Shown here piece after piece: positions 1-46,322 of a DNA stretch of 46,322 nucleotides (position 1 is its first letter; every line of letters begins with the position of its first letter). The DNA lies in the IMG/VR virus record IMGVR_UViG_3300035130_000135, positions 1 to 46,322 of that record; one strand, 5' to 3'. Both the position numbers and the translations under genes were made by a program. The notes beneath the pieces are model-generated. The model was not told the origin of the DNA, searched no databases, and saw only the letters and a list, made by a program, of their open reading frames with translations. The DNA is from a virus.

Positions 1-88
1 AGAGGGGTTGATCTGATGCCATCGTCTGAATTAGGGAAATGGCAAGGGATCCGGGCCTGGATTGAAGAAGTAGGAGAATATCTTGAGC
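1..88. repeat. Terminal direct repeat, left copy
   Basis: The first 88 bases are identical to the last 88 (46235-46322). The repeat lies inside a reading frame that is continuous across the join, so it is best read as the overlap left when a circular (or circularly permuted) genome is assembled as a line. A true short terminal repeat of the virion DNA is the alternative, but such ends rarely fall inside a gene. Confidence 0.95.
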
Positions 89-120
89 TTGATGAAGGCG
101 ATAATACGGACAGGACATAA
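1..120 (+). CDS. 3' part of the junction-spanning coiled-coil protein
   Basis: This is the downstream end of the gene that starts at 46094. Reading through the circular join gives one frame ending at the TAA at 118-120, about 105 residues in total. The C-terminal part visible here is acidic (ends LELDEGDNTDRT). No catalytic motif is seen. The same 88 bases are counted at both ends of the window, so this is one gene, not two. Confidence 0.8.
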   Translation, partial: RGVDLMPSSELGKWQGIRAWIEEVGEYLELDEGDNTDRT

Positions 121-165
121 GGTCTGGAAACCGGGAATGGCAGCAGATTTTAAAAGGGGCAAATT

Positions 166-420
166 ATGAAAGATATGAAAGAACTTGTGTGTAGTTGGGA
201 TTCGGAGTGTGGATGTTCCATACAGCATATTCAACAAGAAATCCGAACAATTCAACAACGACATGGCCTCCGTGCTTATGACGGCTACATCACCACTTTT
301 GAAAACGATCATGGGACCATCTTTATGGTGTTTTCATGGGGATGGATAACCCAGGAAGAGGCGAAAGTCTTTGTGAGCTCTTACTTGTCAAAATATTGTA
401 GTTTCATGAGGAAAGTTTAG
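166..420 (+). CDS. Hypothetical protein, 84 aa
   Basis: Unrecognised small soluble protein. It has a Cys pair near residues 9-17 and ends in a mixed aromatic/basic tail. The ATG follows a GGGG-containing weak ribosome site 7-10 bases upstream; a second in-frame Met (residue 4) is an alternative start. It is the first gene after the circular join and reads in the same direction as all its neighbours. Function not inferred. Confidence 0.6.
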   Translation: MKDMKELVCSWDSECGCSIQHIQQEIRTIQQRHGLRAYDGYITTFENDHGTIFMVFSWGWITQEEAKVFVSSYLSKYCSFMRKV

Positions 421-498
421 TGAGCGTCAACTTGATTTATTTCAGGACGAAATTAAATTTTAATTTATTTTTACTTGATTTTTTGAAGGGGACTTGCT

Positions 499-843
499 AT
501 GCTTAGTATGCATTACATAAAAGCTGTGAGAAAGGCAGCTATAAAACGAATCCAACAACGGGAGAAGGCTATGGACGATAAAGAAGTACATCGCAAAATC
601 ACTGGATTACAAGCAGAACAGGTCGCGCAAAATCAAAAAAATATAGATGGTTACTGCGACTTAAGGAATGTAATTATCTCTTTTAAGCGTGACCGCCCTA
701 ATGACAGAAGTGAGCTTGATCGGGTGTATGCTGTAACTATCACAGAGTTAGAAAAGGCTCTGGGATATTTCTATTATGCGGGACGTGTCAGGGTAGACTT
801 GGATATAGAGGACAAATATTATGAGCGACAACAAGAAGTATGA
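499..843 (+). CDS. Hypothetical protein, 114 aa, helical and basic
   Basis: The start is chosen for the GAAGGGGA ribosome site just upstream. The N-terminal half is rich in Lys, Arg and Gln and is probably helical; the C-terminal half alternates charged and hydrophobic residues. Its last 23 bases overlap the start of the next gene (821), suggesting translational coupling. No family recognised. A 78-base AT-rich gap precedes it. Confidence 0.6.
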   Translation: MLSMHYIKAVRKAAIKRIQQREKAMDDKEVHRKITGLQAEQVAQNQKNIDGYCDLRNVIISFKRDRPNDRSELDRVYAVTITELEKALGYFYYAGRVRVDLDIEDKYYERQQEV

Positions 844-1003
844 TATACATATTGAGTATCCGATTGAAGAAATAGACCGGGAAAACAGCATTGATATTCC
901 GGTTGAAGGGGATTTGCAGGCAGCACAGGACATATGCGATGGGCTCGATGAGATGTTTCCTGACAACCGCCATACAGTCAAGGAACGCACGGAGGATGCA
1001 TGA
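821..1003 (+). CDS. Hypothetical acidic protein, 60 aa
   Basis: Small, strongly acidic protein whose start lies within the end of the preceding gene and whose stop overlaps the next start as ATGA (1000-1003). This chained overlap is the main evidence that it is translated. An alternative frame at 891-1091 is rejected because it breaks the coupling. Function unknown. Confidence 0.6.
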   Translation: MSDNKKYDIHIEYPIEEIDRENSIDIPVEGDLQAAQDICDGLDEMFPDNRHTVKERTEDA

Positions 1004-1131
1004 GCCAGGAAAAGAGATGGGAAACCCTGAAATTCATTCTGAAGGCGATGTTGTATATGGAAACAGATCCCCAGATAACGCGGTTGTATAAGTTTATACT
1101 GGAATACATGGAAAAACTAGAACGCGATTAG
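1000..1131 (+). CDS. Hypothetical protein, 43 aa
   Basis: A short frame starting in the ATGA overlap with the preceding stop, with GGAGG at 991-995 at good spacing. The product is a small amphipathic helical protein with alternating aromatic and Leu/Met residues, and no motif. The overlap and ribosome site support it; size alone would not. Confidence 0.5.
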   Translation: MSQEKRWETLKFILKAMLYMETDPQITRLYKFILEYMEKLERD

Positions 1132-1186
1132 TGTCCGATAAACGACATTATGTTGCCTTGAATTAAAGACCTAATTAGTCCAGAAT

Positions 1187-1600
1187 ATGTTTAAGAAAAA
1201 GAACAACGAGAAACAATATTACCGTGAATACATGAGAGAATATCGTAAAGTCGGAAAAGGAAAGAAGGACTATCAAAGACGAAATGAAAAGATGACTGCT
1301 TATCGAAATGTAATGAAGCTAAGGGCTATTCATTACAAGGGTTCGGTTTGTGCCTTGTGTCAGCAGTCATTTGATCCAGTGTGCTTTGATTTTCATCACA
1401 TAGAGCCAGGAACAAAAGAAATAGCGATTGCATCAATCCTACATAAACCCTGGAAGAAAATTAAACAAGAAATTGATAAATGTATTATAGTATGCTCTAA
1501 CTGCCATAGAATTTTGCATAAAGAAGATGCGTATAGTCATCTATCAAAAGAAGACAATGGATCGATCACCCTTGATGATATACAAATAAGCTTTTGGTAA
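1187..1600 (+). CDS. HNH endonuclease
   Basis: A free-standing HNH nuclease of 137 aa. It has a basic N-terminal tail with a repeated YREYMREYR-like segment, a zinc-binding CxxC at residues 55-58, the first catalytic histidines in FDFHH (residues 67-71), and the closing CSNCH at 103-107 with a further His at 111. In phages such genes are homing endonucleases or packaging-associated nickases. This one is far from the terminase genes and sits alone between gaps with its own weak promoter-like sequence, so a mobile homing-type gene is likelier. Start region has no strong ribosome site. Confidence 0.85.
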   Translation: MFKKKNNEKQYYREYMREYRKVGKGKKDYQRRNEKMTAYRNVMKLRAIHYKGSVCALCQQSFDPVCFDFHHIEPGTKEIAIASILHKPWKKIKQEIDKCIIVCSNCHRILHKEDAYSHLSKEDNGSITLDDIQISFW

Positions 1601-1612
1601 ACTTATGTTAAC

Positions 1613-1640
1613 TTGACTATTTGGAGTAAAATAGTCTAAT
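1613..1640 (+). promoter_or_regulatory. Sigma70-type promoter
   Basis: TTGACT (1613-1618), 16-base spacer, TCTAAT (1635-1640), just upstream of the gene at 1657, whose GAGGTGG ribosome site follows directly. It lies between the HNH gene stop and the next start and would re-initiate transcription after the HNH gene. Confidence 0.6.
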
Positions 1641-1656
1641 TAAAAGAGGTGGTAGT

Positions 1657-1854
1657 ATGGGATCTGGAAATTATCCGGTGAAAAAATGGAATAAAAAAGA
1701 ACGGGAATTGTTAGATCAGGCAATTAAAAATATTGATGAAGTGCTCGTTTCTTTGCCTGCTGACGATAATCAATATGATAATGCTGAACAAGACGGAGCA
1801 TATCGATACCGTCTTGAATTAGCACAAGATCTTATTAATGAATGCATGGAGTGA
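1657..1854 (+). CDS. Hypothetical protein, 65 aa
   Basis: Small soluble, mostly helical protein with a basic N terminus and an acidic C terminus. GAGGTGG lies about 8 bases before the ATG and a promoter at 1613-1640 precedes it, so it may be expressed independently of the HNH gene. No family recognised. Confidence 0.65.
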   Translation: MGSGNYPVKKWNKKERELLDQAIKNIDEVLVSLPADDNQYDNAEQDGAYRYRLELAQDLINECME

Positions 1855-1869
1855 GAATGAAGAAACAAA

Positions 1870-1940
1870 TTGTCTCAATGGATTTGGGAATGGGCTTTTT
1901 GGCGTGGAACGATTGAACGATTGAACGATTCAAGAGACAA
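1870..1940 (+). repeat. Inverted repeat enclosing three tandem 8-mers
   Basis: TTGTCTC (1870-1876) pairs with GAGACAA (1934-1940), which abuts the ribosome site of the gene at 1950. Inside are three exact tandem copies of GAACGATT (1907-1930). The stem could hold the 5' leader of that gene; the tandem copies could be a small protein-binding array or slippage product. Confidence 0.55.
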
Positions 1941-1949
1941 GGAGGACGT

Positions 1950-2393
1950 ATGACACAGGAAACCAAAGAAAAGTTTGTTCAATATGTGCTGTCATATCCA
2001 TCTATCCACTCTATTGGTGGGCAGCAGACGCTTGTTTATAGTGCTGGATTAGATAGGGATCTACAGCATCAAATACAATTTAACACAAATGCGATAACCT
2101 TCGTGACTCTTTTGTATTCTACATTAGCATCCTGGGGAACGATGGCCGATAATCGCAACCCATTTGCAGAAATCATTAAGGCTGTTATGCGTAGTGTAGG
2201 GCCAGACAAGCGAAAACAGGGGCAGTTGCTGCTTGATGAATTAGGAGAATCTCCTCTCTTTGATGCTCCTCCTTTTGAAGTGACAGTTGAGGGATTATCT
2301 CTTGAGCAGAAAATAGATCGGCTTCTTGCTATTCAAGAAATACTAGACATCAAGCTAGATCGGCTTTTTCAGCTTATAAGGGAGGGCATATGA
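1950..2393 (+). CDS. Possible effector-associated (EAD-like) adaptor domain protein
   Basis: A 147-aa protein with an excellent AAGGAGG ribosome site. Residues 1-100 have the layout I associate with effector-associated domains, the small death-fold-like adaptors of conflict systems: a helix ending at YPS, an aromatic/Gly turn, a Leu-Asp motif, a hydrophobic helix with FVTLLYSTLASWG, then a VGPDKRKQGQLLLDEL helix. Residues 105-147 look like a coiled coil. EADs normally tether nuclease, protease or TIR effectors through homotypic contacts. A lone phage copy could act as a decoy. The domain call is by eye and the function is inference. Confidence 0.45.
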   Translation: MTQETKEKFVQYVLSYPSIHSIGGQQTLVYSAGLDRDLQHQIQFNTNAITFVTLLYSTLASWGTMADNRNPFAEIIKAVMRSVGPDKRKQGQLLLDELGESPLFDAPPFEVTVEGLSLEQKIDRLLAIQEILDIKLDRLFQLIREGI

Positions 2394-2764
2394 AGAAGGT
2401 AGGTCGGAAAAAGGGACAGAGCGGAGCGCGAGTAAGGTATAATGGGAGGCGGGCGCGATACGGCCCGATCAGTGGAAGCATTGAGCAGTATAAAGCCCAG
2501 TGGGACTATCTCGACTCCCTGGCTCATATCTCAGGAGCCGGGAGTAAGGCGCTTTTACGAGGGTTGCAACTTCTTATGAATCTTGAGGATCTAGACCAAC
2601 AGATGGAGATCTTATCATTAACACATAAAACCCATGAAATGGTCAGTCAAGTCCTTGATCTCGTAAGGCATGGGATTGTTTTAAATAGTGAGATAGGAGA
2701 GCATGATCTCAACGAGCAGGGACACGATAAGCTCCAGTCCCTAGTATCAAAAGTGTCGGAGTAA
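2390..2764 (+). CDS. Hypothetical basic protein, 124 aa
   Basis: Starts in a 4-base ATGA overlap with the preceding gene. The first 25 residues are very basic and Gly/Arg-rich (GRKKGQSGARVRYNGRRARY), typical of a nucleic-acid-binding tail. The rest is predicted helical, with a Leu-rich stretch near 55-75. The coupling suggests it works with the EAD-like protein, but no family is recognised. Confidence 0.6.
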   Translation: MKKVGRKKGQSGARVRYNGRRARYGPISGSIEQYKAQWDYLDSLAHISGAGSKALLRGLQLLMNLEDLDQQMEILSLTHKTHEMVSQVLDLVRHGIVLNSEIGEHDLNEQGHDKLQSLVSKVSE

Positions 2765-2767
2765 ATT

Positions 2768-3013
2768 ATGAATGAAATAGAGAAAGAACTTTTTCAAAAA
2801 TTTCAAGAGATTGCAAAAACTGATCCGGTTGCTCAATCGGCGCTTTCTCAATTCATGGCGGGGTACGGCACATTACAAGAAATGTTCTTGCAGGTTTTGC
2901 TGATTTTCTACGAACAGAAACAACGATCTATAGCCATGATAGAAGGATATATAGAAAAGTATGCAACTCCTGAACCAATCAAAAAAGACCATGAAACAGC
3001 TAACTGCATATGA
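2768..3013 (+). CDS. Hypothetical protein, 81 aa
   Basis: Small helical protein with an aromatic/hydrophobic central segment (FLQVLLIFY) that is too short and polar-flanked to be a clear membrane span. It is 3 bases beyond the previous stop and overlaps the next gene by 23 bases, so it belongs to the same operon. Function unknown. Confidence 0.6.
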   Translation: MNEIEKELFQKFQEIAKTDPVAQSALSQFMAGYGTLQEMFLQVLLIFYEQKQRSIAMIEGYIEKYATPEPIKKDHETANCI

Positions 3014-3200
3014 AGCTTTCATAAGGCTCAATAGCCTCTATGTACGCTTCCTCACAAAACCTCGGAAACGAGGGCGCATCATTCAGGAAATTGAGGAGAT
3101 GACACGGATCATCTGTGAGGATGATAAGGTCTTACCCGGCCTCAAACAGCGGGCTAAAAATATGCTGAAATACTATCAGAATATGATGGAGAATGTATGA
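2991..3200 (+). CDS. Hypothetical protein, 69 aa, basic helical
   Basis: Start chosen at 2991 (MKQLTAYEAF) rather than the in-frame ATG at 2961, which would deepen the overlap with the previous gene. It has a basic patch (TKPRKRGR) in the middle and helical flanks. Its TGA overlaps the ATG of the first microprotein of the membrane cluster (3197), linking the two groups. Confidence 0.6.
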   Translation: MKQLTAYEAFIRLNSLYVRFLTKPRKRGRIIQEIEEMTRIICEDDKVLPGLKQRAKNMLKYYQNMMENV

Positions 3201-3292
3201 GTTTGATGATCGGCTATATTATTAAGATTATATTTTTGATTGTGTGGGCCTGGCTCATGCTTGTTTTTATGCGGTCAACAGGAAGAATATAG
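3197..3292 (+). CDS. Membrane microprotein 1, 31 aa
   Basis: ATG overlaps the previous TGA (ATGA). The product is one hydrophobic helix of about 20 residues (IIKIIFLIVWAWLMLVF) flanked by a short N terminus and a basic C-terminal tail (MRSTGRI), so the N terminus probably faces outwards. It is the first of a run of single-span proteins upstream of the FtsK/HerA-like ATPase. Confidence 0.55.
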   Translation: MSLMIGYIIKIIFLIVWAWLMLVFMRSTGRI

Positions 3293-3301
3293 GAGAAGTG
3301 A

Positions 3302-3529
3302 ATGATGACAGATTTTGAACGATTACGATCTACGTTTGCTACGCTGGGAATTCCTATTATTATCGACGATTACAAATTTCGGCATTACGATACAATTGAA
3401 CTCGATATTATGGGATACCCTAATATATTTAGGATAAGTGAGAAGGGATTAACCTATACGGTTGAGGTGAGGTTTCATTTTCATCGGGCAACGAAAGCAT
3501 TTAGCCATGTGGGTCTGGTGGGGGACTAA
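3302..3529 (+). CDS. Hypothetical protein, 75 aa
   Basis: AGGAGAAG precedes a double ATG (3302 and 3305); either could start translation. The predicted product is soluble and beta-rich with alternating hydrophobic residues (IELDIMGYPNIFRI). No family recognised. It lies inside the membrane microprotein cluster. Confidence 0.65.
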   Translation: MMTDFERLRSTFATLGIPIIIDDYKFRHYDTIELDIMGYPNIFRISEKGLTYTVEVRFHFHRATKAFSHVGLVGD

Positions 3530-3532
3530 GCA

Positions 3533-3715
3533 ATGCAACTGGAAAAAATAGAGGCAATAAAAGGGGCTCTTGTAAAGGCATTTCAAGACGCTTACTTTTT
3601 TTCAGTGGGATCTCAATACGGGATGTTCGGCATGTCGAAACCAATAAGTTTCCATGAAGCCTATAGACTAACGCTAAAGGTAGAAATGGAAAAGCTTAAA
3701 GAAAATGTTACTTGA
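3533..3715 (+). CDS. Hypothetical protein, 60 aa
   Basis: Small soluble protein, aromatic-rich in the middle, with helical ends. It starts 3 bases after the previous stop and overlaps the next microprotein by 11 bases. No family recognised; operon position is the main evidence. Confidence 0.55.
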   Translation: MQLEKIEAIKGALVKAFQDAYFFSVGSQYGMFGMSKPISFHEAYRLTLKVEMEKLKENVT

Positions 3716-3800
3716 GTGGATAAAATATATTGTCGTGATTATCGTGATTATTGGAGCGTGTTTGCTCTGCTTTAAAGCTGGTCAATACTGGCCGAGATAA
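3705..3800 (+). CDS. Membrane microprotein 2, 31 aa
   Basis: One membrane span (IVVIIVIIGACLLCF) with a short acidic/basic N terminus and a C-terminal KAGQYWPR. It overlaps the preceding gene and has the same length and design as microprotein 1, though the sequences are not obviously related. Membrane placement is clear from composition; role inferred only from the cluster. Confidence 0.55.
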   Translation: MLLEWIKYIVVIIVIIGACLLCFKAGQYWPR

Positions 3801-3815
3801 AGAAGGTAATGTGCT

Positions 3816-3962
3816 ATGGGATTCGTATTTGACTGGTCAGTTGACTGGTCTTATGTTTGGTTTTTCTTTATGTGCATTCTGAAATTTTTGGTATGTCTTG
3901 GTGTTGCAGCAGTTCTTTTAAGCGTTGTGATTGCTGCAATCGCCAGGGAGGGAGGACTTTAA
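3816..3962 (+). CDS. Membrane microprotein 3, 48 aa
   Basis: The N terminus has two tandem DWS motifs (FDWSVDWSY), followed by a long hydrophobic stretch of about 30 residues and a short AREGGL tail. GAAGGT precedes the ATG. It is the size of a filamentous-phage major coat protein and of small holin-type proteins; I cannot decide which, if either. Confidence 0.55.
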   Translation: MGFVFDWSVDWSYVWFFFMCILKFLVCLGVAAVLLSVVIAAIAREGGL

Positions 3963-3964
3963 GC

Positions 3965-4138
3965 GTGAAAACTCTAATACTCTCTCTATTCGTAATATTC
4001 ATAGTCACGGGATGCGGTTCTCATCTCCAGGTCGAGACAGACCTATCTGATGAGGGGACGCGATGTATTTCCATAGATGCCGTGACAACGGATGTCACGG
4101 CGACCTCAGAAGATTTTGGTCTGGTTGTCAATTGGTGA
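3965..4138 (+). CDS. Small lipoprotein, 57 aa
   Basis: GTG start (3965) preceded by GGAGGGAGGA. The N terminus is a typical lipoprotein signal: MK, a hydrophobic helix, then the lipobox VTGC at residues 14-17, so the mature protein of about 41 residues would be lipid-anchored at Cys17. A longer frame from 3857 is rejected because it lacks a ribosome site and overlaps microprotein 3. Small lipoproteins in such positions act as outer-membrane spanins (Rz1-like) or secretion/exclusion lipoproteins; context here favours an envelope complex with the ATPase. Confidence 0.75.
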   Translation: MKTLILSLFVIFIVTGCGSHLQVETDLSDEGTRCISIDAVTTDVTATSEDFGLVVNW

Positions 4139-4142
4139 AGGC

Positions 4143-4253
4143 ATGAATGAAAGCATAATGAGTTTTTTTATGGATGTCGCAACATGGGTAAGCGTCATAG
4201 TCTTTGTGTGTCTGCTTGCCCTCTGTTTGTATGGAGCGAAGGTACTAAGATGA
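4143..4253 (+). CDS. Membrane microprotein 4, 36 aa
   Basis: Single membrane span (VSVIVFVCLLALCLYGA) with a basic C-terminal tail (KVLR) and an N terminus containing FFMD. It starts 4 bases after the lipoprotein stop, and its TGA overlaps the next ATG. Same design as the neighbouring microproteins. Confidence 0.55.
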   Translation: MNESIMSFFMDVATWVSVIVFVCLLALCLYGAKVLR

Positions 4254-4357
4254 CACCGTATGGATTAGGCTATTATTTTTCAATGGGAGTAGCAATAGGA
4301 GTTGGTATTGTGTTTGTTCTTCTTATTATTGGATACTTGTTTTTGAGAGGCAAATGA
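4250..4357 (+). CDS. Membrane microprotein 5, 35 aa
   Basis: Starts in the ATGA of the preceding stop and ends in the ATGA of the ATPase start (4354-4357), so three genes are chained by 4-base overlaps. The product is one span (GVGIVFVLLIIGYLFL) with RGK at the C terminus. The direct coupling to the ATPase is the best evidence that these microproteins belong to its complex. Confidence 0.6.
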   Translation: MTPYGLGYYFSMGVAIGVGIVFVLLIIGYLFLRGK

Positions 4358-5859
4358 AAGAGGCATCACTTCGTTATGCTGTAGTTATGTGTTTTTTGCT
4401 TGTGTGCTTGGCGCTAATTGGAATTCAACTTTTTGATGCTATTCAGACAGGCCATAAGCTTAAAGAGGCTAAAGAAACCCAACAAATCAAAGATATTTTT
4501 TTTTGGGGTCGCTTTTGGCAGGTTGCCGCCATTGTCGGAGGCTCATTGGTTGTCTTCGCCTGTGCTGTGCTTGTTGTTGTCTGGTCATGGGGGTATCTAG
4601 TTCAAAAATTGACTCATCATGCCAGAGTAGGGAATTCAGATATTCCCATCCATCACAAGGATCTTCGTAGCATGTCTCCTATGATAGGAGGGTTGGTATC
4701 CGTTAAAGGAATTGCAGCGCAGAGTAAGACCGAAGCCTTTCACATCTATGCTCAGGCTGCTAAAGATTTTCTGGCCCTCGCAAAAAAAAACACTTCTGGC
4801 CAGATTCAACCCTCTATCCAGCAAGCGTTACCCGCTGCTGTACCAGTCCGTACCCCTACCTTCTCAGAGCTGATTGAGGATGGGAAGATCGGCCCTGGGA
4901 AGCCCCTAATCTTCGGATATACGCAAGAAGGCTATCCACATAAAGGAACCTGGGAGGATCTCTTCTCGGCGGCGATGGCGGGTCAATCCGGGAGTGGAAA
5001 AACCTACTCAGAACGCTACATTATCGCCTCCTCTTTGCTCTCTGGGGAGGTTGAGCGCTTCATCATCCTGGATTATGCCTATCCTCACCCAAAAAGTCTG
5101 TTGTCGAAACTGGGCAAGCTCAAAGACTCCCCTCGAATTATCGCCTTTGATCCGGAAAGAATGTTTGATAAAGGCAATATTACCGCATTTTTACGGCGAC
5201 ATGTCGAGCGCGAGCTTGACCACAGGATCCATCACACAAATAATCACAAGCCAGTAGTGCTCGTGACGGATGAAACGCTCCAACTATGCAAGCTCTGCCC
5301 CTATCTCACAGACCTCATTTTTCGGGTAGGGACCGAAGGCCGGAAAACTAATTTTTATGGGCTATTTTCTGCTCACAATTGGAAAGGGGGGCTTGTCGGA
5401 GGAACTGAGGTCAGGGATAGTCTCACCTCATACCTAGTGCATAATATGCGGAGGGGGGCCGCGAGAACCTTCTTACAAGATGCGGATCTAGCAAAGAGGG
5501 TCGTTAACCTGCCTCCAGGTCAAGCCCTGTTCTCCCCGACACGAGGGGGTGCAGAGATTCTCACGATTCCTAAAACCTCAGATCTCGACATGGAATATGT
5601 CTTCTCATACTTAGGGAGTGAGGAAAGGCCGGGGACTCAGACACAAGCAGTGCTATCACCTGAGCACATCTTGCAACTCCTACAAGAGTCATGTGAGGCT
5701 AGGGGATCTAGCATGAGCAAAAATCAATGGCAAGCACAAACCGCAAAAGCCCTAAAGGTGTCACCATCACTTATCAAAAATATTATGCTAGGTCATGCGG
5801 ATTTGACAGAAGAAATGTGTGTCAAAATAGCTGGTTATTTTCAAGTTGAAAACCTCTAA
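4354..5859 (+). CDS. Membrane-anchored FtsK/HerA-type DNA-pump ATPase
   Basis: A 501-aa P-loop ATPase. Two membrane spans (about residues 8-27 and 57-83) anchor it. A linker leads to the ATPase core: Walker A GQSGSGKT at 210-217 and a Walker B-like VVLVTDE at 301-307, with an arginine-rich segment after it (MRRGAARTFL). The last 50 residues form a helix-turn-helix-like domain. This layout (membrane anchor, RecA-like motor, C-terminal DNA-recognition domain) is that of FtsK/SpoIIIE, HerA and conjugative coupling proteins, which move DNA through or towards a membrane. It is not the phage terminase, which is present separately at 11298. No relaxase is recognised nearby. Likely partner of the preceding microproteins. 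Confidence 0.8.
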   Translation: MKEASLRYAVVMCFLLVCLALIGIQLFDAIQTGHKLKEAKETQQIKDIFFWGRFWQVAAIVGGSLVVFACAVLVVVWSWGYLVQKLTHHARVGNSDIPIHHKDLRSMSPMIGGLVSVKGIAAQSKTEAFHIYAQAAKDFLALAKKNTSGQIQPSIQQALPAAVPVRTPTFSELIEDGKIGPGKPLIFGYTQEGYPHKGTWEDLFSAAMAGQSGSGKTYSERYIIASSLLSGEVERFIILDYAYPHPKSLLSKLGKLKDSPRIIAFDPERMFDKGNITAFLRRHVERELDHRIHHTNNHKPVVLVTDETLQLCKLCPYLTDLIFRVGTEGRKTNFYGLFSAHNWKGGLVGGTEVRDSLTSYLVHNMRRGAARTFLQDADLAKRVVNLPPGQALFSPTRGGAEILTIPKTSDLDMEYVFSYLGSEERPGTQTQAVLSPEHILQLLQESCEARGSSMSKNQWQAQTAKALKVSPSLIKNIMLGHADLTEEMCVKIAGYFQVENL

Positions 5860-5886
5860 CCAGTCGTGTTTATAGGGATTTCAAGT

Positions 5887-5933
5887 TTAACCGGTTAAGC
5901 GATTTAACCACTCAATTAACCGAATAATTAACC
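5887..5933 (+). promoter_or_regulatory. TTAACC repeat array (operator-like)
   Basis: TTAACC occurs at 5887, 5904, 5916 and 5928, the last three exactly 12 bases apart, and GGTTAA at 5893 makes an inverted pair with the first. The array sits between the ATPase stop and the ribosome site of the next gene, so a protein bound here could block transcription or translation start. No promoter hexamers are clear. Confidence 0.5.
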
Positions 5934-5945
5934 AGGAGGTGATCC
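5934..5945 (+). promoter_or_regulatory. Full-length ribosome binding site
   Basis: AGGAGGTGATCC is complementary to the entire 12-base tail of bacterial 16S rRNA (GGATCACCTCCT), far more than usual. It ends next to a TTG start at 5946; it decides that start and offsets the weak initiation codon. Confidence 0.8.
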
Positions 5946-6218
5946 TTGAAAACGGAAAATAAAAAGACTTGTAAAGAAATATGGAAAGGGGTTTGGCAAG
6001 AGTTTGTGTTGTTGGTTGGTGAATGGTGGCATAAGGCCCCGTATCGTGGAAGATGCCCAGTGTGTGATAAGCGGGTGTATCACTGGTTCCCCTGGTGGAC
6101 CAAAAATCCCTTGAAATATCAAGATGCCCTTCCTCTCCATAATACGTGCGCATCTGTATATTTTTTTGATCTAAGATCGAATGTAAGCATCAAAAACTGG
6201 CCAGAAATGAGGGGCTGA
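5946..6218 (+). CDS. Small zinc-ribbon-like protein, 90 aa
   Basis: TTG start set by the perfect ribosome site directly upstream. The protein is rich in Trp and Lys and carries CPVC (about residues 37-40), then His residues and a later Cys (HNTCA), a plausible treble-clef or zinc-ribbon fold. Such small phage proteins often bind nucleic acid or host enzymes. Family not recognised. Confidence 0.7.
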   Translation: MKTENKKTCKEIWKGVWQEFVLLVGEWWHKAPYRGRCPVCDKRVYHWFPWWTKNPLKYQDALPLHNTCASVYFFDLRSNVSIKNWPEMRG

Positions 6219-6221
6219 CAT

Positions 6222-6331
6222 AAAGTGTCACTTTTATGCAAGCGCGTGCATAGCTTGAAACGCTTGCTATGAAGGCTGGCCCGGATACGCTACAAAAAGT
6301 GTCACTGGGCATGACAGAAAGTGTCACTTTT
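6222..6331 (+). promoter_or_regulatory. Three AAAGTGTCACT operator-like boxes
   Basis: AAAGTGTCACTTTT occurs at 6222-6235 and 6318-6331, and a shorter copy AAAGTGTCACT at 6296-6306. Each is a near-palindrome (AAAGTG/CACTTT around one base). They lie in the 317-base gene-free region 6219-6535, ahead of the cassette array, and look like binding sites for a phage repressor or activator. Confidence 0.6.
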
Positions 6332-6355
6332 CCCCCTCTCATACAGGACTTTTCT

Positions 6356-6397
6356 TGTCAACGCTGTTGACACTTCTCCTCTCCTCAAAAATATTTT
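6356..6397 (+). promoter_or_regulatory. Promoter with overlapping inverted repeat
   Basis: TGTCAAC (6356-6362) and GTTGACA (6366-6372) form a 7-base inverted repeat around 3 bases. Its right arm contains TTGACA (6367-6372), a perfect -35 box; TATTTT at 6392-6397 is a possible -10 with a long 19-base spacer. A protein on the palindrome would cover the -35. The rest of the region to 6470 is A/T-rich with runs of A, and holds no gene. Confidence 0.5.
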
Positions 6398-6476
6398 CGC
6401 CTGACTTCCCCATGATAGCAGGCATCCTCAAAAAAAATTAAAAAAAATTTGAAAAAACCCCCATCTTGGCATGAGC

Positions 6477-6507
6477 TATGCATTATATATAGGGTGAGTG
6501 GCAATGA
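6477..6507 (+). repeat. 31-base direct repeat, left copy
   Basis: Identical to 6931-6961, which covers the last codons of the gene at 6536 and the start of its downstream spacer. The left copy therefore looks like the tail of a lost upstream gene copy, left after recombination between tandem duplicates. Confidence 0.7.
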
Positions 6508-6535
6508 TAATAACAACAACAAGGAGAAAAAAATC

Positions 6536-6946
6536 ATGTATTTACATTGTGCTGATGATTCAACTATTGCAGCGATTAAAGCCCATGCTAAAGAGGTTGG
6601 AAAGGTTGAATTGGTTGGTCGAAATGATTTGGATTTGGCGAACCATTCAACAGATTGGAGCGATTATAATGAGTTAGATTGGGAATGGCAAGGCTGGGGA
6701 GAGGGAGCTGTGTATTGTCTGAAAGAAAGCACCGGAGCAGCTACAGCGTATGGCCGTACCTGCTTTGTATTAATCCCTGAATTGAGCGAATATGATACAT
6801 CTGTAGAGATTGAAAATAAATCTGGATTAGGAGGAGAAATTCTTGTTCCATTAGAGGATTTTGAGATCGCTGAAATTATCATTGATGGAGAGCATCACTT
6901 TTCTCCTGAAGAATGGGTAGAAAATAGTGATATGCATTATATATAG
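6536..6946 (+). CDS. Hypothetical acidic protein, 136 aa
   Basis: Start at 6536 chosen for AAGGAG at 6521-6526; a longer in-frame form from 6449 has no ribosome site. The protein is very acidic and rich in Trp (DWSDYNELDWEWQGWGEG), features seen in DNA-mimic inhibitors, although no known family is recognised. First gene of the cassette array, flanked by 31-base direct repeats. Confidence 0.65.
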   Translation: MYLHCADDSTIAAIKAHAKEVGKVELVGRNDLDLANHSTDWSDYNELDWEWQGWGEGAVYCLKESTGAATAYGRTCFVLIPELSEYDTSVEIENKSGLGGEILVPLEDFEIAEIIIDGEHHFSPEEWVENSDMHYI

Positions 6947-6961
6947 GGTGAGTGGCAATGA
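6931..6961 (+). repeat. 31-base direct repeat, right copy
   Basis: Exact second copy of 6477-6507. It overlaps the end of the gene at 6536, encoding its last residues (MHYI and stop), and runs into the spacer before the gene at 6989. Confidence 0.7.
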
Positions 6962-6988
6962 AGCCACTCAAAAACACGGAGGTAAATC

Positions 6989-7342
6989 ATGAAAACAACA
7001 CAATTTGACGCAACAATTACAATGTCTCAAAAAGATGCTGAACAATTCACGACACAGACAATCCAATGGAGAATTGAAAAGGTATTACGACGAAATTCAG
7101 ACATGCAAGATTCTTTAATTGTAGATGTTTCTTATGGGGCTAGAACAGGTCAGAATGAGCAAGAAATAACCCTAGAAAGCGTTATTGATGGTTTTTTGAA
7201 TGAGCATGGAGTTCTTGACCAAATTACTAGCGATGAGCCCCAGAAGGTTGCATTATATCTCAAGAAAGTAATCCAGGAAAACGAGAAGTTGAAACGGGAT
7301 CTAGATGCTATTCGGAAGATTGCTTTTGATGCAGTAAAATAA
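6989..7342 (+). CDS. Hypothetical protein, 117 aa
   Basis: Strong ribosome site GGAGG a few bases upstream. The N-terminal part looks like mixed alpha/beta; the C-terminal 35 residues look like a coiled coil (KKVIQENEKLKRDLDAIRKI). The stop codon directly abuts the hammerhead-like element, so its mRNA would be cleaved 26 bases beyond the stop if the ribozyme is active. Function unknown. Confidence 0.7.
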   Translation: MKTTQFDATITMSQKDAEQFTTQTIQWRIEKVLRRNSDMQDSLIVDVSYGARTGQNEQEITLESVIDGFLNEHGVLDQITSDEPQKVALYLKKVIQENEKLKRDLDAIRKIAFDAVK

Positions 7343-7343
7343 A

Positions 7344-7400
7344 GCCGAAACCGGGGTAACACCCGGTCGTCCCTGGGTGGTTCCTGGGGCCTGATGAGGC
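7344..7400 (+). ncRNA. Type II hammerhead ribozyme
   Basis: All core elements of a hammerhead are present in the type II order. Stem II 3' strand GCC (7344-7346); conserved GAAA (7347-7350); stem III CCGGG/CCCGG (7351-7355 with 7362-7366, loop of 6); UC (7367-7368), with cleavage expected after C7368; stem I GUCCC/GGGGC (7369-7373 with 7386-7390, one G-U pair) closing an inner small hairpin; conserved CUGAUGA (7391-7397); stem II 5' strand GGC (7398-7400) pairing with 7344-7346. The A-U pair of the core (A7350-U7367) is intact. It lies wholly between two genes and would separate their transcripts. Stem II is only 3 pairs, which is its weakest feature. Confidence 0.75.
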
Positions 7401-7432
7401 AGCCACCTCAAAAAACAACGGAGGAACATAGT

Positions 7433-7720
7433 ATGAGAAATTTGCCCAGCAAACAGAAGGTATTAATAGAAGAAGCAATCCAAGGTTGGGCTGAATTGCC
7501 TGAAGGAGAGATCTTCTATCTTGAGGAGCCGTGTAATTGTGGCTCCCAGATCCGCCACAATAATGGCGGAAATTATCATGAAGTAATCGAATTTTGCAAG
7601 GATTCAGGAAGAATTTTTGCAAAACATGGGTCAACCTATGAAAACGATCAAGCGGAATGGGAAGAATGTACTCATGGGGATGTGATCTCGGCAATTGCAT
7701 CCCATGGTGATTGGTTATAA
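7433..7720 (+). CDS. Hypothetical protein, 95 aa
   Basis: Start at 7433 chosen for GGAGG upstream; the longer frame from 7394 would begin inside the hammerhead. The protein has a CNCGS motif near residue 34 and single Cys residues near 55 and 77, possibly metal-binding. If the ribozyme cleaves, this gene's mRNA would begin with a structured 5' end at G7369. No family recognised. Confidence 0.65.
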   Translation: MRNLPSKQKVLIEEAIQGWAELPEGEIFYLEEPCNCGSQIRHNNGGNYHEVIEFCKDSGRIFAKHGSTYENDQAEWEECTHGDVISAIASHGDWL

Positions 7721-7728
7721 GGCAGTAC

Positions 7729-7781
7729 CCTCCGGCCCCTGCCTCTAGGTGGGGGCCGTGAATCCCTGGAAGGGATGTCGT
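7729..7781 (+). repeat. Structured intergenic element, copy A
   Basis: 53 bases, repeated at 8026-8078 with six differences. It forms a 10-pair hairpin at 7734-7757 (GGCCCCTGCC, loop TCTA, GGTGGGGGCC) and a second hairpin ATCCCT/AGGGAT (7762-7767 with 7771-7776), followed by GTCGT. Between copies the changes keep the first stem paired (a G-U becomes G-C, a C-G becomes U-G), which points to a conserved RNA structure. No core of a known ribozyme was found in it. Confidence 0.65.
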
Positions 7782-7822
7782 GACCACTCAATGCTATCAA
7801 TAACAAACGGAGGTAAATCAAA

Positions 7823-8014
7823 ATGGGATTAGAAATATTACAGACAGCGTGTGAAAATGCAGAATGTGAATGGATTGAAATTGTATGGAAAAAAGGGTAT
7901 TGGACTATTAAAGTGTTTAAAGATGAAAGTTTGGTTGCTAAAACGACAGATATTTTGCCGAATAATGCTTGTTATCAAATAAGAGATAAACTTAGAAGGG
8001 TATTGGACTATTAA
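7823..8014 (+). CDS. Hypothetical protein, 63 aa
   Basis: GGAGGTAAATC-type ribosome site, the same sequence used by several cassette genes. The protein is a small mixed alpha/beta fold with several Trp residues in the first half (CEWIEIVWKKGYWTIKVF). It lies between structured elements A and B, so it is probably one exchangeable cassette. Function unknown. Confidence 0.6.
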   Translation: MGLEILQTACENAECEWIEIVWKKGYWTIKVFKDESLVAKTTDILPNNACYQIRDKLRRVLDY

Positions 8015-8025
8015 AAGGGTCGTTT

Positions 8026-8078
8026 CCTCCGGCCCCTGTCTACGGGCGGGGGCCGGGAATCCCTGGAAGGGATGTCGT
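8026..8078 (+). repeat. Structured intergenic element, copy B
   Basis: Second copy of the element at 7729-7781, differing at six positions, mostly in or near the apical loop. The stems GGCCCC/GGGGCC and ATCCCT/AGGGAT are unchanged. A separate GCCCC-GAAA-GGGGC hairpin (8103-8116) with a GNRA loop follows, just before the ribosome site of the next gene. Confidence 0.65.
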
Positions 8079-8130
8079 AATCACATCATTATGAATTGTT
8101 TCGCCCCGAAAGGGGCATGGAGGAAAAAGT

Positions 8131-8592
8131 ATGGAAAAAATAAAAGAAATACACCGGGAATTTTGTGATATTAAGAATGAGGGGGGTTCAATAGTAGAAA
8201 ATCTCCGATCTCATCCGATTTTTCGAGATTGGGACTGTTTTGTTGAGTGCCTCTCGCATTATCAAGATTCTCCTCAAGGGCAAGGTGGCGAATTTCGCCA
8301 CTGGGAATGGTATACCATGAATAGGGAGCGAAAGCTCTCCATTGATGAGAACGGCGTGTTCCACGCTGATTTTGGGGCAGAGGGTTCGGAAGTTTTTGCT
8401 TTTGAAGTCCTTTCTGCCTTATTTGAGTGTGGGATTGCCCCGGAAGAGCTTACAATAGTATTAATTTCCGGGATAAAATTTCCAGGTTTTTCTGCGTTGA
8501 TGGCCATATACCTCAGACATGAAGAAGTGAGGGAACAAGAAAGCTGCAATCCATTAAAAAGCTGGAAATTTTCAAAGAATAATGAGAACTGA
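8131..8592 (+). CDS. Hypothetical protein, 153 aa
   Basis: Start at 8131 with GGAGG upstream, next to the GNRA-loop hairpin at 8103-8116. Soluble, slightly acidic protein with a central antiparallel-looking segment around RERKLSIDENGVFHADFG and a hydrophobic helix near residues 105-130. No motif recognised. It overlaps the short gene at 8582 by 11 bases. Confidence 0.65.
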   Translation: MEKIKEIHREFCDIKNEGGSIVENLRSHPIFRDWDCFVECLSHYQDSPQGQGGEFRHWEWYTMNRERKLSIDENGVFHADFGAEGSEVFAFEVLSALFECGIAPEELTIVLISGIKFPGFSALMAIYLRHEEVREQESCNPLKSWKFSKNNEN

Positions 8593-8758
8593 AAAAGAAA
8601 TAAAAGAGGCTCTAGAACAAGTTATTGATGAGGCGGGCCTCTTACAGAAGGACGATCCAAATTTCGGAAAGTACCTAATCGCGATACAGACATTGCGATG
8701 GATACTTGATGAATTGAAAGGAGGAAATCATGAAAACCATGACAGCGCAAGCTCATGA
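8582..8758 (+). CDS. Hypothetical protein, 58 aa
   Basis: Short helical protein starting inside the end of the previous gene and running 29 bases into the next. Its last ten or so residues are encoded by the next gene's ribosome site and first codons. The overlaps at both ends suggest translational coupling. Function unknown. Confidence 0.5.
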   Translation: MRTEKEIKEALEQVIDEAGLLQKDDPNFGKYLIAIQTLRWILDELKGGNHENHDSASS

Positions 8759-8954
8759 AGGATTTGAGTTCCTTCATGAGCACAACAAGGTATATCGTGA
8801 GGCCCGCAAACAAGTGCTGTCTGAATTGATTGAATTCTTGATTCAGAAGTACTCAGAGGTGGCGCTTGAGCATTCCATCAGTGATATTGAAAAAACCTTC
8901 TGGGGCGGTTTAATTCGCGACACCCAGGAAATTAAAGAAGCAATGGTCGATTAG
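8730..8954 (+). CDS. Hypothetical helical protein, 74 aa
   Basis: AAAGGAGG lies 6-8 bases before the ATG. The product is almost entirely amphipathic helix with several Glu/Lys pairs. No family recognised. Confidence 0.65.
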   Translation: MKTMTAQAHEGFEFLHEHNKVYREARKQVLSELIEFLIQKYSEVALEHSISDIEKTFWGGLIRDTQEIKEAMVD

Positions 8955-8970
8955 CAATTAGGGAATAGGA

Positions 8971-9019
8971 CTGCCTGAGTGCCCATGAACTCAGGATAAC
9001 ATATGGAGGTAAGAGCATG
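8971..9019 (+). repeat. Cassette leader repeat, copy 1
   Basis: A 49-base leader ending in the start ATG, matching 9654-9702 at 43 of 49 positions. It contains a 7-pair hairpin CCTGAGT/ACTCAGG with an 8-base loop, then GGAGGTAAGAG as ribosome site. Same leader before two unrelated genes suggests gene replacement behind a fixed control element. Confidence 0.7.
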
Positions 9020-9646
9020 AAAATTAAGATTACATACGAAGATCTTCGCAAGCATGGGGCGTGCCGTGAAGGTTTAGATCTGTTTCAGAGTCTCTACCCG
9101 GAGGGGCTTGACATGGAGTGGAGTCGGGAAGCCCAGATTGAGCTATTGAAGACTAGCCCTCTCAAGCGATATTTCGCATGGGCCTATCGTTTCGGGGTGA
9201 TTCCCATCTTTTCAATGTCCGGGGCCGACCTGTCCGGGGCCAGCCTGCGAGAGGCCGACCTGCGAGAGGCCGACCTGCGAGAGGCCGACCTGCGAGGGGC
9301 CAACCTGCGAGAGGCCAACCTGTATGGGGCCGATCTGTCCGGGGCCGACCTGTCCGGGGCCAGCCTGCGAGAGGCCAGCCTGCGAGAGGCCGACCTGCGA
9401 GAGGCCAACCTGCGAGAGGCCAACCTGTATGGGGCCGACCTGTATGGGGCCGACCTGTCCGGGGCCGACCTGTCCGGGGCCAGCCTGCGAGAGGCCAACC
9501 TGTCCGGGGCCGACCTGTCCGGGGCCAGCCTGCGAGAGGCCGACCTGCGAGAGGCCGACCTGCGAGAGGCCGACCTGCGAGGGGCCAACCTGCGAGAGGC
9601 CAACCTGTCCGGGGCCGACCTGTATGGGGCAATTGGAATTAAGTAA
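9017..9646 (+). CDS. Pentapeptide repeat protein, 209 aa
   Basis: Residues 1-70 are a non-repetitive head containing KHGAC and YPEG, a motif I associate with the N terminus of several phage and bacterial pentapeptide-type proteins. Residues 71-207 are about 27 uninterrupted A(D/N/S)L-x-x pentapeptides (ADLSG, ADLRE, ANLYG), predicting a right-handed quadrilateral beta-helix. Long acidic pentapeptide helices can mimic DNA, as in the gyrase-binding Qnr and MfpA proteins. The coding DNA is a tandem array of 15-base units, more GC-rich than the surroundings, with higher-order duplication (9250-9324 resembles 9535-9609). Repeat number is probably unstable. Confidence 0.85.
   Translation: MKIKITYEDLRKHGACREGLDLFQSLYPEGLDMEWSREAQIELLKTSPLKRYFAWAYRFGVIPIFSMSGADLSGASLREADLREADLREADLRGANLREANLYGADLSGADLSGASLREASLREADLREANLREANLYGADLYGADLSGADLSGASLREANLSGADLSGASLREADLREADLREADLRGANLREANLSGADLYGAIGIK
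9228..9632 (+). repeat. 15-base tandem repeat array inside the pentapeptide gene
   Basis: About 27 units of 15 bases, mainly two types (GGGGCCGACCTGTCC and GAGGCCGACCTGCGA). Because the unit is a multiple of three and lacks stops, four other frames stay open over the array, which explains several long false reading frames here. Confidence 0.9.
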
Positions 9647-9653
9647 ATAGGGG

Positions 9654-9702
9654 CTGCCTAAGTGCCCACGAACTCAGGATAACCAACGGAGGTAAGAGTA
9701 TG
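9654..9702 (+). repeat. Cassette leader repeat, copy 2
   Basis: Second copy of 8971-9019 (43 of 49 bases identical). The hairpin has one change that breaks a pair (CCTAAGT/ACTCAGG), and the ribosome site is kept. Confidence 0.7.
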
Positions 9703-10044
9703 GAAACATTAACACAAGACCAACGACAACACATTTTACAACGGCTTCTCATTGTTTTTGGGCATCTCGTACAAGCTCAAAATCGAACCTTAGAAGCTAT
9801 GGTAGCATATGCGAACAAGCTCGATGAGCACCCAGGGAATTATATCGGAGCCCTTGAAAAAGGCATTCTTCGGAATATTGATGCCGCATTGGATATGATG
9901 CCAACGACCGAAGCCGTAATTGAACAGGGCGTTGCACAACTGATTGAGATCCTGGATCACCCGTTTAATCCGGGAGATCAGTTAGCACAACTTATCGAAC
10001 ACGAATATAATGGAAAACGAATTCCGATACATAGCATGAGTTGA
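9700..10044 (+). CDS. Hypothetical helical protein, 114 aa
   Basis: Start fixed by the leader repeat's GGAGG. All-helical prediction, with one segment centred on ALDMMPTTEAVIEQGVAQLI. No membrane span, no metal-binding Cys. It shares its leader with the pentapeptide gene, so the two are likely co-regulated. Function unknown. Confidence 0.65.
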   Translation: METLTQDQRQHILQRLLIVFGHLVQAQNRTLEAMVAYANKLDEHPGNYIGALEKGILRNIDAALDMMPTTEAVIEQGVAQLIEILDHPFNPGDQLAQLIEHEYNGKRIPIHSMS

Positions 10045-10053
10045 GGAGATAAT

Positions 10054-10275
10054 ATGAAAACTTATACGGCTACTGAAAAAAAACTTGTTGAGTGCGCATT
10101 AGCATGTTATGTATGTGAGCCATGCAGAATATGTGGAAAAGCGATTACATGGAATGATTTGCAAGAAGATAAGGTTGTCTGGGCAGGCTATAGCTCCTAT
10201 GGTTCTGCCCGTACTGCCCATCAGGCATGTTGGAATCAATACCACCAACAGCCACAAAAATGGAAACACCGTTAA
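10054..10275 (+). CDS. Small zinc-finger-like protein, 73 aa
   Basis: Four Cys in CxxC pairs (CYVCEPCRICG, residues 18-28) and a later H-x-x-x-C (AHQACW) form a likely treble-clef zinc site. GAGGAG precedes the ATG. It closes the cassette operon, followed by a terminator at 10291-10322. Nucleic-acid binding is possible; family not recognised. Confidence 0.7.
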   Translation: MKTYTATEKKLVECALACYVCEPCRICGKAITWNDLQEDKVVWAGYSSYGSARTAHQACWNQYHQQPQKWKHR

Positions 10276-10290
10276 TAATCCTCTCACAGA

Positions 10291-10322
10291 AGGCGTAGGG
10301 CTTCGACTTTACGCCTTTTTTT
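10291..10322 (+). terminator. Rho-independent terminator
   Basis: AGGCGTA (10291-10297) pairs with TACGCCT (10310-10316) around a 12-base loop, followed by a run of T to 10322. It ends the cassette operon and insulates the packaging operon promoter 11 bases further on. Confidence 0.85.
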
Positions 10323-10332
10323 GTGCAAAAAG

Positions 10333-10361
10333 TTGACAAAATTGTCATTTTCTTGTATTTT
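10333..10361 (+). promoter_or_regulatory. Promoter of the packaging operon (leaderless)
   Basis: TTGACA (10333-10338), 17-base spacer, TATTTT (10356-10361). Seven bases after the -10 box is the A of ATG at 10368, so transcription is expected to start on the start codon itself. Confidence 0.75.
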
Positions 10362-10367
10362 GGAAAT

Positions 10368-11231
10368 ATGACATCATCAATTAAGATCCCTGAAACAGTA
10401 AGAAATTTACTGTTTTTTGGTAGCCGAACATTAGATCATAGCCTTGTGGATAGTCTGATTGTATCATGTATCACCAAATATAAACCAACCCATATCCTTA
10501 CCGCTAAAGAGCCAAAAGGAGTTTGTGCTCTAACTCAAACTATAGCACAAAGACTTTCAATTCCATGTCTTACTTTTTCGGTTAATAGAGAAAAATATGC
10601 AAAAGGAATGTGGGAACATCGAAGTAAAGAAGCCTTATCAGCCTGTGATTATGCGATATTTATCCACGATGGAACATCAAAAGGAACGCAAAACGAAATA
10701 GAACTTGCGATTAAAATGCAAAAACCTTATGAATACCATAAGGTTGAGCAAAAAAACCCTACAAATCCCAAAAACTCCCAGAAACAAGGCGAAGAAAATG
10801 GTCATGATAGACGGGTTAAGGTATCTGAGTACGATGAAATCTTCATGCAGATTCTTCGCTCGCAACGATTATCTCTTCGTGAGATTGGTCGAATAGCAGG
10901 CTTTTCCCCTACTACTGTTGATAAATACACGAAAGACATCCGCTTTCCGAAAGGAACCGATCTGAATCTCTCTATTGTCTTACGACAGCTGGCGATGAAG
11001 GCGGCCTTAGATGCGTGGAAAGATAAGGGAGTGAATGGGCGTGAATACGCGCTTACAATTGAGAAATATTTTAATGCGTTAAAGAGCATTGAAGACCTCC
11101 GGTGTGTCATCTCATTACGAGATGAGATCCTCGCGTTAGAAAATCTTATGCAAGAGGAAGATTTACCACAGGATCTATTAGAGGTTATTCAAAAACGCTA
11201 TGATCGGCTAAATGAGGAGATAAAAGGATGA
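10368..11231 (+). CDS. SLOG (YspA/DUF2493-like) domain fused to a small-terminase-like protein
   Basis: Start chosen at 10368, the first ATG at or after the predicted transcription start; the longer frame from 10323 begins in the terminator. Residues 10-120 resemble the YspA/DUF2493 branch of SLOG Rossmann folds, which bind nucleotides: LLFFGSRT at 14-21, a KGVCALTQ segment, SxACDYAIFIHDG and KGTQNEIELA. A polar linker (about 125-145) leads to a helix-turn-helix (IGRIAGFSPTTVDKY) and a helical C-terminal domain, as in small terminase subunits, which recognise the packaging site. It lies directly before the large terminase. The fusion suggests nucleotide-sensitive packaging, or capture of a SLOG domain; both are inference. 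Confidence 0.75.
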   Translation: MTSSIKIPETVRNLLFFGSRTLDHSLVDSLIVSCITKYKPTHILTAKEPKGVCALTQTIAQRLSIPCLTFSVNREKYAKGMWEHRSKEALSACDYAIFIHDGTSKGTQNEIELAIKMQKPYEYHKVEQKNPTNPKNSQKQGEENGHDRRVKVSEYDEIFMQILRSQRLSLREIGRIAGFSPTTVDKYTKDIRFPKGTDLNLSIVLRQLAMKAALDAWKDKGVNGREYALTIEKYFNALKSIEDLRCVISLRDEILALENLMQEEDLPQDLLEVIQKRYDRLNEEIKG

Positions 11232-11314
11232 AAACACTATTCCATGAACTAGACAGGGAAGATCTAGAAGTATTAATGGAGAAAATTCAACAGGCTCATG
11301 CTCGCTCGATTTAA
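11228..11314 (+). CDS. Possible 28-aa linker peptide
   Basis: Short frame starting in the ATGA of the preceding stop, with AAAGG close upstream, and ending 17 bases inside the terminase gene. It may mainly serve to couple translation of small and large terminase. Existence as a protein is uncertain. Confidence 0.4.
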   Translation: MKTLFHELDREDLEVLMEKIQQAHARSI

Positions 11315-12662
11315 GCGTCGCCAACGCCAAAAACACTTTCATTATTCACAGATCATGACACAATCTACAGCTCTTTCTCCCTATGCTCCCGTCAATCGCA
11401 AGGCTGCTCAGTTTCATGCCTCGACAGCCAAAATCAATTTGCTGCCTGGTGGAAACCAAAGCGGGAAAACAACAACCGCTGCTCATGATCATGTAATGTA
11501 TGCTCGAAAAAAGCCTAATGGTTGTAAGGGGCTCGCCATGACAAATACCTATGAAAAAATAGGGGAAAACCTCTGGCCTCATTATAAAGAATGCCTATGT
11601 TCTGGTGAGTGGCGATGGATTAAAGGCAATGAGAAACAGGATAATCCCAAAATCATTGAACTTCTTTCAAATGGATACCGATTTCATTTTGGGAGTTATG
11701 AACAAAAGCGGAGTGCTCATCAGGGCGCGATCTGGGATTATGTCCATTTTGATGAAGAATGTCCCTATGATGTCTGGGTAGAGGTCTTTCGTGGAACGAT
11801 AGCTAGGAAAGCTCGGATAGGCTATAGCTATACCTGTATTGAAAATTACGAATATCTAGAAGAATTAGAAGAAAAAGGCCATAGCCCATCAGAGCCTAAC
11901 TACTGGACGCCTCAAGAACCAATGTCGCTCCTCGAAAATCCTTATGTGCCCCAGGAAGAGAAAGACATCTTTATCGGTATGCTTCCTGAAAGTATTCGGA
12001 AATATCGCATTCATGGCTTTCGTGGGGTTCGTGAAGGGGCGGTCTATCCAGAATTTTTGCCAGAAATTCACGTCTGTGAACCGTTTCCTGTTCCTGGTGA
12101 CTGGACGTTTTATCGAGTAATTGATTTCGGGAAAGTGCATCCTACGGTATCCCTAATTATGGCAACTGATGGGTATTATATGTATGTGATTGATGAATAC
12201 TACCAACCCTCTCGACTCATTGACTATCATGTCAAACAATTCCAGGAACAACACCAGCGGCTCTTAATTAAGCATGGGGAAGAACCACATTACTTGCCCT
12301 CATTAATTACAATTTCTGATCATGATGCCCAGTTACGTTTAGAGTATGAAAATAAAGGCATCTATTCACAACCGGCACAAAAGAAAGTCATTGCCGGGAT
12401 CGAAGTCGTTGAGACCTTATTAGCCATTCCAGAAGGAGAAACACAGCCTCGACTCAGGATATTCTCGACGTGCCTAAATACTATACGACAAATGAGACGA
12501 TACGTCTATCCAGGAGCAGACCGACACGGTTATTTAAAGCCGGGAGAAAAAGCTGAGAAACCTGTCGAGCATGATGACGACTGTCCAGACTGCGTAAGAT
12601 ATGGCTGTGTTGAAGAATTTGGCTATGTCAACTGGGACCCGGACATGATTCAAAGCGGATAA
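11298..12662 (+). CDS. terL: Terminase large subunit
   Basis: The packaging motor, 454 aa. It combines an ATPase that translocates DNA into the prohead with a nuclease that cuts the concatemer. Walker A GGNQSGKT at residues 51-58, Walker B VHFDEE at 149-154, and the nuclease domain from about 265, with Asp276 in VIDFGK and a later ISDHDA as probable metal ligands. The start at 11298 overlaps the 28-aa frame; an alternative Met is residue 20. It lies downstream of the small-terminase-like gene and upstream of the portal, the usual order. Confidence 0.93.
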   Translation: MLARFKRRQRQKHFHYSQIMTQSTALSPYAPVNRKAAQFHASTAKINLLPGGNQSGKTTTAAHDHVMYARKKPNGCKGLAMTNTYEKIGENLWPHYKECLCSGEWRWIKGNEKQDNPKIIELLSNGYRFHFGSYEQKRSAHQGAIWDYVHFDEECPYDVWVEVFRGTIARKARIGYSYTCIENYEYLEELEEKGHSPSEPNYWTPQEPMSLLENPYVPQEEKDIFIGMLPESIRKYRIHGFRGVREGAVYPEFLPEIHVCEPFPVPGDWTFYRVIDFGKVHPTVSLIMATDGYYMYVIDEYYQPSRLIDYHVKQFQEQHQRLLIKHGEEPHYLPSLITISDHDAQLRLEYENKGIYSQPAQKKVIAGIEVVETLLAIPEGETQPRLRIFSTCLNTIRQMRRYVYPGADRHGYLKPGEKAEKPVEHDDDCPDCVRYGCVEEFGYVNWDPDMIQSG

Positions 12663-12699
12663 CTGCTATGGCAATATTTGAAAGAGAAAAGGGATTCTT

Positions 12700-12909
12700 T
12701 TGAACATTATGACATGTGAAGGGTTTGAGCGTAGTGAGCATGATGTAGAGAGGTTACACGGCAAAGGACTGTGTAATGTCTGCTACATGCGGAAATACCG
12801 ACAAGAGCACATCATAGAGCTTAGAGCCTATCAACAAGACTACTGTGCCGACCAGGGTTATCGGGACTACAAAAAATTCTACATGAGAGCCTACCGTAAA
12901 AAATCTTGA
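12700..12909 (+). CDS. Small HNH-associated zinc-knuckle-like protein, 69 aa
   Basis: TTG start at 12700 with AAAAGGGA upstream, or ATG at 12709. It contains the pattern C-x-G...R-S-x-H...GLCNVCY followed by basic/Tyr-rich helix (YMRKYRQEH), similar to zinc-binding segments at the N termini of many phage HNH and DNA-binding proteins. The usual second Cys (CxxC) is replaced by Phe (CEGF), so the zinc site may be incomplete. The basic YxxAYR tail resembles the tail of the HNH gene at 1187. Possibly an HNH gene remnant. Confidence 0.55.
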   Translation: MNIMTCEGFERSEHDVERLHGKGLCNVCYMRKYRQEHIIELRAYQQDYCADQGYRDYKKFYMRAYRKKS

Positions 12910-12934
12910 CAAAACCATAGATATTTTGTACGGT
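12906..12934 (+). promoter_or_regulatory. Candidate promoter for the terminase-portal intergenic RNA
   Basis: TTGACA (12906-12911), 17-base spacer, TACGGT (12929-12934). The -35 is perfect but the -10 matches consensus at only three of six positions. Expected start about 12941, at the 5' edge of a strongly structured stretch. Confidence 0.45.
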
Positions 12935-12940
12935 AGTATC

Positions 12941-13036
12941 GTTCAAAGGCAAAGGCGTTGGGTTCCCAACCCAACAATCACTTGATGTAAAGAGCAAGCA
13001 GAGGGGAGATGATAAGATCTTCCCTCGCCCTTTCAT
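12941..13036 (+). ncRNA. Structured intergenic RNA between terminase and portal
   Basis: Two strong hairpins: GTTGGGTT-CCC-AACCCAAC (12957-12975) and a 10-pair stem GAGGGGAGAT / ATCTTCCCTC with a 6-base loop (13001-13026). AAAGGC (12951-12956) can pair with GCC and TTT (13027-13033, one bulged C) to close both into a three-way junction. No open reading frame with a ribosome site fits. It may be an RNA of its own, a leader or an attenuator; the portal promoter lies just beyond it. Confidence 0.5.
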
Positions 13037-13055
13037 TTTCTGTAACAAGAACTTT

Positions 13056-13084
13056 TTGACATATTTGTAAGATTTTCGTATCTT
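13056..13084 (+). promoter_or_regulatory. Promoter of the head operon (leaderless)
   Basis: TTGACA (13056-13061), 17-base spacer, TATCTT (13079-13084). Seven bases beyond the -10 lies the ATG at 13091. An upstream in-frame ATG at 13085 would not be in this transcript. Confidence 0.75.
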
Positions 13085-13090
13085 ATGAAT

Positions 13091-15109
13091 ATGGCTGGTG
13101 TCTTTCTTTCCTTCCTCAAAAAATTGCAAGATGTCTGGGGCCGTGAGGTGGACCAATCTTCGTGGTCATGGACAAACACACTTCCCCCGCAGGAAAACCC
13201 TGACGATACCACTTCAGAAGACTATTTTGATGTAAGTCAAAATCCGCAAGTTGTCGCAGGCATGGCATATAGTGACGTCTCTCATCTCTTCGTGTCTGCT
13301 AGAGGGATTGAAGACCAAAAAACCGGCAGCTACTTTCCTCCTCAATTGATTTGGACCACCCCTGAACTCGCAGGCGAAGACATTTTTGACATGGTTGGGT
13401 GGCAATTTGATGAGGAGTTTGAGGGAGGTTTTTCTGAGATCATCCGAAGTACTGATGGCCCGTGTAAAACGTATGGACACCAGCCAATTGAATTTGAGTG
13501 GTATATTCGAGACCGCAACCCATTCAAAGGCAAAGCCTTCGTCAAAATGGCATACGCCCGCGATCCCCATAAATACGAATATGATTACAAGGGGAAACCT
13601 GGTATCTATCAGAAGCAGGGCTATGGCGATCCGAAACGGATGAACCCTCAAAACTTCCAATCGTATGCGTATAATCCTTTGTTTAACAATCCCTACGGAA
13701 CCAGCATTAACCGACCCCTCAAATCCTGGATAGAAACCTTCAACAAGGTTTTTGGGTATTGGCGGCACGCGCTCGAAAAAGCCGGGATGGGCTCCTGGGT
13801 AGCGTATGGCAAAGACTCCTGGTTTTACGGCAAAAACAATGTTTTTGGTCAGAAGATGATTGACAAGGTCATTACCCAACTCAAACTACTCAAATCAGGA
13901 ACCTACACGATATTTCCTGAAAGTGCTCAACTGAAAAATGAAAAGCTCCAACTCGAAGCGCAGGCTTTTCTTGACTGGTACACGGCCTTTTGTGAGGTCG
14001 TTTCGCTGATTTATACAGGAACCACTGGAGCCTTGAAGGAAGAAGAATACGGAGCCAGGGCCGCGAAAGAATCCACAGACGTAAGGGAAAAGAGCCAGAA
14101 AGAAAAATTCAATGCGATGCGGGTTCAAAACTTCTGGACATGGAAATTTATCCCGCGCTTTTGCGCAGTCAATTTCAGGCCCTCACAGATACGCAGTACT
14201 CCTACGCTCCAACTGATTCCGATCAACCTGATCACGCCAACGACCCCCAAAGACCAGGATACCCAAGATGAGGTCAGGGATGGTGATGGCGAAGAATCGC
14301 AACAACGCGAAAAGATTGAAGTCCGTACTAAAAAAGACGAAAAGTCTGACGAATCCCAAGAAATGATGGGAATAGAATTGCAAGAAGAAGGGGAAAAAGA
14401 GAAACCATATACCCCACCTGTAGCGATTCCGCCGGGGTATGTAGACTTTCCAAGTACTGAACCAGTTCCCCTTGAATATCAAGAGGGATTAGAGGCAGCC
14501 AAAGCCTATTTAGCAGCGATGCCGGTCAAAAACTTTCCTGAGGTGCAACCAGGAGAGGCACATCAGATTTTTACCGTGAAGCGATTACGCTCATTTGATG
14601 ATCCCGCTCCGTTGCTAGAAGAGTTGAAACAAGCGATTATCCCGACTTTAGGAGAGAGCGAGTACACCGCATGGTCACTCTATTGGACTGATGCGATTGC
14701 GATCTTTCAGAGCTATGGACTTGAGAAACCCTCTCCTGAACTCAGGAGCAGCCTCATTGCCTCATTTCGGCAAGCCCGACAGAATGCCCTCAACGAAGGG
14801 TTTTATCAGAATGCTAAGGCAAAGGGCGCGGTGGGCTTACGCCTGAAAGAAAATCCTACGGTGAAAGAGCATCATCTAGATGAGATTCCCTGGAAAGATA
14901 TTGCTATTCCGATTGATCACCAGGAATTGCAGGTAGGAGGCCGATTACGAATTCCAATGAATTTTGGATGTGTCCATACGTATGAGGCAGTTTTCGATCT
15001 CGCGGACTTGACACCTGAAAGTGAATGGCCCGAAAAATTTCCGGGCGAAACGTACAAATATTATGCCCAACCAGCGCCAGAAGAAGGAAAGAAAGAAAAT
15101 GAAGAATGA
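13091..15109 (+). CDS. Portal protein, Mu gp29-like, with possible MuF-like C-terminal domain
   Basis: About 672 aa. Residues 1-370 fit a DUF935-type (Mu gp29-like) portal, the dodecameric ring through which DNA enters the head; WRHALEKAGMGSW near 220 and the long helix after YTGTTGALKEEEYG are typical. A charged linker follows (about 385-450, GDGEESQQREKIEVRTKKDE). The C-terminal 180 residues (FRQARQNALNEGFYQNA and the closing FGCVHTYEAV) look like a MuF/SPP1 gp7-type head morphogenesis domain, here fused instead of separate. Start at 13091 because the promoter places transcription there; 13085 is the alternative. Confidence 0.85.
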   Translation: MAGVFLSFLKKLQDVWGREVDQSSWSWTNTLPPQENPDDTTSEDYFDVSQNPQVVAGMAYSDVSHLFVSARGIEDQKTGSYFPPQLIWTTPELAGEDIFDMVGWQFDEEFEGGFSEIIRSTDGPCKTYGHQPIEFEWYIRDRNPFKGKAFVKMAYARDPHKYEYDYKGKPGIYQKQGYGDPKRMNPQNFQSYAYNPLFNNPYGTSINRPLKSWIETFNKVFGYWRHALEKAGMGSWVAYGKDSWFYGKNNVFGQKMIDKVITQLKLLKSGTYTIFPESAQLKNEKLQLEAQAFLDWYTAFCEVVSLIYTGTTGALKEEEYGARAAKESTDVREKSQKEKFNAMRVQNFWTWKFIPRFCAVNFRPSQIRSTPTLQLIPINLITPTTPKDQDTQDEVRDGDGEESQQREKIEVRTKKDEKSDESQEMMGIELQEEGEKEKPYTPPVAIPPGYVDFPSTEPVPLEYQEGLEAAKAYLAAMPVKNFPEVQPGEAHQIFTVKRLRSFDDPAPLLEELKQAIIPTLGESEYTAWSLYWTDAIAIFQSYGLEKPSPELRSSLIASFRQARQNALNEGFYQNAKAKGAVGLRLKENPTVKEHHLDEIPWKDIAIPIDHQELQVGGRLRIPMNFGCVHTYEAVFDLADLTPESEWPEKFPGETYKYYAQPAPEEGKKENEE

Positions 15110-15275
15110 TAGATGGGAAAATATGAAATTAGCCTATAGCAGGCTTGAAGAGGGAGAAAAGCTCTATTATAATGAATATGATGATATGTATTTTACGGAA
15201 AAGGAGCTTTCTCTTGATAATCTTCTACCCGATCCCGATCTAAGCTTAGAGGGAACGTTCAAAGAGATAGCATGA
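15099..15275 (+). CDS. Hypothetical acidic protein, 58 aa
   Basis: Starts inside the end of the portal gene (11-base overlap) with GAAGGAAAG upstream, and overlaps the next gene by 4 bases. Acidic and Tyr-rich (YYNEYDDMYF). A longer frame from 15021 is rejected as too deep in the portal gene. Function unknown. Confidence 0.6.
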   Translation: MKNDRWENMKLAYSRLEEGEKLYYNEYDDMYFTEKELSLDNLLPDPDLSLEGTFKEIA

Positions 15276-15553
15276 AGCAATTTCGATTTGAGTTTAGCGA
15301 AGAACAGCAAGTGATTAATCAGGAAATGTCTGAGGAATTACGAGAATTTGCAGCCTTAGAAGGATGCGAATTAGGGGAATGTGTATCGATATTATTGGCG
15401 CTTACTGAATATCCGAGCTATATTAGCGATGTCCTGAAAGACGCGCTGGCAACGGAAGTTAGTCGAATATATAGGCATTTTCAAGAACATGCCGAGATCA
15501 TAACAACGGAAGAAACGATTACACGAACATTTAAGGAGTTGCTGTGGAAGTGA
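15272..15553 (+). CDS. Hypothetical acidic protein, 93 aa
   Basis: ATGA-coupled to the preceding gene. Mainly helical, acidic, with a Cys pair near residues 31-37. No motif. Position between portal and protease suggests a head-assembly accessory or unrelated insertion. Confidence 0.65.
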   Translation: MKQFRFEFSEEQQVINQEMSEELREFAALEGCELGECVSILLALTEYPSYISDVLKDALATEVSRIYRHFQEHAEIITTEETITRTFKELLWK

Positions 15554-15577
15554 CTACAAAGAGATAGGAGGGTTTAA

Positions 15578-15859
15578 ATGTTGATTCTTTTAAGTGTCCC
15601 GGATGCTATCTATCAACCACAAGGTCCTAAAGCAAGTGATTTGAAATGTGAATTTCGGGATATTCAAAAACGCATCCAGGGGCTTGGATATGCCTGTGAG
15701 ATATTGCCAAAATGTGTTGATATAATTCGCGTTCAGCATGATAGCAATGAAGGTCTAGAGACTGCTGTTATCCCATTAAGCGAGAGAGATCTTGATAGGC
15801 TTGAACGGATTTTCGAGGAACGCATCAGGAGCAAGAGAAGAAAGAAGAAAGAAGCATGA
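15578..15859 (+). CDS. Hypothetical protein, 93 aa
   Basis: AGGAGG ribosome site 8 bases before ATG. Small alpha/beta-looking protein with a strongly basic C-terminal tail (RIRSKRRKKKEA), which could bind nucleic acid. Last gene before the terminator at 15919-15967. Confidence 0.65.
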   Translation: MLILLSVPDAIYQPQGPKASDLKCEFRDIQKRIQGLGYACEILPKCVDIIRVQHDSNEGLETAVIPLSERDLDRLERIFEERIRSKRRKKKEA

Positions 15860-15918
15860 TACGATAAATACTACATGATGGCACACGCGGGTTGAGTCGC
15901 TCTCACCTACGCAGATTA

Positions 15919-15967
15919 GGAGGCCGGTATGGAGGCCATACCCTCTATACCGATGCCTCCTTTTTTT
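15919..15967 (+). terminator. Rho-independent terminator with alternative fold
   Basis: GGAGGCCGGTAT (15919-15930) pairs with ATACCG and GCCTCC (15947-15952, 15955-15960; two bases bulged), followed by seven T. GGTATGG/CCATACC (15926-15932 with 15936-15942) is a competing inner hairpin, so the element could switch between terminating and not. Most of the gene-free stretch 15860-15979 is this element. Confidence 0.75.
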
Positions 15968-15979
15968 GTGCCCTGAAAC

Positions 15980-16138
15980 ATGAGAAAAGCAGGAACGATA
16001 GAAATCGAGTGTAACATTAGTTTTAAAGTGTCGTTTTGGCAAGCTCTGAAAATCCGGCTTGCCGGAAAAGGGGCGGAAAAGCTCATCATGGCACTCGCAA
16101 AAAGCATTGCAGAGGATAATAATGAAATCAATAGATAG
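15980..16138 (+). CDS. Hypothetical basic protein, 52 aa
   Basis: Short frame after the terminator: basic, amphipathic (FWQALKIRLAGKGAEKLIMALAKSIA). It overlaps the next gene by 17 bases. No clear ribosome site, so moderate support only. Confidence 0.45.
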   Translation: MRKAGTIEIECNISFKVSFWQALKIRLAGKGAEKLIMALAKSIAEDNNEINR

Positions 16139-16352
16139 AGCTTATATGAAGTGTGATGTCTGTGGATGGCGTGGTCGTCTTGCTGAGTGCGGAGATGTCG
16201 AGCATGATGATGGAGCCTTTGATTGTCCTAACTGCCACCAATCCTGTACGGATGATTGGGAGCGGGAAAAGTTGGAAATTATCCAACGGATCGCTTATCT
16301 GCTCACGCTGACTACCGATGTACCCGCGAAGTTTATGGAGTTATTGCGATAA
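16122..16352 (+). CDS. Small zinc-ribbon protein, 76 aa
   Basis: Start at 16122 with AGAGGATAA upstream. Two CxxC knuckles (CDVCG near residue 10 and CPNCH near 36) with a further Cys (SCTDDW) form a zinc ribbon; the C-terminal half is helical. Its stop overlaps the next start by one base (TAATG). Such ribbons in head operons are of unknown role. Confidence 0.7.
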   Translation: MKSIDRAYMKCDVCGWRGRLAECGDVEHDDGAFDCPNCHQSCTDDWEREKLEIIQRIAYLLTLTTDVPAKFMELLR

Positions 16353-17788
16353 TGCCAGTACAGGAATGTAATTTAGAGGAAAAACCTGGGTATCAATGGG
16401 GTGATGGTGGCAAGTGCTATACCTATACCCCTGGAGATGAAGAGAGTCGCAAGGACGCCAAACGAAAAGCCTACGTACAGGGCTATGCGATAGGGGAGTT
16501 AAGCGAAATGGAAATTGAAGAATATCAACTAAATGATTTGTCTGAGCTTGCAAATATTTTGAATGTGCCTGTGCTGACAACTGGGGAATTTCAGGGACAC
16601 AAAGGCCCCCCTGTGATTGTAGATGAGCAGAAATTTCAGCGGCTTTTAGAGGGGTCAAATCGGTTTCGTCCTTTCTTGAAAGAAGCCCTCAAAACTGGAA
16701 TTATGCCAGGAAACCCTGATTTTTTTCAACGGCTTCACAAACCGATGCCAGCGCCCATTACCTTCAATCACCAGGTATTAGAGGATGATAAAATCAAAGA
16801 ATCCCTGAAAGATGTAGATGTAGAATTTTCAACAACGCTTGTCGCAGATGATGAGTTTCCAGATGGGAAACCCTGGATTGTTGAACGGTTTTCAGGTGTT
16901 AACCCCCTGGCTGCTGATATTATCCAACGATTTTTTACAAAACGGTCCGTTGAGATCATGGAGTTGAACGATCCGGAAACGGGAGAACGGCTGCCTGTGA
17001 TTATTTCAACGGCCTTTCTGGATAAATCTACCCCGCCTGCGGTTCCGGGGCAGTCTGATGATCTCCTTGTGGAGTTTGCCGGACTGGATGAATCGCATTA
17101 TGTGATCACGACAGATGAACCCTTAATATTACAAGGAGTTACCAACATGGCTGAAAAGAAGCAAGAGCAAGACAAGTCGGTTGATGTCTCTGAACTCCAA
17201 CAGATGCAAGAGGCATTAGCCGCAAGAGATCAGGCTTTCGCAGAATTACAGGCTAAAGTTGCTAAGCTTGAAGAAGAGCGAAAAAAAGCAATTGAGCTTG
17301 CAAATCAGGAGAAAGCCGAAAAGGAAGAAGCCACTAAAGAAGTCCAGGAACTTCAGGCTATCCGAAACGAAGTCAAGGAACTTCGAGCGAAAAATGATGA
17401 GCTTGATAGTGATAAGCTGATCAATCACCTCTTACGATTCCGTAAGGTGAATGAGAGCACCTTTCAAGTATCCCCTGCCTATCAGCAGATTGTCGAGCCG
17501 ATTATCCGAAAGAACGGGGTGATTGAATTAGCAGAGGGCGAAAGCTATCGTCAGGCAATGGAAAACGTGTTTGACGAAATTGCTGAACTCGCGAGCAAAG
17601 ATGCCTTGTTACTGCCTCTCACGACGCAGGGCAAAAAGCCGTATTCACGCGAAGATGAAAACAAACCTAAAGATTTCGATGAGGAAGTGCATGAACTTAT
17701 GCAGGCTGAACACCTTGAACTAGGTGAGGCTATTGAGCGTGTCACAGCACAGCATCGAAAGGCTAAAGAAGCCCAAAAGGAGGCATAA
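16352..17788 (+). CDS. Prohead protease / scaffold fusion protein
   Basis: 478 aa. The first 45 residues carry GYQWGDGGKCYTY followed by SRKDAKRKAYVQGYAIGE, a pattern I associate with N termini of phage prohead protease/scaffold proteins. Residues 50-270 would hold the protease or its degenerate form. Residues 275-360 are a long coiled coil rich in Glu, Lys and Gln (scaffold), and the rest is helical. Scaffolds direct capsid shell assembly and are usually degraded by the linked protease. The position just before the decoration and major capsid genes agrees. Catalytic residues were not identified with confidence. Start at 16352, in the TAATG overlap. Confidence 0.7.
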   Translation: MPVQECNLEEKPGYQWGDGGKCYTYTPGDEESRKDAKRKAYVQGYAIGELSEMEIEEYQLNDLSELANILNVPVLTTGEFQGHKGPPVIVDEQKFQRLLEGSNRFRPFLKEALKTGIMPGNPDFFQRLHKPMPAPITFNHQVLEDDKIKESLKDVDVEFSTTLVADDEFPDGKPWIVERFSGVNPLAADIIQRFFTKRSVEIMELNDPETGERLPVIISTAFLDKSTPPAVPGQSDDLLVEFAGLDESHYVITTDEPLILQGVTNMAEKKQEQDKSVDVSELQQMQEALAARDQAFAELQAKVAKLEEERKKAIELANQEKAEKEEATKEVQELQAIRNEVKELRAKNDELDSDKLINHLLRFRKVNESTFQVSPAYQQIVEPIIRKNGVIELAEGESYRQAMENVFDEIAELASKDALLLPLTTQGKKPYSREDENKPKDFDEEVHELMQAEHLELGEAIERVTAQHRKAKEAQKEA

Positions 17789-17791
17789 CTC

Positions 17792-18172
17792 ATGGCAGCA
17801 GGAAGAGGATGGAACATTGATCATAATGGTGACGTGGCTGTGGATTTTAGCGAAGACGTTTCTGAATTCGATTTAGTGACCGCAGCCGGGGCGGTATGCG
17901 GATCTGGCGAAGTGGCTGCCGGGGCGGTCTCACGGGATATTGACATTAGTGCTGATGGGGCGCGGGGTGAATACCACACACGTGGAAAATTTGTCGGGTT
18001 ATGCGCAGCCGCGATTACAGATGTCACGGTTCCAATTAAACCCGCCGCGTCAGGAACGATAACGCCAGCCGATACCGATAAAGACTATTGTGTTGGATGG
18101 CCATTACATACACAAGCAACGGTCGGGGGTCAGGTTGAGTATATCTGGGCTCCTGGCTATTATGCGGTATAA
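17792..18172 (+). CDS. Capsid decoration/stabilisation protein (DUF2190-like)
   Basis: 126 aa, Gly/Ala/Val-rich and beta-rich, with the VAAGAVSR and GKFVG-type segments that recur in DUF2190 head proteins, which trim or stabilise HK97-type capsids. AAGGAGG precedes the ATG. It lies directly between scaffold and major capsid protein, the usual place. Confidence 0.7.
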   Translation: MAAGRGWNIDHNGDVAVDFSEDVSEFDLVTAAGAVCGSGEVAAGAVSRDIDISADGARGEYHTRGKFVGLCAAAITDVTVPIKPAASGTITPADTDKDYCVGWPLHTQATVGGQVEYIWAPGYYAV

Positions 18173-18187
18173 GGAGGATAATTCACG

Positions 18188-19174
18188 ATGGCAATGTATA
18201 CACGAGAACTTAAGACCTTCGGTGAGTTATCCTATGCTCACCGAGACGAAAACGAAAACCTAATCTATAATGCTGTCGCACCGGCGATGGAAATGGAGCT
18301 AGAGGCCGGGCAATATCGTGAGCTTGATCAGCGAGCCCATTATTTCGAGAAAGCTGCTAATATGTCGAAGTTTACGATCCCGACGGCTCACCAGTTTGGA
18401 GATACGGTACGATATTTTACGATTACCCCTATTTCTGATGCCTTTGAATTTAGCAAAGTGGACTTGTGGCAAGCCGATTTATATGGCAAAGGCAAGGCCG
18501 CCAAGATGATCAAAGAACATCAAGAAATTATCGCCTGGGGATTAAAGCATATCAAGGAAAAGGCAATGTATACTTTCGCCTCCAACAATAGTAACTTTGA
18601 GGGAGCCACGTATTATACAGATGCCGCAACGGCCTGGTCGAGCACTGGATTAGCGGATATGAAAGATGATATTCTCGCAGCCCGGCTCGTTCGAAAGGGT
18701 TTGAATAAGATGAGTCTATCTGATACGTCGTCAATCTATGCGATGGTTAACGAAACGCTGAATCAATCAACTGTTGTATCAGGATCGCGAAGAGATGGAT
18801 CTGTTGATGTCAATCCGACTGTAGAATTTTTGAAAATGTATTTCCAAATGACCTATGTTGATATTGCCTCTGGAGAAATAATTGACGATAGCTCAGATCC
18901 AACGGATACCGGGCTGAGTGAGATTTGGGGCGACAAGATCTTACTTCAAAAATTCTCACCAACCAGCGCCAAAAGCGAATATCGACCGTCATTTGTTAAA
19001 CATTTGATTTTCCGACCGCTCAAACGGGGAGAACCCAATGAGGGATGGTTTGTCCTGAAGACAGAAACTGATGAAGAAGGCGGGGTAGGTATGGAAAAAT
19101 ATGCTACCTGGAACTATTATCAGTATCTCTCCCATGAGCCGTCTTTTGGGTATCGAATCGATAATGTCTATTAA
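18188..19174 (+). CDS. Major capsid protein (HK97-fold candidate)
   Basis: 328 aa, AAGGAGG ribosome site. Head-operon position, size and composition (mixed alpha/beta, aromatic C-terminal region) suit a major capsid protein. The N terminus resembles the N-arm/E-loop region of HK97-fold shells. Expected to form the shell around the portal and to assemble on the scaffold at 16352. Identification is by position and size more than by motif. Confidence 0.7.
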   Translation: MAMYTRELKTFGELSYAHRDENENLIYNAVAPAMEMELEAGQYRELDQRAHYFEKAANMSKFTIPTAHQFGDTVRYFTITPISDAFEFSKVDLWQADLYGKGKAAKMIKEHQEIIAWGLKHIKEKAMYTFASNNSNFEGATYYTDAATAWSSTGLADMKDDILAARLVRKGLNKMSLSDTSSIYAMVNETLNQSTVVSGSRRDGSVDVNPTVEFLKMYFQMTYVDIASGEIIDDSSDPTDTGLSEIWGDKILLQKFSPTSAKSEYRPSFVKHLIFRPLKRGEPNEGWFVLKTETDEEGGVGMEKYATWNYYQYLSHEPSFGYRIDNVY

Positions 19175-19418
19175 ACATAGTGGTTTAGCTGGCATTTTAA
19201 CTTCACGGCAAGCCCCGATGATGACGAAAACATCATCACGGGGCCGCCGGGGCCTCATTCGGCGAATGCAGTATCCAAACGGAGTAATGCGCAAAGTCGA
19301 AGGACGCTCTATGCAAGAATGTACAGCGAACGCTATCGAACAAGCTCGCAAGGATGGCTATGATTTCCGCAAGGGATCGGACGTTGCCCTGTGGGAAAAT
19401 GGAAAACGAGGAGAATAA
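19164..19418 (+). CDS. Hypothetical head protein, 84 aa
   Basis: Overlaps the end of the capsid gene by 11 bases. Basic N-terminal half (SSRGRRGLIRR), then a short alpha/beta segment. The start is uncertain: ATG at 19164 gives no ribosome site, and 19267 (MQYPNG) is possible. Function unknown. Confidence 0.5.
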   Translation: MSIKHSGLAGILTSRQAPMMTKTSSRGRRGLIRRMQYPNGVMRKVEGRSMQECTANAIEQARKDGYDFRKGSDVALWENGKRGE

Positions 19419-19420
19419 TT

Positions 19421-19651
19421 ATGGTAACTAGACGCATGGAATTACGCAGAGATCCGAACGGGCCGGAATTAGCCTGGGATCTGAAAGCAGAATCGATGGT
19501 TAAGATGATTGCCCAGGCGCGGGAGATTTGTGAGGCACACAATCGCAAGTTCACGCCCCGTGATGTGTTGGTCTGGGAAAGCCCAGAAAACTTAGCCAAA
19601 GAAAAGAAAGCTGAAAAACCGAAACCAAAAGTCGAAAGAAAGGAGAAATAA
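19421..19651 (+). CDS. Hypothetical head protein, 76 aa
   Basis: GAGGAG at 19409-19414 sets the ATG at 19421. Helical core, then a Lys/Pro/Glu-rich tail (KEKKAEKPKPKVERKEK) typical of flexible tethers. It lies between capsid and connector genes, so it may bridge head components. Confidence 0.6.
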   Translation: MVTRRMELRRDPNGPELAWDLKAESMVKMIAQAREICEAHNRKFTPRDVLVWESPENLAKEKKAEKPKPKVERKEK

Positions 19652-19654
19652 GCT

Positions 19655-20776
19655 ATGAAACGAAATTACTATTTAGGAATTGTGGCAATTGCGGTCTTGC
19701 TTCTAGTTGGGATTTTCATGCAAGTTCCGCTTGCAAAAGAGGAGTCTACATCATCACGAAGTACGCAAACCTGGGAAGGGATTTTACCAGGTATTTCCAC
19801 TGAACGCGGTGGAACCTATGCGATTAATATCGCCATGACCCAGAGTACGGTCGGGATGGATGTGAGCGAAGAATCGACAACGACGAATGCCCTCTATGAA
19901 ATCGAAAGCGTGACCCACACGACAAGTGGAACTCCGGCTGTTGGGTTCGGCACGAAAAAAACCTGGACGCTTCAACAGGACGCGGCTGGCGCGAACCTGG
20001 AAGATGCCGGATACATTGGATTTCAATGGGCAGATGAGACGGAAGATACAGAGGATGCAGATTTTGTGATTGGCAACATGGCCGCCGGGGCGGCGGCTGC
20101 CACTAAATTCACCTTTGGCAGTACAGGCATCTTGACCCTTGTCGGTGGGGCTACTGCCGACAATGTTACAGCAGCCACAGAATTGAACATTACGGAAACC
20201 AATATTCAATTGACTGGCGCTCTGGACTTAGAGGGTGGCGATATCAAGGTGAATGACGATTCAGGGGACTACAACTTCGCTATCGAAACCGACTCAACGG
20301 ATAATGCGTTCTCGATTGATTCTGGGGCATCAACGCTTAATACTGATGGTTTAACCGTCACATTCAATCAGGCTGGTGGTGATTATGATGTTGTTTTTGA
20401 AACTGATAATGTAACTGATGCATTGAAGGTAGATGCTGGCACGGATACTGTTCAGTTAGGGTCATGGCAGACGTGGGAAATTGCGACATCGACAGCACAG
20501 AGTTACTCAATTTCAAGCTCAAGCAAGGCACAGGTCCACATCCAGACCTATGCAGGTGAGGCAACGGCCCACCTCATGACTGATCTGCTAACCTCACCTG
20601 GTGCCGGTGGGGTTGTTGTAATAAAAACCGGGGGAACAAATGATGTATTGATTGATACAGAAGGTGCAGAAACTATTGATGGTGGGGCAGATTATGATCT
20701 TGATGGTTCTTATGAGTCAGTCATGTTGATTAATGATGGTAGTAACTGGTTTGTCATTGGTCCGTATTTAGAATAA
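19655..20776 (+). CDS. Membrane-anchored beta-rich structural-module protein
   Basis: 373 aa. The N terminus (residues 1-26) is a signal-anchor: basic start, then a hydrophobic helix (YYLGIVAIAVLLLVGIFM) with no clear cleavage site. The rest is low-complexity, Thr/Ala/Gly/Asp-rich beta repeat (TDGLTVTFNQAGGDYDV) and ends in YLE, like trimeric fibre or surface proteins. AAAGGAG precedes the ATG. A membrane anchor inside a head operon is unusual: it may be displayed on the infected cell, or be a fibre whose anchor is later removed. It shares this design with the protein at 33522. Confidence 0.65.
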   Translation: MKRNYYLGIVAIAVLLLVGIFMQVPLAKEESTSSRSTQTWEGILPGISTERGGTYAINIAMTQSTVGMDVSEESTTTNALYEIESVTHTTSGTPAVGFGTKKTWTLQQDAAGANLEDAGYIGFQWADETEDTEDADFVIGNMAAGAAAATKFTFGSTGILTLVGGATADNVTAATELNITETNIQLTGALDLEGGDIKVNDDSGDYNFAIETDSTDNAFSIDSGASTLNTDGLTVTFNQAGGDYDVVFETDNVTDALKVDAGTDTVQLGSWQTWEIATSTAQSYSISSSSKAQVHIQTYAGEATAHLMTDLLTSPGAGGVVVIKTGGTNDVLIDTEGAETIDGGADYDLDGSYESVMLINDGSNWFVIGPYLE

Positions 20777-21276
20777 TGAGCGAATATTACAGCACACAGA
20801 CAACGGTAGGGCTCCTGATCTCGACAAGTCGGCTTGCCGGATTTACCGATCCGGATAAGGACGGGACCCCAAATACCGACATTCTGGAGTATGGGTTTAA
20901 GGCGGCACGGTCGCTGATCCGAGCCTATTTAAAACGAGACTACAATACCGATACGATTGACGCCTGGACCGATAGCACCTGTCCTGACTTTGTAGGATTT
21001 CTTTCGGATTGTTTGTGTGCTCGCCTGTTTTATCAGAAGAACCCCAGGTTTCAGGAAGCGGCTAACAGCATGTATGATGAGGCCGTTCAAATGCTCAAAG
21101 ACATCAGAAATGGGGATCTAGATATTTACGGAATAGATCGAGATGTTACGCATCTTGACGACCTGATTGAAACCGGATCAATTGATTCCGACTTCGATCC
21201 TGAGCGTGAATTGGATGACATGACAGTGCGAACAACCTGGGTTAACCCCGATGCTAGGGATTTGGAGAATTATTAA
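20776..21276 (+). CDS. Head-tail connector (DUF1320-like)
   Basis: 166 aa, starting in a one-base TAATG overlap. The helical arrangement (DILEYGFKAARSLIRAYLKRDY, then SDCLCARLFYQKNP) fits the Mu gp36/DUF1320 head-completion family, which seals the portal after packaging. Acidic C-terminal tail. Position between head and tail genes agrees. Confidence 0.65.
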   Translation: MSEYYSTQTTVGLLISTSRLAGFTDPDKDGTPNTDILEYGFKAARSLIRAYLKRDYNTDTIDAWTDSTCPDFVGFLSDCLCARLFYQKNPRFQEAANSMYDEAVQMLKDIRNGDLDIYGIDRDVTHLDDLIETGSIDSDFDPERELDDMTVRTTWVNPDARDLENY

Positions 21277-21278
21277 GT

Positions 21279-21755
21279 ATGGCGGATTATCAATTAGATA
21301 TTTTTGAGGCGATTGACGCCCGCATGACGACGTATATGGCAAGCGGGCAAGCCTTAGAGGATATTGTCACCTGTCATGTGAGCTACGATCAGAATGATAT
21401 TCCGCCTGATTTCGGGGCATATCCTCCCATCTGCCTGATTGAACAAGCTGGGGAGATGAATTCTGATGTGATTTCGATTCCAGCGATTATGTCACGCCAT
21501 GCGTTTCCGGTACGCTGGCAGATTTTTACGGAACACGCCAACTACGATGTAGATCACAAGGCCGCTGAACTCATGAAACTTGTCAAAATCGTGTTTAGTC
21601 AGTGGCAATTAGGGATTAGCAATTTGCTCGTTAGCGCCCCTGTCATGCGATTAGGGATTCCAGGAAGGGCAGAATTCGCACAGCTCATGAATGGGGGAGC
21701 GGAAATGACCATTACATATGAATATGTAGACGTGAGTGCATTACCCACGTCTTAA
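21279..21755 (+). CDS. Tail terminator / neck protein
   Basis: 158 aa alpha/beta protein immediately upstream of the tail tube gene. Size and the central pattern (FPVRWQIFTEHANYDVDHKA) fit tail-terminator or minor neck proteins of siphophages, which cap the tail tube. The family assignment is mainly positional. Confidence 0.55.
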   Translation: MADYQLDIFEAIDARMTTYMASGQALEDIVTCHVSYDQNDIPPDFGAYPPICLIEQAGEMNSDVISIPAIMSRHAFPVRWQIFTEHANYDVDHKAAELMKLVKIVFSQWQLGISNLLVSAPVMRLGIPGRAEFAQLMNGGAEMTITYEYVDVSALPTS

Positions 21756-21767
21756 AGGAGTAAAACT

Positions 21768-23165
21768 ATGGCAGTACGAAGAGTAGTACGACGCAGTCAA
21801 CGGATTAGCATTGAAGAAGAATCCACCGAAGGGACGCCCGTTGCTGAAACCGCTAACGGGGCGATGCTAGTCTCTGGAGAGGGAGCGCAGATCATCCTAG
21901 ATCGGGATTGGTTACAGGCAAACATGATGTCTGGTAGTTTCACGACTCCTACAGGGGTTCCTGGTATGTGGGGGGACAATATAGGGGCAGTATTGCCCAC
22001 GAAATTACGAGGCATCGGCACACTTGGAGCTTACGGCCCCGACTGGCAGATGCCCATGAAAAGTGGGTTAGGCTCTGAATTAGCGGCTACATCAGGTACG
22101 ATTGATACCGGGGCAACCGCGATTTCAATTCCCGTTAAGACGGGTGGAGGGAGTTTACAGGCAGGTATGTTGTTATATTTCCCGACACAAGGCGAAGTCA
22201 GACGGGTGAGTGCCTATTCTAGCCCAACAATTACTTTAGATGTCCCATTGTCAGCTATTCCAAGTGAGGATGACGACTTTAAGTGTGGTCGGCAATGGCT
22301 GCCCACAAGCGATCCGGATCATCCAATTTTTACGCTGTATGCCTATTTCGGGGCATCCTGGGATATGCGATGTCGATTCACAAGCTGCAAGACCAGCCAG
22401 ATTAAGCTGTCTGCGACGAATGGCGGGTATTGTGATATGGAATTCACGTGTATTGCTTTAGAACCAACCTACGATTATACTGCGCAGGCGGTTACGCCAA
22501 ATTATGACGACACAACCCCTTATCTGACATGTCTGAATATGCAGGGCTGGCAGAGAATGGCAGGGACGATTACAGGGGTTCCGACAACCACTGAAACGGT
22601 GCTCTTGGCCCCGAATTTTGATGTACGAAAAGGACAGGACTATATTCAGGTTGATACGGGTTCAGGTGTCTGGGAAACCAAATTAATTTCAGATATTAGT
22701 GGAGATGCACCAGGTAACCTCACGATTTCCCATGCGGAGTTATCAGGCGCGGGCACTGCAACGGAAACCGCCTATATCTTGCGGTCGGGCTGTGCTGATT
22801 TTGGATCTGAGCTAGAACTGACCATTGATACACCGGTTGCTGCGAAAGAATGTATGTATCAAACGTATGGCAAGGCCGGACTCGTGTCAATGGATAGAAA
22901 TATCACGATTACACGAACACCGTATTTTGAGAGTTGGGAACAATTTCTCATGAGAGATAACGCGGTAGGGATGTCGATCATGTCGATCTTTGGGAACATC
23001 TCAGGTGATGATCAAAATAATATTGTGGCCGTGTGGATAGGTAAGGCTGTCAATACAGCAGTATCCATTAATAACGATGATCTGATGACAAACTCAGTCA
23101 CTTCGATGGCGTGTAAAGACGCTGTTTTGGGGAATGATTTTGAGATTGTCATTGCAGCATTTTAA
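21768..23165 (+). CDS. Major tail (tube) protein
   Basis: 465 aa, AAAGGAG ribosome site. Largest gene between connectors and chaperones, beta-rich, with Gly/Thr-rich repeats consistent with a tail-tube protein carrying extra surface domains (typical tube proteins are 200-300 aa). The 262-base gap after it holds a promoter before the chaperone genes, in line with its needing high expression. No catalytic motif. Confidence 0.65.
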   Translation: MAVRRVVRRSQRISIEEESTEGTPVAETANGAMLVSGEGAQIILDRDWLQANMMSGSFTTPTGVPGMWGDNIGAVLPTKLRGIGTLGAYGPDWQMPMKSGLGSELAATSGTIDTGATAISIPVKTGGGSLQAGMLLYFPTQGEVRRVSAYSSPTITLDVPLSAIPSEDDDFKCGRQWLPTSDPDHPIFTLYAYFGASWDMRCRFTSCKTSQIKLSATNGGYCDMEFTCIALEPTYDYTAQAVTPNYDDTTPYLTCLNMQGWQRMAGTITGVPTTTETVLLAPNFDVRKGQDYIQVDTGSGVWETKLISDISGDAPGNLTISHAELSGAGTATETAYILRSGCADFGSELELTIDTPVAAKECMYQTYGKAGLVSMDRNITITRTPYFESWEQFLMRDNAVGMSIMSIFGNISGDDQNNIVAVWIGKAVNTAVSINNDDLMTNSVTSMACKDAVLGNDFEIVIAAF

Positions 23166-23376
23166 GTGACCGATCTATATAAAAAAATAGCGTAAAATGA
23201 TCATATTAGGCAATAGAATATATTATAATCGATTTTTAAGAAGAAAAGTACTTTTTGGGGTATTTTTAAAAAGATCGATTAGGGGTGAAATTTGGGCGCG
23301 AGAATGGATTCGTAGAATCGCTCATGTTGTACAAACGGACCACGATGAATAGGAAGACTAAGACTAAAAACGTAAA

Positions 23377-23405
23377 ATGGCTTAGAAGTGATATAATTAA
23401 GCCAT
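23377..23405 (+). promoter_or_regulatory. Extended -10 promoter with inverted repeat
   Basis: TGATATAAT (23389-23397) is an extended -10 element; no matching -35 is seen. It is flanked by an 8-base perfect inverted repeat, ATGGCTTA (23377-23384) and TAAGCCAT (23398-23405), so a protein could repress it. It lies in the 262-base gene-free stretch 23166-23427, otherwise AT-rich with no gene. Confidence 0.55.
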
Positions 23406-23427
23406 AAAAAAATAGGAGTACTGGTGT

Positions 23428-23880
23428 ATGGCATTATTTAAAGCCGCAGCCCTTAAAGACGGAAACAAACCGCATCCGGTTGACATCCGATTAGGGCATA
23501 TTGAAGAAGATGGGAAGGAATTACCCGTAATTTTGACATTAAATATGTCGAAACGATTGATGGAAGTCTATCAAGAAGCCGATGATCTCTATCATGCAAG
23601 TCCGCGCTTGCCGGTATTAAGCCGAAAGGAAGCCAGAAAACAGAAAAAGGTTGAGGCGCGAATGGTCACCAACCATATTGAATTTTGCAAAATGATTCTT
23701 GGGGCGGGCTATGCTGATAGTCAAAATCTCATTGATAAACCATCTAAAGAGCTTATTTTGTTGGCTGTAGAACAGGAACCAGGATTTGCAGAGCAGTTGA
23801 GCCATTCACTCTATTATTATTTTAGTGGCGAGGGCAAGTTTCAGTTTGAAACTGATGAAGAAGCCGAAAAAAAAACTTAA
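23428..23880 (+). CDS. Tail assembly chaperone G
   Basis: 150 aa, small, acidic C terminus ending EEAEKKT. AGGAG at 23413 precedes the ATG. Positioned between tail tube and tape measure, as tail assembly chaperones are. The last codons run through nine A residues (23867-23875), a likely slip site giving a longer G-T fusion with the next frame. Chaperone G coats the tape measure during tail assembly. Confidence 0.7.
   Translation: MALFKAAALKDGNKPHPVDIRLGHIEEDGKELPVILTLNMSKRLMEVYQEADDLYHASPRLPVLSRKEARKQKKVEARMVTNHIEFCKMILGAGYADSQNLIDKPSKELILLAVEQEPGFAEQLSHSLYYYFSGEGKFQFETDEEAEKKT
23867..23875 (+). other. Programmed -1 frameshift site (A9)
   Basis: Nine consecutive A residues precede the chaperone G stop (TAA at 23878-23880). 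A -1 slip here enters the frame of the next gene, which has no stop between the slip site and 24269. Chaperone pairs in siphophages commonly use -1 slips on runs of A or G. Confidence 0.65.
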
Positions 23881-23888
23881 CACGTTTT

Positions 23889-24269
23889 GTGGAATGGCTT
23901 CGTAGGGAGGATAGAGAGACCTGTTCGGAATGTTGGGAAGAGGCGAACAAGCTCAATATACCACCGTTGAAACGAATTCAATATATTGAGCAGTATCCTT
24001 GCAGCAGACACGGACACCCCGGAATTCTTTCTAGAAAATTAAATGCTTGGGTTGAGGTCTTTTTCGTAATTCAACCCTATTGTACTCCGCGGACATTGCC
24101 AATTGACTTAATAGGGCGCTTTTGTGACGAGTATGAGATTCGATTTACAGATGCATTTGAACATTTAACCACGATTTTAAAGGCATTTACGGAGCCACAA
24201 CAAGATGAGAATCGAGCTGAAAGTAACGGGAGTCAAGCAAGCGCAGGAGATGTTACGCCGGAAAGCTGA
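23889..24269 (+). CDS. Tail assembly chaperone T domain (frameshift extension)
   Basis: The frame is open upstream back through the A9 site, so it is probably made as a -1 extension of the gene at 23428; the GTG at 23889 has no ribosome site. The part shown has a Cys pair (CSECWEEANKLN) and a Ser/Asn-rich C-terminal tail that runs over the start of the next gene. In known pairs, the T domain recruits the tail tube protein to the tape measure. Confidence 0.65.
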   Translation: MEWLRREDRETCSECWEEANKLNIPPLKRIQYIEQYPCSRHGHPGILSRKLNAWVEVFFVIQPYCTPRTLPIDLIGRFCDEYEIRFTDAFEHLTTILKAFTEPQQDENRAESNGSQASAGDVTPES

Positions 24270-24567
24270 TATTTTAGAGGGGAAACAAGGACGCTTCTAC
24301 CAAAACCAATTAACCATAATCAAGAAAGCGATTGTCGTCAATGCTGACCCCTCCTATCAGAACAGCCCGGCAAAACTTGAGGCATTAGAGAGTGTCAATC
24401 AACCCTGGTCTCATCAAGGGAGTATCCATCAGAAAGACATTATGGCTCCGCTGTTTGCCAACTATCGTCAGTATGGGTGTGGCGGTTTAGAAATTCATGA
24501 GTTAGTAAGATTTACGCCTGCTGATATGCAAGAGATGCTATTAGCAGCGGTTCATGATCTAGAATAA
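24205..24567 (+). CDS. Tail-associated protein, 120 aa
   Basis: Starts within the end of the T domain (65-base overlap); GGAG lies upstream. Its helix-rich N terminus and basic middle (RRKADILEGKQGRFYQNQ) suggest a neck or minor tail protein (HK97 gp10-like in size). Family assignment not possible from sequence alone. Confidence 0.55.
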   Translation: MRIELKVTGVKQAQEMLRRKADILEGKQGRFYQNQLTIIKKAIVVNADPSYQNSPAKLEALESVNQPWSHQGSIHQKDIMAPLFANYRQYGCGGLEIHELVRFTPADMQEMLLAAVHDLE

Positions 24568-24932
24568 TGATTCACATCATCTATTATGCCCATTCAATGG
24601 AAATTTATGACACAAAGCGCGAACAAGAGGAGCTTGAACGCTTACAAGAATATTTCCCGAAAGCATTGATCTATAATCCGAATCGCCCCTATATTCAACA
24701 GAGCAAGAACCCTATGCAGACGTGCTTACATGTGCTAAAAGATATGTCGATTACTGACCTGGCGTTTTCGCATGAGGGGCGAAAAGTACCGTTAGGTGTG
24801 TATACAGAAATTCGACTTGCACAAAAATACCATAAACCGATTTGGATTATTAATTCCTCTGAGATTCATGAGTATGCAGGCAAGGCCGTGACCACGAAAA
24901 AAAGCATGTCAACCAACTGGGCAAAGGTGTAA
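24567..24932 (+). CDS. SLOG/NDT-like nucleotide-binding protein
   Basis: 121 aa, starting in a one-base overlap. The pattern IIYYAHSMEIYDT ... NPNRP ... PMQTCLHVLKDM ... FSHEGRKVPLGVYTEIRLA ... KPIWII fits a small Rossmann-like nucleoside 2-deoxyribosyltransferase or SLOG protein: an Asp/Ser-rich active site after strand 1, an NPN turn, and a Glu (YTEI) after the last strand. Such proteins cut or bind nucleotides. It sits between a tail gene and the tape measure, an odd place for an enzyme; anti-defence or nucleotide scavenging are possible roles. This is the second nucleotide-related Rossmann gene in the genome (compare 10368). Confidence 0.65.
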   Translation: MIHIIYYAHSMEIYDTKREQEELERLQEYFPKALIYNPNRPYIQQSKNPMQTCLHVLKDMSITDLAFSHEGRKVPLGVYTEIRLAQKYHKPIWIINSSEIHEYAGKAVTTKKSMSTNWAKV

Positions 24933-24935
24933 TGG

Positions 24936-27254
24936 ATGCCAGCAACAACCGTTAGTGCACTGATTTATAAGGTCATCTGGGATGATGGAGACGCCAGGAA
25001 AAAAGCGAATGCCTGGGATCGCAAGCTTCAAGACTCGTCAAAAAGTGCGAATCTCCTGAAAAAAGCCTTTGTCAGCATGAGCACAGGGCTTGTCAACTTT
25101 ACGGTTGATGCCGTCAAAAATTTTGCCCAGTTTGAGGACACCCTGTCTCACGCTAGGCGGACAATGGGGTTGAGCCGAGACGAAACACTTGAACTGGGCA
25201 ACGCCCTGATGGATTTGTCCACATCCTTTAAAGACGGGGGGCTAGCGGCTGGTATCTCTGCAAATGAACTCGCTAAGATCTCAGGCATCTTAGGACAATT
25301 AGGCTTCAACGCCCGTGATAATGCCGAACAATTCAATCAACTCGTGTCGGTTGTGGCAAAAGTGGGGGTTGCCTTCGGAATGACTGCCCAAAAAGCCGCG
25401 GAGGGATTAGGTATCCTTAAGAATCTCTATGATTTGCCCGTTGAGAAGATTGAAAACGCGGCCTCCTCAATTGCCTATCTCGGAAACTCGACGATTGCCA
25501 CGGCATCAGACATCATGAATATAATGACCCGCATGGGTGGAATCGCTGGCTTGCTCGGCGTCTCGGCGTCGGAGGCTGCCGCGCTAGCCAGTAGTTTACG
25601 CGAGGCCGGGGTCAGGGCAGGGCTTGCCGGGACTGCGATGAGTCAAATCTTTTCTCGGATGGCGTCCGATGTCGAGCGGTTTGGCGAAGTGCTCAAAATG
25701 AGCGAATTCGAAAAGTCTATGTTTCGGATGAAACTCGAAAGCGGGAAGGCGACAGAAGCCCTTCAAATGGTGTTGGGATCTCTGCAAAAAATCAGTACGC
25801 AAGAAGGCAAGATCGCCGCGGTCCAGGCGCTCAAGGATTTAGGGTTGAGTGGTGTACGAGTACAGCAGACGCTTTTAGCTCTCAGCAATAATATTGCAGG
25901 GCTCAACAAGAACCTGCGGGCCTCTAGAGAAGCTTTTCGAGAAAATACAGCGGTCAACGATGCGTACCAGGCTGCAATTGATAATACTTCCAAGAAATGG
26001 ACACAGTTTAAAAACCTGATCGACATTATCAAAAAGCTGATTGGCAAAGATCTAGCATTAGCGTTTTCCGATTTTCTCGACAACCACCTAATTCCGTTTA
26101 CAGCCCGGTTCAAAGACTGGCTCAAAACCAGCGAAGGGGCAAAGGCCATTTTTGGACGGGACGGCCTCATTGCCTCTGGACTAGACTGGATAGGAGAGCA
26201 GCTTTCAAACAATGAAGATGCCTTTTTTGACTGGGCAGATACGCTCAGTAATGCGATCCCTAAATATATCGAACAACTTAAGATCGCCTTTAAAGAAGAA
26301 TTTGGAGAAATTAATATTACAATTTTAGATGTTACCGAAGCCTTGCAAATGGTTAAAGGGGTTTTTGAGGACGTTGGAAAGGTCATTGAAGAAGCAGAAA
26401 TAGCCTGGGGAATTTTTACGGAAACGGTTCGGGAATCCTGGAAAGACCTGAAACAGATTGGTGAATTACTTGGAAAGGTGATCCCCCTTGCTACATATAA
26501 GAGTAGTCAGGGGTTGTATGATTTCGTCAAGGCGGCAAAAGAAGGTACAAAGGCCGGACAAGAAATGGGGAAAGAATGGGTGTACCAGTCGGTGTTGCCG
26601 GACATCCAGAAAGAATTAGATGTTGCAACGGCAAAACTTGAGAAGTTTGGGGGGTCCACGAAAGAACTCTACAAGACGGGCGAAAACACATGGACTAATC
26701 TCAAGAAAGAGGTTGATGAGACTATGACGGCGTGGGAGTTGCAAGATGGGTATGCGATGAAACGCCAAGCTGACCTCCAGTTCAATCTCTACGAAACGGC
26801 AGATAAGGTTGTTGGATTGGGATATGCCTACCAAAAAACGGGGCAAGATGCGGAAAAAGCGGCGGAGTCTATGGAGAAAACGGTTGAGGTCGCCCAACAA
26901 CTCCAGGCAATGGCGGAGGCGTCAGGTTCGCGAAGGGTAACGGATATGACAGCCTCACAATGGGCTAATCTCACCCCTGGAGCCATTCAGCAACTCCTCA
27001 ATACTCCAGGGTTAATGAACGCCAGTGGGGCAGCGAATGTCCAGCAATATCAACAATCACAAGCTTATGAGAGTCGATTCGGGGGGGGTGGATCAAGTCA
27101 AGCCGATCTAGCGGCACGACAACAAAAAGCAGAGGCCATTAACGTGACGCTACAAATGGGCGATCAGGAAATTGGACGGGTTCACGCAATCTTGAAAGAT
27201 CGAGACTATCAAGAACAACGACGGGGCGGGCTTGGCAGTACAAGTACACGATAA
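24936..27254 (+). CDS. Tail tape measure protein
   Basis: 772 aa, the largest tail gene. Residues 50-270 contain the TP901-type tape measure core, with ISANELAKISGILGQLGF, KVGVAFGMTAQKAAEGLG and SASEAAALASSLREAGVRAG. The rest is long helix (about 300-700), with a Gln/Gly-rich C-terminal region (SRFGGGGSSQAD). It sets tail length; by length the tail would be of short to moderate size for a siphophage. No peptidase domain was identified. Confidence 0.88.
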   Translation: MPATTVSALIYKVIWDDGDARKKANAWDRKLQDSSKSANLLKKAFVSMSTGLVNFTVDAVKNFAQFEDTLSHARRTMGLSRDETLELGNALMDLSTSFKDGGLAAGISANELAKISGILGQLGFNARDNAEQFNQLVSVVAKVGVAFGMTAQKAAEGLGILKNLYDLPVEKIENAASSIAYLGNSTIATASDIMNIMTRMGGIAGLLGVSASEAAALASSLREAGVRAGLAGTAMSQIFSRMASDVERFGEVLKMSEFEKSMFRMKLESGKATEALQMVLGSLQKISTQEGKIAAVQALKDLGLSGVRVQQTLLALSNNIAGLNKNLRASREAFRENTAVNDAYQAAIDNTSKKWTQFKNLIDIIKKLIGKDLALAFSDFLDNHLIPFTARFKDWLKTSEGAKAIFGRDGLIASGLDWIGEQLSNNEDAFFDWADTLSNAIPKYIEQLKIAFKEEFGEINITILDVTEALQMVKGVFEDVGKVIEEAEIAWGIFTETVRESWKDLKQIGELLGKVIPLATYKSSQGLYDFVKAAKEGTKAGQEMGKEWVYQSVLPDIQKELDVATAKLEKFGGSTKELYKTGENTWTNLKKEVDETMTAWELQDGYAMKRQADLQFNLYETADKVVGLGYAYQKTGQDAEKAAESMEKTVEVAQQLQAMAEASGSRRVTDMTASQWANLTPGAIQQLLNTPGLMNASGAANVQQYQQSQAYESRFGGGGSSQADLAARQQKAEAINVTLQMGDQEIGRVHAILKDRDYQEQRRGGLGSTSTR

Positions 27255-27257
27255 GAT

Positions 27258-28790
27258 ATGGCATTTACAACACAGCGGTTTCTCATTAATAATTTAATCG
27301 ATGCAGAGAACATTGAATCCTCTTCACAGGGTGCCGGTACGATCCGTCAACCAAAAAAAACGGGGACAGGGACCGCAACCATGACGCCATCAGGATTATA
27401 TATCGGGGCATCTAATCTGCTGTATACCGTGCAATGTGATGGAGCAGGAAGTGTGGATGGAGCCGCAACGGTTCGGTGGAGGACCTCTGCAACGGCTGCC
27501 GGAAGTTGGGAAGCAACCGGCGTGTCTGCCGTCTCGTCCTCTATTTCGCTCTCAAATGGAGTGAGTATTCAATTTTCAGCGGGGACCCTTGTGGCTAATG
27601 ACAAATGGCAATTCCCCTGTTATGCAGAATATGGACTTGCCAAGCTCTTTTTAAATGACCGTGATGCTTTTTGGAAAAGCGGTTCACTTGGATTAGGCGG
27701 AGAAACGCTCTCTATTTATAACATGGAGGCTGGCTTCACGGGTGGCGTGGCGAACGGATGGGCTAAGCTCTATGCTTCGCAAACGTACACTGACGAAATC
27801 GGCACGGTACACGGGGGAGACCATGCCCAAAAGATTGAAGCCGTGGCAGACGATGAGGGCTTAGGGATTAGTATTAGCCTCTATTTCAACGCTGGATATG
27901 AATATTGTATTGATGCCTGGATCTATGCAAGCAACAATAGCAACATCCGATTATACCACAGTAATCTTGATAGTGGAGTGATCTACAGCGAAAGCATCAC
28001 AACCGCTGACACCTGGCAACACATTAAATGGCGGGCAACCGGAAGTGCATCAGGAGCCGCAAACCTCTCTATCTACCAAAATGCAGCAGATTGTACAACA
28101 AGTGATTATCTGATTTTAGATGATATTCGAATCTCAACGCTGCCCTATCTTGATATTGACTTAGGAAGTGCTCAAGAAATCACGACAGTTGCCTTGTTAG
28201 ATCATAATTTTTCGAGTGATGCAACCCTTATTCTTAAGGGTAATAGCTCTGAATCCTGGGTATCTCCCACGTATGAAGATGATACGTTTGATCCGACAGA
28301 CGATCCCATTATTGATTATAATGGAGATACGCTTCGCTACTGGCGGTGGGTATTCGAGGACATTGATAATACTGATGGATTCGTGTCGATGGGGAATCTC
28401 TATATGGGCACTTATGTCGCGCTTGCGGGGATTTTCAGAAATATTCCCTGGGGGAGTACCAAAACCGATGCATTGCAAGTGGTTACGAATCAATCTGAGG
28501 CCGGAAAAGCAAACTCCCATGTCTATACGCGATATGTTGCGTTTTCAACACAATATTTTCCGACACGTACTAGTGGCGATCTCACGACATTAATTTCCGT
28601 CTGGGAAGCAACATTTAATGTTACAACCGGAGTCAGAACCTCAATTTTAGTCCATTATTTTTACGATGAGGGGACGACGCTCTATTTGTGCCGATGTCTA
28701 TCGGAAAGATTCGATCTTGAATATACAAATTATGCTCATTATACCATTAACCTGAACTGGGAACAAGAACGAATAACGCGGGTGATTTAA
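27258..28790 (+). CDS. Distal tail protein with carbohydrate-binding-like domain
   Basis: 510 aa. The N-terminal third fits a distal tail or tail-tip protein. Residues about 155-295 resemble a CBM4/9-type jelly-roll (SIYNMEAGFTGG, SLYFNAGYEYCIDAWIYA, LILDDIRI), a glycan-binding fold common in phage tails. It overlaps the next gene by one base (TAATG). Probable role: tail tip assembly and adsorption to the host surface. Confidence 0.6.
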   Translation: MAFTTQRFLINNLIDAENIESSSQGAGTIRQPKKTGTGTATMTPSGLYIGASNLLYTVQCDGAGSVDGAATVRWRTSATAAGSWEATGVSAVSSSISLSNGVSIQFSAGTLVANDKWQFPCYAEYGLAKLFLNDRDAFWKSGSLGLGGETLSIYNMEAGFTGGVANGWAKLYASQTYTDEIGTVHGGDHAQKIEAVADDEGLGISISLYFNAGYEYCIDAWIYASNNSNIRLYHSNLDSGVIYSESITTADTWQHIKWRATGSASGAANLSIYQNAADCTTSDYLILDDIRISTLPYLDIDLGSAQEITTVALLDHNFSSDATLILKGNSSESWVSPTYEDDTFDPTDDPIIDYNGDTLRYWRWVFEDIDNTDGFVSMGNLYMGTYVALAGIFRNIPWGSTKTDALQVVTNQSEAGKANSHVYTRYVAFSTQYFPTRTSGDLTTLISVWEATFNVTTGVRTSILVHYFYDEGTTLYLCRCLSERFDLEYTNYAHYTINLNWEQERITRVI

Positions 28791-30538
28791 TGCTCACGAA
28801 AAGCCAGGCATTTATTGATTGCGAAGAAGCGGGGTATTTACCACATTTTTATTTTTACCTCAGTACGGATGTTGCCAGGCGTTGTTTTACTACAAAGGGG
28901 ACTCCGGTATCACCAGGCGACACCGGCTATTATGACGGGAGTGGATATGTGGGTGATGGGGGAACGTATGGGGCAGAGGTGGGAATTGTACAAACCCGTT
29001 CGCTTTTATTGGCGTTACCGGTCGTCAACAAAACCGTCACCCAGGGAATGCGAGGGTTGATCACGGTCCTGTCTGCCTCGAAGGTAGGCTATTGTAATGC
29101 AACCTATGATAATAATTATCGTAACGAAGATGGCCAGTATTTTTTTTCATCTCTGCTTACAGGCCCTACGGTAGAATCGTTTTTGAACGGACAATTTGAG
29201 GTGAGAATGGGCTTTCAGGGGATTGAATATAATGATCAGTTATCATTATTTCGAGGAAAGATTATGGACTCTCCTTTACAAGGGCCTGTATTTGCTACGT
29301 CTGCTGATGCCGTTTCGGGGACACTATATGATAAATGGGAAGTCCCGCGATCCTCTCTCTATATAAACCCAGCCCAAAAGAACCAGACCATTCCTGTTGT
29401 TTTGGGGGATATGACTGAAAACGCCGCGATTGATGAGGATGGGGACGGAACAACCGATAAAGGACCAATTTCACTTGTTTGTATTGATACGGTTAATGAT
29501 GTCTGGGCTATGGCCTGTCATGCTCTACTAACGGTAGGCAATGGACAAAATCTCTCCCTGTATGATGATGATGGATTGATCGATCCCGGTGATTACACTT
29601 ATACAGCCTCAAACGATTATGAAAGCGTTGGACGCACAATTGCTTACGTCACATTTTCAATACCTCCGACAGGAACTGTAACCGGGGCGTATAAAGGTGC
29701 ACCTGATGACGCCGGGGCGCTGATCACAAACCCAATCGAATGTGTGGAAAAATTGCTTGAAATTATGGATGAAGATGCTACGTTCGAGGCAACTACTTTT
29801 CAAGAAGCTAAAAATGAAGCCGATGAACAAGGATACACGTGTGCCGGTATTATCATTGCCAATAACTCCAAATCGTATTGGATCGGCAATATCCTGAGTA
29901 ATTTCATTGGTTCTTGGTTTATTAATGAGCAGGATGAAATCGTCATTCAGCTTGATACTGGCAGCGAGAATTTTTTGGCGGTCTCCGGCGAGCTTAAGGA
30001 GTCACTCCTGAAATCTCCCCTAAAATATACCCCTAGCGTAGATAATCTTGTCACACGGCCTGTCATCGATTACGCTATTAGCTATTCTAAAATTGATCGA
30101 CGGTTCAAAAATGACTCGAATGCGAGTTATTTAGAAACGTACTCCAATACTGATGAGGCGGAGGATCTCGCAAAACCATTAGCTTTTGACTGGACCCGTA
30201 ATGCCGACACAGTGGAAACCGTTGCAGATCGTATTGAAGCGCTGTATGGTTCCGGTCTGAAGCTGTATCAAGGTGTTCGAACAAAGGATTTTAGCCTCAT
30301 TAACTGGGAGCCTGGCGACTACTTTTCGTTTGGAACAGAGCGGCAATATGACGATGATGGCAACGCCCTTAAGGGACAGGTCGGACGGGTGCTCAATATT
30401 ACATTTGATCTCAAAAGCCGTGAAATTACACTCGACTTTTATGATACTGGCAATTATCTCCTGGCCGAACCTGACTATTACGATGGGCGTGGTTGGGTCG
30501 GCGACGGCCTGACCTATGGAGGCGAGAGAGCATCATGA
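28790..30538 (+). CDS. Tail tip / baseplate protein, 582 aa
   Basis: Large tail protein following the distal tail gene, as tail-lysin or central tip proteins do. It has YDGSGYVGDGGTYG-like and YDGRGWVGDGLTYGG-like repeats at its two ends, suggesting a duplicated surface motif. No peptidoglycan-cutting active site identified. Likely tail-tip hub; precise family unresolved. Confidence 0.6.
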   Translation: MLTKSQAFIDCEEAGYLPHFYFYLSTDVARRCFTTKGTPVSPGDTGYYDGSGYVGDGGTYGAEVGIVQTRSLLLALPVVNKTVTQGMRGLITVLSASKVGYCNATYDNNYRNEDGQYFFSSLLTGPTVESFLNGQFEVRMGFQGIEYNDQLSLFRGKIMDSPLQGPVFATSADAVSGTLYDKWEVPRSSLYINPAQKNQTIPVVLGDMTENAAIDEDGDGTTDKGPISLVCIDTVNDVWAMACHALLTVGNGQNLSLYDDDGLIDPGDYTYTASNDYESVGRTIAYVTFSIPPTGTVTGAYKGAPDDAGALITNPIECVEKLLEIMDEDATFEATTFQEAKNEADEQGYTCAGIIIANNSKSYWIGNILSNFIGSWFINEQDEIVIQLDTGSENFLAVSGELKESLLKSPLKYTPSVDNLVTRPVIDYAISYSKIDRRFKNDSNASYLETYSNTDEAEDLAKPLAFDWTRNADTVETVADRIEALYGSGLKLYQGVRTKDFSLINWEPGDYFSFGTERQYDDDGNALKGQVGRVLNITFDLKSREITLDFYDTGNYLLAEPDYYDGRGWVGDGLTYGGERAS

Positions 30539-30578
30539 AAAATAATATACAAACTGACGAAATTGAGAGTGCTGAATA

Positions 30579-31052
30579 ATGGCGACCCCTATAACCACAC
30601 ACTATAAAAATGATAGGCGCTATGGGCATAATGATCCGAATACGGATACGTTTAATCGCTTCTGTAAGTATGTGTGGGGCAATTTCACGAACTACAATAC
30701 GGAATATGGAAGCGGTACAGGGGAACATGATGCCGATGGGGATCACATGGCAGACTTGCTAGCGCTTTTTGCGAAGTGTGAGGCGGTCACATGGACAGGC
30801 AATAGTGCTGATGATCGTGATGTTTCGTTATCAGATGGGGATTTAGATGTCAAATTTGTTCAAGTATGGGAAGCGGCGACAGCGGGGACGTGGTGGAAAA
30901 GTGAGGATATGGCAGGAGACACCACCATTGATAGCCCGACCGTCTCTAGTAGTGCTGATTATATTCAGAGTGTTGGCACGGGAACACTTCAAGTGGGTAC
31001 AAGCCTAAACGTGGGAAGTCGTGACTATTATGCAATTGTGTATGGGATTTAA
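30579..31052 (+). CDS. Tail fibre / receptor-binding protein, 157 aa
   Basis: Starts in a TAATG overlap with a possible 14-codon frame (30535-30579). Its C-terminal half (TWTGNSADDRDVSLSDGDLD ... DYYAIVYGI) is paralogous to the C terminus of the next protein (DWAGNDADDRTISCSIDDLD ... YVAYIIGV). This repeated domain is likely a beta-sandwich adsorption module. Probably a short fibre or receptor-binding protein. Confidence 0.6.
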   Translation: MATPITTHYKNDRRYGHNDPNTDTFNRFCKYVWGNFTNYNTEYGSGTGEHDADGDHMADLLALFAKCEAVTWTGNSADDRDVSLSDGDLDVKFVQVWEAATAGTWWKSEDMAGDTTIDSPTVSSSADYIQSVGTGTLQVGTSLNVGSRDYYAIVYGI

Positions 31053-31055
31053 AAT

Positions 31056-32405
31056 ATGGCAACACCAAATTGGTTAAACGGGCCGGGGCAGATTGAGCGA
31101 GTAGTCGGCGAAGGGCATCCGCTCTACGAAAACACGAAAGATCGGTGTGGACAGACCATCCAGGCTATGATTGAGGAGGAACATAGTGAAGATGGGGTTC
31201 ATGATGCCCGCAACACAGGGCTTTCGATGGAAATTGACACCTTTTCTGGGAATGGCGCAGCCCGAACGATTAGCTTGTCTAATGCTGGACTCACCCCGAA
31301 AAAAATTTTTGTGTGGGAAATGACCCCTGGCACTGACTTTTGTACCAATGGTGAGTTTAGCAGTGATACAACCGGATGGACTGCCGTCAATTGTACTCTA
31401 GCAAGTGTAGCAGGGGGACAAAGCGGAAATTGTTTGCAAATTACGCAGACAGGAGGAGTAAATCAAACAGCTTATCAGTCTGTAACAACACTCGTAACCG
31501 GCCGGACATATCGTTTGTCAGGATACGTTAAAAGTGGAACATCGGGAAACGAAGCATTTATCATCCAGGTTACTGGAGCAGGACTAACCCTTCAACTTAC
31601 AGGAACATCGTCTGGCTCCTGGGTACAGTATTCAGGAACTGCTATTGCAACCGGCTCAACAACAGAGATTGATCTTATCAAAAATACAGCAACGGCAGGA
31701 ACGATGCTTTTTGATACGATAGTCCTTGAAGAAGTTGGCGGTTCTGACATTACCCGTATTGATGAGATGACCTCAGATAAGGCTCAATCCTATCGCTATC
31801 AATCCGCAGCCTGGGAAATAGACTTAATTGATAATGAGCAAGCCGGATCGTTTGATGTTGGTGATACCTATATCAATACCAACGGAGAAACGAATTATTA
31901 TTGTGTGTTGGGAATTGATACAGATACTGTACCTGTAGGTGATACCGGGGCTGGCAGCGATCCGGACTGGATTACAAGCTCCGTGCTCAATCGTATTATC
32001 GCAGATAATAGCGCGGTGGTCTCTGTTGATAATATCGCCAACAATGTTGAGAGTCAAATTTGGACACAATTTGTCGAAGAGCATACAGTAGATGGGGCAC
32101 ATTCTGTGACCTTGCAGCATGTCCGTATTGAGACGATTGACTGGGCTGGGAATGATGCGGATGATCGGACAATCTCATGTAGTATAGATGATTTAGATAT
32201 TATGCTGATTGAGATCTATGAAGACGGGTCACCAGTAGCATTCAAGTCAAGTGATATGGCGGGCGATACCGCGAAACGAGAAAATATCGCGGCCTTTGCG
32301 GCAAATTATATTCAGGATATTACAACAACCAATGGGGAATTTGAAGTAGGCACTGGGCTTAATGCCTCTGGCAATACCTATGTTGCCTATATAATAGGAG
32401 TGTGA
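31056..32405 (+). CDS. Receptor-binding protein with nested carbohydrate-binding insert
   Basis: 449 aa. A repeat-type domain begins near residue 60 (FSGNGAARTISLSNAG, KIFVWEMTP) and resumes near residue 230 (SDITRIDEMTSDKA, NYYCVLGI). Between them, residues about 95-225, is an inserted jelly-roll resembling CBM4/9 (FCTNGEFSSDTTGW ... TYRLSGYVKSG ... FDTIVLEE). A second copy of the repeat domain closes the protein. This is a nested-domain adsorption protein: the CBM would give glycan specificity on a conserved fibre scaffold. Confidence 0.65.
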   Translation: MATPNWLNGPGQIERVVGEGHPLYENTKDRCGQTIQAMIEEEHSEDGVHDARNTGLSMEIDTFSGNGAARTISLSNAGLTPKKIFVWEMTPGTDFCTNGEFSSDTTGWTAVNCTLASVAGGQSGNCLQITQTGGVNQTAYQSVTTLVTGRTYRLSGYVKSGTSGNEAFIIQVTGAGLTLQLTGTSSGSWVQYSGTAIATGSTTEIDLIKNTATAGTMLFDTIVLEEVGGSDITRIDEMTSDKAQSYRYQSAAWEIDLIDNEQAGSFDVGDTYINTNGETNYYCVLGIDTDTVPVGDTGAGSDPDWITSSVLNRIIADNSAVVSVDNIANNVESQIWTQFVEEHTVDGAHSVTLQHVRIETIDWAGNDADDRTISCSIDDLDIMLIEIYEDGSPVAFKSSDMAGDTAKRENIAAFAANYIQDITTTNGEFEVGTGLNASGNTYVAYIIGV

Positions 32406-32409
32406 TAGT

Positions 32410-33081
32410 ATGGCGATAGCATTAGTGAGAATTAAAGACAATCGAGTGATGAACATTCGAGAGGGGTCAGACTGGCGAAAAGCGCTGTTTGACGCCCGTA
32501 AAAAAATCACGAAATACCAGCAGTTACAGGCGTGGCAAAAAGAACTTGAAGAAACTCCAGAGAAGAACGTGACACGAAGGAAAGACCTCCAGCGTGGCAT
32601 TGATGGATTGCAGGCATCATGGGATCGATGGATTCATAAACGAAAAGAGATCTGTGCAAAGCGATATGGTGGAGTGCCTGCTGATTATAGTACGGTTGAT
32701 GTGCCTCAAGACGATTATCGGGCGTTTGCGCAGGCTCGCTACGTTGAATATGACGGGGAAAACTTGACATACGATGTGAGACCCCTATATTATATAGAAG
32801 GGAGTAAGATTACCTGTACGAGTGGGTGGGTTAAGGAGAATGAATGCCTGCTTGAAGATGATGAAACTGATTTCTCAGCGCTCAATCTTGAAGAACCCAT
32901 GTATTTTCAGCTATGGTTTGCGCAGAACAAGGCTACGCAAGAAATTAGCGTGCAATTATTGGTGAGATCTGAGGATCAGGACTTCTCGAATTTCCCCGAA
33001 AACCTTACAAGATTATGGCGAGAGCCTATCTGTGAAGGTCGGGTCAACATAGATCACACCATTACATTGGGGAGGTTTTAA
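32410..33081 (+). CDS. Tail-associated protein, 223 aa
   Basis: Two parts: a helical, basic N-terminal 80 residues (ARKKITKYQQLQAWQKELEE, a likely coiled-coil), then a beta-rich C-terminal part. The ATG follows AGGAGTGTGATAGT. Plausibly a fibre assembly chaperone or fibre component because it follows the receptor-binding genes. Family unknown. Confidence 0.55.
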   Translation: MAIALVRIKDNRVMNIREGSDWRKALFDARKKITKYQQLQAWQKELEETPEKNVTRRKDLQRGIDGLQASWDRWIHKRKEICAKRYGGVPADYSTVDVPQDDYRAFAQARYVEYDGENLTYDVRPLYYIEGSKITCTSGWVKENECLLEDDETDFSALNLEEPMYFQLWFAQNKATQEISVQLLVRSEDQDFSNFPENLTRLWREPICEGRVNIDHTITLGRF

Positions 33082-33082
33082 T

Positions 33083-33331
33083 ATGCCATTTCCAGCAGAT
33101 GCAATTAAAGGAAAAGCAGATATAAGGCGAAAACGCGAAAAAGAGCGCAGGCTCGCCGAACAAGAGTTTTCAACTCTCCCAAATTGGATGTTTTGGGATA
33201 AAGTGCAAATGGATACTTATATTGATGAGAACGTCAACAATCTTGCAGAGGCAAAAGTTGTATTAAAAGCATTAGGAAACTTTGTGAGAATTGTTGTCCG
33301 GTATCTCGAACGTTATGAGGAGCGTGAATAA
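33083..33331 (+). CDS. Hypothetical protein, 82 aa
   Basis: Basic N terminus (KGKADIRRKREKERRLAEQE) then helices, with GGAGG 10 bases before ATG. One base overlaps the next gene (TAATG). Small helical proteins in this place can be fibre chaperones; no motif. Confidence 0.55.
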   Translation: MPFPADAIKGKADIRRKREKERRLAEQEFSTLPNWMFWDKVQMDTYIDENVNNLAEAKVVLKALGNFVRIVVRYLERYEERE

Positions 33332-33525
33332 TGGCAAAAAAAGAGAGAAAACCAGCTGCAAAGCTTGAAAATATTCGGAAATTCGTCTATGAACATAAAG
33401 ACGGGAAAGAAGAAGTCTTTGCGTCTTCACAAATCGAGGCAAAGATTCAAATAGAAGACATTCTTGCTCAAAAAGGAATGTCCTGGAAACGAGACAAGAA
33501 AGACTTTTATGAGGTAAGGATATGA
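33331..33525 (+). CDS. Hypothetical basic protein, 64 aa
   Basis: Very Lys-rich, coupled to both neighbours (TAATG before, 4-base overlap after). Function unknown; its operon position links it to the tail fibre genes. Confidence 0.55.
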   Translation: MAKKERKPAAKLENIRKFVYEHKDGKEEVFASSQIEAKIQIEDILAQKGMSWKRDKKDFYEVRI

Positions 33526-34412
33526 ATCAAAAACAGTATCTAGTTATAGCGATTGTGGGATTGCTTGTGGGATTACTCATGTCGGGTGGATTGCTTGCGT
33601 ATATTGCCTATGATAGCGCAGTCTCTCAATTCCTCTCAAAATCACGCAGCCCACAGTCTAGTACGGATTCATTTGCTCAAATGCTCAATAAATCATTTGA
33701 TGCAACAAATGGACTTTTTCAGGCAAAGTCTATTAGTAGAGGTGATTTTTCGCCACAGTCAAACAATCTCTCCCCTGCTCAAATGTTCGCGTTATCATTT
33801 GACGCAACTGATGGGCTTTGGCAGATTGGGCTTGATACTGCCTCATCTGATATTCCATTCGTTAACACGACATCGTTAGCTGATAGAGATTTGTTATATT
33901 ATAGTAGCACGGGAGAGGAATGGATCAATACGCAGGGGGTTATCGGAATCGGAGCAAACACGGCGGCTAGTCCATCATTGGCATGGGGTGGAAACACGGG
34001 ATTTTACGAAGTAGTAGACGGGGTTGTTTACTTCTCGGTGAATGGCACGGCTCGTATCCAGCTTGGAAGTACGTTTGGGGGTATTACTGCACGTTCCCCG
34101 GTTTTGTGGGACAATGCCGGATCAGCGGCTAATGCGTCACTATTTTTCGCAGGTGACGGCAATACTGGCCTTTACAGCCCTGAAGCAGATCACGTTGCAG
34201 TAACGACCGGAGGGACGCAACGGATACTTATTGAGAGTACGGGAGAGGCTAAATTTTTATTTGGGCTTGTTCCAGCATCAAAAACAGCAGATCCGTGTGG
34301 GTCAGGTTTCCCTGAATCCACCCTGTTTTGGAACTCAACCGGGAAATTTTTGTGTGTATGTGACGGGACAAATGATGTACAAGTCAGCGATGGAACAACA
34401 GCGTGTTTTTAA
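33522..34412 (+). CDS. Membrane-anchored fibre-like protein
   Basis: 296 aa. Residues 7-28 form a hydrophobic helix (YLVIAIVGLLVGLLMSGGLL) after a short polar start, without a clear cleavage site. Residues 45-110 contain a duplicated motif (FAQMLNKSFDATNGLFQ and PAQMFALSFDATDGLWQ). Residues 125-265 are beta-rich, like pyocin/phage fibre repeats, and the C terminus (PCGSGFPESTLFWNSTGKFL, then two Cys) is typical of fibre tips. It has the same anchor-plus-fibre design as the protein at 19655. Confidence 0.6.
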   Translation: MNQKQYLVIAIVGLLVGLLMSGGLLAYIAYDSAVSQFLSKSRSPQSSTDSFAQMLNKSFDATNGLFQAKSISRGDFSPQSNNLSPAQMFALSFDATDGLWQIGLDTASSDIPFVNTTSLADRDLLYYSSTGEEWINTQGVIGIGANTAASPSLAWGGNTGFYEVVDGVVYFSVNGTARIQLGSTFGGITARSPVLWDNAGSAANASLFFAGDGNTGLYSPEADHVAVTTGGTQRILIESTGEAKFLFGLVPASKTADPCGSGFPESTLFWNSTGKFLCVCDGTNDVQVSDGTTACF

Positions 34413-34423
34413 GGAGAAAATAT

Positions 34424-34750
34424 ATGAAACGAGTACTTTTTTTAGCGTGTTTACTGTTAGTTAGTCTAGCCGTTCATGCGGAAGTAACTGAAACGTATAC
34501 TGTGTTGAATCCTGGCGATCCTTATCTTGATTGGGTTATCAGGATTAATCGAACAACTATTGAAGATATTGATAGTCCAATACGTGATTTGCAGCAGTTG
34601 CACAATGAAAGCAAGCAAAATGCACTGGATATGGTAGCAGCCTACAACAATTTGTTGGAACAATTGAACAGCATTATTGATGAGGTGGGACTACCACAAG
34701 GGTGGAAAAAAGAATATATCGTTATTACCTACTCATCAACAAAGCCATAA
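34424..34750 (+). CDS. Secreted protein, 108 aa
   Basis: AAGGAG at 34411-34416 sets the ATG at 34424. Classic cleavable signal peptide: MKR, hydrophobic core (VLFLACLLLVSLAVHA), expected cleavage after AHA-type VHA at about residue 19. The mature part has a helical segment (DLQQLHNESKQNALDMVAAY). In this position, after the fibre genes, it is a candidate periplasmic lysis accessory (spanin-like) or envelope protein. Confidence 0.65.
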   Translation: MKRVLFLACLLLVSLAVHAEVTETYTVLNPGDPYLDWVIRINRTTIEDIDSPIRDLQQLHNESKQNALDMVAAYNNLLEQLNSIIDEVGLPQGWKKEYIVITYSSTKP

Positions 34751-34781
34751 ACGTATAATAATAATAAAGTGAGGTGATTGT

Positions 34782-34997
34782 ATGGATTTACAGCAGTTAC
34801 TCAAGAATGGTGAAAAAGTGGGGAACGTAATCGCGGCTATCATGAGTGATGAAACCGCGCAGGACGCGAAAGACCTACGTGACGTGATTAAACAGGCGAT
34901 CCGGATTGTTCTTGACCTATTACGTGAGCCAATGAACGCCACACGTGATATAGACGAACTAACCGAACGAGCAAGAACAGAACTCGAAAACCTGTAA
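34782..34997 (+). CDS. Hypothetical helical protein, 71 aa
   Basis: GAGGTGATTGT precedes the ATG. All-helical, acidic, no membrane span. Candidate lysis accessory by position only. Confidence 0.6.
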   Translation: MDLQQLLKNGEKVGNVIAAIMSDETAQDAKDLRDVIKQAIRIVLDLLREPMNATRDIDELTERARTELENL

Positions 34998-35025
34998 AGA
35001 AAAGACGAAGAATAGGAGTAATTTT

Positions 35026-35062
35026 AAAGGGCCTGTTGTTGACAGAATAGCAGGTCCCCTTT
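35026..35062 (+). terminator. Hairpin upstream of the holin-like gene
   Basis: AAAGGGCCTG (35026-35035) pairs with CAGG and TCCCCTTT (35051-35062, one mismatch/bulge), ending in TTTTG. It may terminate the tail operon or sequester the start of the gene at 35067, which has no free ribosome site. Confidence 0.5.
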
Positions 35063-35066
35063 TGAC

Positions 35067-35468
35067 ATGGAACAGGAAGGTCTCACAGAGCTAATTACCC
35101 TTGCCCAAAAACTGGGCGTCGGAGGGATTCTAGGTAATTTATTGATTATCATTATTACGCTTGTTGCATTGAAGCGGTTTGTCTTCAATGGGCTCGGATC
35201 AGGACTGGCATCACTGCTGAATATTGTTTCAGATGCCGCTAAAACCGTTATGAAAATTGAAGCGGCCCGAATTGAGGCAAACCTAAAAACCGCAAATGCC
35301 CTTGAAAACCTAGCAATCCAGGTCAAGAATGTACTGGCCTTACTTCGTGAGGATCGACAACTCATGCAAGAGCATCATAAGACCACGGAAGAAATGTATT
35401 CCCACATTGCCAAACGCAAGAGCGATTTTTTTCACCTCGACACAAACACCGCAAATCAAAAAACATAG
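35067..35468 (+). CDS. Holin-like single-span protein with coiled coil
   Basis: 133 aa. One membrane span (about residues 18-38, GGILGNLLIIIITLVALKRF) followed by a Gly-rich turn and a long helical cytoplasmic or periplasmic tail (VMKIEAARIEANLKTANALE). This could be a holin or an envelope scaffold. The start lies just beyond a hairpin with no clear ribosome site. Converges with the - strand gene ending at 35456. Confidence 0.55.
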   Translation: MEQEGLTELITLAQKLGVGGILGNLLIIIITLVALKRFVFNGLGSGLASLLNIVSDAAKTVMKIEAARIEANLKTANALENLAIQVKNVLALLREDRQLMQEHHKTTEEMYSHIAKRKSDFFHLDTNTANQKT

Positions 35469-35596
35469 GCGAGCAAGCGGTTTAATACAATCCCAATAAG
35501 ACAGCATAGAACTGTTATTATGAATGTTGCCCAAAAAACCCCAACCTTGTCTATTAATTGTTCTAGGTAATCTCTTATTTTACCTGATAGGTTCAT
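35456..35596 (-). CDS. Membrane microprotein on - strand, 46 aa
   Basis: Starts within the end of the upstream - strand gene and overlaps the convergent + strand gene by 13 bases. The product has a charged N terminus (about 18 residues) and one membrane span (VFWATFIITVLCCLIGIVL). Candidate holin/antiholin or exclusion protein. No strong ribosome site; coupling by overlap is the main support. Confidence 0.45.
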   Translation of the reverse strand: MNLSGKIRDYLEQLIDKVGVFWATFIITVLCCLIGIVLNRLLAYVF

Positions 35597-35822
35597 AATT
35601 TTTCTTCAACTTTTTTGTGAGTGTATGGTATTTTTGTAACACTTCATTGATTTGGAGGTCACTCCCGCTTGTGTAGCGCTCTCCCATCTGTTTATAAAGC
35701 GTGATCGCCTCAATCACAGCCACGGCAATCAAGAGCACACGACGATTATATTTCAAGGAGGATTCCCCCTGCTCACGTGGGCACACTAATGATACGGCAA
35801 TAAGCAACCGACATAAATTCAT
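35580..35822 (-). CDS. Membrane-associated protein on - strand, 80 aa
   Basis: Hydrophobic N terminus (NLCRLLIAVSLVC) and a second hydrophobic segment (VLLIAVAVIEAI), then a basic helical C-terminal half (QKYHTLTKKLKKNYEPIR). One of only two - strand genes, with its own promoter (35830-35858). Possibly an immunity, exclusion or lysis control protein. The ribosome site is weak (AGATGAT). Confidence 0.5.
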   Translation of the reverse strand: MNLCRLLIAVSLVCPREQGESSLKYNRRVLLIAVAVIEAITLYKQMGERYTSGSDLQINEVLQKYHTLTKKLKKNYEPIR

Positions 35823-35829
35823 ATCATCT

Positions 35830-35858
35830 AGTGTACACTATTCTATCTTATCTGTCAA
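35830..35858 (-). promoter_or_regulatory. Promoter for the - strand genes
   Basis: Read on the - strand: TTGACA (complement of 35853-35858), 17-base spacer, TACACT (complement of 35830-35835). The -10 overlaps the palindrome GTGTACAC (35831-35838). Short leader before the ATG at 35822. Confidence 0.65.
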
Positions 35859-35875
35859 TCTCTAAAAATTTCTGC

Positions 35876-35904
35876 TTGACATTTTTTGCATTATAATATA
35901 TTAT
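35876..35904 (+). promoter_or_regulatory. Promoter of the 35.9-38 kb operon (near-leaderless)
   Basis: TTGACA (35876-35881), 17-base spacer, TATTAT (35899-35904). Expected start about 35911, three bases before the ATG at 35914. It is back-to-back with the - strand promoter, only 17 bases between their -35 boxes. Confidence 0.7.
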
Positions 35905-35913
35905 AATACTACT

Positions 35914-36210
35914 ATGGAATTCTACGAATTATGCACAGTGTTACAGGCTAGCTCAAAGCAATGCCTTGGGGTATTAGTGCCTCATTATTTTCAATGGTCT
36001 CTTGTGGGGGCGTTTCGGCAATATCTACAAGGAATGCTTGTCATTCCTATAGCCTGCGACATGGCCCCTAGTGAGATAATTGAAGTTATTCAACTGCATC
36101 ATGCCTATTTTCCAAAAACTACGATGGTGTTGCTGTATGATAAATCTCCTGAATACTTTGAACAACTAGGAATCGAAAAGGAATATATACTGTGCAAATC
36201 ATTGATATAA
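35914..36210 (+). CDS. Hypothetical protein, 98 aa
   Basis: First gene of the operon after the divergent promoters; its mRNA would have a leader of only about three bases. Alpha/beta-looking protein with several Cys and aromatic residues, some hydrophobic runs (MLVIPIACDMAPSEIIEV) but no clear membrane span. Family unknown. Confidence 0.6.
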   Translation: MEFYELCTVLQASSKQCLGVLVPHYFQWSLVGAFRQYLQGMLVIPIACDMAPSEIIEVIQLHHAYFPKTTMVLLYDKSPEYFEQLGIEKEYILCKSLI

Positions 36211-36395
36211 CTAAGGAAGAGATGGCGCATTTACTAGTTGCTGTTAGAATGCTTCAGCGGCATGTGGGGCTGGGAATAAAAGAACGGAATCATCTAAAAG
36301 AAATATTCTGGCAGTTAGAGAATGTTGATGTCTTCTCGTTTGAGCGATGCAATGAATTATACAATAAACTATATCATAAACGAGAGGAAGTATAA
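36192..36395 (+). CDS. Hypothetical helical protein, 67 aa
   Basis: GTG start inside the end of the previous gene. Mainly helical with a basic C terminus. No motif. Translational coupling is likely because no ribosome site is evident. Confidence 0.5.
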   Translation: MQIIDITKEEMAHLLVAVRMLQRHVGLGIKERNHLKEIFWQLENVDVFSFERCNELYNKLYHKREEV

Positions 36396-36442
36396 CAAAC
36401 GCATGGAATCATTGATATAGGAAAACTTGAATAGATATAAAT

Positions 36443-36793
36443 ATGCCAGAAAGAATTCAACGTAAGCGTTCAAAGGGTTGGACAATGCCAGAAAACACAA
36501 TTTATGTTGGCCGGCCAACTATGTGGGGGAATCCCTTCAAATTCACGGATATTGAGAAATGTTATTCTGATGAAGAACGGCGTCAATATGCTGTTGATGA
36601 TTACGCAGAATGGCTTGAACACGGTTTTCCGCAGGCAGAGCATTGCCGTGGATTTGATGAGCAACGAAAGTATATTTTAGAGCATGTGCATGAGTTGAAA
36701 GGGAAGAATCTTGCGTGCTGGTGTCCGCTCGATAAACCTTGTCATGCGGATGTCTTGTTGAATCTTGCTAACAATGGCGTGAACGGCAACTAA
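36443..36793 (+). CDS. DUF4326 family protein
   Basis: 116 aa. Contains the family hallmarks: YVGRPTMWGNPFKF near residues 20-33 and a closing LKGKNLACWCPLDKPCHAD near 90-108. DUF4326 is common in phages and mobile elements; its function is unknown, with a nucleotide-related enzyme suspected. The start has no good ribosome site; the second Met (residue 15) is an alternative. Confidence 0.9.
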   Translation: MPERIQRKRSKGWTMPENTIYVGRPTMWGNPFKFTDIEKCYSDEERRQYAVDDYAEWLEHGFPQAEHCRGFDEQRKYILEHVHELKGKNLACWCPLDKPCHADVLLNLANNGVNGN

Positions 36794-36819
36794 AACCCGC
36801 CGCGAGAGTAGGGACAATT

Positions 36820-37023
36820 ATGAGAGCAAAAACAATACATCTACCAGAAGTTTTGATTGAAGAGGCACAGCGCCTCCATAAAGAGCATAAAGAGCAAATT
36901 AGGGCAGATCGAAAAGCAAAGCACATGCCTGGGCCAGATGGTGAGAATCATATTCTGAGAATGGCGATTGAACTCGGAATGCCATTAGTATCAATTGCCA
37001 TAGAAGGCTGGAAAGCTGAATAA
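36820..37023 (+). CDS. Hypothetical protein, 67 aa
   Basis: Opens with RAKTIHLPEVLIEEAQRLHKE, which resembles the strand-plus-helix of ribbon-helix-helix proteins, but the rest is not a clear match. One-base overlap (TAATG) with the next gene. Possible small regulator. Confidence 0.5.
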   Translation: MRAKTIHLPEVLIEEAQRLHKEHKEQIRADRKAKHMPGPDGENHILRMAIELGMPLVSIAIEGWKAE

Positions 37024-37220
37024 TGAAAGCTAAAGAAAGATTAAAAGCCCTTATTCAAAAAGAAACTAGGGGCCTCAACAGGCTTCTTGAGGAGGTCGTT
37101 GCTGACAAAAAGGAGTTACCAGAACTTCGTCAAAAGAATGCCTATCTTGAGGGGCTTCGGGAGGCCCTGAAGCTAATGGAGGAAGAAGATTATGCACGCG
37201 AAACCACAGAAAATTGCTGA
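37023..37220 (+). CDS. Hypothetical coiled-coil protein, 65 aa
   Basis: Starts in the TAATG of the preceding stop and overlaps the next gene by 29 bases. Highly charged, all-helical. No recognised family. Confidence 0.55.
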   Translation: MKAKERLKALIQKETRGLNRLLEEVVADKKELPELRQKNAYLEGLREALKLMEEEDYARETTENC

Positions 37221-37407
37221 CTTACAGCGCATCTTGTCTAAGATGTTGTTAGCTGCTGATGTCGCTAATGGGGATAAAGTCACATACATTGATAAGATGT
37301 TTGATTATCCAAAAAGTCACGAATTTCTCGAAATTCAAGACCGGCTTAAAGAGATTAAACAGGATCTGAATTATGGCCGGTTACGCTACCCTAAGAAGGA
37401 AAAATGA
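37192..37407 (+). CDS. Hypothetical helical protein, 71 aa
   Basis: GGAGG-type site upstream (AATGGAGGAAGA). Helical with a Lys-rich C terminus (RLRYPKKEK). Overlaps both neighbours; function unknown. Confidence 0.55.
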   Translation: MHAKPQKIADLQRILSKMLLAADVANGDKVTYIDKMFDYPKSHEFLEIQDRLKEIKQDLNYGRLRYPKKEK

Positions 37408-37577
37408 AATATAGGATTATACATCTTATTGCTATTAAACGATTTGATGTTGAAAAAAAATTGTTTTTGAGGAAATGGAAATTCATAAGCGGTTATGATT
37501 CTGCTGACGAAGCTATTCAACATATTGAACGATTTTCCAAGAAGCCTTTTAAGGTCATGCAACCCTATAGGGCATAG
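37404..37577 (+). CDS. Hypothetical basic protein, 57 aa
   Basis: ATGA-coupled to the previous gene (AAGGA upstream). Basic and aromatic (KYRIIHLIAIKRFDVEKK). Ends four bases before the structured RNA at 37581. Confidence 0.55.
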   Translation: MKYRIIHLIAIKRFDVEKKLFLRKWKFISGYDSADEAIQHIERFSKKPFKVMQPYRA

Positions 37578-37580
37578 AAT

Positions 37581-37661
37581 ATCAGGTGGGGGTTGTTGTA
37601 TTCGTAGGTTCTCTCAACAAGCCTACCAAGAGATACGGGTTGTACGCTCTCCCCACCTGAT
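37581..37661 (+). ncRNA. Pseudoknotted structured RNA 1
   Basis: Outer stem P1 ATCAGGTGGGG/CCCCACCTGAT (37581-37591 with 37651-37661, 11 perfect pairs). Inside, P2 TTGTTG/CAACAA (37593-37598 with 37615-37620); the P2 loop sequence GTAGG (37604-37608) pairs with CCTAC just after P2 (37622-37626), making an H-type pseudoknot. Then hairpin P3 AGAG/CTCT (37629-37632 with 37647-37650) with inner TAC/GTA. Nearly every base is used. It lies between genes, with no T-run after it, so it is not a simple terminator. Resembles none of the classes I can match. Confidence 0.6.
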
Positions 37662-37702
37662 TGCTTTTAGGAGAATTTGATTCCGATGAAAATTTTCACA
37701 GG

Positions 37703-37740
37703 TTTAGACGGCAAGATTACCGTCTAAATACTGTTATACT
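37703..37740 (+). promoter_or_regulatory. Operator-like inverted repeat and -10 box
   Basis: TTTAGACGG (37703-37711) and CCGTCTAAA (37720-37728) form a 9-base perfect inverted repeat. A TATACT -10 box follows at 37735-37740, 20 bases before the next start. The -35 region falls within the repeat, so a bound protein would block it. Confidence 0.55.
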
Positions 37741-37759
37741 TCCTCTACAAGGAGAATGT

Positions 37760-38023
37760 ATGACAAAACATCCTGTTCAACCCCTTGAAAAAGATTCACA
37801 TGGAGTATTGCGTTTCAAAGAAAATAAGATTGTCCGGTTTTTGTTAGATGCTGGCCCTTTCAACTTGAATCAAATTGCATCGATGCCTTTTGATAATGAA
37901 GATCGTGAACAATTAGCGCAACTCATCGGATACTCATTATCGGGCTTTGGCGAGTTGAGTTATGTCTCTGACGAAACTTACAACAAGGCAGAAGCGCAGC
38001 TTAACGGCAGCGCAACAGAATAA
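37760..38023 (+). CDS. Conserved hypothetical protein, 87 aa
   Basis: ACAAGGAG sets the ATG at 37760; the longer frame from 37661 begins in the RNA element. The sequence pattern (HPVQPLEKDSHGVLRFKENK, LLDAGPFNLNQIA, SGFGELSYVSDETY) is one I recognise as a widespread conserved small protein of phages and bacteria without known function. Confidence 0.8.
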   Translation: MTKHPVQPLEKDSHGVLRFKENKIVRFLLDAGPFNLNQIASMPFDNEDREQLAQLIGYSLSGFGELSYVSDETYNKAEAQLNGSATE

Positions 38024-38040
38024 ACGCTTGGAGAAAGATT

Positions 38041-38268
38041 ATGTGTAAAATTGACGACTTTCAAGAGCTTAAACAATATCTCCCTATGAAAGATGATTGC
38101 TGGCAAGAAACCGAAAATATCTGTCTAGATAAAATACAATTCTACATCAAACGCTTGAGAATTCAAGAACTTAGCCCACAAGAGCACCTTCTTTTAGACA
38201 TGCTCGAACAAGTCTGTGGGGCGTATCATGCCTGCAAAGAATGGGCATACAAACCAACAGATTTTTAA
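38041..38268 (+). CDS. Hypothetical protein, 75 aa
   Basis: Short helical protein with several Cys and aromatic residues. GGAGAAAG precedes ATG. No motif. Last gene before the replication control region. Confidence 0.6.
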   Translation: MCKIDDFQELKQYLPMKDDCWQETENICLDKIQFYIKRLRIQELSPQEHLLLDMLEQVCGAYHACKEWAYKPTDF

Positions 38269-38278
38269 TATTTTTTCC

Positions 38279-38306
38279 TTGACAATATATATGTGTATAT
38301 AGTAAT
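38279..38306 (+). promoter_or_regulatory. Promoter of the replication genes
   Basis: TTGACA (38279-38284) with AT-rich sequence after it and a possible -10 AGTAAT (38301-38306) at 16 bases. The -10 is ambiguous (TATAGT lies closer). It precedes the RHH gene at 38329. Confidence 0.5.
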
Positions 38307-38328
38307 GTCTTGGGGTGAGGTAAATATT

Positions 38329-38514
38329 ATGGATATAAAATACAAACCTATATGGATAGATCCCCAGCTACAGCCAAAACTTAAGGCTCATTGTGCTAGA
38401 CATAATATTAGCATGAAGACTTTTGTAGAGTCGCTTATCATGCAGCATATAAAAGATGATGCTTCACGCAATTATAGCCAAAAATCTAAAACGTATTCTC
38501 TCACTGCTGAATAG
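38329..38514 (+). CDS. Ribbon-helix-helix regulator (CopG-like)
   Basis: 61 aa. GGTGAGG sets the start at 38329. IWIDPQLQPKLKAHCAR followed by NISMKTFVESLIMQHI matches the strand-helix-helix of RHH repressors. Adjacent to a Rep-like gene, such proteins commonly repress rep transcription (copy number control). Probable regulator of this replication module. Confidence 0.65.
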   Translation: MDIKYKPIWIDPQLQPKLKAHCARHNISMKTFVESLIMQHIKDDASRNYSQKSKTYSLTAE

Positions 38515-38523
38515 GAAACATCT

Positions 38524-39033
38524 ATGCAAGATCCGTCAGGTAATGAACTTTACAACTGGTCGGAAAAGGGATACTTTGGGGTGCGAAGCAGCTTTTTTGA
38601 ACAGGGGTATATTGCATTTTTTGGACTCTATACAAGCATGATCTATCTCTGTATTCTTGGCCATACACATCATTATAAGGGGTATGCAGATCTATCACTG
38701 GCAGAGATTTCTAGAATAACCGGGATTACTGGAAAAAACTGCATTCGTCACAGCATTCAACATCTCCAGCAGTGTCGGTTTATCTCATGTGATGTGAAAC
38801 AAGGCAGAAAAACCCGGTTTTATCCACTCCATTGGTCGCTTTGGAAACAGCGAGTAAAAAAAATCACCCTTAAAAAACGACCAGCAAAATTACGAAAACC
38901 CAAACCCATACAAGAGGCGCTATCAATACAGTGTAATCCCCCTCTGTCAGAGCAAGAGAGACGAAACATGTTGCTACAACAAGGAGAACAGTTAAAGCGA
39001 GGCCAACTGTATCTCCAGGATACACAGTTGTAA
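38524..39033 (+). CDS. Replication initiator (Rep-like, winged-helix)
   Basis: 169 aa. GAAACATCT precedes the ATG. The N terminus (YFGVRSSFFEQGYIAFF) and the LSLAEISRITGITGKNCIRH helix-turn-helix fit a winged-helix DNA-binding protein of the kind seen in phage and plasmid replication initiators. The C-terminal half is basic. Its own coding end contains the first of five palindromic repeats that continue downstream, so the protein probably binds them to start replication. No helicase or primase motif, so host replication enzymes would be recruited. Confidence 0.6.
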   Translation: MQDPSGNELYNWSEKGYFGVRSSFFEQGYIAFFGLYTSMIYLCILGHTHHYKGYADLSLAEISRITGITGKNCIRHSIQHLQQCRFISCDVKQGRKTRFYPLHWSLWKQRVKKITLKKRPAKLRKPKPIQEALSIQCNPPLSEQERRNMLLQQGEQLKRGQLYLQDTQL

Positions 39034-39228
39034 TTTAACTGTATCTCCAGGATACACAGTTGCATGTGTCTTATTTACGGGTAAGTCGAGGCCAACTGTA
39101 TCTCCAGGATACACAGTTGAGTGGTTGAAAAACAGCAAAAATGATACTTGGAATTAATAGATATAGTGTAAAAGGAAGGGTAACTGTATCTCCAGGATAC
39201 ACAAACTGTATCTCCAGGATACACAGTT
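39005..39228 (+). repeat. Five palindromic iterons; candidate replication origin
   Basis: Copies at 39005-39029, 39037-39061, 39094-39118, 39182-39203 (lacking its right end) and 39204-39228. Each has core TGTATC-N5-GATACA inside AACTG...CAGTT. Spacing is irregular. The first copy is inside the Rep-like gene's last codons. The stretch to 39423, about 195 bases beyond, has no gene and is AT-rich, suited to strand opening. Unlike CRISPR, the spacers are unequal and there are no cas genes. Confidence 0.7.
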
Positions 39229-39423
39229 GAAACGTGAAAATGAAAATGGGTTTACCTCTGAGACTAGGGAAGTCAGGAGATTTATTACAAGTTCCTTCCT
39301 ATAAAGAGAATTAACGATCTTAATATATGTGTATGTCCTGTAACTCATAAGTTGCTATACAAGATAGAGCCGTCGCGAAATTGGGGCATATATATACAAA
39401 GATCACAACAACAAGGAGAATTT

Positions 39424-39948
39424 ATGACCTTACGCGATCTCGTGAAACCATTACAGGGGCATCCGTTCTTTGATGCACATCCAATGTCTCCGGGGGAGAT
39501 CCTCTCAGAATTGAAACGGTGTGCTGTGAAAACGCAAGCCTCAACCGGGGAGCTCTTGTACGCCATTCAGGTGATGTGCCGCAACCCCAAACGTTACCCG
39601 GACCCCTTTTATACGCTCAAAGAGGACTGGCAATTCATGAGCGGTCAATGTGTCATTCAGGATCACAGGCGTAAAGAGCAAGCAGAAGTGAGCGGGTATC
39701 ATGATTCAGAAGCAGTCCGGCAAGCCCTTCGCTGGTATCGTGGATTGTCTGGCCAGGACCAGCACAGTCTTTTAGCTCGGATTGAGGCCCGAATGAAACA
39801 GATCTTCTGCAATCAGGCAGAGAAAGCCTATCTCTGGGCCGATCCGCTATCAAGCTTACTTGGGAAACAGCTATTAGCCTGGTGGCATCGCTACTATACA
39901 GATGTGCCTTATCGGGAACGCCATCACGCCTATTATCAACACTTGTAA
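39424..39948 (+). CDS. Hypothetical protein, 174 aa
   Basis: AAGGAG at 39413-39418 sets the start at 39424. Helix-rich, aromatic, with Pro/Tyr-rich segments (NPKRYPDPFYTL) and a C-terminal HRYYTDVPYRERHH cluster. Follows the origin, so it may work in replication, but no motif is recognised. Confidence 0.65.
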   Translation: MTLRDLVKPLQGHPFFDAHPMSPGEILSELKRCAVKTQASTGELLYAIQVMCRNPKRYPDPFYTLKEDWQFMSGQCVIQDHRRKEQAEVSGYHDSEAVRQALRWYRGLSGQDQHSLLARIEARMKQIFCNQAEKAYLWADPLSSLLGKQLLAWWHRYYTDVPYRERHHAYYQHL

Positions 39949-39985
39949 ACATGGACATGTGAAGAATATCAGGAGGGTATTCTTG

Positions 39986-40333
39986 ATGACAGATCGCAAA
40001 TTTTGCCAGTATCGGGGTACGGTATTTTTTGGGCAACATTTTTGTAAGCATCCTCAACGGAGTATTTTTTATTGCCAACAATCAACATGCCCACTAATAG
40101 GGCAAAAGGAGAAAACTATGACGGAATCACAACAATTAGCACTCAAGATTGATGAATTTGTAGAAAACCATTGCAAAGCCCTCCTCCCTGACACTAAATA
40201 TGGGTTTTCAGAGGGAGTCTATTGGTGTGTGGGACAACTCATGTCTCGAAATGACCTGACGCAGGGTGAAGCCTTAGAGATGCTAGGGATTACTAAGCAA
40301 GAGGAGGGAAATCTATCCTCACACATAACGTAG
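39986..40333 (+). CDS. Zinc-finger-like protein, 115 aa
   Basis: AGGAGGG precedes ATG at 39986. The N-terminal 40 residues have a Cys/His-rich pattern (CQYRGTVFFGQHFCKHP, YCQQSTCPLIG) likely to bind zinc; residues 45-115 are helical. An internal ATG at 40118 with its own AAGGAG could yield a shorter product lacking the finger. Confidence 0.6.
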   Translation: MTDRKFCQYRGTVFFGQHFCKHPQRSIFYCQQSTCPLIGQKEKTMTESQQLALKIDEFVENHCKALLPDTKYGFSEGVYWCVGQLMSRNDLTQGEALEMLGITKQEEGNLSSHIT

Positions 40334-40360
40334 CTGGCTCACTCGCTGCCGTGTTTTTTT
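40328..40360 (+). terminator. Possible Rho-independent terminator
   Basis: ACG/CGT and AGC/GCT pairings (40328-40334 with 40345-40352) before a run of seven T. The stem is weak and interrupted, so support is moderate. It lies in the gap after the gene ending at 40333. Confidence 0.4.
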
Positions 40361-40449
40361 GTGATGGGGTAAGTGATGGGATAGGTTTCTTTTAAAAAAT
40401 CGCTTAAAACGGCTAGAATTTCGTTGCGTATGCAACTATCAAACACAAA

Positions 40450-41082
40450 ATGATCCAGAATCGTAAGCAACAAACATTATTCCCACAAGTTATCCGATCT
40501 ATTGGATATGATCAAATTGGGATTCTTGAGGATATTATGGCGCTCTATTGTCCCCAGGGGTTTGAGTGTGATCCAACGTATTCTAAGGGATATTTTTACC
40601 GCTCGACCGTGCCTAAACCCTTATATGCGTTTGATTTGGTCCCTCAGCAACGAGGGGTCGTTTGTGCTGATGCTAAACACCTGCCCTTGCCGGCAAGTTG
40701 TGTGTCGAGCCTAATTCTTGATCCGCCGTTTTTGCCAAATAAATCAGGAACAAAAGGGATTATGCGGACACGTTTTTCTGGTTTAGGTGACATATCTTGT
40801 TTTAATGGAAATATGGCAGCCCTTTATAGTGAATATAGCCAAATGCTTTATGAGGCGTACCGTGTATTGCGAGATGCCGGCATTTTAGTCTTTAAATGTC
40901 AGGATTATACATCATTTGATTTTTATCCAACACATATCAAGGTATACGATTTTGCAATAGAGGCCGGTTTTCAGGCAGTTGATTTGTTTATTCTTTTATC
41001 CAAAAACAGACCAATACGAACGGATTTGCATCAGCGCCATGCTCGAAAATTCCACTCGTATCTCTGGGTCTTTCAAAAATAA
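40450..41082 (+). CDS. DNA methyltransferase-like protein (DPPF motif)
   Basis: 210 aa. LILDPPF at residues 88-94 is the catalytic motif of amino-methyltransferases (N6-adenine or N4-cytosine), and a later YRVLRDAGILVFKCQDY matches the following strand. DPT at residues 41-43 is near the expected cofactor-side region, but the usual FxGxG motif I is not clear. It could protect phage DNA from restriction. No restriction partner is seen. Confidence 0.7.
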   Translation: MIQNRKQQTLFPQVIRSIGYDQIGILEDIMALYCPQGFECDPTYSKGYFYRSTVPKPLYAFDLVPQQRGVVCADAKHLPLPASCVSSLILDPPFLPNKSGTKGIMRTRFSGLGDISCFNGNMAALYSEYSQMLYEAYRVLRDAGILVFKCQDYTSFDFYPTHIKVYDFAIEAGFQAVDLFILLSKNRPIRTDLHQRHARKFHSYLWVFQK

Positions 41083-41113
41083 AGCCGGAATATCGAAGTA
41101 TTGGTAACGAATT

Positions 41114-41299
41114 ATGAACCGCAACGACAACAACTGTCATTATATTGAGCAGAAGAAGCAATGTGACCGGTGTGGGGCCTGGATACGTGGGAAGGATCTA
41201 CAGGACTTGCATGAGGCGATTATCACCCATGTCCAAAGTGGTGAGTGTGATCGGCGCGTGCAAGCCCTTAATCAATGCAAACAAGGGAAAAACTTATGA
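41114..41299 (+). CDS. Small zinc-knuckle-like protein, 61 aa
   Basis: CDRCG (about residues 17-21) with a later H...C pair (HVQSGECDRR) suggests one zinc knuckle. Its TGA overlaps the next ATG (ATGA, 41296-41299). Directly coupled to the methyltransferase-like gene that follows. Confidence 0.6.
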   Translation: MNRNDNNCHYIEQKKQCDRCGAWIRGKDLQDLHEAIITHVQSGECDRRVQALNQCKQGKNL

Positions 41300-41769
41300 T
41301 TTTGGACGTATGTTGCGGACCTAAGCACATGTGGTTTGACAAAAACCACCCTAACGCTATCTATGGCGATATTCGTCAAGAAACACACACATATCATAGT
41401 GATAAATGGGGGGATCAAACTTGGACGATTGATCCAGATATTCTTTATAATTTTATGGCTCTGCCCTTTCAAAATAACGTATTTAGCTTGATTGTGTTTG
41501 ATCCGCCTCACCTCCAACGACTTGGAGAAACGTCGTTCATGGCGAAAAAATACGGACGCTTAACGCTTGGGTGGGAAGAGCAGATCCATGCAGGGTTTAA
41601 GGAGTGTTTCCGAGTATTGAAGCCAGCAGGAACCTTGATTTTTAAATGGAATGAGACGGATTTTAGTGTCAAGAAAATTATAGAAGTATTAGGACACCAA
41701 CCGTTATTTGGGAATCATTCAGGGAAATTTTTAAAATCCCACTGGTTAGCATTTATCAAGGAGGATTGA
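41296..41769 (+). CDS. SAM-dependent methyltransferase-like protein (DPPH motif)
   Basis: 157 aa. LDVCCGPK at residues 3-10 fits SAM-binding motif I, and IVFDPPH at 66-72 is a catalytic-type motif IV. The C-terminal ECFRVLKPAGTLIFKW matches the usual later strands. Coupled to the zinc-knuckle gene by ATGA. Second methyltransferase-like gene in the region; it may modify DNA for protection. Confidence 0.75.
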   Translation: MILDVCCGPKHMWFDKNHPNAIYGDIRQETHTYHSDKWGDQTWTIDPDILYNFMALPFQNNVFSLIVFDPPHLQRLGETSFMAKKYGRLTLGWEEQIHAGFKECFRVLKPAGTLIFKWNETDFSVKKIIEVLGHQPLFGNHSGKFLKSHWLAFIKED

Positions 41770-41832
41770 CAAACAAACAGCGTGCCAACCACAAAGAATA
41801 AACGTGTATTTGATTAACAAGAGATAGATGTT

Positions 41833-42066
41833 ATGATAGAATTGATTAACTCAAAATATATTGAATGGTATCAGGAAGAGGTGACACAACCTGAAATTAT
41901 CGAAGTAACAGGCAATAGCTATACGTTTATTGGTACAGGACATGATGAAATCTCATTACCCTGTGTAGAAAATGCGGTTGTTGGGCCTCAGAAAAAAGTG
42001 AAAATTTGGAATCAGCGTATTAAGCCAGAATATCAGCACTTGCCATTAATTGATTTATTGAGATGA
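41833..42066 (+). CDS. Hypothetical protein, 77 aa
   Basis: Beta-rich looking small protein; ATG follows GAGATAGATGTT (weak ribosome site). No family recognised. It ends just before the tRNA-like sequence at 42076. Confidence 0.55.
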   Translation: MIELINSKYIEWYQEEVTQPEIIEVTGNSYTFIGTGHDEISLPCVENAVVGPQKKVKIWNQRIKPEYQHLPLIDLLR

Positions 42067-42075
42067 GGCAGCGTA

Positions 42076-42100
42076 ACGGGTTCGAGTCCCGTCTCTTGGA
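42076..42100 (+). other. tRNA 3'-end-like fragment (possible attachment site)
   Basis: ACGGG-TTCGAGT-CCCGT (42076-42092) is a canonical tRNA T-arm, followed by CTCTTGG and a discriminator-like A. The matching 5' acceptor strand and D-arm are absent upstream, so this is not a complete tRNA. A similar TCAG-TTCGAGT-CTGA arm is at 42160-42174. Phage attachment sites often copy tRNA 3' ends, but no integrase gene is seen. The gene-free stretch 42067-42427 also holds the promoter at 42264. Confidence 0.4.
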
Positions 42101-42263
42101 GACTTCTTCTATTGATTTCTGATAGCAGGTATACATGTTGCCAGGAATACGAAAAAGCGTCAGTTCGAGTCTGAAGACCGGCGTCTATCGCTGTCTCAAA
42201 GACCAATTTCATAAGCACTTAGAGAGAAAATTTAAATTAAAATTAAATTTTTGTGCAATTCGC

Positions 42264-42292
42264 TTGACAAGGATGATGGAATATATTATATT
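42264..42292 (+). promoter_or_regulatory. Strong promoter with upstream A/T element
   Basis: TTGACA (42264-42269), 17-base spacer, TATATT (42287-42292), with an A/T-rich UP-like tract at about 42227-42254. The start would be near 42299, leaving a leader of about 130 bases, structured (hairpin GCGGGCAC/GTGCCGC near 42322-42352), before the gene at 42428. Confidence 0.7.
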
Positions 42293-42427
42293 ATATTCAT
42301 ACGCTGACAGGCGGGCATAGACCGCGGGCACAATCAACAACGTGCCGCAGTGATGATTATGACCCCCTGAACGGCATGAGAGCAAGTCGAGTTCACTATT
42401 AGGAGAATCTTATCTTAATCTTATCTT

Positions 42428-42610
42428 ATGGAAAAACGAATATTTGTTCCAATTGTTCATGAGAAATTAATAAAGGAATGGAGTATCTGTGATGAGCATG
42501 GATGGAGAACGGTTGAATTGTGGTGTCAATGGACTGCTTACAATGATGAATCGTTTATTCTTATTGCACACGATAAGGACATGCACGAGATTGCTACTAA
42601 TCTCTACTAA
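42428..42610 (+). CDS. Hypothetical protein, 60 aa
   Basis: Follows the strong promoter and a structured leader; the nearest upstream purine-rich stretch is AGGAGAATC (about 42401), rather distant, with AATCTTATCTT repeats in between. Small beta-rich protein with Trp/Tyr residues. Unknown function. Confidence 0.55.
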   Translation: MEKRIFVPIVHEKLIKEWSICDEHGWRTVELWCQWTAYNDESFILIAHDKDMHEIATNLY

Positions 42611-42671
42611 TAATCAGGGAGAAATGAAATCTTCTCTGATGATCAATTTCTCCCCTTCCCAGGAGGAAGAT

Positions 42672-43088
42672 ATGATGATTAAGTACAATGTCCGCAATAA
42701 AGAACGCCTCCTTGACGAACATGAAGCAGACTTTGTTGCACAGATGAAAGTACAAGATCTGGAAAGTCGCCATATCCGAGAGATGAACCGTTGGGATCTT
42801 TACCACTTCATTGATAGCGCGGCATGGCACAATATGACCGAAGAGTTCAAGGAGTATGTATTGTATCCGCTCGGAGCAGCTGAAAATGATACGGATTACA
42901 CTGTCAACCACACAAGAAATTATGTTGCCGATATGATGGAAGAGTTTGACAGCCACGACACCGACAACCAGAGCGTAGAGAGACCGGAATGGGAAGTTGA
43001 GGCGAACCGATTAGAAGAGTCTCGCAAAATGGCGATTTTGCAGGCTATTGGCAGTTGGCATAAAAAACACACAATGGTGAGAGCGTAA
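42672..43088 (+). CDS. Hypothetical acidic protein, 138 aa
   Basis: AGGAGGAAG sets the start at 42672; the longer frame from 42489 overlaps the gene before it. Acidic, helical, His/Trp-containing. No motif. Followed by the structured RNA at 43099. Confidence 0.65.
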   Translation: MMIKYNVRNKERLLDEHEADFVAQMKVQDLESRHIREMNRWDLYHFIDSAAWHNMTEEFKEYVLYPLGAAENDTDYTVNHTRNYVADMMEEFDSHDTDNQSVERPEWEVEANRLEESRKMAILQAIGSWHKKHTMVRA

Positions 43089-43098
43089 AAGTAATCTT

Positions 43099-43182
43099 GG
43101 ATAGGAGATAGGAGGAAGGCGGCGCGTAATGGAATGTCCAGCTATTCAGAGCCTATTCCTCACAGGACACTATCTCCTATCC
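43099..43182 (+). ncRNA. Pseudoknotted structured RNA 2
   Basis: Outer stem GGATAGGAGATAG/CTATCTCCTATCC (43099-43111 with 43170-43182, 13 perfect pairs). Inside, GAGGAA/TTCCTC (43112-43117 with 43156-43161) forms a hairpin whose loop bases TGTCC (43135-43139) pair with GGACA (43165-43169) just before the closing stem: the same outer stem plus pseudoknot plan as RNA 1, without the P3 hairpin. Between genes; followed by AAGGAG and the next start at 43207. Confidence 0.6.
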
Positions 43183-43206
43183 ATTTTCAGCAAGGAGTAA
43201 AATTGT

Positions 43207-43458
43207 ATGGAATTTGAAAGTTTAAAGGCCGCATTAAAAAAGAACACAGGGAATAGCCCGGAAACCGTGTTAATTCCTGTCACGTTGGTACGAAGTAAGG
43301 ATGGATCTAATATCCGAGGCTATGTCCAGTGTCAGGTTAGCTCGCCAGATGAGGCGATGGAGAAAATTATTGAATTGCAAGAGGCTGGGTGGGATGTATA
43401 CGTGTATGAGCCCTATGCCTACAAGAAAAACAAATTTAATAAATTTTCCAGGGAGTAA
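43207..43458 (+). CDS. Hypothetical protein, 83 aa
   Basis: AAGGAG precedes the ATG, in reach of the structured RNA 2 upstream. Alpha/beta-looking, with a basic, Tyr-rich C terminus (YVYEPYAYKKNKFNKF). Immediately upstream of the exonuclease, so it may be its partner. Confidence 0.6.
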   Translation: MEFESLKAALKKNTGNSPETVLIPVTLVRSKDGSNIRGYVQCQVSSPDEAMEKIIELQEAGWDVYVYEPYAYKKNKFNKFSRE

Positions 43459-43463
43459 AGTCT

Positions 43464-44339
43464 ATGACACAAGAAGAGCTAATTCGACAGTTGTTACATG
43501 GGGCGTCCACACGCCCCGGCAAAGATGTCTTTCTCGATATCGAAACCTATAGGGGTGACGACGCTCAACTTGAGCAAGAAATGGCGATTGAATTTCAGAA
43601 GGAAGAGGCAGAGACGCAAGAGACGGAAGAAGCTGCTACCCTAGCACAAGAAGACATAGACGCTTATCACGAAAGATGCAAAGAGACCAACAAGAAACCC
43701 CTTAAAAAAGACGTGGCGGAATGGGAAAAAATTATAACCGATGCGAAAAAAGCTCGAAACAGGCTCATTGAAAAGCATAATACCTTCAGAGAAAAAGCGG
43801 CTTTAAAGGACTCTGCTCAAATTATTTCAGTGGCGATTGTCGCAAACGGAAAACGCATGGTTTTTTGTCAAATGCCTCTGAGTAACCGCGATATTGAGGA
43901 GTTATACGATCTTGATATTTTGACCTCCTCACCTAATAACGAACATGGTATGTTGTTGGAAGTTGCTAGCTATCTTGATAGTCTAGAACCGATTTCGAGG
44001 GTGTTTACCTGGGCAGGGTGGGGGTTTGATATTCCGAAGCTTCGGTTGAGGATGGGACACCATCGCGTTACGAAGCCAGAATGTCTCAAACATGGCTCTG
44101 AAACACAGTTTATTGATTTAATGTGGGAGTTTTCACGACGATATTCAAGTACAAAATCACAAGGCTTCTGCTCTCTACGGCATGGTTGCGCAATGCTGGG
44201 GCTTGACACCTCGAAACTAGGTGATGGTTCTGAGGTAGCCGATCTCTACGAATCTGGTCAATATGTGACGCTCTTGGCCTATAATGTGCTTGATTCGGTG
44301 GTCTTACAAGAAATGAAGAAGATTATGTTTGATCAGTGA
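43464..44339 (+). CDS. DEDDy 3'-5' exonuclease (PolB-type) with coiled-coil insert
   Basis: 291 aa. Motif I FLDIETY (Asp25, Glu27), motif II in TWAGWGFDIPKL (Asp189) and motif III YNVLD (Tyr273, Asp277) give the full DEDDy set of predicted 3'-5' exonucleases related to the PolB proofreading domain. Unusually, about 85 charged, helical residues (30-115) are inserted right after motif I. No polymerase is fused or nearby, so it acts separately: DNA repair, recombination or host DNA turnover. Confidence 0.85.
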   Translation: MTQEELIRQLLHGASTRPGKDVFLDIETYRGDDAQLEQEMAIEFQKEEAETQETEEAATLAQEDIDAYHERCKETNKKPLKKDVAEWEKIITDAKKARNRLIEKHNTFREKAALKDSAQIISVAIVANGKRMVFCQMPLSNRDIEELYDLDILTSSPNNEHGMLLEVASYLDSLEPISRVFTWAGWGFDIPKLRLRMGHHRVTKPECLKHGSETQFIDLMWEFSRRYSSTKSQGFCSLRHGCAMLGLDTSKLGDGSEVADLYESGQYVTLLAYNVLDSVVLQEMKKIMFDQ

Positions 44340-44345
44340 GTCGAT

Positions 44346-44522
44346 ATGGAAAACGAGACAATTGCATCGTTAACCCAAGAAATTATTGAATTGCAGGACG
44401 AGCTTGCCTGGGGTGAACGGCAGCATCTCCCGGAGAAGTGCCTACAGCGAATACGAGACAAGCTGCTCTCCCAGCAGGCCCGTCTTGCAGAATATCAAGC
44501 TCAGTTGGAGATAGAATCATGA
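44346..44522 (+). CDS. Hypothetical coiled-coil protein, 58 aa
   Basis: Glu/Gln-rich helical protein between the exonuclease and a membrane microprotein; its TGA overlaps the next ATG (ATGA). Possibly translated by coupling. Confidence 0.5.
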   Translation: MENETIASLTQEIIELQDELAWGERQHLPEKCLQRIRDKLLSQQARLAEYQAQLEIES

Positions 44523-44614
44523 ACGAAACAATCAAAGACGTATTTTGGGCAGCCATCACCACAATAGTTATGATAGCCTTGCTCTGGCTCTTGTGGGGAT
44601 GTACGCCGTATTAA
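44519..44614 (+). CDS. Membrane microprotein, 31 aa
   Basis: ATGA-coupled to the gene before. One hydrophobic helix (AAITTIVMIALLWLLW) ending GCTPY, so it is a single-span protein or a minimal lipoprotein (LLWGC before Cys28). Same size class as the 3.2-4.4 kb microproteins. Confidence 0.5.
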   Translation: MNETIKDVFWAAITTIVMIALLWLLWGCTPY

Positions 44615-44626
44615 GGAGGAAAAATT

Positions 44627-44998
44627 ATGGGATCTAGAGGACAAGTATGTATTAAAGAATCGCATAACAGTAATGGAGTATGGCTCTATACCCATTGGGG
44701 TGCAGATGAGCTTATTTTGACAGTACAACGAGCCTTAAAAAAGCAGTGGAGATGGGGAGATGACGAATATCTGGCACGAATTATCTTTGATGAAATGGTT
44801 GCTGGCGAGCATGGGGAAGAAACGGGTTTTGGTATAGGGCTTTCGCAACATGCAGATGTATGGCGAGTCATTGAGGTTGACTGCAAAACACAGCAGGTCA
44901 CCATTAGAGATCATGGAGAAACACCACGATATTATCCATTTAAACAGTTTGTCGACATCTCTTTTAAGCTTTACGATGATGATGATGATGATGAGTAG
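44627..44998 (+). CDS. Conserved hypothetical protein, 123 aa, poly-Asp tail
   Basis: AAGGAGG ribosome site. The opening SRGQVCIKESHNSNGVWLYT and HWGADELILTVQRAL pattern matches a widespread conserved family of unknown function seen in phages and bacteria. The C terminus ends in six Asp and Glu, encoded by a GAT trinucleotide run prone to length change. Confidence 0.75.
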   Translation: MGSRGQVCIKESHNSNGVWLYTHWGADELILTVQRALKKQWRWGDDEYLARIIFDEMVAGEHGEETGFGIGLSQHADVWRVIEVDCKTQQVTIRDHGETPRYYPFKQFVDISFKLYDDDDDDE

Positions 44999-45009
44999 AA
45001 TAGGCTAAT

Positions 45010-45148
45010 GGCAGGGGAAACACTCCCGGAAACCGGGCAAACCTCCCGGATACCGCCTCTGCCTCCATCCCTGGTTAGCAGGAAAGGGTAAACGCAAACA
45101 GAGAAGGGATAGCCCGCTTTCACTTTTTCACGGGCCGTTTCCCCTGCC
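45010..45148 (+). ncRNA. Pseudoknotted structured RNA 3 with possible switch
   Basis: Outer stem GGCAGGGGAAAC/GTTTCCCCTGCC (45010-45021 with 45137-45148, 12 perfect pairs). CTCTG (45057-45061) pairs with CAGAG (45099-45103) and ATCCCT (45067-45072) with AGGGAT (45105-45110), an H-type pseudoknot. A last hairpin GCCCG/CGGGC (45112-45116 with 45131-45135) stands before the closing stem. CCGGG (45033-45037) can pair with either of two CCCGG copies (45025-45029 or 45045-45049), a possible two-state switch. Order matches RNA 1 with one extra hairpin. It lies between 44998 and 45166, with no reading frame. Confidence 0.6.
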
Positions 45149-45165
45149 AGAAAGGAAAAAATACA

Positions 45166-45390
45166 ATGGGGAAAGGAATAAAACAAGTCAAAGGACGCAA
45201 GGCATTACAGGATCTCGCAAATTCCAGGGCAGAACACGGCCTCGTTGTGACCACTTATGAAAAAGCCTATGCATTGGGAATAACACGAAAATCATTTGAC
45301 CAATTGTCACGGGCGGAAATTAGGCATATTGGACAATTAGATAGAGACGGTAAGCTTCCTGCTATATGGGGAGTCATTAAGAGGGATTGA
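45166..45390 (+). CDS. Hypothetical basic protein, 74 aa
   Basis: AAAGGAAAA precedes ATG, just past RNA 3. Basic, alpha-helical, with an HTH-like segment (TYEKAYALGITRKSFDQLSR). Possible DNA-binding protein; no firm family. Confidence 0.55.
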   Translation: MGKGIKQVKGRKALQDLANSRAEHGLVVTTYEKAYALGITRKSFDQLSRAEIRHIGQLDRDGKLPAIWGVIKRD

Positions 45391-45391
45391 C

Positions 45392-45907
45392 ATGACACAT
45401 TTTCAAAGCGAAGCAGAGTTTGACGCATGGCTCAAGGCGAAGGGCCTGACACAAAAGATTGAAAAGGGTGAATCCGAGTATGAAGTTGAATTCCTCCCGG
45501 GTGCGAGAAAGCAGGATACCTATACTACAAAAATGAGAGGATCAACGCCCCTGCCTCAACCTCGTCACTCCTCTCGGAAGATTCCGAAGACAGAACGAAT
45601 TTACATGAGACACCTTGACCTTCAGCAGCAAGCCGGGTTGATTGTGAGATACTGGCATGAGCCGTTAAAATTCATTCTGACACATGGTATTCCCGGCAAG
45701 GTCAATGAGATGTCATACAAGATTGACTTTCTTGTTCAGCTTCCATGGCATTTACGGTTTGTCGAAGTGAAAGCCAATAAACAGGCGGAGAAGGAAGATT
45801 CGTGGGTAAAGCTGAAAGCTGCCTGTGAAATGTTCCCATGTTTCGAGTTCGTCAAGGTCTACGTGAATACGAAGACAGGCGAACTCAAGGAGGAAATCTT
45901 AACATGA
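45392..45907 (+). CDS. PDDEXK-type nuclease (DUF1064/Holliday-junction-resolvase-like)
   Basis: 171 aa. The catalytic core is YKIDFLVQ (Asp112) followed by FVEVKANK (Glu125, Lys127), the D...ExK signature of PDDEXK nucleases; a Glu in PKTER (about 68) and later lysines fit the DUF1064-type phage nuclease layout. Probable role: recombination-intermediate or DNA-end processing. Overlaps the next gene by 4 bases. Confidence 0.8.
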   Translation: MTHFQSEAEFDAWLKAKGLTQKIEKGESEYEVEFLPGARKQDTYTTKMRGSTPLPQPRHSSRKIPKTERIYMRHLDLQQQAGLIVRYWHEPLKFILTHGIPGKVNEMSYKIDFLVQLPWHLRFVEVKANKQAEKEDSWVKLKAACEMFPCFEFVKVYVNTKTGELKEEILT

Positions 45908-46104
45908 AAAAACGGCTTAGTGAAGATAAAAAATGGCAGGATTTTGACAAAAAGGTTCTTGGACCTTATGAACGTTGTGGCATCCGTGCATTAGATTTTC
46001 GGTCGGATGCCAATGTATTTGGCTACATGCAGATAAGATATATAGCCATTCAAGCCTTTAAGGCTGGAATGGAACTCAAGGAGGAAAAGAATCATGAACA
46101 TTGA
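45904..46104 (+). CDS. Hypothetical protein, 66 aa
   Basis: ATGA-coupled to the nuclease with GGAGG upstream. The start at 45904 is preferred over 45838, which lies inside the nuclease gene. Lys-rich N terminus, helical C terminus. Function unknown. Confidence 0.65.
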   Translation: MKKRLSEDKKWQDFDKKVLGPYERCGIRALDFRSDANVFGYMQIRYIAIQAFKAGMELKEEKNHEH

Positions 46105-46322
46105 TACACGATATATGGGAATGCAAGAGCGAACCGAGCATGAATTGAAAGAATGTCAAAAAAAAGTTCATGAGCTACAACAAGAGCTTGATCAGGCAAA
46201 GGATATGCTCAAAGAGGCATATATTATCATTTGCAGAGGGGTTGATCTGATGCCATCGTCTGAATTAGGGAAATGGCAAGGGATCCGGGCCTGGATTGAA
46301 GAAGTAGGAGAATATCTTGAGC
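46094..46322 (+). CDS. 5' part of the junction-spanning coiled-coil protein
   Basis: Starts at 46094 (AAGGAGG upstream), overlapping the previous gene by 11 bases, and continues at position 1 to the TAA at 118-120. The first 45 residues form a heptad-like coiled coil (ELKECQKKVHELQQELDQAK). About 105 residues in total. The continuous frame is strong support for a circular genome. Confidence 0.8.
   Translation, partial: MNIDTRYMGMQERTEHELKECQKKVHELQQELDQAKDMLKEAYIIICRGVDLMPSSELGKWQGIRAWIEEVGEYLE
46235..46322. repeat. Terminal direct repeat, right copy
   Basis: Exact copy of 1-88. With it removed, the circular genome length is 46,234 bp. Confidence 0.95.

Follow-up and report, generated by a model that had tools for sequence, protein, structure and literature searches.

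An operon occupying 3197-5859 of the window (the whole stretch of 46,322 nucleotides that was analyzed, IMGVR_UViG_3300035130_000135) was found to encode small membrane proteins, a lipoprotein and, as its last gene, a 501-aa ATPase (Table 1). Genes were called with simple scripts, and the membrane spans of the ATPase and the small proteins were taken from a simple hydropathy scan. Spacing between the genes was 2-15 bases, or short overlaps, throughout, and the final three (4143-4253, 4250-4357 and 4354-5859) were linked via 4-base ATGA overlaps. The five single-span frames of 31-48 aa and the 57-aa lipoprotein frame with its VTGC lipobox were all found where the original prediction had placed them, as were the ATGA overlaps into the ATPase, its two membrane spans and its Walker A sequence. 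The microprotein series was thereby confirmed, with two corrections: two soluble frames (3302-3529 and 3533-3715) are interposed, and one frame (3705-3800) lacks a clear ribosome-binding site.

Table 1. Features of the operon and of the non-coding gap downstream, with positions counted from the first letter of the window.
Feature	Position	Strand	Basis and remarks
Single-span membrane microprotein, 31 aa	3197..3292	+	Shine-Dalgarno (SD) GGAG; ATGA overlap with preceding frame; span residues 7-25
Soluble protein, 75 aa, same operon	3302..3529	+	ORF with SD; no family match
Soluble protein, 60 aa, same operon	3533..3715	+	ORF with SD; no significant family match
Single-span membrane microprotein, 31 aa	3705..3800	+	Span residues 5-23; no clear SD; 11-base overlap with preceding gene
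Single-span membrane microprotein, 48 aa	3816..3962	+	SD AAGG; span residues 24-42
Lipoprotein, 57 aa, GTG start	3965..4138	+	Strong SD GGAGG; signal segment, then lipobox VTG|C; no PHROGs match
Single-span membrane microprotein, 36 aa	4143..4253	+	SD; span residues 12-30; positively charged C-end
Single-span membrane microprotein, 35 aa	4250..4357	+	ATGA overlaps at both ends; span residues 14-32
Membrane-anchored FtsK-type ATPase, 501 aa	4354..5859	+	202 bits, residues 7-437, against a relatives-only profile that excludes the window protein; catalytic residues conserved
ATPase membrane span 1, residues 9-27	4378..4434	+	Hydropathy
ATPase membrane span 2, residues 57-75	4522..4578	+	Hydropathy
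Walker A, GQSGSGKT	4981..5004	+	Sequence; G210, G215 and K216 invariant in family
Walker B, VVLVTDE	5254..5274	+	E307 invariant, D306 nearly invariant in family
EGRK...SAHNWK motif; candidate arginine finger R330 and sensor	5335..5385	+	R330 invariant in 11 aligned sequences; motif served to find relatives
C-terminal XRE-type helix-turn-helix, residues 460-498	5731..5847	+	HTH_3 and HigA-type matches; family profile match stops at residue 437
Three copies of AAAGTGTCAC, two inside full AAAGTGnCACTTT palindromes	6222..6330	+	In 317-base non-coding gap; candidate recognition site or operator

Across region 2761-4360, five small ORFs combined a Shine-Dalgarno match with a membrane span, against a mean of 0.12 and a maximum of 2 in dinucleotide-preserving shuffles of the DNA, and 0 of 300 shuffles reached five. 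Synonymous-codon statistics did not separate the frames in this genome, where codon bias is weak, and they therefore neither support nor refute coding of the small frames. The operon was taken to be real. Four microproteins were more positive at the C-end than at the N-end, and the positive-inside rule therefore suggests an outside-to-inside topology.

The surrounding genome is an IMG/VR virus record with a terminase large subunit, a Mu-type portal and a tape measure, and therefore that of a tailed phage, the setting in which the operon had been described. The phage is isolated: its best-ranked terminase relatives in named phages were about 23-25% identical, and no relative of the portal was found among named phages. 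When the terminase was used as a bridge to related genomes, only 23-26% matches were obtained, none with the ATPase. No relaxase, type IV secretion system (T4SS), integrase or partition gene was recognized among the proteins scanned in the window, a record that may be incomplete.

Searched alone, the window ATPase matched no family in Pfam, PHROGs or NCBIfam and no solved structure significantly, apart from a weak helix-turn-helix and a weak match to the MADS defense ATPase mad8 (E = 2.3e-5, residues 275-395, part of the motor). Direct protein searches with it returned nothing from phages, plasmids, viral contigs, bacterial contigs or solved structures, and its AlphaFold2 model (pLDDT 45) was too poor to use. 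A degenerate DNA pattern based on EGRK...W led to the first relative, in a 47-kb viral contig (G003) with two copies of the ATPase; the two remaining matches to the pattern were due to chance, and bacterial contigs gave chance matches only. A profile built from the G003 pair led to further relatives. In a profile search of 400 genomes from the phylum of a Chloroflexi MAG, 11 relatives and one true FtsK were recovered; one relative was found in the phylum of a Candidatus Methylomirabilis MAG, and two more viral contigs (G1196 and G1197) carried one. All three viral contigs carry a terminase. Matches in Bacillota were mostly full-length FtsK, and the family search gave no match in Acidobacteriota. 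Eight diverse relatives were aligned as well, but the result varied too much to serve for scanning.

With a profile of relatives only, built without the window protein, the window ATPase scored 202 bits over its anchor and motor, compared with 22.8 bits for a true Chloroflexota FtsK and 18 bits for the Tra protein of Streptomyces plasmid pIJ101. Against solved structures, the family profile (A3) matched the FtsK motor 2iuu (E = 3e-13), HerA chains (1.9e-6 and 7e-6) and the coupling protein TcpA (7e-5), and matched TrwB at the P-loop only. One relative also matched Pfam FtsK_SpoIIIE, the FtsK/SpoIIIE-like family of PHROGs, and TcpA in the PDB. Across 11 aligned sequences the residues G210, G215, K216, E307 and R330 were invariant and D306 nearly so. 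As judged from these profiles, the window ATPase is a member of the FtsK/HerA superfamily, on the FtsK side, the link passing through its relatives. The FtsK/HerA layout claimed in the original prediction was thus borne out by profile, and FtsK, HerA and TcpA were matched; the wider comparison did not extend to the T4SS coupling-protein families (VirD4/TraD), which gave no match for the window protein in a Pfam search, or to Zot. The supposed likeness to filamentous-phage export found no counterpart in any Zot-type family in Pfam, PHROGs or NCBIfam, and Zot/pI export was dropped. A HerA-type packaging motor of membrane-containing viruses was also dropped, as a terminase large subunit and a portal are encoded separately in the genome.

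The C-terminal helix-turn-helix, likewise part of the original prediction, was confirmed; it is matched only weakly, by Pfam HTH_3 (E = 7.7e-4, short of the curated cut-off) and by the NCBIfam HigA-type family (E = 5e-4), and on sequence grounds the domain is judged real. Since the family match takes in the anchor region but ends short of the helix-turn-helix, the C-terminal domain seems to be swapped among family members. Downstream of the ATPase, at 363-471 bases, are three copies of AAAGTGTCAC, two of which form part of full AAAGTGTCACTTT palindromes, and the 9-mer AAGTGTCAC occurs in 3 copies against 0.15 expected. These repeats could be a recognition site of the ATPase or an ordinary operator, and we infer a possible link between them and its helix-turn-helix. 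Repeats near the ATPase of the relatives had nothing in common.

In a tree of the family, phage and element members were mixed (G1196 with G303, and one G003 copy, G003a, with G188, both with strong support), and the window protein had no firm position. This intermixing suggests that the ATPase module probably moved between phages and elements. The Chloroflexota relatives adjoin tyrosine or serine recombinases, D5_N/DUF5906 primase-helicases, TraG-like genes, Replic_Relax genes or actin-type partition genes, with the serine recombinases and the actin gene of G252 identified by eye. As the terminase family PF03237 was not detected on the Chloroflexota contigs bearing the ATPase (some of which are short), these carriers look like integrative or plasmid-like elements. 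ParA-like and actin-like genes (Pfam ALP_N, 2.8e-14) lie near both ATPases of the viral contig G003, and these partition-type genes give it a resemblance to a phage-plasmid. By eye, G1196 carries an integrase-like gene.

Gene neighborhoods were compared by counting same-strand membrane proteins of ≤300 aa no more than 100 bases away: 7 of 16 relatives had one, whereas 3 of 66 control genes did (p = 2.6e-4). At looser settings p was 0.008 and 0.012, and an earlier version of the test gave p = 0.023, or 0.069 without one doubtful ORF. The thresholds were set after inspection and the gene caller was simple, and the enrichment is therefore support rather than proof. Since relatives tend to adjoin membrane proteins, the objection that homologues of the ATPase never lie beside microproteins falls. 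The microproteins of different relatives had no visible homology.

Among known systems, Streptomyces TraB with its Spd proteins is the best functional model for the operon, by analogy. TraB is a single FtsK homologue that moves dsDNA and recognizes 8-bp repeats, and the Spd proteins, which are small, mutually unrelated and in some cases membrane proteins, assist its spread across septa (PMC4170104, PMC3218068). On pIJ101, the 648-aa Tra with its C-terminal helix-turn-helix precedes a series of small membrane-protein genes that overlap, all of which have a predicted span: spdA (94 aa), spdB (291 aa), a 66-aa frame and kilB. The likeness thus lies in an FtsK-like motor, a C-terminal DNA-binding domain and neighboring, overlapping small membrane genes, the Spd proteins and the microproteins both being small integral membrane proteins encoded beside an FtsK-like gene. 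Spd proteins of different plasmids have no common sequence (PMC4170104), and the likeness is therefore one of layout only. The C-terminal domain of TraB reads short repeats (clt/TRS), for which the window offers, as candidate counterparts, the weak C-terminal helix-turn-helix and the three palindromic repeats downstream. Because the similarity of pIJ101 Tra to the window ATPase (18 bits) ends at the P-loop, the latter is not a TraB; in contrast to Streptomyces TraB it is anchored by two N-terminal spans, its helix-turn-helix is XRE-type, its microproteins precede the ATPase and its carrier is a tailed phage. The context of the Chloroflexota relatives, an integrase, a replication protein and an FtsK-like protein, recalls actinomycete integrative and conjugative elements.

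With FtsK/SpoIIIE the window ATPase shares the motor domain by profile, the membrane anchor and a C-terminal DNA-binding domain, but it is shorter (501 versus 700-900 aa), has two spans and lacks a recognized gamma domain, and a true Chloroflexota FtsK matched the family profile with only 22.8 bits. TcpA of Clostridium perfringens plasmid pCW3, whose motor region matches the family profile, is an FtsK-like coupling protein (PMC5365140); it acts with a T4SS-like apparatus, whereas none was recognized in the window. FtsK-type motors are also encoded by mycobacteriophages, likewise tailed phages (Omega, Cluster J), but those are without an N-terminal membrane domain and share ~60% identity with host FtsK (PMC3706429), whereas the window ATPase is anchored and unlike FtsK. 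TdtA, an FtsK/HerA-family ATPase with a role in DNA donation during transjugation in Thermus thermophilus (PMC5365140), differs in that no DNA-binding domain was detected and in adjoining a NurA gene.

Family membership, the anchor (by hydropathy), intact motor motifs, the operon layout and recurrence beside membrane proteins are established; the motor protein probably moves phage DNA at the cell membrane. We give about an even chance to the fuller reading that the operon at 3197-5859 encodes a membrane-anchored FtsK-type dsDNA translocase with small membrane partners, TraB/Spd-like in manner. On this model the two N-terminal spans would tether a ring of RecA-like motors, presumably a hexamer, at the inner membrane, and the motor would pump dsDNA, its likely substrate. 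The swappable C-terminal DNA-binding domain would select the DNA, perhaps via the palindromic repeats at 6222-6330, while the microproteins and lipoprotein, if they interact with the ATPase, would make up the membrane part or serve as its gate. The phage's own dsDNA would thereby be moved or positioned at the membrane or septum during maintenance of the phage in the cell, for cell-to-cell spread or for segregation. A plasmid-style transfer route, one of the roles proposed in the original prediction, is plausible; the other two proposed there, superinfection exclusion and an alternative exit, gained no separate support. The more specific proposal, a tailed-phage group with its own TraB-like dsDNA transfer machine, by which a prophage or phage-plasmid in a filamentous or multicellular host passes from cell to cell across septa with no need for virions, besides particle infection, is put forward tentatively and is rather unlikely.

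Segregation or resolution of the phage or element is the chief alternative. An FtsK-like pump would here line DNA up for a tyrosine recombinase or keep the septum clear of it, in the way FtsK works with XerCD, and would not export it to another cell. Segregation owes this rank to the tyrosine recombinase that directly adjoins or overlaps the ATPase gene in three relatives (G296, G303 and G254), and the actin-type partition genes near the ATPase in G003 and G252 fit it as well. Most relatives, however, are missing an adjacent recombinase, none was recognized among the window proteins scanned, and the series of membrane microproteins is not accounted for by segregation alone; we regard it as possible, though on balance improbable. 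Small membrane proteins of phages frequently have a role in exclusion, and the ATPase and microproteins could instead target incoming DNA or host division rather than the phage's own DNA. Superinfection exclusion or host takeover of this kind agrees with the mad8 match and with the PHROGs category, morons and host takeover, to which FtsK-like proteins of phages are assigned, but the former is limited to part of the motor and the relatives lie, as far as seen, in replicating and integrating elements and not in defense islands, which leaves it distinctly unlikely.

That the microproteins are a holin, an antiholin and an outer spanin preceding an unrelated ATPase gene by coincidence is very unlikely. 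The single-span proteins and the lipoprotein are similar in size to holin and spanin pieces, and in G1196 small membrane proteins adjoin a predicted endolysin-like gene (by eye). Yet no lysis gene was recognized beside the microproteins of the window, the 57-aa lipoprotein is not proline-rich, five or six microproteins exceed the needs of a lysis cassette, the frames overlap directly into the ATPase, and membrane proteins are kept beside the ATPase in relatives. Most improbable of all is that the small frames are chance ORFs and the ATPase alone is real: codon statistics give the reading frame no preference, but the excess over shuffled DNA, the tight spacing and the ATGA overlaps all argue against chance.

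Returning to the proposed membrane-anchored translocase, the module is one common to some tailed phages and integrative or plasmid-like elements, with Chloroflexota giving the best sampling in this analysis. At least four viral contigs with a terminase carry a member of the family, as do integrating elements with integrases and primases. Phage FtsK-like genes are currently classed as morons without an assigned role, and those described from mycobacteriophages have no membrane anchor; the window operon is an anchored FtsK-like version with its own membrane microprotein series. Both the operon and its FtsK-type family are genuine. If the ATPase moves DNA at the membrane, one defined operon would cross the boundary between phage and conjugative element, and if it serves segregation, it would be a new maintenance system for prophages.

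The non-coding gap downstream of the ATPase gene contains the AAAGTGTCAC repeats, and these are adjoined by a palindrome, TGTCAACGCTGTTGACA, which overlaps a promoter-like TTGACA. A perfect 31-base repeat, TATGCATTATATATAGGGTGAGTGGCAATGA, was found in two copies, of which one precedes the gene at 6536 and the other, overlapping the 3' end of that gene (6536-6946), precedes the gene at 6989; it is possibly a phage promoter or leader. The hammerhead ribozyme lies between two early-region phage genes.

Features of the window and of the phage contig G1196 (locus L055)
Feature	Contig	Position	Strand	Support
EAD8 protein, 147 aa	Window	1950-2393	+	E=5.7e-13
Palindrome TGTCAACGCTGTTGACA	Window	6356-6372
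TATGCATTATATATAGGGTGAGTGGCAATGA, first copy	Window	6477-6507
TATGCATTATATATAGGGTGAGTGGCAATGA, second copy	Window	6931-6961
Type II hammerhead ribozyme	Window	7343-7408	+	55 bits (cut-off 37)
Pentapeptide-repeat protein, 209 aa	Window	9017-9646	+	E=4.7e-55
Small DNA-methyltransferase-like protein	Window	40537-41082	+	PHROGs 3e-45
Small DNA-methyltransferase-like protein	Window	41296-41769	+	PHROGs 7e-65
Single-span microprotein, 31 aa	Window	44519-44614	+	Ribosome-binding site
RecT-like protein	G1196 (L055)	15067-16965

Further window proteins were a pentapeptide-repeat protein, two methyltransferase-like proteins and an additional microprotein (C-terminal end LLWGCTPY). The RecT-like protein of G1196, a terminase-bearing viral contig with a relative of the ATPase, appears, judged by eye, to contain an intein-like insertion. 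Effector-associated domain 8 (EAD8) is a bacterial conflict-system domain, found chiefly in multicellular prokaryotes (PMC7159879), and the EAD8 protein carried by the phage could act as a decoy or adaptor.

Follow-up and report, generated by a model that had tools for sequence, protein, structure and literature searches.

Type II hammerhead ribozymes (Rfam RF02276) are the closest described counterparts of the element reported here. Perreault et al. (2011; PMC3088659) reported hundreds of bacterial hammerheads, and for type II they described a pseudoknot formed between loop I and the 3′ tail, which is common, not universal. When consensus hammerheads were assayed in vitro, 14 of the 18 tested cleaved; clustered prophage hammerheads also cleaved in vitro, one prophage triple did so in E. 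coli as well, and the clusters were proposed to process long transcripts into gene- or operon-length mRNAs (PMC3088659). A hammerhead variant is found in haloviruses HF1 and HF2, where it lies a little upstream of a gene (PMC3088659; PMC7230728), and a mapped transcript 5′ end falls no more than 3 nt from its cleavage site (PMC3088659). RiboJ was engineered from the ribozyme of the tobacco ringspot virus satellite RNA by adding a hairpin, and its cleavage provides the downstream gene with a fixed 5′ end and a hairpin; in E. coli, this combination of hammerhead and hairpin raised the transcript level about twofold, for which the authors suggest stabilization by the hairpin (PMC6206723). A 2017 review still treated the role of hammerheads in prokaryotes and their phages as open (PMC6155905).

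The locus examined here is a gene gap near position 7,400 of the window, by which we mean the whole stretch of 46,322 nt that was analyzed. Like the published type II hammerheads, its element leaves stem II open, closes stems I and III with loops and has a canonical core, and it also has in common with them the loop I/3′-tail pseudoknot and the setting in gaps between phage or prophage genes (PMC3088659). Type II hammerheads sometimes occur several per phage, whereas the window carries a single copy, with no difference in architecture. The HF1/HF2 hammerhead is likewise viral and located shortly before a gene, but it has a variant core and belongs to a halophilic archaeal host, while the core in the window is canonical (PMC3088659; PMC7230728). 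The principle behind RiboJ, a defined and hairpin-capped 5′ end for the downstream gene, is proposed for the window as well, although RiboJ sits after a promoter and the window ribozyme between genes (PMC6206723).

To identify the element, all 4227 Rfam families were searched against both strands of the whole window. The covariance-model check that the sequence-only reading of this gap had asked for returned a full-length match to Hammerhead_II (RF02276), which extends over 7343–7408 on the plus strand, covers model positions 1–66 of 66, and scores 55.0 bits against a curated cut-off of 37 (E = 1e-8). No other hammerhead was found by Rfam in the 46-kb phage record. The window has one instance of the spaced core pattern, which was absent from all 100 dinucleotide shuffles; Rfam hammerhead searches of control genomes gave matches in 0 of 14, and five scrambled-core patterns gave no match in 120 viral loci plus the window, under a spacer rule that covers all distinct cores but the 13 of 134 whose stem III is shortest. 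A looser search of the window for CTGATGA followed by GAAA returned 2 matches, with 1.45 expected, and was rejected as a sign of a second hammerhead.

All parts of the ribozyme lie on the plus strand. Stem II is formed by GCC at 7344–7346 and GGC at 7398–7400, and its 5′ strand is followed by the GAA of the catalytic core (7347–7349) and then by the stem III hairpin (7350–7367), in which 7350–7355 pairs with 7362–7367 to give 6 bp closed by a loop at 7356–7361. The outer pair of this stem, A7350–U7367, is the core A-U pair. From its position in the hammerhead core, cleavage is predicted after C7368, the last base of GUC 7366–7368, and the stem I hairpin follows immediately (7369–7390; 5 bp between 7369–7373 and 7386–7390, including one U-G, with a loop at 7374–7385). 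The core heptamer CUGAUGA occupies 7391–7397. The pseudoknot strands are GGGUGGUU in loop I (7375–7382) and AGCCACCU in the 3′ tail (7401–7408), which can form 8 pairs. The element thus contains every part of the invariant core (CUGAUGA, GAA, the core A-U pair and UH at the cleavage site, here C7368) in the type II permutation, with loops closing stems I and III and stem II open. The sequence-only reading had likewise described all core elements in type II order, an intact core A-U pair and three stems, and its coordinates for these parts agree with ours. It had placed the element at 7344–7400 and overlooked the pseudoknot; the start and the core of that range hold, but its end falls short, since the tail at 7401–7408 pairs with loop I and carries the element to 7408. 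Judged by its sequence, the gap holds a genuine hammerhead ribozyme of type II. Since this class has been published together with its pseudoknot and its occurrence in phage gene gaps, the present copy is real but ordinary.

The ribozyme is flanked by two genes on the plus strand. The upstream gene (6989–7342, 117 aa) ends with TAA at 7340–7342, directly before the Rfam match, so that stem II starts 1 nt after the stop codon, and the downstream gene (7433–7720, 95 aa) begins with ATG at 7433 and is preceded by the Shine-Dalgarno sequence GGAGG at 7420–7424; the position claimed earlier, directly behind one stop codon and ahead of the next ribosome site, is therefore borne out. An in-frame ATG of the downstream gene also lies inside the ribozyme core (7394–7396), and the open reading frame is listed from 7394; the start that has a ribosome site is 7433, not 7394. 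Neither flanking gene matched Pfam or PHROG, and the downstream protein had no relative among the viral contigs. The record is identified as a phage by a terminase large subunit (11298–12662) and a tape measure protein (24936–27254). Relatives of the terminase were found at 2 distant loci (26% and 23% identity), neither of which has an Rfam RNA family above cut-off, hence no hammerhead. Searches with the terminase and the downstream protein and distant blastn searches found no close relative of the phage; in the phage collection, distant blastn matched 37 records, and in the 20 of them listed it matched only the stretch of the pentapeptide-repeat gene. This gene, at 9017–9646 in the same gene cassette as the ribozyme, encodes a pentapeptide-repeat-like protein and is built from 15-base repeat units. 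Both ends of the record share an identical 88-base direct repeat (1–88 and 46235–46322), so the record is probably a complete genome, either circular or with terminal repeats.

Several other repeats and structures were observed in the window. A structured repeat is present in the next two gene gaps, at 7729–7787 and 8026–8084 (86% identity), with a predicted 10-bp hairpin whose apical part differs between the copies, and CCUCC ahead of the hairpin pairs with the GGAGG ribosome site of the gene that follows (z −1.97 and −4.88); on these predictions, the repeats are possibly leaders that hide the ribosome site. They had no Rfam match up to E = 1, and no matches were found to them in genome contigs or to their 22-base core in viral contigs. 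The 25 viral matches to a looser form of the repeat had surroundings that, judged by eye, read as unrelated sequence, and the 1 viral match to the outer stem was a G+C-rich hairpin judged unrelated. With two copies in one phage and no true relatives, the idea of a new ribozyme class is only noted here. An exact 31-base direct repeat, TATGCATTATATATAGGGTGAGTGGCAATGA, lies at 6477–6507 and 6931–6961, before two neighboring genes, and in sequence it looks like a phage promoter (TATATAGGG). At 6949–6970, GAGTGGC and GCCACTC form a hairpin (z −3.84) whose 3′ strand continues into A-rich sequence and CGGAGG. The gap that holds the ribozyme and the one before 7823 both end in a comparable leader, CCAC(C)TC...CGGAGG, so the ribozyme may replace a hairpin of the 6949–6970 type upstream of a shared leader. 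A further repeated gap (86%) precedes two other genes, at 8968–9023 and 9651–9706, with the hairpin CCTGAGT/ACTCAGG predicted in the first copy and not in the second. At 38988–39229, a palindromic repeat centered on TGTATCTCCAGGATACACAGTTG is present five times, perhaps as operators or an origin.

To evaluate where viral type II hammerheads are placed relative to genes, viral contigs were scanned with the core pattern, which gave at least 120 stretches holding 143 matches; with the window added, there were 144 matches and, among the matches listed, 134 distinct cores. Placement was measured for the 127 distinct cores having at least 200 nt on either side, a stop was defined as the end of an open stretch of at least 50 codons, and 2540 same-strand positions served as the random control. 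These counts include some mutually related loci, depend on mechanical gene calls, and retain three apparent chance matches in coding sequence (L065, L069 and L085). Among the matches listed, the core started between −5 and +10 nt of an upstream stop in 103/127, compared with 216/2540 random positions and 23/127 on the opposite strand. A Shine-Dalgarno sequence plus start was found within 45 nt downstream in 98/127 of the matches listed and at 393/2540 random positions, and both features were present together in 78/127 and at 44/2540, respectively. Quartiles of the distance were 0, 2 and 4.5 nt to the stop, and 22, 28 and 39.5 nt to the next start (113/118 cores).

In 15 of the 17 cores whose next start was at least 60 nt away, the stop nevertheless lay within 10 nt, and when the stop was at least 30 nt away, a start lay within 45 nt in 8 of 10. 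In 45 cases the gap left 15 nt or more of slack, and in 33 of these the ribozyme was closer to the stop (P = 0.0025), and counting one case per locus it was nearer the stop in 27 of 37 (P = 0.0076). Because adjacency to the stop persists even where the next gene is far away, we conclude that most viral type II ribozymes are trailers fixed to the end of the upstream gene. The window copy, 1 nt after its stop and before a ribosome site, follows this placement rule. No report of a stop-codon spacing rule was found in the open-access literature consulted, and anchoring to the stop codon is the only part of our findings for which that literature gave no earlier report.

When 20 whole viral records were searched with RF02276, 19 had a match at E ≤ 0.001 and 15 exceeded the cut-off, and six of the 20 contained 10, 9, 5, 4, 4 and 4 matches. 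In four records (L009, L060, L097 and L103, with 10, 9, 5 and 4 matches), type II hammerheads lie between successive genes. A hammerhead pattern that also required an AGCC tail had 0 matches in genome contigs, in contrast to the hundreds of bacterial hammerheads reported by Perreault et al. (PMC3088659), and no conclusion was drawn from this result.

The pairing of loop I with the 3′ tail was also evaluated across the viral members. In the window, the 8 contiguous pairs would form a duplex of −11.1 kcal/mol, and taken alone this is unremarkable, since pairing at least as good arose in 558 of 10000 shuffles of the window's tail. Among the matches listed, however, loop and tail can form a helix of 4 bp or more in 40 of the 42 viral members with a loop I of at least 8 nt; when tails were exchanged among members 300 times, this number averaged 19.2 and never exceeded 26. 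For all 122 members with clear stems, 12 of the 134 cores having been left out for weak or misparsed stems, 58 had a loop-tail helix, whereas tail exchange gave 20.9 on average and 31 at most. Loop-tail pairing is therefore striking as a property of the group, not for the window copy alone.

The reading we favor, and hold to be probable, is that the ribozyme is self-cutting punctuation that insulates the mRNAs of two co-directional phage genes. Upon transcription, the stem III and stem I hairpins would flank the scissile bond and stem II would close the core, pairing of loop I with the 3′ tail would hold stems I and II alongside each other, and the RNA would cut itself after C7368. The stem III hairpin, carrying a 2′,3′-cyclic phosphate, would then form the end of the upstream mRNA, 26 nt past the stop codon, and the stem I hairpin would form the beginning of the downstream mRNA, with a 5′-OH at G7369 and the start codon 64 nt further on. 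Hairpins at RNA ends slow exonucleases, and 5′-OH ends are poor substrates for 5′-end-dependent decay in E. coli. A long phage transcript would in this way become shorter mRNAs with hairpin-protected ends, whose decay and translation would be insulated from one another. A split of this mRNA is to be expected from the architecture and from the cleavage assays published for other hammerheads (PMC3088659). Our analysis shows the sequence, the match to the structure model, the complementarity of the pseudoknot strands and the placement, from which we infer transcription, cleavage, the effects on mRNA life and translation, and the benefit to the phage.

A switch in which cleavage would expose the ribosome site was considered and rejected. 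In 88 gaps, collected under the spacer rule that covers all distinct cores but the 13 of 134 named above, predicted accessibility went up in 28 and down in 28 (P = 0.52), and in the window the predicted accessibility of the Shine-Dalgarno sequence was 0.25 before cleavage and 0.25 after. A simple translation switch is not supported, because predicted Shine-Dalgarno accessibility is unaffected by cleavage.

An element with a canonical core could nonetheless be slow or mostly misfolded, and act mainly as a stable structure behind the stop codon that blocks re-initiation. Without the pseudoknot, the active fold of the window copy lies 3.5 kcal/mol above the predicted minimum, and among the matches listed a gap as large or larger was seen in only 18 of 122 members (median 1.0); most members thus have a weaker predicted competitor to the active fold than the window copy, for which misfolding is possible for that reason. 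The duplex of the pseudoknot, which the folding program cannot include, may repay this deficit. The first paired base lies 1 nt past the stop, as is usual for the class given the stop adjacency described above, and ribosome termination structures, with which the element shares a stable RNA structure directly behind a stop codon, also sit immediately 3′ of stop codons (PMC7518266). Those structures are non-catalytic and have no conserved core (PMC7518266), and blocking a ribosome needs no exact catalytic core, yet the core in the window is exact. Conservation of the core among relatives is no evidence here, because the relatives were chosen by their core. We consider a mainly structural role unlikely; that a structure behind the stop could also block re-initiation is compatible with punctuation and insulation.

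The same proximity to the stop raises the idea that translation of the upstream gene gates the ribozyme, in which case phages would use hammerheads as translation-coupled mRNA scissors. A ribosome terminating at the stop would cover the 5′ strand of stem II, the GAA of the core and the beginning of stem III, so that cutting would take place only when no ribosome is terminating. If this is true, cleavage would read out translation of the upstream gene, and the mRNAs would separate once translation stops, for example upon host defense or at the end of infection. We regard gating as quite unlikely.

More doubtful again is that the ribozyme is a passenger, of a kind that evolves easily or is carried along with phage gene cassettes, its cleavage being of little consequence. 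The flanking genes are small and belong to no known family, no relative was found for the downstream gene, the phage has one copy, and its two distant terminase relatives have none over cut-off; hammerheads are also obtained readily in selection experiments (PMC3088659). The non-random placement and the occurrence of several copies per phage in other viral contigs argue against a passenger, as does the loop-tail pairing kept across divergent members. A chance resemblance rather than a ribozyme has next to no probability, and is ruled out at the sequence level by the covariance score (55.0 bits, E = 1e-8) and by the shuffle control (spaced core in 0/100).

Self-cutting mRNA punctuation thus remains our preferred reading of the window copy, which is one more clear member of the phage type II hammerheads; L009, L060, L097 and L103 are better test systems than the window. 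For the viral members, the placement results indicate anchoring to the stop codon of the upstream gene, and not just close packing ahead of the following one. The anchoring rule predicts a trailer that would provide the upstream mRNA with a hairpin cap and may interact with terminating ribosomes, and it makes the translation-gating model testable.
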